Positions 1 to 40,670 of a DNA stretch of 40,670 nt are shown here, piece by piece. A program made the translations under genes and the position numbers. The stretch spans positions 1 to 40,670 of the forward strand of contig CALFUP010000268.1 of assembly GCA_937929875.1 (NCBI GenBank). The letters run 5' to 3'. A model generated the notes under the pieces. It ran no database searches and had not been told where the DNA came from. It saw only the letters and a list, made by a program, of their open reading frames with translations. This stretch comes from an uncultured Cocleimonas sp. GTDB taxonomy: Bacteria > Pseudomonadota > Gammaproteobacteria > Thiotrichales > Thiotrichaceae. Positions within the stretch are counted from its first letter, which is position 1, and every line of letters starts with the position of its first letter.

Positions 1-1670
1 GAAGAGACGCTGTTTCTACCAGCTTCCTTAGATTCATACATAGCTTCATCAGCGAACTTTAATAAGTGATCCAATGAGTAGTTTTGATTGGCATGGCAAT
101 TCACCGTACCCACTGAAAGTGATAGCTGTATGGTTTGGCCTTCCCATTCTATAGGCTGATCTTGAACTTTTTTACGTAAGTTTTCTGCAACCCGAACTAA
201 GACTTGGTCTTCACAGTTATGGATGTAAGCGACGAACTCGTCACCGCCCAGTCTGGCTGGAATATCTTTACCACGCGTACCTTCTTTCATTATTTTAGCT
301 ATGTGCTTTAGAGCTAAATCGCCAGCTTCATGACCATAGTGATCGTTAATATGCTTAAATTTATCAACATCGATCACTATAATTCCGACATTCTCTTTAG
401 CATCACTTTTAAATATTCTATTTAAACTGTCTTCAAAAAAGCGTCTGTTAGCGATTTGGGTCAGATGATCCATGCTACTCATTTTGTATAAGTGTAAATT
501 AGTCGCTCTTAGTTTCGCCGTAGCTTTTTCAATATCCTTACTCAATGAGTAGTTTAATTTTCTAACTTCTTTATTAGAATCATGCAACCTATCTACCAAG
601 GCCGCTAAAGCACTCCACAGTTCATTTACTTCTTCAGGACTATTTTTGGGGATAGCTCCTAAGTTGAAGGTATCTGCACGAATACCAATTTCTTTAGATT
701 TGGTGACAAGAGAGTTCAAAGGTTTAGTAATTTGATGACTAAGAATATAGGCAACTAATAGTGAGATTATGATACCAACAGCTAGCCAAGTTAAAATGGT
801 ATTAATTACAGCTTTGAAAGGTGATTCTAATTCTGACTGTGGTTGAGGGATAATTATACCCCAGCCTAGACCGTCAACTGTGTTGTAGCCAGAAATCATC
901 TCTTCATTTTGTATCGGAGAAAAGAACGACCAGACACCACTCTTAGCCTCTCTCATCTTATTCAATATACCTATTTCAGAAATGTTATGTATTTCCGCTT
1001 CGAGTTCTTTCTTTGGATGAGCAATGACCTGACCTCTATCATCAGTAATTGCACAATGGCCCTTTTTTCCGAAACGAATCTTTCTACACATATCCGCAAT
1101 AGGAGCAAGTTCAAGTTCGACAAAAAGAGTACCTCTTTTATTCTGATCTGAACCAATTATATGGTGGCTTATAACAACGACAGGTTTCCTAGAAACACTA
1201 CTTCTAATAACTGAAGAAATTGAATTTTTTACATCATATTTTCTATATTTGTTTTCAGTCGTATGATAAGTAAAAGGTTTTAAGTTATTGCTGCCTCTTA
1301 CTTTGTAGTTATCATTAATACTAATAATTGTTTTACCGGTATTAATTGATGAATATGAAATTGACGATATGTTGTCTAGAGAATTTACAAAAGTATGAAT
1401 CAATGGTTTTAATTCAGTTCTATCTTTTTGTGCAAAATTTGTTGATTCTAAAAATACATCTATAGATTTTTGATAAGTATTTACATATTGGAGTATTGGT
1501 TCTTCCAAGCTTTTGGCAAGCATTAGATGTTTTTCTTGTAGCTCCATTTGAGCCATGCCCCAAGAATGCTGATTCAAATAAGAAATAATAAACCCAAGCG
1601 GCAACAGTAGGACGAAGACAAAACTTGCCATGACCATGCGACTTATCGATTGAGTAAAGAAACTTTTCAT
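1..1670 (-). CDS. Diguanylate cyclase with periplasmic sensor (dCache-HAMP-GGDEF), C-terminus cut by window edge
   Basis: Synthesises cyclic di-GMP from two GTP in response to a periplasmic signal. The frame is open from ATG at 1670 to the window edge, about 556 codons. An N-terminal membrane segment (about residues 10-30) is followed by a large extracytoplasmic region typical of dCache sensors, a second membrane segment, a HAMP-like linker and a GGDEF domain. The catalytic motif is an exact GGDEF (residues 475-479, bases 234-248). An inhibitory I-site RGKD lies five residues upstream (bases 264-275), so product feedback is expected. The closing ADEAMY...GRN motif is present, so probably only about ten residues are missing. 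No EAL domain is visible. No clear Shine-Dalgarno precedes the ATG; the start was chosen because the membrane anchor follows directly. The ligand is unknown. Confidence 0.9.
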   Translation of the reverse strand, partial: MKSFFTQSISRMVMASFVFVLLLPLGFIISYLNQHSWGMAQMELQEKHLMLAKSLEEPILQYVNTYQKSIDVFLESTNFAQKDRTELKPLIHTFVNSLDNISSISYSSINTGKTIISINDNYKVRGSNNLKPFTYHTTENKYRKYDVKNSISSVIRSSVSRKPVVVISHHIIGSDQNKRGTLFVELELAPIADMCRKIRFGKKGHCAITDDRGQVIAHPKKELEAEIHNISEIGILNKMREAKSGVWSFFSPIQNEEMISGYNTVDGLGWGIIIPQPQSELESPFKAVINTILTWLAVGIIISLLVAYILSHQITKPLNSLVTKSKEIGIRADTFNLGAIPKNSPEEVNELWSALAALVDRLHDSNKEVRKLNYSLSKDIEKATAKLRATNLHLYKMSSMDHLTQIANRRFFEDSLNRIFKSDAKENVGIIVIDVDKFKHINDHYGHEAGDLALKHIAKIMKEGTRGKDIPARLGGDEFVAYIHNCEDQVLVRVAENLRKKVQDQPIEWEGQTIQLSLSVGTVNCHANQNYSLDHLLKFADEAMYESKEAGRNSVS

Positions 1671-1848
1671 TTGTAAGGAGTATTGTTCTTATTTTTATTT
1701 TTAGTGTTTAAGTAATTATAGGTTAATTTACCTGCAAACTAATCTAAAAAGCGATAAATGGTCGTCAAGATAAGCATTCATCACGAGTTAAGCACCACTT
1801 GAAATTATTTTGAAGCTTACAAGGGCGAATTCAATTAACGTCGCAATT

Positions 1849-2313
1849 ATGAATAATGTGACAGTAGATCAGCTTGGAACAAATAGAGTCCCCTTGTTAA
1901 CTTTAAGTATGAATCTTTTTATATTCATGGGTTTGGCATGTTTTACCTTGTCACTTTTTATGCCGGTATTTCTAACCTCAGCTGAGAATATCTATGGTTA
2001 TTGGGTACTAGCTACAGGTTGGTTAGGCATGATTTTTATACAGTTTGCCTGGTACGCAAACCCTCTTAACTTATTGGCGTTATTGATAGCACGAGATAAT
2101 CCACGTATCGCCATATTACTTAGCATGCTTGCTTTGGTTCTCGCCTCAGGAACGGTTATTTTTCATGAAATACCTGTGGGTCTTAATCATGAAAAAATAT
2201 TTATTAAAGAGTATGGTTTAGGTTTTTATATTTGGTACATTGCCCAGGTTTTCTTTTTATTATCACTATTTTTCGGATATCTGAGTTATAGGTTTAGTTA
2301 TAAAAAGAGCTAG
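1849..2313 (+). CDS. Small integral membrane protein, unknown function
   Basis: A 154-residue protein with about four hydrophobic segments and a basic C-terminal tail (YRFSYKKS), so probably a polytopic inner-membrane protein. I do not recognise a family. The frame can also start at a TTG at 1810, which would add 13 polar residues. Neither start has a convincing Shine-Dalgarno, and the ATG at 1849 is preferred only because it is the stronger codon. It stands alone: the diguanylate cyclase upstream is divergent and polB downstream is convergent, with a copy of the intergenic repeat between it and polB. Confidence 0.6.
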   Translation: MNNVTVDQLGTNRVPLLTLSMNLFIFMGLACFTLSLFMPVFLTSAENIYGYWVLATGWLGMIFIQFAWYANPLNLLALLIARDNPRIAILLSMLALVLASGTVIFHEIPVGLNHEKIFIKEYGLGFYIWYIAQVFFLLSLFFGYLSYRFSYKKS

Positions 2314-2362
2314 ATTTATATGGCATATAAAATTACTCGCTAGATCTGTTTGATAAAAAAAT

Positions 2363-2383
2363 AATGACACCCCCTCACTTTTT
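2363..2383 (-). repeat. Intergenic repeat copy 1 (C-rich strand up, degenerate)
   Basis: AATGACACCCCC followed by TCAC and a T-tract, differing from the family consensus by a two-base change (TC for CT). It lies between the convergent membrane protein and polB genes. Confidence 0.75.
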
Positions 2384-2414
2384 GAGTAGTTTTATTTCTA
2401 CCTTCTAATTAATT

Positions 2415-4844
2415 TTAGTCAAACGCGTCTAATTGGCGTGCGGTAATTTTCGCAAAAGTTGTATCTAAAAAATACAGAATACTATCTGCTACTGGTGCAA
2501 GTTGTTTATCTACATAATGTTGATAATCTGGCGCTGAAGAGGTATTTTCAATGGGTTCGGGACCGTTTAAAGTAATAACATACTGAATTTTTCGTCCGGG
2601 ATTTTTCATTTTTCGCGCAGCTTTAACTTGTGGAGGTTGAGTGCTGGTATAACTTTCCAGAGGGCGACGAAGTCTTTTTGTATAGGTAAGCTTATCGTTT
2701 AGTTGAGCTGTGATTAGAGCATCGTATGTTTCTTTAATGAATTCTCTGTAAGGCTTACGATTGAAAATTCTTTCATACAATTCTTGCTGAAACTCTCTAG
2801 CCAAAGGCGTCCAGTCGGTTCGAACGGTTTCTAAGCCTTTAAAAATCATTTTTTTCTTGCCATCGACATTTATCATGCCCGCATAACGTTTCTTACTCCC
2901 CGTTTCTGCGCCGCGAATGGTGGGCATTAAGAATCGTATATAGTGTGTTTCAAATTCTATTTCTAAATTTGATTCGATAGCAAATTGGTCTTCAAGGTGT
3001 GTTTTCCACCAATTGTTTAGCCTTTCTTGAAGGTGTTTTCCGATACTAAGGCACTGAGACTCTTCTTTATTATCTCCAACTAATACAAAAACCGAGTCAG
3101 TATCACCATAGATGACGTTATAACCTTCCTTTTCGATGATCTCACGACTCTTTTGAATGATTTCATGGCCGCGCATGGTAATACTGCTAGCCAATTGAGG
3201 ATTGAAAAAACGACAGCCAGAAGATCCTAAAACACCATAAAAGGAATTCATTATGATTTTTATCGCTTGAGATAAAGGTTTGTTTTTGTGTTTTTTTGCC
3301 TCGTCTCTATCTCGCCAAAGTTGGGTCACTAAATCAGGTAAGATATGTTTCTCTCTGGAAAACTTAGCATCTAAAAAGCCTGGTATTGTCCTATCCTGTT
3401 TGGTTTCTAAAGCGCTGTTGACGGTATTATTTAATCCAATCGATAAGCCTAAAGGATCAATTTTAAAGGTACGGATGATACTGGGGTATAGACTTTTGAA
3501 GTCCAGCACCAATACATTCTCATAAAGCCCTGGTTGAGAATCCATAACATATCCGCCAGGACTTTCTTGCGTGTTCTTTTGGCTACCAATGTCAGGTGCA
3601 ACATAACCTTCACGATGAAGACGTGGTAAATAAAGATTGTCGAAGGCAGCACTAGAACCACCTTGCCGATCAATAGCCAGGCCCGTCATTTGGGCGCGTT
3701 GTATAGAAAAATTTAACATGTCGGTTTTGGCGAAAATTTCATTCACCAAACGACAATCTTCTAAATTATATTCGGCAAGGGCTACAGGATCTTCTCTATA
3801 TTGGCGACGGATTTCAGCGAGTTTCTCCTTACCAGACTGATTAATGAGTTTCTTTTTTCCGAGTAGTTGTTCTGAGACGAAATCCAGTGCGAAGCTTTCA
3901 AATGACCAAAATGCTCCACGTAGACTAGTAATTCCGTCTAACACAACACGTCCAGGAATGCGCGCAATATGCATATGCCCGCTTTGCTGAGGAAGTAAAA
4001 TGGCAGCATTTTGCTGCTTACCATCACCACGACCTAAGGCAAATGCAATATTCAACTGTTTGCATTTCCACTGTAAAAATTCTAAATCAAAGGCGATAAC
4101 ATTCCAGCCAATAATGATATCGGGATCGTATTCTTTCATCCAATCGAAAAAAGCATTAAGTGCCTGTTTCTCGTTTTCGCACCAAGTGATTTTATAAGCG
4201 ACAGGGTTGGTGTGGTTGTTTTTATTATCAATAGGAGTTTGTTGGACCATAAAAACATGTTCGATATCACCCATAGCTACAGCGATGGAATAGAGTTTTC
4301 CACGAAAGTCTTCAGTTTCAATATCTAAAGAAACATGATTAAATTCAGGATGGTACACATCAGGTTTGATTACAGGATTGTAAAATTCGAGATACCCATT
4401 GCGCTGAATAGGTTCACCAATTACTCGTAACGAAGCGGTGATAAAGCGTTCCATCAAATATCGTTCGGTAGGTTTAATTTCAGATTCTAATAGTTGTGAT
4501 TTATCAAACGATAAATGCTCACGTAGGAGATTTAATTGACGTTGTTGATTAAAATAAAGACCATCGACAGGTTCATGATCTAAGGTTTTAAGTTTTAGCG
4601 TTTTACGTGTGATAGCTTGGCTGATTTCGGACTTATTTGGGGTGTTGAAATTATTAGAGCAACTAAAACTATCTACATTAATAGCATTTTTATTACGAAT
4701 AAAACAAACTGCTTGTTGTCTGTCAATAATGATTTGAACAGGGCCGTTGGGACTACTCAACCAAAAATGTAAAGTAATGCCATCAGGGGTGTCTCGCCAC
4801 TGTCTGCTCAGTAAGAAACCAACTAAATTATTTTTATCCAACAT
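2415..4844 (-). CDS. polB: DNA polymerase II (family B, with 3'-5' exonuclease)
   Basis: Repair and translesion polymerase, 809 residues, slightly longer than the roughly 780 of E. coli Pol II. Exonuclease motifs: Exo I DIETEDF (residues 174-180), Exo II around IIGWNVIAFDLEF (residues 244-256) and Exo III YNLED (359-363), with all acidic residues present. Polymerase motifs: A, DFKSLYPSII (448-457); B, NSFYGVLG (533-540); C, YGDTDS (579-584). A KKRYAG element near residue 670 matches the conserved lysine-rich motif of family B. It is monocistronic, transcribed away from the exported-protein gene at 4913, with only 68 bp between the two starts. In Enterobacteria polB is LexA controlled; I could not identify a clear LexA box here. 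Confidence 0.96.
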   Translation of the reverse strand: MLDKNNLVGFLLSRQWRDTPDGITLHFWLSSPNGPVQIIIDRQQAVCFIRNKNAINVDSFSCSNNFNTPNKSEISQAITRKTLKLKTLDHEPVDGLYFNQQRQLNLLREHLSFDKSQLLESEIKPTERYLMERFITASLRVIGEPIQRNGYLEFYNPVIKPDVYHPEFNHVSLDIETEDFRGKLYSIAVAMGDIEHVFMVQQTPIDNKNNHTNPVAYKITWCENEKQALNAFFDWMKEYDPDIIIGWNVIAFDLEFLQWKCKQLNIAFALGRGDGKQQNAAILLPQQSGHMHIARIPGRVVLDGITSLRGAFWSFESFALDFVSEQLLGKKKLINQSGKEKLAEIRRQYREDPVALAEYNLEDCRLVNEIFAKTDMLNFSIQRAQMTGLAIDRQGGSSAAFDNLYLPRLHREGYVAPDIGSQKNTQESPGGYVMDSQPGLYENVLVLDFKSLYPSIIRTFKIDPLGLSIGLNNTVNSALETKQDRTIPGFLDAKFSREKHILPDLVTQLWRDRDEAKKHKNKPLSQAIKIIMNSFYGVLGSSGCRFFNPQLASSITMRGHEIIQKSREIIEKEGYNVIYGDTDSVFVLVGDNKEESQCLSIGKHLQERLNNWWKTHLEDQFAIESNLEIEFETHYIRFLMPTIRGAETGSKKRYAGMINVDGKKKMIFKGLETVRTDWTPLAREFQQELYERIFNRKPYREFIKETYDALITAQLNDKLTYTKRLRRPLESYTSTQPPQVKAARKMKNPGRKIQYVITLNGPEPIENTSSAPDYQHYVDKQLAPVADSILYFLDTTFAKITARQLDAFD

Positions 4845-4912
4845 ATTTCACATTTTATCAGTAATTATTTTGTTAAACTGTGCAAATAATATTAATACTC
4901 GAGGGAAAAAAC

Positions 4913-6604
4913 TTGAAAATACAACTAAAAAAACTAACAGGTATAACGCTAGCTATTGCTCTTTCAACCACTAGCGTAGTCCATGCGGAAGGATTCTTTT
5001 CGAATCTATTTGGTGGTGGTTCTAAATCGGGTGCAGATTTTAAATCATTATTAGTACATGTACCTGCTGATACGGCTTACCTCATAGCGAATAAAGAAGC
5101 TATTCCTGAGAAAGTCATGAATTATCAAATGCAGAAAAGCAAAGATATTTTGAGCATGCTAGGGAGTTCAGAGGGCTTTAAAAAAGCGGCAAATGATAGC
5201 AAAGGTCCTGGAAAGTTTTTGATCGCTTTATTTGAAGAATACAGTGATTTAATTGCTAACGATAAAATTGCTGAGACTGGTTTTTCTCTAAAAGCTAAAA
5301 GTGTACTTTATGGCTATGGAATGATGCCTGTGATGCGCATTGGAATTGCGGATAAAGATAAAGTCATGGCAATGATTAAACGCGCAGAAACAAAATCAGC
5401 GTATAAAGTTGAGTTTTCTAAGTGCGGCGATTTTGATTGTTTTGAAAGCACTGACCCAAAAGGCCAAATGGTAATCAGCGCGGTATTCTTAAAAGATCAA
5501 TTAGCATTGTCACTATCTACCACAGATAAAAAAGATGATTTAAAAAAGCATTTAGTGGGTGAAGCTTCACCTAAAAGCTCTTACAGTGAATCTGACTGGG
5601 ATGCTTTCCTAAAAGAAAACGATTACAAAGGCTATGGTGATGGCTTTATTAATCTAAAAAGTGCTTTTGCTTTTGCTAAACCACTTATTCTAGAGCAAGC
5701 AAAAGGTAGCATGGACGATAAGTCTCTTAATGGTTGTTTAGCGGTTGCGGATAATCATTTTGATAATATATCGGAAATTGTAATAGGCACTAAGAAGCTA
5801 GAAGAAAAAGCGATTGATTATCAAGTGCTATTTAAAACCTCTAGCCCGGTGAGTACTGCGCTACAAACTCTAGCCAACGAGACAAATATCCCACAGCGTA
5901 CAGAAAATGCTATTTTCGATTATGGCATAAACATCAATTTCACCAAGTTACGTAATGCATTAACTCAATACTCAAGCTTTTTGATTAAATCAGGTGAAGA
6001 TAATGGTTGTCCTGCAATCAAAGCTCAGGAAATTCGTAAGAGCATGGGTGGTATGGCTATGGTAATGAATATGGGATTGTCACAATTTAATTCTATTTAC
6101 TTATCATTATCAGACATTCAGTTAGATGACAAAATGAAGCCTGAAAAGATTGATGCGGTTGTATCACTTGGTTCAAATGATCCTGCTGGGCTTATTGCAA
6201 TGGCAGGCATGATGGCTCCGCCGATTGCATCATTAAAGCTTCCAGAAGATGGCAGTGTAGTAAAATTACCTGAAGGCATTATTCCTTCAAGAGGAATGAA
6301 AACACCTGATATTTTCTTAAGCCGAACTGAAAAAGCAATCAATATCTTTGTTGGTAATGATAAACCAGCATTGAAAGTACATAGTAATGACACCGCAGAA
6401 ATATCGTTCACAAGCATGGACATAAAAAGCTACATGGATACCTTCGCGGGTATTATGGATTCTTTTCCTGATGAAATTAAAAATTCAGGCGATATGGCTG
6501 AGATGGATATGCTTAAGAAAATTGGAAGCATGGGGGGTAAATTTTATTCTACGACCAGTGCTGATAAGCGTGGCTTGGTAATAAATTACCATCTTAAATA
6601 CTAA
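4913..6604 (+). CDS. Exported protein of unknown function, TTG start
   Basis: A 563-residue protein with a typical Sec signal peptide (KIQLKKL, hydrophobic core, cleavage after VHA), then a mature region beginning EGFFSNLFGGGSK. The frame extends upstream to a GTG at 4880, but the TTG at 4913 is preferred: GAGGG lies 7-8 bases before it and the signal peptide then starts correctly with basic residues. A conserved-looking opening motif (VPADTAYLIAN) recalls uncharacterised proteobacterial periplasmic proteins with a VPADTPYxxAN-type start; that comparison is from memory. There are four or more cysteines in the mature part, including the CGDFDC pair, suggesting disulfides. It is followed after 9 bp by ybaK, so the two are probably co-transcribed. 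Function unknown. Confidence 0.8.
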   Translation: MKIQLKKLTGITLAIALSTTSVVHAEGFFSNLFGGGSKSGADFKSLLVHVPADTAYLIANKEAIPEKVMNYQMQKSKDILSMLGSSEGFKKAANDSKGPGKFLIALFEEYSDLIANDKIAETGFSLKAKSVLYGYGMMPVMRIGIADKDKVMAMIKRAETKSAYKVEFSKCGDFDCFESTDPKGQMVISAVFLKDQLALSLSTTDKKDDLKKHLVGEASPKSSYSESDWDAFLKENDYKGYGDGFINLKSAFAFAKPLILEQAKGSMDDKSLNGCLAVADNHFDNISEIVIGTKKLEEKAIDYQVLFKTSSPVSTALQTLANETNIPQRTENAIFDYGININFTKLRNALTQYSSFLIKSGEDNGCPAIKAQEIRKSMGGMAMVMNMGLSQFNSIYLSLSDIQLDDKMKPEKIDAVVSLGSNDPAGLIAMAGMMAPPIASLKLPEDGSVVKLPEGIIPSRGMKTPDIFLSRTEKAINIFVGNDKPALKVHSNDTAEISFTSMDIKSYMDTFAGIMDSFPDEIKNSGDMAEMDMLKKIGSMGGKFYSTTSADKRGLVINYHLKY

Positions 6605-6613
6605 TTTTGAAAT

Positions 6614-7096
6614 ATGACGCCAGCAATTGACGCGTTAAAAAAAGCGGGTATTCAGTATAAATTACATGAATACTCGCATGATGCACAAGCTCCTTCTTAT
6701 GGTGAAGAAGCGGCGAACTGCTTAAATGTAGAAGCGGAACGTGTGTTTAAAACACTAGTCATTTCAGGTGATATAAACGATAACAGCAAGCAACTTGCAA
6801 TCGCAATCGTACCTGTCAGCCATCAGCTTGATTTAAAAGCAGTAGCCAAATCGCTAAAAACTAAAAAAACTTGCATGGCGGAAGTCACCGCTGCACAAAA
6901 CGCTACGGGTTATATATTAGGCGGCATTAGTCCATTAGGGCAAAAGAAACGTTTACCTTTTACACTCGACTCATCAGCAGAACAGTACGGAACGATTTTT
7001 GTAAGTGGTGGTAAACGAGGCTTGGAGATTGAGCTAGACCCTCGTGATTTAAGCAAACTTTGTAGTGCAACCACAGCCGATATCAAAGCGAATTAA
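6614..7096 (+). CDS. ybaK: Cys-tRNA(Pro)/Cys-tRNA(Cys) deacylase, YbaK/EbsC family
   Basis: A 160-residue single-domain protein that hydrolyses Cys-tRNA(Pro) mischarged by prolyl-tRNA synthetase. Family features are the opening TPAIDALKKAGIQYKLHEY, the VFKTLVI strand with its lysine, the GYILGGISPLGQKKRLP segment with the catalytic-pocket lysine and glycines, and the closing SGGKRGLEIELDPRDL. Length matches the family (about 155-160). It is separated from the upstream exported-protein gene by only 9 bp, with no room for its own promoter, so it is likely the second gene of a two-gene unit. The functional link between the two is unclear. Confidence 0.95.
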   Translation: MTPAIDALKKAGIQYKLHEYSHDAQAPSYGEEAANCLNVEAERVFKTLVISGDINDNSKQLAIAIVPVSHQLDLKAVAKSLKTKKTCMAEVTAAQNATGYILGGISPLGQKKRLPFTLDSSAEQYGTIFVSGGKRGLEIELDPRDLSKLCSATTADIKAN

Positions 7097-7174
7097 GGAA
7101 CGGCTGTTCAAATGATTTTTTTATAACAGCAATGCTGTTTAACTCTCGTACTGAGCTTCGTCGAAGTGTCGAAC

Positions 7175-7229
7175 ACACCCCCCTACTTTTTGTACATAAA
7201 TTCGTTTAAAAAGTAGGGGGGTGTCATTT
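7175..7229. repeat. Intergenic repeat copies 2 and 3 as a perfect 17-bp inverted pair
   Basis: ACACCCCCCTACTTTTT (7175-7191) and AAAAAGTAGGGGGGTGT (7208-7224) are perfect inverse complements around a 16-nt loop; the right arm continues as CATTT to 7229. It sits between convergent ybaK and the DUF808 gene. The RNA would form a very stable hairpin in either direction, so it may serve as a transcription barrier. Just upstream (about 7146-7174) is a separate small imperfect palindrome, CTTCGTCGAAG. Confidence 0.9.
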
Positions 7230-7243
7230 ATCTTTGCTAGTAG

Positions 7244-8188
7244 TTACGCCTTATTCTTAAAACGATTAATTACGGGTGATAACAGTTTAAACAACATCAC
7301 CAAAATCCCGCCAGCAATAATTCCAAATAAGCCATTTGCAACAGTGGGTGTAATGGCAGCCCAGAAGCTACCTAGCGGCAATGTGGTTAGGGATTCACTA
7401 AAGTGAATGATGCCTTCGCCTACTGAGTGGAAGCCGTGGGCTAAGATACCACCTCCGACTAAGAACATGGCAGCAGTTCCTACTATAGTCAGTGTTCTCA
7501 TTAGAAACGGAGCGAATATTAAAAGTCCTCTTCCCAGTTTTTGTTTAAATATACCCCAAGCAGTTTTTGAATTCTCCTTGATTAAGTGAAGTCCTGCATC
7601 GTCTAATCTCACTATCCCAGCAACCAATCCATACACTGCTATGGTAATAAAAATGGCTATACCTGAAACTACTAAGCATTGTATTAAAAAGGATTGATCT
7701 TTAACTGTGCCCAGAGCAATAACTATAATTTCAGCCGAAAGAATAAAGTCGGTTCTTATTGCGCCACTTATCTTGTCTTTTTCAAACTCTACCATATCGA
7801 CTTCATGATTTTGTATGGCTGCTAAGGTCTGTTGATGCTCTTCCTCTACTTTCGGATGCAAAAATTTATGTGCTACTTTTTCAAATCCTTCAAAACATAA
7901 AAAGGCACCACCTAGCATTAATAAAGGTGTAATTAACCAAGGTAGGTAATAGCTAATGGCAAGTGCGGCGGGAACTAAAATTAACTTATTTTTGAATGAG
8001 CCTTTAGCAACAGCCCAAATTACGGGTAACTCACGGTCTGCACTAACACCGGATACTTGTTCAGCATTTAAGGCTAAGTCATCACCGAGTACTCCTGCTG
8101 TTTTTTTAACAGCGACTTTACTCATTACCGCAACATCATCTAAAACTGTCGCAATATCATCCAATAACAATAATAAACTGGTAGCCAT
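7244..8188 (-). CDS. DUF808 family inner-membrane protein (YedI-like)
   Basis: A 314-residue polytopic membrane protein. The N-terminus (SLLLLLDDIATVLDDVAVMS) and the following KKTAGVLGDDLALNAEQVSG block are the signature of DUF808/YedI proteins. The GGAFLCFEGFEK segment and about six or seven hydrophobic stretches also fit. Length agrees with E. coli YedI (about 305). Function is unknown in the family. It is monocistronic, its 3' end facing ybaK across the hairpin repeat. The start ATG at 8188 is directly followed by the conserved N-terminal block. Confidence 0.93.
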   Translation of the reverse strand: MATSLLLLLDDIATVLDDVAVMSKVAVKKTAGVLGDDLALNAEQVSGVSADRELPVIWAVAKGSFKNKLILVPAALAISYYLPWLITPLLMLGGAFLCFEGFEKVAHKFLHPKVEEEHQQTLAAIQNHEVDMVEFEKDKISGAIRTDFILSAEIIVIALGTVKDQSFLIQCLVVSGIAIFITIAVYGLVAGIVRLDDAGLHLIKENSKTAWGIFKQKLGRGLLIFAPFLMRTLTIVGTAAMFLVGGGILAHGFHSVGEGIIHFSESLTTLPLGSFWAAITPTVANGLFGIIAGGILVMLFKLLSPVINRFKNKA

Positions 8189-8268
8189 TTATATGCCCAA
8201 GATAAAAATAAAACATAAATAATAGCATCAAAAACTAAGTGACGATTGCAAAGGTATGAATCGAAAGC

Positions 8269-8305
8269 AAAAAAATGCGGAACCTTTTGGGAGAAAGGAT
8301 CCGCA
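8269..8305 (-). terminator. Rho-independent terminator of the DUF4331/lipoprotein operon
   Basis: TGCGGA-A-CCTTT, a 6-nt loop, then AAAGG-A-TCCGCA (8276-8305), followed on the minus strand by seven T (8269-8275). It lies about 50 bp after the lipoprotein stop codon. Confidence 0.88.
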
Positions 8306-8357
8306 ATAAATTAAAACAGTTTTGTGGTGAATACGGCTTTAAACCGATGATGCTGGT

Positions 8358-8627
8358 CTATAGTCTGTCGATAACATCCTGAACGGTATCACCTGTTTCG
8401 ACTGCTACAGGTTCTGCATCTGCATTACCAAATAAGCCGCTGATATCTGAACGTAACATGGCAGCATCATCTATCGCTACGGATTCGTCGTTTCCAGTTT
8501 TAGAAGAATATGCTTGAACGCCTGCTTTCACCCCAGTAACGCCATTGTTGTTGCTAGAACTTCCGTTGAAACAGCCTGATAAACCTAATACAGAAACTAC
8601 GCCAATTGTGATTAATTTAATTTTCAT
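8358..8627 (-). CDS. Small lipoprotein encoded after the DUF4331 gene
   Basis: An 89-residue protein with a lipoprotein signal: MKIKL, a hydrophobic stretch, then the lipobox LSGC. After the cysteine comes a Ser/Asn-rich linker (GSSSNNN) and an acidic C-terminus (VAVETGDTVQDVIDRL). The frame extends ten codons upstream, but the ATG at 8627 has a good AAGGAG seven bases away and begins the signal peptide. That Shine-Dalgarno lies in the 13-bp gap after the DUF4331 stop codon, so the two genes form an operon ending at the terminator at 8269-8305. No family recognised; I infer a membrane-anchored partner of the DUF4331 protein. Confidence 0.8.
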   Translation of the reverse strand: MKIKLITIGVVSVLGLSGCFNGSSSNNNGVTGVKAGVQAYSSKTGNDESVAIDDAAMLRSDISGLFGNADAEPVAVETGDTVQDVIDRL

Positions 8628-8640
8628 TTTTGACTCCTTA

Positions 8641-10137
8641 TTAGTTAGACGTTGCACCAGCGATTGGTGTTGTTACGTATGGGAATACTGCATCAAACTG
8701 TGTTGCATTTTGTACCACACCGTCAGTAATTGCTAACTCACCCGATGGAGCATCTGCTGGAACACATAAATCTAATGGTAGGTGACATAACACACCCATT
8801 GATACTCGTAATGCAGCATCGACCGTATCATCACCAGGACGACGACCGTTCGGGAAGCCCGCATTATCACCTGCAACGACACCAAAGTTACTTTGGCTAG
8901 CTTTAGGCGTTGGTGCAATGTTGGTATTCAAACGTTGCATTTCTGCTAATGAACCATTCTTATTAACGCCAATGAAGCCCGTTAGGAATGTAGCGACTAA
9001 GTCTGGACGATCTTTAACTGTTGGTGGCACTACGCCAAATAATACGCCTAGCAACTGTGGGAGCGACGGGCTGAATACGTAATCAGCAAACTGCAAGTCA
9101 TCTTTTGGCTCGCTTGAATTAAACTTATTTTTATCTGGAAGACCAATAACTACTTCATTAACTAACGGCATACTGAGTCTTGAAACCTGCGTCCAAGCAC
9201 CACTACTAACTGCGGGTTGACCGAAAGTAGGTGTAGGATCAATGATTCGAACCTGTGGCAAACTTGCCGTTGTCCAAGCACCAATAATGCCATTCTCGTT
9301 GCCACCTGTTAAACAAGCGATGGGAACTTCTAATGCAATACTCGTTACGTTCTTATCTGCTAGGTCATCATTTTCTGCATCTGTTGCGCCTAGTGGATTG
9401 GTGTTAACTAAATCGAATATCTCGCCCAAGTTGACTGAAAATGAATCTTTACGTTGACCAACAAACACACGGCCATCTTGCGAACCTGTAGGACAGGCAG
9501 ACAGTGTTACATCATGAATAAATGTTTTTGCATAGGCATCATAAGACTCAGTGCCAAAGGTCTTATTACCCACATTATCAAAAGGCTTAGTAAAAATGCT
9601 GTCGCCTGAGTTTGCTGATATAACAGCAGATTTTGTGCCAGTGCGGCGATCGCCATCAACCATTGTTAGGTTGAAGGTTTCTTTAAAGTTGAGAGCACTA
9701 TTATCTGCCGAAGTGATACCTCCAATGTTTTTTAATGGAACAGCGATATCTTTACCATCAATCGGAAGAGTAATGCCTTTGCCGTCATTGCCTAACATGT
9801 TTTGAAAGTCGAACTGGAATGTCACGTCTTCAACTGCATCGCCATTATTATCAACATGAATTTCATATAGAGCATCAGCTTCTAATGGAAAATAATTAGG
9901 TCCACCATAAGCATCTTGTAATGGATTATAATTTGCAATCAGAGTGACATAACCTTCTCTACCCGTTTCATAGCTTCTGAACATATAGAAGTCCGTAGCG
10001 TCGACTCTTGGGTTAGAGGTGATGAATGGAGCTTCACGATGACTAGATGCAGAAGCTGTGGTAATTGTTGCTGTACCTGTAGCAGCAACCAATGTAGCTA
10101 GCAGTGTTTTTTTGATATTGCTTGAGAGTGTTTTCAT
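8641..10137 (-). CDS. Exported DUF4331 domain protein
   Basis: A 498-residue protein with a Sec signal peptide (cleavage near ASA30) and the hallmarks of DUF4331: SHREAP (residues 32-37) then DATDFYMF (46-53), and a C-terminal FDAVFPYVTTP. The family is secreted or periplasmic and has no established biochemical function. The start is supported by GGAG seven bases upstream. It is the first gene of an operon with the small lipoprotein. A bipartite promoter-like element identical in layout to the one upstream of the ECF sigma gene is centred about 80 bp before the start (10202-10231), so I infer control by the neighbouring ECF sigma factor and its cupin anti-sigma factor. Confidence 0.93.
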   Translation of the reverse strand: MKTLSSNIKKTLLATLVAATGTATITTASASSHREAPFITSNPRVDATDFYMFRSYETGREGYVTLIANYNPLQDAYGGPNYFPLEADALYEIHVDNNGDAVEDVTFQFDFQNMLGNDGKGITLPIDGKDIAVPLKNIGGITSADNSALNFKETFNLTMVDGDRRTGTKSAVISANSGDSIFTKPFDNVGNKTFGTESYDAYAKTFIHDVTLSACPTGSQDGRVFVGQRKDSFSVNLGEIFDLVNTNPLGATDAENDDLADKNVTSIALEVPIACLTGGNENGIIGAWTTASLPQVRIIDPTPTFGQPAVSSGAWTQVSRLSMPLVNEVVIGLPDKNKFNSSEPKDDLQFADYVFSPSLPQLLGVLFGVVPPTVKDRPDLVATFLTGFIGVNKNGSLAEMQRLNTNIAPTPKASQSNFGVVAGDNAGFPNGRRPGDDTVDAALRVSMGVLCHLPLDLCVPADAPSGELAITDGVVQNATQFDAVFPYVTTPIAGATSN

Positions 10138-10201
10138 AATTTTCTCCGTTATCCATAAGTGAGTAATTAAACAAGTTATTGTTGTTCTGTTGTCAGGGAG
10201 G

Positions 10202-10231
10202 ATTACGCAAGCTTCGAAAAAATCGGATTCA
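10202..10231 (-). promoter_or_regulatory. Candidate ECF-sigma promoter of the DUF4331 operon
   Basis: On the minus strand: TGAATCC (10225-10231), 18-bp spacer beginning GAT, then GTAAT (10202-10206) preceded by GC. The same TGAATCCGAT/GCGTAAT pair with the same spacing stands before the ECF sigma gene (11630-11659). Predicted 5' leader about 60 nt. The -35 resembles the TGATCC element known for the RpoE-ChrR (ECF11-type) class; that comparison is from memory. Confidence 0.72.
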
Positions 10232-10264
10232 TTTTTTTTAGTTTTTTTATTTTAACGAGAAATC

Positions 10265-10280
10265 TCACTTCATGAAGTGA
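10265..10280. promoter_or_regulatory. Perfect 16-bp palindrome upstream of the DUF4331 operon
   Basis: TCACTTCATGAAGTGA is a perfect inverted repeat about 35 bp upstream of the candidate ECF promoter. It could be an operator for an additional dimeric regulator. No second copy was noticed. Confidence 0.35.
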
Positions 10281-10347
10281 AGTAAATCTCTTCTAGTTAG
10301 AGGTAACTTGTCGGCATGTTAGAGTCATATTTCATTGAATTTCGGGT

Positions 10348-10380
10348 AAAAAAAATCACAGATAAAACTGTGATTTTTTT
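10348..10380. terminator. Bidirectional Rho-independent terminator after the anti-sigma gene
   Basis: AAAAAAATCACAG, loop ATAAAA, CTGTGATTTTTTT: a 13-bp stem flanked by A and T tracts that works on either strand. It lies about 40 bp after the anti-sigma stop and separates the sigma/anti-sigma transcript from the DUF4331 operon, so the two units are transcribed independently. Confidence 0.88.
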
Positions 10381-10420
10381 AAATATTGTTGATGAGTTAG
10401 ATGTTTTAACTCAAGGAAAG

Positions 10421-10915
10421 CTATACCGGTAAAGCGCCTCGCATGAATGCAATACACCCAGTTTTTGTACTGACCTTACCGTGGGTTACTCCTGCTGCTG
10501 CAAAATGAAAATCACCTGCATTTAATTGAATGTCACCAAGACTAAGGTCGCCTTCCAGCATCAAGGTTTCCTCATCAAAGGGATGACCGTGACCTTCCAT
10601 TTCGAAACCTGGCTCGAGTCTAATTAAGTAGGATAAAAGACTGTCCGGAATGGTTATATCACCGTGTAATACTTTAAAACTACCTCCTGGAAAAGCTTCA
10701 ATCCAACCATCTGTATCAGATGCAGCGACAAGATCAAAACCTGCTTCTAACGGGGGATTTTCGATTCCAGATTGTGGCAACTTAATCTTAGACATTAAAT
10801 TATTACGCATGCGCAACACTGTTTCATCATCAATCTCAACAGGATCATGTGCCTCTGCCAACATTTCAAGAATGTCGTCATCAAGGGTATTAGGATTGTC
10901 ATCATGCTTTTTCAT
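10421..10915 (-). CDS. Cupin anti-sigma factor, ChrR-like, without N-terminal zinc finger
   Basis: A 164-residue protein predicted to bind and restrain the ECF sigma factor encoded just upstream. The N-terminal third (ILEMLAEAHDPVEIDDETVLRMRNNLMSKI) resembles the short sigma-binding helix region seen before cupin domains in such regulators. The C-terminal half is a ChrR-type cupin with candidate metal ligands H109, H111, E115 and H145 (HGHPFDEE...VTHG). The usual zinc-binding HxxxCxxC of ChrR is absent; the only cysteine is C154. The frame can also start at 10927, but GGAGGG five bases before the ATG at 10915 favours MKKHDD. It overlaps the sigma gene by 14 bp, implying translational coupling. 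Confidence 0.85.
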   Translation of the reverse strand: MKKHDDNPNTLDDDILEMLAEAHDPVEIDDETVLRMRNNLMSKIKLPQSGIENPPLEAGFDLVAASDTDGWIEAFPGGSFKVLHGDITIPDSLLSYLIRLEPGFEMEGHGHPFDEETLMLEGDLSLGDIQLNAGDFHFAAAGVTHGKVSTKTGCIAFMRGALPV

Positions 10916-11495
10916 AAATCCCTCCATTTCTTAGATCTTCCCGAGATAAGGTTTCTTTTAAAATTAACTGCGCGCGACGAATATTTGATTTAACTGTACC
11001 TATTGGGTCACCCGTATATTCACTAATTTCGCTTTGTGTCATATCTTTGTAAAAGGCTAAAAATATAGCCTGTCGTTGCTTATCTGTTAATAACTGTAAT
11101 GCTTCGTAAACTCGGCTTTCGACATCAATACCATGGACCTTGGTAAAGGATGTTTCTGTTGATTCATCTTCGCTTCTATTTGCATCAAACTCACAGCTGT
11201 TATTATTTATCTGTGGTCGCTCTCTACGTAATGTGTCCAATGCTCGGCTTCGACAAATCATCAACATCCAAGCTAAAGGTACTGCTCGTGACGCATCAAA
11301 ATCTTTAGCTTTTTTCCATACTTGCATAAAAACATCACCAACAACTTCCTCAGCTAGCTCTGGTTTTAAAACAATTTTAATTGCTAAACCATAGACGCGG
11401 TTGACAACAGCATCGTATAACTCAGCCAAGGCAGTTTCATCACCGTCTTGAATTCGAATGAGTAAATCTACTAATGGATCTTTTTCTCGCTCCAC
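10902..11495 (-). CDS. ECF-type RNA polymerase sigma factor
   Basis: A 197-residue sigma-70 family factor with only regions 2 and 4. Region 2: ALAELYDAVVNRVYGLAIKI through EVVGDVFMQVWKKAKDFD, then PLAWMLMICRSRALDTLRR. Region 4: LTDKQRQAIFLAFYKDMTQSEI, then GTVKSNIRRAQ, the -35 recognition helix. Start is GTG at 11495 with AGGAG seven bases upstream. It is co-transcribed with the overlapping anti-sigma gene, the standard arrangement for membrane- or metal-signal controlled ECF factors. A promoter-like element shared with the DUF4331 operon lies at 11630-11659, so autoregulation is likely. Cupin-type anti-sigma partners are associated with oxidative or singlet-oxygen stress, but the signal here is unknown. 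Confidence 0.94.
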   Translation of the reverse strand: MEREKDPLVDLLIRIQDGDETALAELYDAVVNRVYGLAIKIVLKPELAEEVVGDVFMQVWKKAKDFDASRAVPLAWMLMICRSRALDTLRRERPQINNNSCEFDANRSEDESTETSFTKVHGIDVESRVYEALQLLTDKQRQAIFLAFYKDMTQSEISEYTGDPIGTVKSNIRRAQLILKETLSREDLRNGGIYEKA

Positions 11496-11629
11496 TTCTT
11501 GTCTCCTGAAAAGGATGTCTACAATGAGAATTTATAGTATAGGAGACTTTTACTCTAAGTCACTATGACTTTCTCTTTTATAAACAGATCATTAGAACAA
11601 GTTTTTAAGTGATTTCACATATATTTCAC

Positions 11630-11659
11630 ATTACGCTGGTGATTCCAATATCGGATTCA
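11630..11659 (-). promoter_or_regulatory. Candidate autoregulated ECF-sigma promoter
   Basis: On the minus strand: TGAATCC (11653-11659), 18-bp spacer beginning GAT, then GTAAT (11630-11634) preceded by GC. Same words and spacing as at 10202-10231 before the DUF4331 operon, while the rest of the spacer differs. It would give a leader of about 125 nt before the GTG start. Confidence 0.72.
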
Positions 11660-11715
11660 AATTATTATATAAATAACTGAAAATCATCTAGTTAACTGAT
11701 AAGAGGGCTAACTAG

Positions 11716-11785
11716 AAATGACACCCCCCCACTTTTTAAGTGTTATCTAAGGAAAATAGCCTCAAATAGTAGGGGGGTGTCATTT
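11716..11785. repeat. Intergenic repeat copies 4 and 5 as an inverted pair
   Basis: Left arm at 11716-11737 (AAATGACACCCCCCC then ACTTTTT) and right arm at 11764-11785 (AAATAGTAGGGGGG then TGTCATTT) are near-perfect inverse complements around a 26-nt loop, 70 bp in all. The layout resembles a miniature element with terminal inverted repeats. Confidence 0.9.
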
Positions 11786-11919
11786 CTACTTTCCTCAATA
11801 CAAACCATCGATAAAGCTTAGCAAGAATACTCAACAGAACTGTCATTTTTATTCATTCTACGTTGTAACTTAACGATAGAGACTTTTTTTCGTAAAGAGG
11901 TAGATTGTAACAAGGTAAT

Positions 11920-11934
11920 TGCGAATAATTATCA
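11920..11934 (+). promoter_or_regulatory. Candidate Fur box
   Basis: TGCGAATAATTATCA matches the 7-1-7 Fur consensus TGATAAT-N-ATTATCA at 12 of 14 positions, with the right half perfect. It lies about 50 bp before an iron(III)-type ABC permease gene, as expected for iron-repressed transcription. Confidence 0.6.
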
Positions 11935-11985
11935 ATTGTAATAAAATTCATCTCCCGCTGTTTAGAGTGTATTAGCCTCCCACCG

Positions 11986-13695
11986 ATGGATAATTCGACC
12001 AATACTGTTATCACTAATGAAGACAGTTCTAAAAACTCCCACGCTTTAAAATTTAGCTTACCAAAACTAGATCGTTGGAATGTGTCGATTATGTCGATTG
12101 CCTTATTGATGGCATTGCCGGTGTTAGTGGTTGCTAGTTATCTATTCCAGCCTTTCAATGAAAACTGGACTCATCTATACGAAAATCTTCTTGGGGATTA
12201 TGTTTCTAATTCTTTAATATTGATGGCAGGCGTTACTGTGGGTGTCTTAAGCATGGGAATTATCACCGCGTGGCTGACTAGCATGTGCGAGTTTCCAATG
12301 CGCCGTTTTTTCTCATGGGCGTTGTTATTACCGTTAGCCATCCCTGCCTATATAATTGCTTACACCTACACAGGCATGCTGGATTTTGCAGGGCCAATAC
12401 AAACACTATTGCGCGAAACCTTTGGTTGGAGTGCTAGTGACTATTGGTTTCCTGAAGTGCGCTCCATGGGTGGCGCTATCATGATGTTGTCTTTAGTGTT
12501 GTATCCCTACGTTTATATGCTGGCGCGTGCCGCTTTTTTAGAGCAGTCCATCTGCGTACTTGAAGCTAGTCGTACTTTAGGAAATTCACCCTTTCAAAGT
12601 TTTTACCGAGTCGCATTGCCATTGGCGCGTCCTGCGATTGTTACAGGCTTGTCGTTAGCGTTAATGGAAACATTAGCCGATTACGGCACAGTCGAATATT
12701 TTGGTATTCCAACATTTACTACAGGCATTTTCAAAACGTGGTTTGACGTGTTCGATGAAGGCACAGCAGCACAACTTGCTGCATTTTTGTTAGCTTTTGT
12801 TTTTGCTTTACTGATTTTAGAAAAATGGTCACGCCGACGAGCCAAATTTCACCACACCAGTAATAAATATTCGAACATAAGCAGATTCCAAATGACGGGA
12901 TGGAAAGCTGTACTGGTGTTCTTTGCTTGTGCGATGCCTTTCTTATTCGGTTTTTTGATTCCAGCAATTCAGTTATTAATTTGGACCTTTACCACTGCTG
13001 AAGAGGTTATTGATGCCGCATTCTTCAGTTTGGTTTGGAATAGTGTTTCCTTAGCTGCTATGGCGGCAATTCTAGCGGTTTCAATCGCTCTTTTACTAGG
13101 TTATGGAAAACGCTTACGTAAAACTAAAACGATTTCAACTAGCGTCAATATTGCTTCCATGGGATACGCAGTTCCAGGAACCGTTATTGCCGTAGGTGTG
13201 ATGGTGCCACTCGCATGGTTCGACAATACGCTCGACGCTTGGATGCGGGAGACCTTTGATGTTTCGACGGGGCTATTACTTTCAGGCACTTTATTCGCTT
13301 TATTATTTGCCTACACCGTTCGCTTTTTAGCGGTTTCCATCCAAGCCATTGATGCTGGTTTAGGTAAAATTAAGCCAACCATGGACGACGCAGGGCGCTC
13401 ACTAGGTTTAACTCCTTTTGGCGTGTTAAAAAATATCCATCTACCTATCATGAAAGGTACGGTTTTAACCGCTTTGCTGTTAGTGTTTGTGGATGTACTC
13501 AAAGAGCTTCCTGCAACACTAATAATGCGTCCATTCAACTTTAATACCTTAGCAGTTCGTGCTCATGAAATGGCAGCCGATGAACGCTTAGCTGATGCTG
13601 GAGCTCCGGCATTAATGATAGTGCTCGTGGGAATTATCCCTGTTATTTTACTCAGTAAGGTTATTAGCCATTCACGAGCGGGGCATCATTCATGA
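11986..13695 (+). CDS. Iron(III)-type ABC transporter permease, two fused permease halves (FbpB-like)
   Basis: A 569-residue inner-membrane protein with about twelve hydrophobic segments in two homologous binding-protein-dependent permease units, as in FbpB/SfuB/AfuB. EAA-loop features are seen in each half: EASRTLGNSPFQSFYRVALPLARPA, and DDAGRSLGLTPFGVLKNIHLPIMK. The start at 11986 has only a weak Shine-Dalgarno. The downstream ATPase gene overlaps by 4 bp. A Fur-like box precedes it, supporting iron regulation. No periplasmic substrate-binding protein gene lies alongside, so the binding protein must be encoded elsewhere. Thiamine or phosphonate permeases have related folds, but the fused-half arrangement plus the Fur box favours iron. 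Confidence 0.88.
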   Translation: MDNSTNTVITNEDSSKNSHALKFSLPKLDRWNVSIMSIALLMALPVLVVASYLFQPFNENWTHLYENLLGDYVSNSLILMAGVTVGVLSMGIITAWLTSMCEFPMRRFFSWALLLPLAIPAYIIAYTYTGMLDFAGPIQTLLRETFGWSASDYWFPEVRSMGGAIMMLSLVLYPYVYMLARAAFLEQSICVLEASRTLGNSPFQSFYRVALPLARPAIVTGLSLALMETLADYGTVEYFGIPTFTTGIFKTWFDVFDEGTAAQLAAFLLAFVFALLILEKWSRRRAKFHHTSNKYSNISRFQMTGWKAVLVFFACAMPFLFGFLIPAIQLLIWTFTTAEEVIDAAFFSLVWNSVSLAAMAAILAVSIALLLGYGKRLRKTKTISTSVNIASMGYAVPGTVIAVGVMVPLAWFDNTLDAWMRETFDVSTGLLLSGTLFALLFAYTVRFLAVSIQAIDAGLGKIKPTMDDAGRSLGLTPFGVLKNIHLPIMKGTVLTALLLVFVDVLKELPATLIMRPFNFNTLAVRAHEMAADERLADAGAPALMIVLVGIIPVILLSKVISHSRAGHHS

Positions 13696-14768
13696 GTAGT
13701 AAAAAAATCATGAGTATTTTAACTGTCGATCAAATTTCAGTGGCTTATGATGAAAATCAAGTCGTCAATCAAGTAAGCTTTTCGCTTAAAAAAGGAGAAA
13801 TTGGTTGCCTGCTAGGCCCAAGCGGTTGCGGAAAAACAACCATTTTACGTGCTATTGCAGGCTTCGAATCACTTAAACAAGGCTCAATCACTTTATGTGA
13901 TGCCATCGTAAGTGATGCTAAATTCACCATGCCACCCGAAAAACGCAACATTGGCATGGTGTTTCAAGACTTTGCCTTATTTCCGCACTTAAATATTGCT
14001 GATAATATTGCTTTTGGCATTCGTCATTTAAGTAAAAAAGATAAAAAAGAACGAGTTAATCAACTGCTTAAGCTGATTAATCTTGGAGATTATGGTACGC
14101 GTTATCCGCATGAATTATCAGGAGGACAACAGCAACGTATCGCACTGGCGCGAGGTTTAGCTCCAAAGCCCGATTTAATCTTAATGGATGAACCTTTCTC
14201 TAGTATGGATACCGAACTGCGCGAAGAACTTGCTCGTGAAGTTCGTATCATCCTCAAGCACGAAAACATTACGGCTATTTTAGTCACGCATGATCAAAAC
14301 GAAGCCTTCGCGATGGCGGACAATATTGGTGTGGTGAACAATGGAAAGTTACTACAATGGGATGAAGGCTACGAACTCTATCACGAACCAAAATCATTAA
14401 TAGTTGCAGACTTTATCGGGCAGGGTGTCTTTATCGATGGGGTAATGCTTGAGGATCATCAGATTAAAACGACTCTCGCAATATTTGAAGGACATCACAT
14501 ACCGAAAGAAGTTAGCGTAGGCTCAAAAGTTAAAGTTCTGGTACGTCCTGATGATATAATTCATGATGATTGTAGTCCTAGAAAAGCGAAAATACTGTCG
14601 CGAGTATTTAGAGGAGCAAATAACCTTTACACCCTAGAAATGGAAGATGGAACACAGCTATTATCGCTTGTACATTCTCATCACAATCATGAAGTGGGGG
14701 AGGAACTAGGTATTGTTATGGAGTTTGAACATATGGTTGTATTTGCTGACAACCAAAGTGATAAATAG
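13692..14768 (+). CDS. Iron(III)-type ABC transporter ATP-binding protein (FbpC-like)
   Basis: A 358-residue ATPase driving the upstream permease. Walker A GPSGCGKTT (42-50), Q-loop around MVFQDFALFPHL (89-100), signature LSGGQQQR (142-149), Walker B DLILMDEP (161-168) and switch histidine H200 in VTHD are all present. A C-terminal TOBE-like domain (about 280-355, including KVLVRPDDI) is typical of FbpC/PotA-type subunits. Its ATG overlaps the permease TGA (ATGA), so translation is coupled. An alternative in-frame ATG lies at 13710. No terminator is visible in the 60-bp gap to the esterase gene. Confidence 0.93.
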   Translation: MSSKKIMSILTVDQISVAYDENQVVNQVSFSLKKGEIGCLLGPSGCGKTTILRAIAGFESLKQGSITLCDAIVSDAKFTMPPEKRNIGMVFQDFALFPHLNIADNIAFGIRHLSKKDKKERVNQLLKLINLGDYGTRYPHELSGGQQQRIALARGLAPKPDLILMDEPFSSMDTELREELAREVRIILKHENITAILVTHDQNEAFAMADNIGVVNNGKLLQWDEGYELYHEPKSLIVADFIGQGVFIDGVMLEDHQIKTTLAIFEGHHIPKEVSVGSKVKVLVRPDDIIHDDCSPRKAKILSRVFRGANNLYTLEMEDGTQLLSLVHSHHNHEVGEELGIVMEFEHMVVFADNQSDK

Positions 14769-14828
14769 ATAACCCCAGCATTGACGTAAAATCAAAACCT
14801 CTTATCTCAAACATAAATTAGACATCCA

Positions 14829-15506
14829 ATGGAACAAAAAATGCAAGATTTACCCGTAGAAGTTGTTAAAACTTCGGAACAAACTGAATTTACAGTCATC
14901 TGGATGCACGGTCTTGGTGCAGACGGAAATGACTTTGTTCCTGTCATTCCTGAGTTAAAATTGCCAGCATCACTAAAGGTAAAATTTGTATTTCCTCATG
15001 CGCCTATTCGTCCGGTGACGTTGAATAACGGTATGGAAATGCGAGCATGGTATGACTTATTGTCATTAGATAGATCGAAAACCGCCAAGGAAGATGACAT
15101 ATTAACGACGGTGACTTGGATCAATCAAATGATTGATAAGGAAATAGAAAGCGGGACACCTTCGGATAAAATTTTACTTGCTGGATTCTCACAAGGCGGC
15201 GTTATTGCCTTGCATACAGGTTTGAGATATCCCAAGAAGTTGGCGGGTATAATGGCGCTGTCGACTTACATTCCATTTACAGAAAATACGCTCGCACAAG
15301 CTAGTGAAGCTCAACAAGGAATTGCTATTTTTGCTGCACATGGTGTGCATGACCCCGTGATCCCATTTGCTAGCTATCAAGATTATGTACCAGCTTTAAA
15401 AGGTCAAGGATATAACGTAGAAGCTCATGATTACCCGATGGAGCATTCGCTTTGCTTGGAAGAAATTAATGATATTTCAGCTTGGTTACAAACAGTGTTG
15501 AAATAG
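14829..15506 (+). CDS. Carboxylesterase/lysophospholipase, alpha/beta hydrolase family
   Basis: A 225-residue hydrolase of the phospholipase/carboxylesterase (Abhydrolase_2) family. Oxyanion-region motif HGLGADGNDF (27-36), nucleophile motif GFSQGG with S121, acid D175 in HGVHDPVIPF, and H206 in MEHSLCLEE form a complete Ser-Asp-His triad. No signal peptide, so cytoplasmic. Length matches the roughly 220 residues of the bacterial family. Natural substrate unknown; short acyl esters or lysophospholipids are usual. It starts 60 bp after the ABC ATPase gene on the same strand, so it may share its transcript or have its own promoter. The ATG at 14841 is an alternative start. Confidence 0.93.
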   Translation: MEQKMQDLPVEVVKTSEQTEFTVIWMHGLGADGNDFVPVIPELKLPASLKVKFVFPHAPIRPVTLNNGMEMRAWYDLLSLDRSKTAKEDDILTTVTWINQMIDKEIESGTPSDKILLAGFSQGGVIALHTGLRYPKKLAGIMALSTYIPFTENTLAQASEAQQGIAIFAAHGVHDPVIPFASYQDYVPALKGQGYNVEAHDYPMEHSLCLEEINDISAWLQTVLK

Positions 15507-15565
15507 ATCGTTATGAAGTAATTCAGATTAATCTGATAATCTCTCTTTAACTGTATTGTTAGCTT

Positions 15566-15880
15566 TTATTGCACTACCATAAACATTCTTACGTGTTCAT
15601 CTGTCATCGTAGAATAACTCATTCCAAATTTAGAAGTGGCTATTTTATTGGCTTCTTGCTGTAATTTGATGGGGCTTTTGTCGCAGGTAAAAAAGCCAAT
15701 CTCTCTTGAGAGTTTAGGGTTTTCATTACCCTCAAAGGTGTAAGCGTAATCACAAACTTGCTTTGCCTTTATCTCTACTTTGATTCCAATTTTTGTAGAG
15801 TCGCTTTCCGCAAAAACAAGACTAGATAAACAAACCAGCGTTGTAATAACCACACTTTTAAAAATTGTTTGTTGCAACAT
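15566..15880 (-). CDS. Small secreted protein, unknown function
   Basis: A 104-residue product with a signal peptide (hydrophobic FKSVVITTLVCLSSLVFA) and a short mature domain containing two cysteines (QVCDYAYTFEG and FFTCDKSP) that may form a disulfide. A TTG five codons upstream (15895) is also possible. No good Shine-Dalgarno is visible for either. I recognise no family. It stands alone, convergent with the esterase gene. Coding character is supported mainly by the signal peptide. Confidence 0.6.
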   Translation of the reverse strand: MLQQTIFKSVVITTLVCLSSLVFAESDSTKIGIKVEIKAKQVCDYAYTFEGNENPKLSREIGFFTCDKSPIKLQQEANKIATSKFGMSYSTMTDEHVRMFMVVQ

Positions 15881-16104
15881 CGTCAGTAGATTCAAAATTG
15901 AAAGTTTAATTATGAATCCTGAGCCGTTTTGAACGAATATCGTCGGTCAGCTTATTCCTAACTTTGGAAGGGTCAGATGCCGTTAATCGATCTTTTGGTA
16001 CTTTTTTGTGTCAATGAGCTATCAGAAAATAAAGTAACAGATAGTTGTAAGTGATCAATTTAGCTTTGATTTGTGATTGATTAGATACCTGTTGTTAATT
16101 GCTA

Positions 16105-16740
16105 CTAACGTGCATTCATAATCGATAATATCCGATAGTCACGATTGTTATTTGCCATATCTATTGCACTCAAACCATCGGACGTTCTACCGTTTGCCCA
16201 AGCACCGTTTTGGATTAAAAAATTAACGATATTGGGGTGACGAAAACGTACGGCATGGTGAAGTGGTATCCAGTTTTTTACTGTTTGAGCATTAACATTT
16301 GCTCCACTTCTAACTAACAACATGACTGTTTCAAAATGCCCTCTGGCCGCCGCCATGTGTAAAGCCGTTTCACGCTCACCATTCATCGCATTCACATTTA
16401 TGCCTTGCGATATTAGTTTTTGTAACTGTTGAGTATTACCGCTGTTAGCCGCATTAAAAAGATCATCTTTTTCTGGTACTACTGGCGCAGCTGCTTGTTG
16501 GTAAGGTTGGGTTGACGAGATATTTTGTTCTTGATTAACGTATTGGTCTGATTGCTGATGACTAACTTGCCCTTGTTGCTGGGCATGCCATTCTAGTAAA
16601 CGCATTTCACGTATTTGTTGTAGTTCAGCAGCAGATTGATTATTCCAGTCTTGGGCATAGCAGTTAGCTTGTAAGCAAAAACCTAATACTAAAATTGCAC
16701 TGAATTTTAAATTGAAATATTTTAAACTGAAACTAGGCAT
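16105..16740 (-). CDS. Exported ankyrin-repeat protein
   Basis: A 211-residue protein with an N-terminal hydrophobic export signal ending near CYAQ, a Gln/Ser-rich linker (about 45-85), and about three and a half ankyrin repeats. These include ETALHMAAARGHFETVMLLVRSGANVNA and WIPLHHAVRFRHPNIVNFLIQNGAW, with the diagnostic TALHxAA and GANVNA motifs. The frame continues upstream to 16767, but the ATG at 16740 has GAGG five bases before it. Ankyrin repeats bind proteins; a periplasmic location is inferred, and the partner is unknown. Transcribed alone. Confidence 0.87.
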   Translation of the reverse strand: MPSFSLKYFNLKFSAILVLGFCLQANCYAQDWNNQSAAELQQIREMRLLEWHAQQQGQVSHQQSDQYVNQEQNISSTQPYQQAAAPVVPEKDDLFNAANSGNTQQLQKLISQGINVNAMNGERETALHMAAARGHFETVMLLVRSGANVNAQTVKNWIPLHHAVRFRHPNIVNFLIQNGAWANGRTSDGLSAIDMANNNRDYRILSIMNAR

Positions 16741-16900
16741 ACTATCCTCGACTTGTGGTTTTACCATTCATCTAATGAGTATATTTGTTAAATCGTAGCG
16801 TGTTGTCGAGCTTCAGATGAAGGTATATAAAACATGGATAGTCGATCAACGAAAGCTTTTGTAAAGGTTATTAGGCCACTTCGTCTCTCACTGTATTCTT

Positions 16901-16922
16901 AAAAAGTGGGGGGGTGTCATTT
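16901..16922 (+). repeat. Intergenic repeat copy 6
   Basis: A-tract, then GTGGGGGGGTGTCATTT: one base differs from the consensus, GTGG for GTAG. Single copy, no opposing arm seen. It lies upstream of the ankyrin gene. Confidence 0.85.
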
Positions 16923-16988
16923 AGACTTTGCATAATTCAGGCCTTCGAGGTTGCTGAATAGAACAATTATTTTTTTTGCTAAGATTCG

Positions 16989-17126
16989 TTAAGCGCCGTT
17001 TAATTTGTAACTTTCCAATGAGGGTGCTGATAAAAAAGTAGTCGCTTTAGCGCTACCTTCAGAAAACATTATTTGTTGCTTAATACCATCTTCAATATAA
17101 TGTTTAATTAAATGCAAGCTCCTCAT
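16989..17126 (-). pseudogene. Possible gene remnant or 45-codon small ORF
   Basis: The minus-strand frame encodes 45 residues starting MRSLHLIKHYIEDGI and ending SLESYKLNGA. The reading extends upstream in frame without ATG to a stop (AILEQGP before the M). The composition looks protein-like, but no Shine-Dalgarno and no family are recognised. It could be the 3' end of a decayed gene, a small protein gene, or chance. Confidence 0.25.
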
Positions 17127-17388
17127 AGGGCCCTGTTCTAATATGGCTTTCTAGGGTCAGTATTAGCTTCACTAATTTAGTGTCTCGGTGTTATTGTGTT
17201 TACCGCAAAGGTGAACTTACCTTTAAACTATTACACTGAATCATGGAATATCATTTACGTACCTAAAGGTTGGTAAACCACAAGGGAGCAATGGAATAGC
17301 GCTAATGTATTTCGTGTTGTGACGTCTTTCAATTCGTTTACTTTTTGTAGAATCGTGTTTCTTATTAGATCGACTAGAAAATAGTCAC

Positions 17389-17410
17389 AAAAAGTAGGGG
17401 GGTGTCATTT
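17389..17410 (+). repeat. Intergenic repeat copy 7, abutting a start codon
   Basis: A-tract then GTAGGGGGGTGTCATTT, ending three bases before the ATG at 17413. A partial opposing arm TACTTTTTGT (17339-17348) pairs with ACAAAAAGTA (17387-17396). The G-run sits about ten bases before the start codon, where a Shine-Dalgarno belongs. Confidence 0.9.
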
Positions 17411-17412
17411 GT

Positions 17413-18051
17413 ATGACTGAATTTCAAGCATTTCTGCCTAATCTTCTTCTTACGTACTTTACTTATTTAATCATTATTGCAAGTCCTGGGCCTGCTACTT
17501 TAGCCACAATGACTATCGCCATGAATCGTGGAAGAAAAGCGGGCATTATTTTCGGCTTAGGTATTGTGACTGGGTCTATTACATGGGCATTTCTAGCTTT
17601 TTTTGGCGTGGCTAAACTACTTAGTGAGAATAGTTCAGCACTTGTTATTTTAAAGGTAATAGGAGGCTCGTATTTATTATGGATGGCGTATAAAGCCTTT
17701 AAGTCAGCAAGGAGTAAAACAAGTCCTCAATTGGAAATAAGCCTCAGTGATTTTTCATCGTTGAAAATATATTTGCAAGCTCTCGCACTTCATTTGACTA
17801 ATCCTAAAGCTGCGTTTGCATGGCTGACTATTGTCTCAGTCGGAATTAAAGAGAATACCCCATCATGGGTCATTGCTAGTATTTTTGTAGGTTGCGGAAT
17901 ATTAGTGTTATCTATTTTTATGCTCTATGCTTTTATTTTTTCGAATCAAGCTATGATCACAATGTACCAAAAAGCCAGACGCCCTATTGAGGCGACTATG
18001 GCATTAGTCTTTGGTTTTGCTGGATTAAAATTAATATTGGATAATATCTAA
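17413..18051 (+). CDS. LysE/RhtB family amino-acid exporter
   Basis: A 212-residue inner-membrane protein with about six hydrophobic segments. The diagnostic N-terminal motif is present (SPGPATLATMTIAMNRGRKAGIIFGLGIVTG), followed by GGSYLLWMAYKAFKSAR and LTNPKAAFAWLTIV. These are the SPGP, LxWxGxK-like and NPK motifs of the family, which exports homoserine lactone, threonine, lysine or similar solutes. The substrate cannot be assigned. Its start codon follows the repeat copy at 17389-17410 directly, and its stop codon TAA is immediately followed by the ATG of the thioesterase gene, so the two are coupled. Confidence 0.94.
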   Translation: MTEFQAFLPNLLLTYFTYLIIIASPGPATLATMTIAMNRGRKAGIIFGLGIVTGSITWAFLAFFGVAKLLSENSSALVILKVIGGSYLLWMAYKAFKSARSKTSPQLEISLSDFSSLKIYLQALALHLTNPKAAFAWLTIVSVGIKENTPSWVIASIFVGCGILVLSIFMLYAFIFSNQAMITMYQKARRPIEATMALVFGFAGLKLILDNI

Positions 18052-18579
18052 ATGTACCCATTTATAAAAACTGCTATCACTTTGATAAAAGCAAAATATA
18101 GAACGCCTCTAACGTTAGCTGATGCAAGTGTTTTAAACGAACGTGCTGGTTTTAGTGATATTGATATTTTCTTCGAATTAAATAATGCTCGCTATCTCAA
18201 CTACATGGAATTAGGTCGCTGGGATTTTTCGCAACGCACAGGTTTTTATAAGCTCATGAAAAGTAAAAAGTGGGGTGTTGCAGTTGGTGGTGCGAGTATT
18301 CGATATCGTCGAAGAATTCCATTTCTAAGCAAATTTACAGTGACTTCAAAAATCATCTGTCACGATGGTCGTTGGATGTATTTTTTACAAGAGTTTCATC
18401 AAAAAGATAAGATCTGTGCATCAGCATTAATGAAAGTCTGCGTCACTTCTAAAGAGGGTTTAGTTCCTGCACCTGAAGTGTTATCAGAGTTAGGCGAAGC
18501 TGATCATTTTGCGAAAATGCCTAAATGGGTAAACGCATGGATTGAGGCTGAAAGCCAGCGACCTTGGCCTTCAACTTAG
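18052..18579 (+). CDS. Acyl-CoA thioesterase-like hotdog protein (THEM6/4HBT type)
   Basis: A 175-residue protein with a single hotdog domain. ERAGFSDIDIFFELNNARYLNYMELGRWDF is characteristic of the THEM6-like branch of the 4-hydroxybenzoyl-CoA thioesterase superfamily, with FELNNARYL in place of the DxDxxGHVNN of YbgC. The following GGASIRYRRRIPFLSKF strand fits. The short hydrophobic N-terminus is not a clear signal peptide. Substrate unknown. The ATG starts at the base after the exporter stop codon, so co-expression with the exporter is expected although the functional link is not obvious. Confidence 0.87.
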   Translation: MYPFIKTAITLIKAKYRTPLTLADASVLNERAGFSDIDIFFELNNARYLNYMELGRWDFSQRTGFYKLMKSKKWGVAVGGASIRYRRRIPFLSKFTVTSKIICHDGRWMYFLQEFHQKDKICASALMKVCVTSKEGLVPAPEVLSELGEADHFAKMPKWVNAWIEAESQRPWPST

Positions 18580-18632
18580 AAACTAATAGATTATTCATCA
18601 AATATTGATATAGGTTTAAGAGTCTTTTGTCA

Positions 18633-19757
18633 TTATTTGAATAATGTAAAGTTAGACATTCTTAATTCAATATTTTTGTAAGTAAACGAAGATATATAAA
18701 CAAGAATGACTAAGAATATGACTGTTAGAAAATCCATTAAATAAGGGCTATAGAAATAAACCAACTCAGTCTCTTCTCCCCCTATCATATATTTATTAAA
18801 GTAAGAATGACCTGTAATATTTTCGAAAAAGTTAATGCTTCTTCCAATGATTAGAATAATGAAAGCATGAATCATATAAATAGAATAAGACCACTTACCT
18901 AAATTTTGAATCGGTTTTACTTTTAATAATTTTGAAAGCAGCCCTTGTTCGAATGCAAAAATATATACTGTAAACGTAAAAATTATAGGGGCAATTATTG
19001 ATAACTTTTCTTTGCCAAAATAAGCGGTAAAAAAGTAAATAACTATGATTGAAAATATTTCAATAACCGTTGCATAAGGAATGACTTTATTTTTATTCAG
19101 TAAGAAAAAACGATAACAGATGCTCCCGAGAAAGAAGCCAATAATGCATCGAAATATTCCGTAGTGGTAAGTCGCATCATTTAAATGGTCTGTATTTATG
19201 TAAATGATATAAAAGCTGAGGACTATTAAAAGCGAGTATTGTAAGCGTAATAATTTTCGTGATTTATATCCAATTAACCCCACAACCGCGAAGATTATAT
19301 AGGTGTAAAATTCGACACTTATACTCCAACTAGGGTAGTTCCAGCTTAGGTGATCATGAATTCCTAGTGAATGTATGAGGAATAAATTTGAAAAGATACT
19401 TTGTATTGTATAAGCACCTGTAAAAGGTAGATCAGCAGAGGTCCACATACCAAACTGTGCAATAAAAAGTTTTAATAATTCAAAAAGAATAAATAAAGCG
19501 AGTACAAACAAATGCAATGGTAAGAGCCTTGATAGTCGGCGGCTTATAAATTTTTTGAAATCAATGGTGTTCTTTAACTTGTCTTTATAAGCATGAGTAA
19601 TGACGAAGCCACTCAAAACAAAAAAGAAATCTACGAAGAGGTAACTATTTCTCAGAAAGTCCCAGTCATGAAGATGATTGAAAAAATTTAAGTGATAAAG
19701 TGAGACAAGAAGTGCTGCGACTCCTCTCCAACCATCAAGTGAATGAAAACGTAACAT
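18633..19757 (-). CDS. Membrane acyltransferase 3 family protein (OafA-like)
   Basis: A 374-residue integral membrane O-acyltransferase with about ten hydrophobic segments. The N-terminal FHSLDGWRGVAALLVSLYHL (with catalytic-region histidine), FFVLSGFVITHAY and ISRRLSRLLPLH are the standard motifs of acyltransferase 3. There is no C-terminal SGNH domain (length about 370), so it is the single-domain form. It probably acetylates a surface polysaccharide. The gene lies 3 bp downstream of the O-antigen ligase-like gene on the same strand, consistent with a shared glycan substrate. Marked Phe/Ile/Tyr richness and a very A+T-rich sequence suggest possible acquisition. Confidence 0.92.
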   Translation of the reverse strand: MLRFHSLDGWRGVAALLVSLYHLNFFNHLHDWDFLRNSYLFVDFFFVLSGFVITHAYKDKLKNTIDFKKFISRRLSRLLPLHLFVLALFILFELLKLFIAQFGMWTSADLPFTGAYTIQSIFSNLFLIHSLGIHDHLSWNYPSWSISVEFYTYIIFAVVGLIGYKSRKLLRLQYSLLIVLSFYIIYINTDHLNDATYHYGIFRCIIGFFLGSICYRFFLLNKNKVIPYATVIEIFSIIVIYFFTAYFGKEKLSIIAPIIFTFTVYIFAFEQGLLSKLLKVKPIQNLGKWSYSIYMIHAFIILIIGRSINFFENITGHSYFNKYMIGGEETELVYFYSPYLMDFLTVIFLVILVYISSFTYKNIELRMSNFTLFK

Positions 19758-19760
19758 AAT

Positions 19761-20981
19761 TTAGAATTTTGGCCTGATGTTAGATAACATTTTGGAGTGT
19801 ATCGCCAACATCGTGTAAACAAACCAGGTTATCTTCTCGGTTTGTAAGTGTGTCGATAATTGGCTTACCATAATCACCATTAGCAGGGCGAGTAGAAAAG
19901 CTTTTTCTTCAAAGGGAGAGTGTAAAATAAATATGAGTAATGATATGTGCATTGCTAAAAACAATATCAGCCCGATTAATCCTGTTTCAGTAAGAATGTG
20001 TATAAACGAATTATGTGCGCCTCTATACTGAACACTTTGTTTGCTCAAAGCATAGCCTAAGCCGCCTAGACCAACTCCAGTTATTGGAGACTCCTTCCAT
20101 TGCTCAATAGAACCACCCCAAATGACTGATCGGTAATTTAAAGTTCCTTCGGTAATGGATTCTCCTGTTGATAGAATTCTATCTACAGATGATTTTGGAG
20201 CAATAGCTAAGATAGCTGCAAGAGCTACAACCATGCCGATACCTATTAGTGATTTAGCAATCAAAGAAGCCTTTCTTTGTGTAAAAGCCCAATATAAAAG
20301 ACCTATGATGCCTACAATAAAAGCTGTACGGGTAGCCGTTAGAAAGATGGCATAGAACGTCAGTGGAATAGCAACAAGATTGATAATTTTCATTATTTTA
20401 TGTTGATAATATTTAGCTAAATACGCTTCTAATGGTATTGCTATTGCGAGAAAAACACCGACGGCATCAATCGTTAAGTTTTGTATTCCATACCGAAGAT
20501 AGCCAGACTCTTCGCCTGATAAAAAACTATTAATGACTATTCCTGAAGCCACAATAATGGCGAAAACATACGCTTGGTATGCCGCTATAAGTCTCATTCT
20601 ATTATCAATGACTAAACTAAAAAGAAGGACTAAAAATATTAATTGTACAGAGGTGTTTGCCACTCCTTCCGCCCACGCAATATCTGGGGTCCAGACCATG
20701 CTAATTAATTGCCAGCCAAAATACAAAATAACAATAAAGTGAAAGAGGCTGTAGTTACGATGAGTACCATGAACGAGTAACTGCAGACTAGCTAAACCTA
20801 ATGCAGCTGTAGCCGCTAGTCTTGGCATACCATCATATATACTGTCTCCCCACGGAACCAAGAAGATGAAAAGAAGGGTTGTGAAAATAGCCGCTTTATT
20901 AATGATGCTAGGAGCAAATAACCTATTCTGATTAGAAATAGGTAGGTCTTCTTGCACATTTGTATGATTAAAATTACCCAT
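19761..20981 (-). CDS. O-antigen ligase/polymerase-like membrane protein (Wzy_C family)
   Basis: A 406-residue protein with about ten to eleven membrane segments and the Wzy_C/WaaL signature. This is a large periplasmic-loop region with the conserved arginine (TATRTAFIVG), then WGGSIEQWKESPITGVGLGGLGY and RGAHNSFIHILTETGLIG, where the HNSF histidine is the typical ligase/polymerase residue. Sequence alone cannot separate O-antigen ligase from polymerase or exopolysaccharide polymerase. It forms a two-gene unit with the acyltransferase (3-bp gap). No glycosyltransferase genes flank the pair. Confidence 0.87.
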   Translation of the reverse strand: MGNFNHTNVQEDLPISNQNRLFAPSIINKAAIFTTLLFIFLVPWGDSIYDGMPRLAATAALGLASLQLLVHGTHRNYSLFHFIVILYFGWQLISMVWTPDIAWAEGVANTSVQLIFLVLLFSLVIDNRMRLIAAYQAYVFAIIVASGIVINSFLSGEESGYLRYGIQNLTIDAVGVFLAIAIPLEAYLAKYYQHKIMKIINLVAIPLTFYAIFLTATRTAFIVGIIGLLYWAFTQRKASLIAKSLIGIGMVVALAAILAIAPKSSVDRILSTGESITEGTLNYRSVIWGGSIEQWKESPITGVGLGGLGYALSKQSVQYRGAHNSFIHILTETGLIGLILFLAMHISLLIFILHSPFEEKAFLLALLMVIMVSQLSTHLQTEKITWFVYTMLAIHSKMLSNIRPKF

Positions 20982-21094
20982 GAGTTTTTTCTTTACGTAG
21001 TTTCATTTATTTTCTTATTTCTTCGAAGCTCAAGCCATATGAGACATATTAATCAATTGATTTCTAAAGCAACAATTCAGCGTGTCTATTTATA

Positions 21095-22603
21095 TTAACT
21101 ATTATTATATTTATCCATTGCTCGATAACTTATCGTTTCACTTATATGTTTGGTATTAATATGTTCACTGTCTTCCAAGTCCGCAATGGTTCGCGCAACT
21201 TTTAAAATGCGATGATAAGCGCGTGCGGAAAGCCTAAACTTTTCCATTATTTGACCCAATAGATCTTCATCAGTTTTACTTAAATTACAGTATCTTTCGA
21301 TGTCTTTGTTGCTTAAAACGTTGTTGGCACAACCTTGACGTGATAGTTGTCTATTACGCGCTTTAATAACTCTTGCTCTTACCGTTTCGCTGGTTTCACT
21401 ATCGCTTGGTTTTTGTAATTCTTCACGTGATATTTGTAATACTTCGATTTGTAGATCAATTCGATCTAAAAATGGTGCTGACAGTTTAGAACGATGCTTT
21501 CTTCTTTTTTCTAATGAGCATTCGCAATTAGCAGCAAAATCACAAGATTTTCCTGCTGGGCAAGGATTCATCGCTGCAATCAATTGAAATTTTGCAGGGT
21601 AGCTTGCTTGGCGCGCAGCTCGAGAAATGGTTATTTTACCTGTTTCTAAAGGTTCTCTGAGTACATCAAGCACTCTGCGATCAAATTCCACCAGTTCGTC
21701 TAAAAATAAAACGCCATTATGCGCAAGTGATATTTCACCAGGGCGGACTTTACTGCCACCCCCCACTAATGCGACTCCTGAAGCTGTGTGATGCGGATCT
21801 CTAATAGGTCTTAACCGCCAGTTTTCAACATCAAAACCTTGATCACTAATGGATGCGATGGTGGCTGATTCTAAGGCTTCTTGCTCAGACATATCGGGTA
21901 AAATCGTTGCTAAGCGTGATGCAAGCATGGTTTTACCCGTACCTGGCTGGCCTACCATCAATAAATTATGACTTCCAGCAGCGGCGATTTCTAAAGCGCG
22001 CTTTGCTTGAAATTGACCTTTTACATCGTTTAGATCTATTTTATAGTTAATTTCTATGGTTTCTACCGATGATGAATGCGGTAGTAGTTTTTCTGTTTCA
22101 GATAAGTGAGCACAAATTTGAAGTAAATGAGAGGCAGGATAAACAGACAAGTCTTTTATCAAACTGGCTTCTTCGGCATTTTCAATGGGTAAAAATAAAC
22201 TTCTTTTTGCTTTACTAGCAGCATAAGCAGTGGGTAAGACACCTTTTACAGAGCGTAATTGGCCTCCTAAAGCCAATTCCCCAATGAATTCATAATGGGA
22301 TAAAGATTTTTCTGTAATTTGACCTGATGCAGCGAGAATACCAAGCGCAATAGGTAAATCAAATCGGCCTCCATCCTTAGGGATATCAGCAGGAGCAAGG
22401 TTTACTGTTATTCGTTTTGCGGGAAAATCGAATTTAGAATTAATAATAGCCGCACGCACTCTATCTTTACTTTCTTTAACCGCCATTTCCGGTAATCCGA
22501 CGATGGAAAAACCAGGCAGACCGTTGCCTAAATGCACTTCAACTGTCACCAGTGGTGCATTTATTCCGTCATTGGTACGGCTGTAAACAAGAGCAAGATT
22601 CAT
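21095..22603 (-). CDS. comM: YifB/ComM family Mg-chelatase-like AAA+ ATPase
   Basis: A 502-residue protein with an N-terminal Lon-protease-like fold (LPGFSIVGLPEMAVKESKDRVRAAI; NLAPADIPKDGGRFDLPIALGIL), a central AAA+ domain with Walker A GQPGTGKT and Walker B GVLFLDEL, a cysteine cluster (CPAGKSCDFAANCEC), and a C-terminal Mg-chelatase domain (LSARAYHRILKVARTIADL). ComM is a hexameric helicase that promotes branch migration during natural transformation; homologues are widespread also in species not known to be competent. Length is normal (about 505). It is monocistronic and divergent from the gene at 22937. Confidence 0.94.
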   Translation of the reverse strand: MNLALVYSRTNDGINAPLVTVEVHLGNGLPGFSIVGLPEMAVKESKDRVRAAIINSKFDFPAKRITVNLAPADIPKDGGRFDLPIALGILAASGQITEKSLSHYEFIGELALGGQLRSVKGVLPTAYAASKAKRSLFLPIENAEEASLIKDLSVYPASHLLQICAHLSETEKLLPHSSSVETIEINYKIDLNDVKGQFQAKRALEIAAAGSHNLLMVGQPGTGKTMLASRLATILPDMSEQEALESATIASISDQGFDVENWRLRPIRDPHHTASGVALVGGGSKVRPGEISLAHNGVLFLDELVEFDRRVLDVLREPLETGKITISRAARQASYPAKFQLIAAMNPCPAGKSCDFAANCECSLEKRRKHRSKLSAPFLDRIDLQIEVLQISREELQKPSDSETSETVRARVIKARNRQLSRQGCANNVLSNKDIERYCNLSKTDEDLLGQIMEKFRLSARAYHRILKVARTIADLEDSEHINTKHISETISYRAMDKYNNS

Positions 22604-22936
22604 GAACAGGTTATTTTTAGTATTATTGATCTCAATTATAATCGATAGTGTGTATAAAAACTAAGCATGACCGACAAGAGGAGTTGGAGTGTATTCATGG
22701 TGTTAAAAATGACACCCCCCTACTTTTTTATCATAAGTATAATTATGTTGCTCATTTCATCCAGTGTTTAGAGTTACGAATGGCTACTGATTTAGCCGCA
22801 ATAGAAAAAATAAACTGTTTTTGTCCTTGGCAAAAATATTCATAGTATTATTAAATAGGTTTCTACCTCAGTGATTTTTGTTAATACAAACGCAACTGTG
22901 TACAATCGGATTATAATTTTATTAGACTCATCTTTT
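22604..22936. other. Divergent intergenic region with one repeat copy
   Basis: 333 bp between yifB/comM and the membrane-protein gene. It holds repeat copy 8 (22707-22728). A 65-codon frame at 22648-22845 runs through the repeat and is judged spurious. Nothing else is supported. Confidence 0.6.
22707..22728 (-). repeat. Intergenic repeat copy 8
   Basis: AAATGACACCCCCCTAC followed by a T-tract; exact match to the consensus in inverse orientation. Single copy between divergent genes. Confidence 0.88.
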
Positions 22937-23563
22937 ATGCAACTCGCGATACTCATACTGGCAGGATTTGGTGCCTTCTTATTTATTATAAGTTATTTGG
23001 CTTACGTTATTTCTGGCTTTAAACATCATTTTGTCACTGGGCTTATAGCCACTTTACCTGTGTTAAATGTAATTACTTTGCCTTCACTTTGGGATAAAAG
23101 TAGTCGTAAATTCATTACTGGATTAATTGGTTTGATTATTTTTATAGCGGCTTGGTTTTTAGGTGCCGACAAAGGAATACAGAACCTTATTTCTGGAAGT
23201 ACCAATACAGGTAATGAGACGATTATTAGTAGTGCTGTTCCAAACAGTCAATCCACGAACACACTATCTGAAAATTCTGCTCCTGCGATATTGAATAGGG
23301 CAATGTCTCTCAATGAAAGTAATATGCAAGATTTACCTAACAAAGCGCTCTATAAAATGGGCTTTGAAGTAGTTCCGGTAAGTCAAATTAGCACTCTGCA
23401 AGGTAGAATTGTGCAGATAACTAAAACAGATAACTTAAAAGTAGAAGGCCGTATCAAAAGCATTTCTCCTGGTAGTGTCGTGTTAGAAGGTTTATTTGAA
23501 AATGAACTACCAATCGCTTCTATAAAACAGATTAAATTAATGGTTAAAAAAGCCATCCAATGA
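22937..23563 (+). CDS. Membrane protein with C-terminal small beta domain, coupled to YcgL
   Basis: A 208-residue protein. Two or three N-terminal membrane segments (about 1-85) are followed by a Ser/Asn/Thr-rich linker (about 95-150). A compact C-terminal region (LQGRIVQITKTDNLKVEGRI, SPGSVVLEG, IKQIKLM) has the pattern of an SH3/Sm-like beta barrel. No family recognised. The frame can start at a GTG at 22871, but the ATG at 22937 places the first membrane segment at the N-terminus; neither has a clear Shine-Dalgarno. It overlaps the YcgL gene by 4 bp (ATGA), so the two are translationally coupled. Confidence 0.72.
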   Translation: MQLAILILAGFGAFLFIISYLAYVISGFKHHFVTGLIATLPVLNVITLPSLWDKSSRKFITGLIGLIIFIAAWFLGADKGIQNLISGSTNTGNETIISSAVPNSQSTNTLSENSAPAILNRAMSLNESNMQDLPNKALYKMGFEVVPVSQISTLQGRIVQITKTDNLKVEGRIKSISPGSVVLEGLFENELPIASIKQIKLMVKKAIQ

Positions 23564-23820
23564 ATTGTTTTGTATATCGCAGTAACAAAAAGCAAGGAAT
23601 GTTTCTGTATTTAAGAGATAAAGATGATTTTTCCTGTGTACCTGAGTCTTTATTAAAGCTACTAGGTGAAACTAGCTATTCTTTTGAATTCGATTTAAGT
23701 AAAGAACGAAAATTAGTTAAAACAGAAGCACAAGAAGTGATTAAAACGATGCAAGAAAACGGTTATTTCTTGCACATGCCACCACCCAAAAGTGAGTTGT
23801 TGGGGATGAAGGTAAATTAG
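23560..23820 (+). CDS. YcgL domain-containing protein
   Basis: An 86-residue protein matching the small YcgL family of gammaproteobacteria: CFVYRSNKKQGMFLYLRDKDDFSCVPESLLKLLGE at the N-terminus, then LVKTEAQEVIKTMQENGYFLHMPPP. These correspond to the CxIYRSxKKxxxYLY, DDFSxVPExL and GYYLQxPPP motifs of E. coli YcgL. Function unknown. It overlaps the upstream membrane protein by 4 bp and ends before a strong bidirectional terminator. Confidence 0.93.
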   Translation: MNCFVYRSNKKQGMFLYLRDKDDFSCVPESLLKLLGETSYSFEFDLSKERKLVKTEAQEVIKTMQENGYFLHMPPPKSELLGMKVN

Positions 23821-23866
23821 AAACTTTTTATGCTGTTTGTATATCTAAACTAGAAATAAATTTAAA

Positions 23867-23900
23867 AAAAAAGCCGCAATCAAATGATTGCGGCTTTTTT
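23867..23900. terminator. Bidirectional Rho-independent terminator
   Basis: GCCGCAATC (23873-23881), loop AAAT, GATTGCGGC (23886-23894), flanked by A and T tracts. It serves both YcgL (plus) and the fimbrial pilin gene (minus). Confidence 0.95.
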
Positions 23901-23935
23901 ATAAAACTAAATATATTTCGATAAGATACTATTTA

Positions 23936-24418
23936 TCATTCGTTAGTAACAGTTACATGTAATGTGTCAGTGTATGTTCCTGCTTCAGTAGCAACCATTG
24001 CTGGGTTGTTCATTGTTAACGCAGACTGAGCCGCATCACAACTAGTGACTACTACAGCAGCCGTTGCAGTTGGTGAGAAAGTAGATCCTGCCCAACTAAC
24101 TGAATACGGAGTAGCACCGTGAAGAGGTGTACTTGTTACAGTGTGTAGCAGCTGATAAGCATTATCAGATGCAACATTAATTGTACAATCACCTGCAACA
24201 TTTGACTCTACACCTAGTTGCCCAAGAGTAGCAACTACACCATCCACTTCTGTATCCTGAAGATCGACAGTAGGATTTCCACCAATATCTCCAGTGATGT
24301 TAATAAATTCGTTTTTAGTGACATTAATAATAATGTCTGCTGTATCTGTTGCTGCAAAAGTAACTGAAGTAAATGCTGCTAATACAGCTACTGAGATAAT
24401 TTTCTTAGAAAGTGTCAT
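23936..24418 (-). CDS. Fimbrial major subunit-like protein (alternative chaperone-usher type)
   Basis: A 160-residue protein with a clean signal peptide (MTLSKKIISVAVLAAFTSVTFA, cut before ATDTADI) and a beta-rich, Ser/Thr/Val-rich mature domain. Two cysteines (AGDCTIN and VTSCDAA) could form a disulfide. It ends in a strand TYTDTLHVTVTNE, the type of terminal strand seen in pilins. It is the last gene of the chaperone-usher-pilin set. The assignment rests on size, signal, composition and location; no pilin family is matched with certainty. AGGA nine bases upstream supports the start. Confidence 0.75.
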   Translation of the reverse strand: MTLSKKIISVAVLAAFTSVTFAATDTADIIINVTKNEFINITGDIGGNPTVDLQDTEVDGVVATLGQLGVESNVAGDCTINVASDNAYQLLHTVTSTPLHGATPYSVSWAGSTFSPTATAAVVVTSCDAAQSALTMNNPAMVATEAGTYTDTLHVTVTNE

Positions 24419-24515
24419 TTGGGGTTTTCCTATTTTTATTTTAAAGGGTTTGTATAAAGGTTGATCTGTTAATTTTTATATTGTCGACCTTGAAGGTAAT
24501 AATAGTGATATTTAG

Positions 24516-24582
24516 CTGAATGTTTCCTGAACAAACTGAATGTATCGCTACCGTATGTCTGTTCAGTTCATAAATTATTCAG
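24516..24582. repeat. Nested inverted repeats between usher and pilin genes
   Basis: Outer arms CTGAAT (24516-24521) and ATTCAG (24577-24582) and inner arms CTGAACA (24527-24533) and TGTTCAG (24560-24566) could fold into one hairpin in the usher-pilin gap. A further CTGAATG occurs at 24536. There is no T-tract, so this is more like an mRNA-processing or regulatory structure than a terminator. Confidence 0.45.
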
Positions 24583-24599
24583 TTTTTAGCATAAAACGC

Positions 24600-27500
24600 T
24601 TAATTATTAGTTTTTATAATTAACTTACCAATATCAATCAATTTACCTTTGGTATCAGGAATAGTTTTAGAAATTGGTGACATATTAGGATAATCAAATA
24701 GCTCCAATTTATATTTTCCCGCAGGAATCGAAGTTACTCTAAATCTCCCCCCCTTATTTGAGAAGAAAGCTACGGCTTTTCCGCCATTTACGGGAATCCA
24801 TTGTCCGCCTTTAAACCCTAATACTTGATTTTTCTCATCAAAAAGCATGCCATCTATACTTGTTGCAGGCTCTCCACCCGCTTTTAGTAAGAACCCTTGA
24901 TGATATTTAGGAAACATTGAGAATTCGGTTTTTTCAGAGTCGTAACCGTTAGGTAAAGTCCCTTCATCAACATTAATGTTTTGGGTACGATATGAATCTA
25001 ATTGCACCACTGCTTTTTTACCTTTACCAGTAATAAGTGCGCTGTAATTATCGGGTAAACCATCAACACTATCGTCAGAGTAACGAAAACGTGTATTGTT
25101 ATTACTTAAGGCAATGGGTTTTATTTGATTACTAGGACCACTAACTAAGGCAAAACTATCATCTATGGGATAACTAGACGCACAACTGGTTCCCACGCAG
25201 GCAATAGAGGTATTAAAACCAAGATTAAACTGCTGTGATGAGTTTTTAGAGCTTTTATCGTAATTATTACGTGCAGTAAAGTTACTTTCGAAATGGGTAT
25301 TTCTATACTCTAGATCTATATTTTCTTGCCTAGACGTTTTATTTTCAAAGTATTCTAAGGACCCTGCCAAACTATTTTCACCAAAAAGACCCGTTGGTTT
25401 TATTCTTAATTTCGATTCATACGAGTTATCTTGAGAATCTACTAGCAAATCAAGATCCTTTTTCTTGTTACCTTTCTTACGGTCTAATGGAATAGAGAGT
25501 TGTAAATTCATCGAGAATTTATCTTCTGAATCATATCGAGTACCCAGGTTCAGGCGTATGCCGTTATCAAACCGTCGACTGGCTGTGAAATTAGCATAAT
25601 AACCATCGTCTGAATCATAATAATCAGCAACACCTAAGCTCAGGTTGCCTCGCCATTGTTCACTGATATTCAAATTAAAATTCGTTTGTAAGTTTGCTCT
25701 TAATTTATTGCTATTGAACACTCTATTTTCAAAAGTGACTCCGTCTATAGTTTGAGGGCCTGCTGATAGATTTGAATTTTGAGCATAGTTTTGAGAACTA
25801 TTTTGAGCACTGAAGGTATCAAATTCTTGATTACGGTATTCCCCTGAGATCGACCAATTATTAAGAAAACCTCTTGATCGTGTATCTAGACTTAATAAGT
25901 CTTTTCTCAATGTATCTAAACTAATTTCTTCCTGTTTTTTGTTTGGTCTAAACTCAAAGCTTGTAGCAAAACCTGTTTCCCGGTCTTTACCACCACTGAT
26001 TGCAATACTATTTTTTAGTGATCCTATGGGTATTGAACTCATTGATTCTGCTCCAAAAATATAGTTTTCAGAACTTAGCTGTGCATCTAAGCTTAAGGTC
26101 AGATCTTTACTAATTCCTTTTTGATAATATCCACTAAAAATTGGTTTTTTTTCAAAGCTGCTATTTGAAGTAGAGTTCTGATTGCTTAAATACCCCACTG
26201 AAATTGCAAATAGTGAAAGGCCAGGTTTTAGCAAATGAGAATCATAGTATTGTTTGCTCGTCTTAACGGTTACTTTTCCAAACTCATCTTTAATTCTTAT
26301 ACGAATATTATTGGCACCGTTATAGAGTCCTATATCTTCAAGTCTATAGACTCCAGCTTTTAGATTAAATCGCCTAATTAACTGATTATTAACGTAAAGC
26401 TCAACTTCAGAGTTTGTGGCTAATTGCAAAGGTTCATTTGCTTTGGGAGATATTTGTAGATCCGGGTCTAAAAAGAATTCTTTACTAAACCTAATCCCTT
26501 CTAGCTCAATATTTTCTTGAAAATTTCTGCTTCCAGTGGAAATATTACCCAGTGCTATACGTTGTAGTTTTTCAGGTCTATCGTATGTAAAGACAGTCCG
26601 ACCAATATCAAATTTTTCGTTGATATAATCGCCAGTAGATTCTAGAACACCCCCCCCTATATTTAAGCTACCCTCAAGACGCATTCTTAAATTTGCGTCA
26701 CTGTCTCTAGAACCAACCCCAATATTGCTAAACGCATTAATATAACCGCTGACTTTATTTGCTTCGATTATATTTTCTTCCCGAACAGAGACTTTTTTCT
26801 TTCTTAAAAGCGATAAAATCTGTGGTTTTCTGAGTTTGGGTGGGATTTCAACATCTAAACTCAAGTTTGTTGAGTTATATACCGCAAATACTCCCAGTTT
26901 ATTAAGAGCATCTAAGGGTACTTTCTTGGTTTTAGCAAACTGAGTTTCCGCTATTAAAAAGAAAGGTTCTTTTAACACTTCTTTAAATAGTTCTAATAGG
27001 TTCTCTGTATTTGCTTGACTCATATCTCCAGATGAATCGCTAAATAATTGAACTTCACCTATTGTTGAAGCATTTACTCTAAAATCAACTTTTACATCTG
27101 AAGGTACAGAAATAGCAGATTTTTTGCCGAATGCTTTTGCAAATAATGACGCCATATCATTAGTATTTGCATTGGTTTTCTTACTCTTGGCTTTCGCTCT
27201 ATTTTTTCGGTTTTTTTTGCCGAAAGCTTGTTCAAATAATGCTTTTGTATCTATTTTTTGAACTTGAGAAGAGAGAGAGGTACTTTTGGAATTCTTATTT
27301 TCTGAACTTGTTGTATTTTTTCTTGGTTTTTCTTTAGCTACCTCATTTTCTGGCGTATTAATTATAAGAGATGCTTCTTTTATCTCTCGTTTATCCCTTT
27401 TAGTTCTTAATTGGGGTTGTCTTGAGGATGAATCTATACGATGAACTTCAGTAGAAGGAACGGTGTTATGTTTTGAATGGTTTTTATAGTCAGAAGTGAC

Positions 27501-27884
27501 TATTTTACGATTTTCATAAGTAACCTTGTTCTTTTTTGCAGAAACAATTGGTTTTTTTATGTTTATAGGTGTTTTTTGACGTATTTTAGTCTCAGATACT
27601 GCTCCAGTATTTTTTCCAAATACGGTTTCGTAGAATGCGACTAATTCTGGATCTTTAGTTTTTACCCTACTTTTCTGACGAGTGAGCAGAGGTTTTTTGA
27701 TTACTTTGGATGTTGTTTTGACAGTTTGAGTACTAAATACTTGATGGTAAAAATTTTCTAGTTCAGAAATGTCACTTTTATTATCAGCATATGAATTTGC
27801 TGATAAAAACAAACAAATAAGTATCAGAAGACTAAATAATGAATAAATAGTCCTTCCTTTTAAATTTGTATTAATCATCCCCAT
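24600..27884 (-). CDS. Outer-membrane fimbrial usher, CS1/TcfC-like, with long basic N-terminal extension
   Basis: A 1094-residue usher that exports and assembles pilin subunits across the outer membrane; typical ushers of this type have about 850-900 residues. Signal peptide to about residue 33. Residues 34-260 form a Lys/Arg/Ser/Asn-rich extension containing four copies of an aromatic/FGK motif (FYHQVF 45-50, FYETVFGK 84-91, LFEQAFGKK 216-224, LFAKAFGKK 247-255). From about 265 comes the usher proper, with the N-terminal domain, the ISPKANEPLQLATNSEVELYVNNQLIRRFNL plug region, the EFGKVTVKTSKQYYDSHLLKPGL linker, barrel strands, and a C-terminal pair of domains including YDSEKTEFSMFPKYHQGFLLKAGG and a carboxypeptidase-regulatory-like fold (AGKYKLELFDYP). 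An alternative start is ATG 27878. Confidence 0.88.
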   Translation of the reverse strand: MGMINTNLKGRTIYSLFSLLILICLFLSANSYADNKSDISELENFYHQVFSTQTVKTTSKVIKKPLLTRQKSRVKTKDPELVAFYETVFGKNTGAVSETKIRQKTPINIKKPIVSAKKNKVTYENRKIVTSDYKNHSKHNTVPSTEVHRIDSSSRQPQLRTKRDKREIKEASLIINTPENEVAKEKPRKNTTSSENKNSKSTSLSSQVQKIDTKALFEQAFGKKNRKNRAKAKSKKTNANTNDMASLFAKAFGKKSAISVPSDVKVDFRVNASTIGEVQLFSDSSGDMSQANTENLLELFKEVLKEPFFLIAETQFAKTKKVPLDALNKLGVFAVYNSTNLSLDVEIPPKLRKPQILSLLRKKKVSVREENIIEANKVSGYINAFSNIGVGSRDSDANLRMRLEGSLNIGGGVLESTGDYINEKFDIGRTVFTYDRPEKLQRIALGNISTGSRNFQENIELEGIRFSKEFFLDPDLQISPKANEPLQLATNSEVELYVNNQLIRRFNLKAGVYRLEDIGLYNGANNIRIRIKDEFGKVTVKTSKQYYDSHLLKPGLSLFAISVGYLSNQNSTSNSSFEKKPIFSGYYQKGISKDLTLSLDAQLSSENYIFGAESMSSIPIGSLKNSIAISGGKDRETGFATSFEFRPNKKQEEISLDTLRKDLLSLDTRSRGFLNNWSISGEYRNQEFDTFSAQNSSQNYAQNSNLSAGPQTIDGVTFENRVFNSNKLRANLQTNFNLNISEQWRGNLSLGVADYYDSDDGYYANFTASRRFDNGIRLNLGTRYDSEDKFSMNLQLSIPLDRKKGNKKKDLDLLVDSQDNSYESKLRIKPTGLFGENSLAGSLEYFENKTSRQENIDLEYRNTHFESNFTARNNYDKSSKNSSQQFNLGFNTSIACVGTSCASSYPIDDSFALVSGPSNQIKPIALSNNNTRFRYSDDSVDGLPDNYSALITGKGKKAVVQLDSYRTQNINVDEGTLPNGYDSEKTEFSMFPKYHQGFLLKAGGEPATSIDGMLFDEKNQVLGFKGGQWIPVNGGKAVAFFSNKGGRFRVTSIPAGKYKLELFDYPNMSPISKTIPDTKGKLIDIGKLIIKTNN

Positions 27885-27891
27885 AATTAAT

Positions 27892-27915
27892 AATTCACGA
27901 TAGTCATCGTGAATT
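27892..27915. promoter_or_regulatory. Perfect 10-bp hairpin directly before the usher start codon
   Basis: AATTCACGAT, loop AGTC, ATCGTGAATT. In the minus-strand mRNA it ends seven bases before the usher ATG, where a ribosome-binding site would lie; no Shine-Dalgarno is visible outside it. It sits in the 47-bp chaperone-usher gap and could reduce usher translation relative to the chaperone or be a cleavage site. Confidence 0.6.
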
Positions 27916-27931
27916 GATATTGTAAATTATA

Positions 27932-28651
27932 TTATTGAGGTATTTTCAGTTGAGCTTTCCAAGCTCCATCCCTAAAGCCCTTAGGCATAGGAATCATGAA
28001 TCGTTTAGTCGATCCTGCAAGAACATTATTTCCACCTAAACCGGCAATTTGCTTGCCTTTAAGAGAAATTGTTTGATTTCCATTACGAAGAATTAGGGTC
28101 GCATATTTCATTAAACGATGGCGGTTGCCATTATTAACTACAGTTACCGCTAATTTATTTCCATGACGTTTTACAGCAGTGACATTTAGATTACTCTTCA
28201 TACCATTAGGTTGAACATATAATGCACCAACTAAAGTCATAAGCATCTTAACGCCAGTTTGATCTTTATTATCCAAAGAGACAAACACTTGCTCTGCTAT
28301 TAACCTGTAGGCTTTCTCGCGAGGTAACTTAGCCGCACCTAGCCACTCAACTCGTACTTTTTGTGTAGAGCGAGGTGGAATAATCATTTGTGGCGGATAA
28401 ATCATAAAATCATTATCAGCAGGATGTCTTATTTCTTTATTATTTAACTGCTGGCGAGTTGTCACACTGAATTGAACTGCAATCGGTTCATTGCTTGGAT
28501 TCGAAACGGTCACAGATTGTTTCGCACCACCACCAGAAGGTTTTAAAACTAGTGATAATGGATTCATTTGTAGCGCACTTGCGCTAAAAGTAGTGAGTAG
28601 AATGAATATAGTTGTTAGAAGTGCATATGAGATTGATTTATTATTTTTCAT
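27932..28651 (-). CDS. Periplasmic fimbrial chaperone (PapD-like fold)
   Basis: A 239-residue protein with a signal peptide ending near SASA and two immunoglobulin-like domains. The N-terminal domain has LQMNPLSLVLKPSGGGAKQSVTVSNPSNEPIAVQFSV, MIYPPQMIIPPRSTQKVRVEW and KAYRLIAEQVFV, matching the P-x-R-x-Q-x-x-R and YRL motifs of fimbrial chaperones. The GALYVQP stretch leads to the second domain. It protects pilin subunits by donor-strand complementation. The frame begins at TTG 28663, but ATG 28651, with GGA seven bases upstream, starts the signal peptide. It is first in the order chaperone, usher, pilin. Confidence 0.93.
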   Translation of the reverse strand: MKNNKSISYALLTTIFILLTTFSASALQMNPLSLVLKPSGGGAKQSVTVSNPSNEPIAVQFSVTTRQQLNNKEIRHPADNDFMIYPPQMIIPPRSTQKVRVEWLGAAKLPREKAYRLIAEQVFVSLDNKDQTGVKMLMTLVGALYVQPNGMKSNLNVTAVKRHGNKLAVTVVNNGNRHRLMKYATLILRNGNQTISLKGKQIAGLGGNNVLAGSTKRFMIPMPKGFRDGAWKAQLKIPQ

Positions 28652-28684
28652 GATTACGTCCAATTTGTATTATTTTTATTTTTT

Positions 28685-28716
28685 GTACTTTTAGTACCTT
28701 AAGTACATTCTAGTAC
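28685..28716. promoter_or_regulatory. Four GTAC words at 9-10 bp spacing upstream of the chaperone gene
   Basis: GTAC at 28685, 28694, 28703 and 28713, with A/T-only or nearly A/T spacers, 34-65 bp upstream of the chaperone start. The near-helical spacing of self-complementary words on one DNA face suggests an array of protein-binding sites over the fimbrial promoter. Confidence 0.45.
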
Positions 28717-28770
28717 TAAGTTTTCGCGAATATACCGCATTATTTATTTACCTAAGCTTAATCAAATACG

Positions 28771-28787
28771 AAATTCATAATGAATTT
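28771..28787. promoter_or_regulatory. 8-1-8 inverted repeat in the chaperone/amidotransferase divergent region
   Basis: AAATTCAT-A-ATGAATTT, a perfect inverted repeat 45-61 bp before the amidotransferase start. A plausible operator, but low-complexity A/T words make chance possible. Confidence 0.35.
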
Positions 28788-28831
28788 GTATATCATTGAA
28801 ACTAATTTTAAATTTAAGAGATGTGTGATTT

Positions 28832-29557
28832 ATGACATTACAGATTGGAATTTTAGAGTGCGATCATGCCATCCCTGACCTAGTGGATAAGCATGGTGAA
28901 TATCCACAAATGTTCTCAAACCTGGTGAGGACAGGCGAAAATACGATTGAATTTCGAAACTATGATTTGATAAATGATGAATTTCCTACTGATATTTCCG
29001 CATGTGATGCTTACATCATCACGGGTAGTAAGTTTGGGGTTTATGAAGACATACCTTGGATACACAAGGCTAAAAAGCTAATTAGGGAGCTTTATAAACA
29101 AAAAATACCTACCATTGGTATCTGCTTTGGTCATCAGCTCATAGCCGAATCTTTGGGGGGTAAAGTCATTAAAGCTGAGGATAAAGGACGTGGCTTAGGT
29201 GTTCAAACCTGGGAAATTAAATCTAGGCCTGAGTGGATGGGTGGGTTCGAGTCCTCGTCGCTTTCTTTGAATGCCTGCCATCAAGATCAGGTAATTAAAT
29301 TGCCTGACGATAGTGAACTTATTGCGGGTAGTGATTTTTGTCCGATAGCAGGTTTTCAAGCCGATACCATGCTAGGTATTCAAGGTCATCCTGAATTTAA
29401 TACCGAATACACTCAACACCTATTCGAAATGCATAAAGACTCTTTGGAAGCTGAAAGAAAAAATACAATAAATAACTCTTTCAATAAAACAGCAGATTCG
29501 AATATTGTGGGTACTTGGATGCTTAGTTTTATTCAGAGTCGATTAAAGCAGGTTTAA
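28832..29557 (+). CDS. Class I glutamine amidotransferase-like protein
   Basis: A 241-residue stand-alone GATase domain that should release ammonia from glutamine or a gamma-glutamyl compound. Catalytic Cys98 in GICFGHQ, and H186 and E188 in QGHPEF complete the triad. The oxyanion-loop motif ITGSKFGVYED matches the GMP-synthase-like or YfeJ-type branch. There is no fused synthetase domain. Substrate not determined; gamma-glutamyl peptide or polyamine conjugate hydrolysis are known roles of relatives. It is transcribed alone, divergent from the fimbrial operon, and ends four bases before a repeat copy. Confidence 0.92.
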   Translation: MTLQIGILECDHAIPDLVDKHGEYPQMFSNLVRTGENTIEFRNYDLINDEFPTDISACDAYIITGSKFGVYEDIPWIHKAKKLIRELYKQKIPTIGICFGHQLIAESLGGKVIKAEDKGRGLGVQTWEIKSRPEWMGGFESSSLSLNACHQDQVIKLPDDSELIAGSDFCPIAGFQADTMLGIQGHPEFNTEYTQHLFEMHKDSLEAERKNTINNSFNKTADSNIVGTWMLSFIQSRLKQV

Positions 29558-29561
29558 AAGC

Positions 29562-29578
29562 ACACCCCCCTACTTTTT
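29562..29578 (-). repeat. Intergenic repeat copy 9 (core only)
   Basis: ACACCCCCCTAC followed by a T-tract; the outer AAATG part is replaced by AAAAGC. It begins five bases after the amidotransferase stop, between convergent genes. Confidence 0.85.
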
Positions 29579-29611
29579 ATGCATTACCTACACCATTCTA
29601 GTGAAGGCTTT

Positions 29612-30307
29612 TTAATCTTTTAAAGCCTTTTCAACGGCTTTTAATGCATGAATACGAGTTGTATCGAATAACTTGACCTTCGTATGGTGTGGCTTCACCA
29701 ATAGCGTTATCTCGGTGCAACCTAAAATAACAGCTTGAGCACCATCTTCCGCCAACTTGTTGATTATTCTTAAATATTCCTCTCTTGAGGAATCTTGAAT
29801 TTTCCCTAAACATAATTCGTCATAAATAATATTGTGTACAACCCCTCTGTCTTTTTCATTAGGAATAAGTACATCCAAATTGAAGTTATTTTGCAATTGG
29901 CCTTTATAGAAATCTTTCTCCATTGTGAATCCAGTGCCCAATAGTCCTACAGTTTGAATGCCTGCGTCGACAATTTCTTCTGCGGTTTCATCAGCTATGT
30001 GCAATAAAGGAATATCTATTCCTGCTTGTATCTCAGGCGCTACAAGGTGCATCGTGTTGGTGCAAATTACAATAAAGTCAGCCCCCGCTTTTTCTAAACC
30101 TTGAGCTGCTTTTGTTAGTATTTTAGCCGTTTTATCCCATTCACCTTGATGCTGTAGTTTTTCGATTTCAGCAAAATCTACGCTATGCAGTAACACCTTG
30201 GCGGAATGTAAGCCACCAAGACGTGATTTAACCGTTTCATTTAAAATACGATAATAGAGTTCGGTCGATTCCCAACTCATACCGCCAAGTAAGCCTATAG
30301 TTTTCAT
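29612..30307 (-). CDS. Aspartate/glutamate racemase family protein
   Basis: A 231-residue cofactor-independent amino-acid racemase of the YgeA/RacX type. The N-terminal IGLLGGMSWESTELYYRILN, the first catalytic-cysteine motif VICTNTMH and the second ILGCTEITLL are all intact. Length matches the family (about 230). Its substrate (Asp, Glu or another amino acid) cannot be told from sequence. The frame extends to 30337, but the ATG at 30307 starts the conserved strand and has AGG nine bases away. The DUF4139 gene ends 77 bp upstream on the same strand, so a shared transcript is possible. Confidence 0.93.
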   Translation of the reverse strand: MKTIGLLGGMSWESTELYYRILNETVKSRLGGLHSAKVLLHSVDFAEIEKLQHQGEWDKTAKILTKAAQGLEKAGADFIVICTNTMHLVAPEIQAGIDIPLLHIADETAEEIVDAGIQTVGLLGTGFTMEKDFYKGQLQNNFNLDVLIPNEKDRGVVHNIIYDELCLGKIQDSSREEYLRIINKLAEDGAQAVILGCTEITLLVKPHHTKVKLFDTTRIHALKAVEKALKD

Positions 30308-30384
30308 TTGATTCTGCCTGTTATGTCTCTCATGCAAGGGGCCCTTTAAACAATTGCTTTGCCTCTATTTTGCGACTAAACTTT

Positions 30385-32109
30385 TTATAAACCTAAGACG
30401 GTTCGATCTTCAGGATAGCTCACGGAATAACCATACTGTAATTTTAACTCTGTTTTGGGTGCTAATGACTTATTCCAGCTCACAACACCTTTTTTATCGT
30501 CTACATCTTTTATGCTTGGTAATTCTCCGAGACTCTTCACTTTTATATTTTCATCTGATGACACCGGTATAACGTCAGAGATGCTGATTGGAAATGGCTT
30601 ATTGTGATTGTTAGTGATACTCAATTTATAATGACGCTCAACAACCTTTTTCTTCCCAAATAATAAGCCGTCTTGACGTTTTTTATCAGGATCAGGTAAA
30701 AACTTGATTTTCACTTTATCGTCCTCGCCAAAGGACAGTTTGATTTCTTCGCCAGAGAGCTTCTGCTTTAAAAAGGTATTTCCTACAAAGTTACCGTTTC
30801 GATATAAAGACATGTTACCTGCTAATAATGGTGTTTCTTCAAGGTGTTTAGCAGTGGCTAGAATCATGACTCGCGGATCTAATCGAGGAGTGCTGGCTAA
30901 TTTTATCTTTGAATTGATATTTTGGGAATTCAATGCAAACCGTCGTTTATTACTACCAGAACCAAGCTTAATGAAGCCGGGAACTATGTATTCCGCTGAA
31001 AAGTCAGCGCTGATCAAGCGACTTTGTTGTTGACGCATAGGGGCAGGAGCTGCGCGCTTATTCAATTTTGGCGCAGCTGAAGAAGTTATCATTGGTTCGG
31101 GTGATAATTCCATTGAGTCCATTGCTATTCCAGAATTAAATGATCGACTTTCTGCTTGAATATCTACTTCAGGCATGAAATCCAATACCCAAGGGTTTAA
31201 TTGAGGTAATTGTGTGCCAGCGCTAGGACGTAAAGTTGATAAAGTAACATCAACATCATTCCAATCTTCACCAGTGCGCTGACTAATTTGTGCTAATGTT
31301 TTTAAAGTGATCTCTCCCGTTTCAGTGTCAAGATCAGCATCATAAACTGGCTCCCAGCGTGCCCCATTTATTTGATAACTGAGACTTAAATTGAGTTCTG
31401 TTGAGCTATCAGCATCTATTTGTAATTTTGCAACACGGGTTGCTCTTTGATTGGTAGCGACTTGTTGTAATTCTCTATTGAGTTTATTGAGTTGCTTATC
31501 ACTGTCTCTAAGTGCCTTATTTGATTTTCTGATTTTTTCTTGTGCATTATTTGTCGCATCTCCCAATGTTTGCCAAGCTTGTTGCCATTGATCAAGAGGT
31601 AAGTTGGTGTAGCTACCACTATGGCTTTCATCTTTTCTTTTACTTGTTACATTGTCGCCTATTACCATTTTTCTGATGTAATCTAATTGAGCACGATTAC
31701 GACTAAGAGAGTCTTCAATAACTTGCCTATTTTCTTGTAATTCTTCAATTTGAATACGAATATTTTTTTCTTGTTGTTGGACAACATCTTGCTGAATATC
31801 TCTTGAAAGTTCAACACTGCCTAAACTAATCGACCCCTCTCCTTCGCCGGATACCCTTAATGATGATTCATTCAGCCCTAAAGGTAGGTTATTGATCACA
31901 ATATCATTGCTGCCCGCAGCTAATTTGATTTTACTCACTCGAGTGACTTTAGCGCTTCCTGGATAGACAGTAACCTTTCTAATGCTTGATTCAGCATTAA
32001 TTTCTGCGGCAGTAATAACAGTCATGGGTGACATCAATAAACTGAGAAATAATGCACTTTGGAATTTTTTAATAACTGACGGCTTCTTACTATTTAGTGA
32101 CTTAGACAT
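30385..32109 (-). CDS. DUF4139 domain exported protein (MuiA-like)
   Basis: A 574-residue protein with an N-terminal signal (basic KKFQ, hydrophobic core, cleavage near TAAE). The DUF4140-type N-terminal domain (IRKVTVYPGSAKVTR; NDIVINNLPLGLNESSLRVSGEG) is followed by a coiled-coil region (about 105-220). The DUF4139 domain (LNLSLSYQINGARWEPVYDADLD, then ISQRTGEDWNDVDVTLSTLRP) and a C-terminal part ending KTELKLQYGYSVSYPED complete the layout. The family includes proteins described as mucoidy inhibitor A; molecular function unknown. GAGAG seven bases upstream supports the start. It is divergent from TatD. Confidence 0.93.
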   Translation of the reverse strand: MSKSLNSKKPSVIKKFQSALFLSLLMSPMTVITAAEINAESSIRKVTVYPGSAKVTRVSKIKLAAGSNDIVINNLPLGLNESSLRVSGEGEGSISLGSVELSRDIQQDVVQQQEKNIRIQIEELQENRQVIEDSLSRNRAQLDYIRKMVIGDNVTSKRKDESHSGSYTNLPLDQWQQAWQTLGDATNNAQEKIRKSNKALRDSDKQLNKLNRELQQVATNQRATRVAKLQIDADSSTELNLSLSYQINGARWEPVYDADLDTETGEITLKTLAQISQRTGEDWNDVDVTLSTLRPSAGTQLPQLNPWVLDFMPEVDIQAESRSFNSGIAMDSMELSPEPMITSSAAPKLNKRAAPAPMRQQQSRLISADFSAEYIVPGFIKLGSGSNKRRFALNSQNINSKIKLASTPRLDPRVMILATAKHLEETPLLAGNMSLYRNGNFVGNTFLKQKLSGEEIKLSFGEDDKVKIKFLPDPDKKRQDGLLFGKKKVVERHYKLSITNNHNKPFPISISDVIPVSSDENIKVKSLGELPSIKDVDDKKGVVSWNKSLAPKTELKLQYGYSVSYPEDRTVLGL

Positions 32110-32297
32110 GGATAACTCTCTTTGTATTTAAGGTACTGACACTTTAGATTGCTTGTTATTCTACTAGGTGAATCTAGTGTAACAATTTTGTAAAAGAATT
32201 GTAAAAAGCCAAATTATTATTTTATGAATATCATTTGAGCTAGATGAATCAATAGTTTAGGTCTACTATTTGTATTTATAGTTAATAATTGGTCAAT

Positions 32298-33092
32298 ATG
32301 CAGTTAATAGATAGCCACTCTCATTTAGACTTTAGTGATTTTGATGACGATAGAAGCATCGTTATTTCCCGAGCAGTTGATATGGGTGTCAGTGATATTA
32401 TTGTTTCAGCAACCACATCTTCACGCTGGAAGTTAGTAAAAAAAGTTTATGAAGAGTATTCGGATGTTTGCCATCCAGCGTATGGTTTACATCCTATGTT
32501 CATGAACGAATATCGGTGTAATAAAGAGTTAAAAGGTGAAAATGATACTGATCGCCTAAAGCTGTATTTAGATCATAATCATGCTGTTGCGATAGGTGAA
32601 ATAGGCTTAGATTTTTTTATTCCCGAAGCAACTCAAAATAATAAAAATGCTCAGTTAGACCTCTTTATTGCACAATTAAAAATTGCATCTGAGATGGATT
32701 TGCCTGTGATTATCCATGCACGAAAATCCCTAGATATTGTTTTAAAACACTTGCGGAAATTTCCTAGATTACGTGGTTCAATTCATAGCTTTTCTGGCAG
32801 TTTGCAGCAAGCAAAACAATTGATTGATCTTGGTTATAGTTTAGGATTTGGTGGGCCGATAACCTATAGCCGTGCTACGCGCTTACAACGACTGATTAAA
32901 GAATTGCCCTTAGAGTCTTTGTTAGTTGAGAGTGATGCGCCAGATCAAGCAGATTCGAGCCATCACTTACAACGAAACGAACCTGCTTATATTATAAAAG
33001 TGATAGAAAAAATAGCGGAGATAAAACAACTAGATGTAACTTTAGTTGCTCAAGTGACTACACAAAATTCCACAGAACTCTTTAAATTGTGA
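32298..33092 (+). CDS. TatD family metal-dependent hydrolase/DNase
   Basis: A 264-residue TIM-barrel hydrolase with HSHLDF (metal ligands H7 and H9), GEIGLDF, VIIHARKS, SIHSFSG and the final SDAPDQ metal-site aspartate. Relatives (TatD, YcfH, YjjV) are 3'-5' exonucleases or D-aminoacyl-tRNA deacylases; the HSFSG plus ETDAP-like pattern fits the YjjV-type branch. A TTG at 32289 extends the frame by three codons, but the ATG at 32298 directly precedes the conserved strand. It is alone, convergent with lepB across a repeat copy. Confidence 0.92.
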   Translation: MQLIDSHSHLDFSDFDDDRSIVISRAVDMGVSDIIVSATTSSRWKLVKKVYEEYSDVCHPAYGLHPMFMNEYRCNKELKGENDTDRLKLYLDHNHAVAIGEIGLDFFIPEATQNNKNAQLDLFIAQLKIASEMDLPVIIHARKSLDIVLKHLRKFPRLRGSIHSFSGSLQQAKQLIDLGYSLGFGGPITYSRATRLQRLIKELPLESLLVESDAPDQADSSHHLQRNEPAYIIKVIEKIAEIKQLDVTLVAQVTTQNSTELFKL

Positions 33093-33165
33093 AACACTTA
33101 GTTAATAATTGGGAAATAAAGATCAGCTAGATTGCGAAGCTTTAAGGAAATCAAAGAAATGTTAC

Positions 33166-33187
33166 AAAAAGTAGGGGGGTGTCATTT
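33166..33187 (+). repeat. Intergenic repeat copy 10
   Basis: A-tract then GTAGGGGGGTGTCATTT, exact consensus, preceded by GTTAC as in copy 11. Between the convergent TatD and lepB genes. Confidence 0.9.
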
Positions 33188-33248
33188 TAAACATCTTTAC
33201 GATGTTTAAGCTATATTTATGGCTGTTTGGCGAACGTTAAATATGTTG

Positions 33249-33953
33249 CTACTGGAGTTTTTCCATGAAGCGTTCAAAACGAGGCTTGTAACTATCATTT
33301 TTATTTAGTGATAATAAAATACGTGTGGCATGACCTCTTAATTCAGAGCGAGGTATGTACCCAAAGCATCTAGAGTCTGAACTATTATCACGATTATCGC
33401 CCAAGAAAAAGTAGTGGTCTTTTGGAATAACTTCCTCAGTTACTTGCAGACAGTTTGGTCCTCTAAAACCAGGAGGGTACATACTCTGTTTATTTTGAAT
33501 CTGTACTGCGTGTGGTTTTAGATCGGTATGGGATTCGAGTGCGTAAATACCAGTTTCACGATCAGTTTCTCTCGTCGGAGCTATCTCATCGGTGATGTCA
33601 TAATTAACCACATTGCCATTGATGATTAAATTGTTGTGCTGGATTTTAATCGTATCACCCGGTAATCCAATCAAGCGTTTTATTAGCCGTTTTTTTGCAA
33701 CTTCTGAGGTAAATACAATAATATCTCCACGCTTAGGTTCGCCTGTTCTAAGTAGTGAAATATCCGTGAAAGGAAGCTGTAAGTCATAGGCCATTTTGTT
33801 TTCCCAGATCACATCGCCTTCTAGAATTGTTGGTTTCATTGAACCCGTTGGAACAGGATGCCAATCAGCGATTGCACCTCTAAAAACGAACAACAGTGCG
33901 ATAAAAATAACAAAGCCTTTGTTATTTTTAATAATTGACCATAATTTTTTCAT
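33249..33953 (-). CDS. lepB: Signal peptidase I
   Basis: A 234-residue type I signal peptidase that cleaves Sec and Tat signal peptides at the outer face of the inner membrane. One N-terminal membrane segment (about 12-30) precedes the catalytic Ser38 in PTGSMKPT and the general base Lys92 in KRLIGLPGD. The conserved GDNRDNSSDSR and the final GYIP-type motifs are present. It is shorter than E. coli LepB (324) and has a single membrane segment. It is not next to lepA or rnc as in many proteobacteria, so it may be a second or relocated copy. The gshA gene lies upstream on the same strand, separated by a repeat. Confidence 0.94.
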   Translation of the reverse strand: MKKLWSIIKNNKGFVIFIALLFVFRGAIADWHPVPTGSMKPTILEGDVIWENKMAYDLQLPFTDISLLRTGEPKRGDIIVFTSEVAKKRLIKRLIGLPGDTIKIQHNNLIINGNVVNYDITDEIAPTRETDRETGIYALESHTDLKPHAVQIQNKQSMYPPGFRGPNCLQVTEEVIPKDHYFFLGDNRDNSSDSRCFGYIPRSELRGHATRILLSLNKNDSYKPRFERFMEKLQ

Positions 33954-34065
33954 GGGTGAATTATTTCCATATTAATTTATTAATTGTAGCCAGATTCGTG
34001 CAAAAATTAGACTTCTCTTGGTGATGTTTTTAACACTTTTTAGTTCTAGTAACGCCCAAAAATTA

Positions 34066-34110
34066 ATGACACCAGACTAAAAGTGTTACAAAAAGTAGGG
34101 GGGTGTCATC
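34066..34110 (+). repeat. Intergenic repeat copy 11 with a truncated opposing arm
   Basis: A-tract then GTAGGGGGGTGTCAT (34090-34109), ending C instead of T. A short opposing arm ATGACACC (34066-34073) is the perfect inverse of GGTGTCAT (34102-34109). A second inverted pair, TAACACTTTT (34031-34040) and AAAAGTGTTA (34079-34088), overlaps the area. Confidence 0.85.
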
Positions 34111-34141
34111 TAAATCTTTTCATTCTAAGGAAATTCTATAT

Positions 34142-35728
34142 TTACAACTTATTATCGAAGTATCGTCGTAAAAAAGTATCAAAATCTACATCTTTCGCAG
34201 ATTCCAACTCTGATTGTTGTTGGAGTGACTGCTTAGCTACTAGTTCAATTTTTTGATTAATGTGTTCATCCAATTCTCGTTTAAGGAAAAATTCACGGTG
34301 TTCTTCCGATTTCCTTTTGGCAAAACGATAGTAGCTACCATCTTTATTGAAAATATCATCTAACACTTTTGCCGAAGGTGTTAATGATGGATCTTGAATT
34401 AACTCCATTTGTGCGGTAATTGCATCACAATAGAAATTTTCATTATGAGCATTATTTAGTAGATTCGCTACGCCTTGCATTTTTTCTAGTAGTTCAGTTG
34501 CCCAATCTTTTAAAGTAATTGCAACTCCATTGCGACTAAGTTCTAGTCCTGGTTTACGTCCTTTATGAGCAACAATACTTTGGTTTGCATCTATCTCTTT
34601 AGATTCATCAGGATCAATTTCGGCACTTTCTTGAAGTAAGCAAAATAACATGAAGATTTCTAAAAAGTAGAGTTGCTTGTGTGTTAATCCAGCAGGACGA
34701 AATGCATTGATATCAACTGAGCGTAATTCAACATATTGAATCCCTCGTCTTTCTAAGGCGCAGGTCGGTTTTTCAAACCCTTGCAAAATCTGCTTGGGTC
34801 GAACGCTACTGTAATATTCATTTTCAATTTGTAAAATATTGGTATTTAACTGAAGGTATTCATCGCCATTTTTTATCCCAATATCTTCATATTCTGGATA
34901 GGGCGTGCTGATCGCTTCTCGTAAAGAAGCGATATATTCTTCGAGGCTATTGTAACTCGCCTTCACCCCATTACCATCATCACCGCTATTGGTGTAACCA
35001 ATATCTCCCATACGTAATGAGGTTCCCCATTCTTCGTAAAAAGTATGATCATTAAAGTCCTTCATACCTTTTGGTAATCGACCGTTTTCTACAAATGACT
35101 TGCAAATGGCTGGTGATGTACCAAATAGATAAGGAATAATCCAACCATAGCGTTGAATATTACGGGTCATTCCCATGTATTTGGTATTTATAAAAATCTG
35201 GTTGTCTACGTTGGATTCATTTTCAACCTGCTGAAAAGCAGGCCAGAATTCAGTCGCCACTGAGTAATTAAAATGTACGCCAGAGATAACCTGCATCACT
35301 TTTCCGTATCGTTCAGCAAGGCCTTGGCGATAGACTGATTTCATTTTTCCGGCGTTACTTGAGCCATAATTCGCAATAGTAATGTCGTCTTCGCCTCGAA
35401 TGACACAAGGCATACTGGTTGTCCAAAGTAACTCGTCTTTTAAATGCTGATAAACAAAGGTTTCAACGTCTAATAAAAAATCTAAAGATTTATGCGCTCG
35501 ATCACATGGCGGAGTGATTAACTCCAGCATCGCTTCAGCATAATCTGTTGTGATCCATGGATTTTTTAAAGCGGAGCCCAAAACTGTTGGGTGAGGTGTT
35601 TTCGAAATACCACCTTCAGTATTAACACGCAGGCTTTCTTTTTCTAGCCCAGTAAGAGAGTTTTTAAGTAATGATTGAGCGCCAGCAGCTTGAATTTTAC
35701 TGAGTCGGTCTTCGAGAATTTGATACAA
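34142..35728 (-). CDS. gshA: Glutamate-cysteine ligase
   Basis: First and rate-limiting step of glutathione synthesis: ATP-dependent joining of glutamate and cysteine. 528 residues, close to E. coli GshA (518) and clearly of the gammaproteobacterial type. Motifs include GLEKESLRV, the ITTDYAEAMLELITPP substrate segment, SGVHFNYSV, the TSLRMGDIGYTNSG loop and RGIQYVELRSVDINAF. The start is TTG at 35728 with AGGA eight bases upstream, giving the expected N-terminus LEDRLSKIQ. No gshB is nearby. It is transcribed toward lepB. Confidence 0.96.
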   Translation of the reverse strand: MYQILEDRLSKIQAAGAQSLLKNSLTGLEKESLRVNTEGGISKTPHPTVLGSALKNPWITTDYAEAMLELITPPCDRAHKSLDFLLDVETFVYQHLKDELLWTTSMPCVIRGEDDITIANYGSSNAGKMKSVYRQGLAERYGKVMQVISGVHFNYSVATEFWPAFQQVENESNVDNQIFINTKYMGMTRNIQRYGWIIPYLFGTSPAICKSFVENGRLPKGMKDFNDHTFYEEWGTSLRMGDIGYTNSGDDGNGVKASYNSLEEYIASLREAISTPYPEYEDIGIKNGDEYLQLNTNILQIENEYYSSVRPKQILQGFEKPTCALERRGIQYVELRSVDINAFRPAGLTHKQLYFLEIFMLFCLLQESAEIDPDESKEIDANQSIVAHKGRKPGLELSRNGVAITLKDWATELLEKMQGVANLLNNAHNENFYCDAITAQMELIQDPSLTPSAKVLDDIFNKDGSYYRFAKRKSEEHREFFLKRELDEHINQKIELVAKQSLQQQSELESAKDVDFDTFLRRYFDNKL

Positions 35729-35823
35729 GTTCGGATTCCTACAAATGCGTATTACGAGAATGTTAGCAGTTTTTATAATCTCCCGTTTAAAAAAGTGGTT
35801 AAGGGCTTCTATTAAATATAGAT

Positions 35824-36789
35824 TTATCTAGCCTGCATCGCGAGCACTAGAATGGATAAATAGATCCAGATAAATAAGTGAATCCATAACGAGATCTTGT
35901 ATCTTTTTAACAATTTATCAGGATGAATACTGCTTAAAAGAAACGGTCGTCCATCATCAGGACGGCTGATGACATGAGTTGCAGGTGCTTGATAGACCTC
36001 CTCTAAGTCCTCATCAACTAGTCTCGTAGCATTTTCTCTTGCGAATGCCATTTCACTATCATCTATTTTTCCGTCTTTATCAGTGTCAAATAAATCTAAA
36101 AAGCGGTAGCGATTTCTCTTCCAATTAGAGATTTTTTTTCCTATTAAAGCGTTTCTTTCATATTCTGTGCGGTGTTTATTTAAGGTTTCTAGATACCCTA
36201 AAACATAAATAGTTTCACCTGGATAAATAGCATTATAAGAATGGCCACTGTAGTTATATCTCGGTGTAATTACTTCAGCATCATTTGGGTCTATGGTGCA
36301 TCTACCCTTTTCATCTTCTAAAATAAATCCTGCCGTGCTTGATTGCATATCTTTCCCATACCAAACCATGACAGGTAGATCCATATTCGGACCTCTTACA
36401 ATTTCATCATCATAAAGGCGGACTTTACCTTCTATTTCTGCATAGCCCTGCGCAGCCGATGAAAGAGAAGTAGAGGGAGTATCTTCTATAAGTCTAATAC
36501 GATTGTAGAGTGATTTTGCACATATGGCACTCATGATCGCGATAACACCAAAAAAGACTGATTTTTGATAAATATAACTAGTCGTTATTAGAAAAACGGG
36601 AGTGCAAAGTATGAAAAATAATATGTAATAGAAAGAACTAGAAAAACTAAAAAATATCCCTTTTAGCTTTGATATGAAACCAGAACCAGTCAAATGAATT
36701 CCATTTGTAGACACTCTATGTTGTCTAGTGGAAGCGGAATAATCAAAAAATGAGAAAATTAACAGACTTATCTCTATTACAGTTTTCAT
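35824..36789 (-). CDS. Membrane protein with GIDE-like domain and a canonical EF-hand
   Basis: A 321-residue protein with two membrane segments near 55-95 and a third at the C-terminus (about 298-318). The central part (about 105-230: AAQGYAEIEGKVR, VMVWYGKD, AIYPGETIYVLGYLE) resembles the GIDE/E3-ligase-like membrane domain often encoded beside LemA in bacteria; no RING finger is present, so ubiquitin-ligase activity is not implied. A full EF-hand loop, DTDKDGKIDDSE (residues 235-246), has every Ca-ligand position filled. The gene follows lemA on the same strand with an 84-bp gap, so they probably form an operon. Start has no clear Shine-Dalgarno. Confidence 0.78.
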   Translation of the reverse strand: MKTVIEISLLIFSFFDYSASTRQHRVSTNGIHLTGSGFISKLKGIFFSFSSSFYYILFFILCTPVFLITTSYIYQKSVFFGVIAIMSAICAKSLYNRIRLIEDTPSTSLSSAAQGYAEIEGKVRLYDDEIVRGPNMDLPVMVWYGKDMQSSTAGFILEDEKGRCTIDPNDAEVITPRYNYSGHSYNAIYPGETIYVLGYLETLNKHRTEYERNALIGKKISNWKRNRYRFLDLFDTDKDGKIDDSEMAFARENATRLVDEDLEEVYQAPATHVISRPDDGRPFLLSSIHPDKLLKRYKISLWIHLFIWIYLSILVLAMQAR

Positions 36790-36873
36790 ATATTCATTCT
36801 AGTTACGGATATTTAGTTTGTGTTAAATGGCTGTCAAATTTTCAACCTTCAATCTTTTTTGGTTCATTGCTTG

Positions 36874-37449
36874 TTAAGTTTGAAAACTTGCCCCTACATC
36901 AATATCTTTAAGTTCATCGATGTGGAACTCCAATTGATCAAATTCCTTAAAAGCAAACAAGTTAGCAACAATATTATCCGGAAACTGTTGAATGCTGGTA
37001 TTACTAATAGCAGCCGTGTCATTATAAAATTCGCGACGATCAGAAATGCTTTCTTCTAAGGTGCTGATACGAGTTTGTAACCGAAGAAACGAATCACTCG
37101 CTTTAAGTTCTGGGTAATCTTCGGCGACAGCAAACAAACCGTTTAGACTGGCTTCAAGCTTCATCTCAGCTGCACCTAATTTAGGTATATTCTGTGTTTG
37201 CATGGCTGATTCAACCAAGTTGCGTGCCTTAATAACCTTCTCTAACGTTTCTTGTTCATACTTCATGTGTTGTTTGCATGTGTCAATCAACTTAGGCAGT
37301 TCGCTATTTCGCTGCTTGAGCAATACATCAATATTACTCCATGATTTTTTGGTATTGTTTTTTAAGTTTATCAACTGGTTGTAAATCGTGATCCCCCAAA
37401 TAATTGGAGCGATAAGTAAGCTGATAAAAATGATAAGACTGAGATTCAT
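36874..37449 (-). CDS. LemA family protein
   Basis: A 191-residue protein with one N-terminal membrane segment (LIIFISLLIAPIIWGITIY) and a helical domain with the LemA signature: YNQLINLKNNTKKSWSNIDVLLKQRNSELPKLID, then YEQETLEKVIKARN and a C-terminal YNDTAAISNTSIQQFPDNIVA, equivalent to YNxxVxxyNtxixxfPxnxiA. Most of the protein is predicted outside the cytoplasm. The start at 37449 is chosen over 37461 because GGA lies at suitable distance and the membrane segment follows. Role unknown; often adjacent to proteases or GIDE-like proteins, as here. Confidence 0.93.
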   Translation of the reverse strand: MNLSLIIFISLLIAPIIWGITIYNQLINLKNNTKKSWSNIDVLLKQRNSELPKLIDTCKQHMKYEQETLEKVIKARNLVESAMQTQNIPKLGAAEMKLEASLNGLFAVAEDYPELKASDSFLRLQTRISTLEESISDRREFYNDTAAISNTSIQQFPDNIVANLFAFKEFDQLEFHIDELKDIDVGASFQT

Positions 37450-37512
37450 GAAATGATCCATTTATTTTTAGTATTAGAAAAATTTTAACAGAAACTGTAG
37501 TGGCTGGCTGAA

Positions 37513-37594
37513 TTTTGGATAAGCGGTAGACATTGCTAAGCAATGAATTATCGATCAATCCAGGTGTCGCTAGATAATAATAAATTATCCAAAA
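37513..37594. repeat. Cruciform-like inverted repeat with internal hairpin
   Basis: TTTTGGATAA (37513-37522) and TTATCCAAAA (37585-37594) are perfect inverse arms. Inside lies a second perfect hairpin, CATTGCT-A-AGCAATG (37531-37545). It is 23 bp from repeat copy 12 and may be part of a composite element. Confidence 0.55.
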
Positions 37595-37617
37595 GTACTG
37601 TCGTTATCATGGTCTTC

Positions 37618-37639
37618 AAAAAGTAGGGGGGTGTCATTT
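37618..37639 (+). repeat. Intergenic repeat copy 12
   Basis: A-tract then GTAGGGGGGTGTCATTT, exact consensus, in the divergent lemA/lipoprotein region. Confidence 0.9.
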
Positions 37640-37700
37640 AAAGAAAGTGTATTTCTATTCATTCGGCTTCATACCTTTAGTCAGATATTAACGGCAATTC

Positions 37701-37730
37701 TTGACAGAAATACGGTGTGAAAATTACAAT
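37701..37730 (+). promoter_or_regulatory. Sigma-70-like promoter of the large lipoprotein gene
   Basis: TTGACA (37701-37706), 18-bp spacer, TACAAT (37725-37730). It predicts a leader of about 98 nt before the ATG at 37835. Confidence 0.65.
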
Positions 37731-37834
37731 GATCGCAATTATAAAAATAAAACAACGCTATTAATTTAGCAGAAAACTAACAAACACAACCTAGAAACTA
37801 ATAACAAGAACTAAATAATAAAGGTGTCTTTCCC

Positions 37835-40670
37835 ATGTCTAAGTCAGTTAAATTTGTAAAAATTGTATCGCCTATTGCACTTGCAATAGCACTCTCTGCT
37901 TGCGGAGGAAGTTCTGGAGCTGACTTTGGTTCTGGCACTGGCACAGGTGGTACTTCTGGAGGAGACACCCAAGGTGGTGATACAGGAGGAGATTCGACAG
38001 AGGTATTGGCAAGTTCGATTGAATTAAGCGTAAGTTCACGACTATTGCCTTCAGATGGTTCAGCCCCTATAACGATAACTGCAATAGCAAAAGATCAAAA
38101 TAATAATGCTATGGATGGAGCAGACATTACTTTCTCTGTGGATAAAGATGCAACAATTATTAAAAATGCAACTGTAACTACTAGTGACGAGTCTACCGAT
38201 ACAACGGCAGCTACATTAAGTACGGTTGTTACTGCTGGCTCAATCCAAACGGCTACATTAACGCCAGGCTCTAGCACCAATCAAACATTGAATGTAACTG
38301 TTACTTCAGGAGGTGTTTCAAAGACTATTTCTGTAGAGGTCGTAGGAACAACTGTTACTATTGAAGGGCCTTCTGGTGTTACAGTTGGTAAGAATAATCC
38401 TTTCCTTCTCAAACTTAAAGATAGCTCTAATAATCCAATAGCCTTTCAATTTGTAGATATTGCCTCGGTAAATGGCAGTATTATAACTGATGCTAGCAAC
38501 AGCGAAACTAATGCAGAAGGTGAAATTGCTTTTAATCTAAATAGTTCAGTAAGTGGCACAGATACGATAAGTGCTAGCGTTTTAGGTGCAACTTTTGAAA
38601 AAGTTATAGAAATCTCTCCAGATGAATTTATTTTAACAAGCTCCGATAATGAGATAAATATTGAGACCGATGAAACAATCAGTTTCATATGGATAAAAAA
38701 TGGTGTGCCACAATCTGGTAAAACTATTGTTTTAAGTGCTACAAGAGGTAATATTGTAGACCAGAGTATTGAAACTGGACCAACAGGAGAAGTGAATTTT
38801 GTCATTAATTCAAAGACTGCTGGTAAAACGGTTATTTCTGCTACTTCATCTGAAGGTTTGTCGACCTCTTTAAGCAGAGAGTTTGTGGCTACTACGCCTG
38901 CTTATTTGAATACACAAGCTTCACCAACTTTAATATCACCCAATACATCTAGTACCATTATTGCCAAAATTCGCGATAGAAATGACAACCCAGTAAAAAA
39001 TAAAATTATAGATTTTCGTTTAGAAGACACTGTTGATGGTGCTTTGAGTTCCTCGACGGCGACTACCGATTCACTTGGTAGGGCATCAGTTTCATATACT
39101 GCGGGTAATTCATCAAGTTCGACTAATGGAGTTAAAATCTCGACTTTTATTCAAGGATATCCAAGTGTAGATGCGGATAGCGTGGAATTGACCGTTGGCG
39201 GTGACGCTTTGCGTTTAGTTTTAGGTGATGATCAATTACTTGCTTCTGATGCGGTATTTTATGTCAAGAAATTTGGCGTGATAGTAACTGACAGTGCTGG
39301 AAATCCTATTCCAGAAAAACAAGTATCATTTACAATTAACCCTACTCATTACTATAAGGGATTCATGCGTGTTATAGATACTGATGGTGATGGTATAGGT
39401 GACCGTTGGATCAAACTGAATACGCTCAATGCTAACTTGAATGGTGGTAGTGACAGATGTGTCTCGGAAGACTTTGATCAAGATGGAAACCTTGATGTTG
39501 GTGAAGATGTCAACGGTAACGGAAAACTAGAGCCTACGAATGATGCAGTAGTAACGGTCACAGGAAAAACTGACGCTAGCGGAAAGATTGTGGTAGATGT
39601 GACTTATCCTAAAAGTAGAGCATTGTGGTCTAGACAACGAATTACTGCTAAAACCCAAGTCGATGGCACTGAATTTGTCGAGTCTACAGATTTTGATTTA
39701 CCAATTTTAGCTGGTGATGTTGAGGATGTTAATTCTGGGACGCCAAACTCTATAAGCCCATACGGAATTTCAGACAGATGTGATAACGATAGTAATAGCT
39801 TTAATCTTGCGGTTAATCCTAAAATCGTAAACGTGTCTACTGGCTTACCCGTTAATACACTCTCTAATAATGTTCTTTATCAAGTTAGTTTTATTGACGT
39901 ATTAGGTAATGTTATCGAAGGGCAAGATTTTACTGTTAACTCGTCAGTTGCCGATGTAACAGAAGAGCCGAATAATAGTTTTAAATTAACGGATAGAGAC
40001 ACTGAGAAAGATGATTCAGGCTTCTTCGTTGAATTAGTTGCAGGCGATACTGTAACACCACTTTTCTATCAGGATGATACAGCGGTTAATACGACGGTAG
40101 ATCCGGATTCAGTAGTTACTGATGTAACACCTCCAATTATTGCTTTAAATGGTAATTCAGAGATTCTGCTTAATGTAGGAGATGATTATGTTGAATCTGG
40201 TGCAAATGCTATAGATATTGTTAGTGGTGTAATTAATACAACAATATTAGGCACAGTCGATACCTCAGTTGCTGGAGTATATACTCTGATTTATATAGCA
40301 AGAGACGATGCAGGAAATACTAGTACAGTAATTAGAACGGTAACTGTAGTACCTGCAGGGGCTTCTGAAGATACAGCCGATGCTATTGCGCCATTCATTA
40401 ATTTAACCGGCAGCGATAGAGTAGTTATTCCACTTAATTCAACTTATGTTGAACAAGGGGCAAATGCCGTAGATGATATAGATGGAGTTGTTGAAGTAAC
40501 TATAGTAGGCACAGTCGATACGAGCATAGAAGGCACATATACTATAATTTACATTGCAAAAGATGGTTCTGGTAATAGAAGTTTTGTAAGTAGAAGAGTA
40601 TTTGTTGATAATACTGGACCCGTTATTACGCTCAGAGGAAATACAAATGAGACGATAGTGCTTGGTTCTG
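37835..40670 (+). CDS. Large Ig-like multidomain lipoprotein, C-terminus cut by window edge
   Basis: The frame is open from ATG 37835 (AAGGTG eight bases upstream) to the window end, 945 codons. A signal peptide with lipobox LSAC (Cys23) is followed by a Gly/Ser/Thr linker, so it is membrane anchored and probably surface exposed. Then come several Ig-like domains of invasin/Big_1 type (repeated pattern DxxGNPI...VxFxxxxG, then TDxxGxAxVxYTxG). At about 39377-39535 two Asp-rich segments, DTDGDGIGD and DFDQDGNLDVGEDVNGNGK, look like Ca-binding loops. From about 40130, DUF5011-like repeats of roughly 75-85 residues start (YVESGANAIDIVSG...GTVDTSVAGVYTLIYIARDDAGN; YVEQGANAVDDIDG...GTVDTSIEGTYTIIYIAKDGSGN), with a third beginning at the edge. 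Likely an adhesin or extracellular-matrix protein; inference. Confidence 0.85.
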   Translation, partial: MSKSVKFVKIVSPIALAIALSACGGSSGADFGSGTGTGGTSGGDTQGGDTGGDSTEVLASSIELSVSSRLLPSDGSAPITITAIAKDQNNNAMDGADITFSVDKDATIIKNATVTTSDESTDTTAATLSTVVTAGSIQTATLTPGSSTNQTLNVTVTSGGVSKTISVEVVGTTVTIEGPSGVTVGKNNPFLLKLKDSSNNPIAFQFVDIASVNGSIITDASNSETNAEGEIAFNLNSSVSGTDTISASVLGATFEKVIEISPDEFILTSSDNEINIETDETISFIWIKNGVPQSGKTIVLSATRGNIVDQSIETGPTGEVNFVINSKTAGKTVISATSSEGLSTSLSREFVATTPAYLNTQASPTLISPNTSSTIIAKIRDRNDNPVKNKIIDFRLEDTVDGALSSSTATTDSLGRASVSYTAGNSSSSTNGVKISTFIQGYPSVDADSVELTVGGDALRLVLGDDQLLASDAVFYVKKFGVIVTDSAGNPIPEKQVSFTINPTHYYKGFMRVIDTDGDGIGDRWIKLNTLNANLNGGSDRCVSEDFDQDGNLDVGEDVNGNGKLEPTNDAVVTVTGKTDASGKIVVDVTYPKSRALWSRQRITAKTQVDGTEFVESTDFDLPILAGDVEDVNSGTPNSISPYGISDRCDNDSNSFNLAVNPKIVNVSTGLPVNTLSNNVLYQVSFIDVLGNVIEGQDFTVNSSVADVTEEPNNSFKLTDRDTEKDDSGFFVELVAGDTVTPLFYQDDTAVNTTVDPDSVVTDVTPPIIALNGNSEILLNVGDDYVESGANAIDIVSGVINTTILGTVDTSVAGVYTLIYIARDDAGNTSTVIRTVTVVPAGASEDTADAIAPFINLTGSDRVVIPLNSTYVEQGANAVDDIDGVVEVTIVGTVDTSIEGTYTIIYIAKDGSGNRSFVSRRVFVDNTGPVITLRGNTNETIVLGS

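Follow-up and report, generated by a model that had tools for sequence, protein, structure and literature searches.

The locus and its two transcription units

The window, by which we mean the whole 40,670-nucleotide stretch of DNA from an uncultured Cocleimonas sp. that was analysed, carries on its minus strand a sigma-cupin operon and a DUF4331-lipoprotein operon. The features of the locus are the following.

8358..8627, minus strand: small lipoprotein, co-transcribed with the DUF4331 gene, with the lipobox LSGC and an ATG start at 8627
8641..10137, minus strand: DUF4331 protein of 498 aa with a signal peptide (PF14224, 1.3e-140)
10039..10047, minus strand: codons for Ser31-Ser32-His33, which follow an AxA site and form the predicted N-terminus of the mature protein, a candidate ATCUN motif for Cu or Ni
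10202..10231, minus strand: predicted promoter of the DUF4331-lipoprotein operon, TGAATCCGATTTTTTCGAAGCTTGCGTAAT (exact match), with the −35 element TGAATCC at 10225-10231 and the −10 element CGTAAT at 10202-10207
10349..10380, minus strand: intrinsic terminator between the two transcription units, with a 13-bp stem and a T-run
10421..10927, minus strand: ChrR-type cupin protein of 168 aa, a probable anti-sigma factor (Cupin_7, 2.7e-11)
10902..11495, minus strand: SigK-like ECF sigma factor of 197 aa with a GTG start (Sigma70_r2, 7.5e-13; r4_2, 2.7e-11)
11630..11659, minus strand: predicted autoregulatory promoter of the sigma-cupin operon, TGAATCCGATATTGGAATCACCAGCGTAAT (exact match), with the −35 element TGAATCC at 11653-11659 and the −10 element CGTAAT at 11630-11635

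The sigma gene likely starts at the GTG at 11495, which has AGGAG upstream, and its end is overlapped by the cupin gene (10421-10927), which was absent from a preliminary description of this DNA. The DUF4331 protein scored 469.9 bits against PF14224, for which the gathering score is 27, and covered positions 1-421 of the 421 in the profile. The terminator is AT-rich and is flanked by the cupin gene and the DUF4331 promoter; the 91-nt terminator region folds at −19.4 kcal/mol with a z of −6.6 versus shuffles, congruently with the earlier claim of a strong terminator between the units. The predicted leaders are roughly 125 nt long for the sigma gene and roughly 57 nt for the DUF4331 gene.

We also observed an inverted repeat at 11710-11791, between the sigma promoter and an ABC permease gene, with 31-nt arms that are 87% complementary and lie 20 nt apart. 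Its core, AGAAATGACACCCCC, occurs in 11 copies on 9 contigs of the window's genome (reversed control, 0), and the element is a dispersed palindromic repeat.

Promoter sites in the window and its genome

Two minus-strand sites with cores 18 bp apart had been reported at this locus, and both are present to the base at the coordinates listed above, the distance from TGAATCC to GTAAT being exactly 18 bp in each. As had also been noted, one lies before the ECF sigma gene and the other before the DUF4331-lipoprotein operon. We scanned the assembly (3.25 Mb in 328 contigs, 87% complete) for several forms of the promoter pattern. The form TGAATCCGAT-N11..15-CGTAAT, with 16 fixed bases and five spacings, is expected to match ~0.008 times by arithmetic; it gave 2 matches, both of them the window sites, and 0 in the reversed control. 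The looser AATCCR-N14/15-GCGTA again returned only these two sites, with 7 matches in its reversed control. The earlier observation that the window holds no other such pair therefore extends, for these two patterns, to the assembly, in which each of the two sites precedes one of the two transcription units. The loosest form, TGAATCC-N14..19-GTAAT, matched 11 times in the assembly, indicating that the specificity resides in the GC before GTAAT and in the narrow spacing. Since only two sites were found in this genome, the local regulon may consist of the two operons plus any that lie in its missing part.

Conservation of the locus in the Thiotrichaceae

A search of 57 genomes identified the cupin protein in 16 and DUF4331 in 17. 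Among 36 family genomes, 13 carry both, 3 the cupin alone, 2 DUF4331 alone and 18 neither, a co-occurrence with a Fisher p of 2e-5 for genomes that are related and not independent. The genes of the locus mostly stay close together across the family, in an order and on strands that vary (tandem, divergent or convergent), and the same loci were found in Leucothrix pacifica, L. arctica, Thiothrix eikelboomii and Cocleimonas. In G003, G012 and G030 the sigma-cupin pair is present and no DUF4331 was detected.

For the family-wide comparison we defined a site as AATC[C/T]-N14..18-CGTA within 350 bp upstream of a gene, a pattern with a background of 0.027 per 350 bp, and discounted several matches that lay inside genes. 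Such a site was found upstream of DUF4331 in 15/15 DUF4331-carrying family genomes, at a distance of 48-118 bp from the start, and likewise before the sigma gene in 10/15; in the remaining 5/15 loci the 350 bp scanned before the sigma gene held no site. One of these five loci (L038) has a divergent region in which only the DUF4331 site was found. Comparison of orthologues, proposed in the preliminary description as a check, thus showed that the motif pair is kept in the family, and it recurs in Proteobacteria and in a Planctomycetota MAG. In Leucothrix pacifica (G028) the sigma gene is split over two frames (L044:7192-7786) and the cupin, DUF4331 and promoter are kept; a second ECF sigma gene lies nearby, beside an RskA-type gene (L117:2928-3431), and has a similar upstream site, TAAATCT...GCGTA.

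Other genes of the relatives are associated with the site. It precedes a cytochrome P460 lipoprotein gene in 4/4 genomes with a close orthologue, with TGAATCC in all four, and all four carry the sigma factor. A gene for an alpha/beta-hydrolase lipoprotein lies directly beside sigma-cupin in G019, G025, G030 and G035. In G020 it stands between the cupin and DUF4331 genes and is immediately preceded by a site, in G003 and G008 it is beside the P460 gene, and in G022 it is alone under its own site. In one case each, the site was associated with an exported protein resembling DsbH/thioredoxin (L103) and with a lipoprotein that has NHL repeats (L100).

Conservation beyond the family

We then took the best 80 DUF4331 loci of a collection of named genomes, which span Gamma-, Beta- and Alphaproteobacteria, Corallococcus, and MAGs labelled Planctomycetota, Saprospiraceae and Acidobacteria; in many of them a related ECF sigma gene lies within a few kb. 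We searched 70 DUF4331 upstream regions from outside the family for spaced word pairs, making no use of the window motif. The best pairs combined GCATC, CATCC or ATCCA with CGTA, and GCATC..CGTA was present in 25/70 regions versus 0/198 control windows. The distant motif, TGCATCC...CGTA, is the same promoter with TGC replacing TGA. A combined pattern, itself partly shaped by the same data, matched 55/80 DUF4331 and 16/46 sigma upstream regions against a background of ~0.03 per region, a very large contrast, for which the nominal p-value is nevertheless not to be read at face value, the relatives not being independent. Many of the other DUF4331 loci carry RskA_C anti-sigma genes, where the window has the cupin gene instead; going by gene content, the module appears to occur with two kinds of anti-sigma factor, the cupin type of the window and the RskA type.

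The sigma factor and its cupin partner

Among solved structures, the window sigma was nearest to SigK of M. tuberculosis, followed by RpoE of R. sphaeroides, and its best NCBIfam model was SigK, at 139 bits, below the curated cut-off of 226. In a maximum-likelihood tree the ChrR-linked sigmas and R. sphaeroides RpoE formed one clade (99/96) that does not include the window sigma, and the cupin-linked DUF4331 sigmas formed another (99/94). The latter adjoins the RskA_C-linked sigma group, with weaker joint support.

Cupin_7 was matched by 14/14 aligned relatives of the window cupin protein, and both HxH histidines, the Glu and a His further along are conserved among them. The N-terminal region has no Cys in the window protein or in its aligned relatives, which are therefore without the zinc anti-sigma (ZAS) motif. 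Against the ChrR family TIGR02451 the window protein scored 25.3 bits, the cut-off being 124.5. Its structure model was fair overall, with low confidence in the N-terminal helices; the predicted fold resembles ChrR, but no better than it does other cupins. Based on the position of its gene and on the precedent of ChrR, the overlapping cupin protein is probably the anti-sigma factor. In a Planctomycetota MAG (L160) the cupin protein is longer, owing its size to an additional region at the N-terminus.

The DUF4331 protein and its neighbours

His33 is invariant in 81/81 aligned DUF4331 proteins, and a signal-peptidase-like site, with small residues at −3 and −1, ends right before S/A-S-H in all 81/81. 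The motif after this predicted cleavage site is Ser-Ser-His in 78/81 proteins and Ala-Ser-His in 3/81. NH2-Ser-Ser-His is a textbook ATCUN site for Cu(II) or Ni(II). Cleavage at the predicted position, before Ser-Ser-His, would give the ATCUN pattern, and cleavage two residues later (between ASS and H) would instead expose a His as the first residue. Conserved cysteines are Cys215 and Cys275, in 78/81 of the proteins, and Cys451 and Cys458, in 69/81. Sequence searches returned no solved structural relative of DUF4331, and an AlphaFold model built with 14 close relatives was of low quality (pLDDT 46).

Relatives of the small lipoprotein adjoin DUF4331 in most family loci. The small lipoproteins that follow DUF4331 differ in sequence and have in common a C-terminal signature, L..DI..LFG.AD.EP..V; in the distant DUF4331 loci the small lipoproteins are different ones, and these contain a comparable DEP element.

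Among the best 80 DUF4331 loci, HupE/UreJ_2 genes were present in 42, TPR genes in 37 and DUF4198 proteins in about ten. The HupE proteins of these loci mostly have an apparent N-terminal His after an AxA site, some of their starts being uncertain. The window operon is without HupE and TPR genes; the two HupE genes of the window's genome lie elsewhere and have no good promoter site, and a check for a link between them and the regulon found none. At L198:1790-5512 the same genome encodes one HupE/UreJ protein together with a DUF4198-like protein, whose sequence begins with AHEMW, and two small exported proteins rich in His; this cluster is without the promoter motif and may be a separate metal-uptake locus.

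Discussion

The conservation of the promoter, the linkage of the genes and the export signatures are read directly from the sequences compared here. We consider it very likely, on that basis, that the locus is a self-amplifying ECF switch in which the sigma factor drives its own operon and the DUF4331-lipoprotein operon; the preliminary description had reached the same proposal, which gains support from the conservation of the motif before orthologues. Against it stand the five family loci in which no site was found before the sigma gene, the split sigma gene of Leucothrix pacifica, and the three genomes with sigma-cupin in which DUF4331 was not detected. In the mechanism that we envisage, the SigK-like sigma would be held inactive by the overlapping cupin protein, an inhibition that we infer, and the cupin would sense a signal, probably via its metal-binding pocket. 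Once released, the window sigma would recognise TG[A/C]ATCC-N17-CGTA promoters and raise the expression of both operons, which the terminator would keep separate, and the products of the regulon would act outside the cytoplasm. In the relatives, the same promoter would also serve the P460 lipoprotein, and the alpha/beta-hydrolase lipoprotein has its place beside sigma-cupin or under a site of its own.

This arrangement resembles SigK-RskA, known with its target mpt83 as ECF18 in M. tuberculosis and as ECF19 in Yersinia enterocolitica (PMC7509140). The sigma sequence is nearest SigK, an RskA_C anti-sigma gene is found in many DUF4331 loci, and in both a self-contained cassette comprises sigma, anti-sigma and a target that is exported or lipid-anchored and is preceded by a sigma site (PMC7509140). 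Unlike in SigK-RskA, the putative anti-sigma factor of the window is a soluble-type cupin, and DUF4331 takes the place of a fasciclin protein as the target.

The preliminary description had pointed instead to RpoE-ChrR, and the window shares with these systems of Rhodobacter and Shewanella (PMC6852236, PMC4336711) a cupin-type partner next to the sigma gene, predicted autoregulation, the −10 CGTAAT and related −35 letters. Of that likeness, the relation of the −35 to TGATCC stands, but the promoters are related, not the same: mapped Shewanella ECF11 promoters read TGATCC-N16-CGTA (PMC4336711), whereas that of the window reads TGAATCC-N17-CGTA, its −35 being one base longer and its spacer 17 rather than 16. 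An ordinary RpoE-ChrR (ECF11) response to singlet oxygen or peroxide, in which the promoter had diverged and the target was unusual, would account for the ChrR-type partner and for a −10 like that of the Shewanella RpoE2 promoters (PMC4336711). We consider it unlikely, because the sigma is nearer SigK and falls in a clade other than the ChrR-linked one, the cupin is far below the ChrR cut-off and is without the ZAS motif and any N-terminal-region Cys, the targets differ, and no photolyase, cfa or similar core ECF11 target is among the motif-associated genes found. Given the position of the sigma outside the ChrR-linked clade, the different promoter and the low ChrR score of the cupin, we rejected the assignment of the window sigma to ECF11; the system would be best described as SigK-like with a cupin anti-sigma factor, a class defined by nearest relatives and tree rather than by a numbered ECF group. 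It is far less probable still that the common words arose by chance or are a duplicated DNA element and no promoter. Only two copies occur in the window's genome and their spacers differ, as such an origin would allow, but the motif is conserved before orthologues despite shuffled gene orders and was recovered in distant loci independently of the window motif.

The regulatory part of our proposal is strong, and what the response is for is a matter of weaker inference. As the mature DUF4331 protein would begin with Ser-Ser-His and the operons often carry HupE/UreJ permeases, the products of the regulon may have a role in periplasmic metal handling or protection. This proposal is weakest for the window operon itself, which has neither HupE nor TPR genes, the two HupE genes elsewhere in the genome having no good promoter site. 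Nickel binding by DUF4198 proteins has been demonstrated, and the name anglerases was given to HupE/UreJ-2 proteins that have His at the N-terminus (PMC12537917). DUF4331 would resemble both in having a His-based metal site at the N-terminus directly after the export signal, predicted in its case, and genes of both kinds are found near DUF4331 in other bacteria. Unlike theirs, its His would be third (the predicted ATCUN pattern) unless cleavage occurs two residues later, and DUF4331 is not among the families named in the passages of that paper considered here. We put forward, tentatively and as something that may well prove otherwise, that DUF4331 proteins are periplasmic Cu/Ni proteins with an N-terminal ATCUN or His site, controlled by SigK-like ECF sigmas with cupin or RskA partners and often accompanied by HupE/UreJ, in a previously unrecognised metal-handling or metal-protection response. 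A little short of an even chance is the reading in which the regulation is as described and the response is to oxidative or nitrosative damage of the envelope, with DUF4331 in repair or scavenging and Ser-Ser-His as a structural element. Cytochrome P460 among the targets of the relatives, the DsbH/thioredoxin-like exported protein of one genome and the resemblance of the cupin sensor to ChrR, a singlet-oxygen responder (PMC6852236), are consistent with such a response, but it leaves unexplained the ATCUN-type spacing after an AxA-like site in 81/81 proteins and the frequent HupE and DUF4198 neighbours. The two roles could overlap.

A search of 5.39 million open-access papers turned up no mention of DUF4331 or PF14224, although the control term DUF4198 was found, and it turned up no paper that connects DUF4331 with an ECF group. 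The neighbourhood may already be listed under one of the existing ECF groups in subscription papers or in supplementary classification tables. As far as we have seen, the kind of system is known and the combination and the target are new. A probable regulator can now be named for the DUF4331 family, along with its promoter sequence and operon partners, and there is a biochemical idea that is open to test; the specificity of the promoter is sufficient for regulon prediction in sequenced genomes. Our results further suggest that the output of one sigma-promoter-effector module stays the same when the sensor, cupin or RskA, is exchanged, which would make the module a useful case for the evolution of signalling modules.
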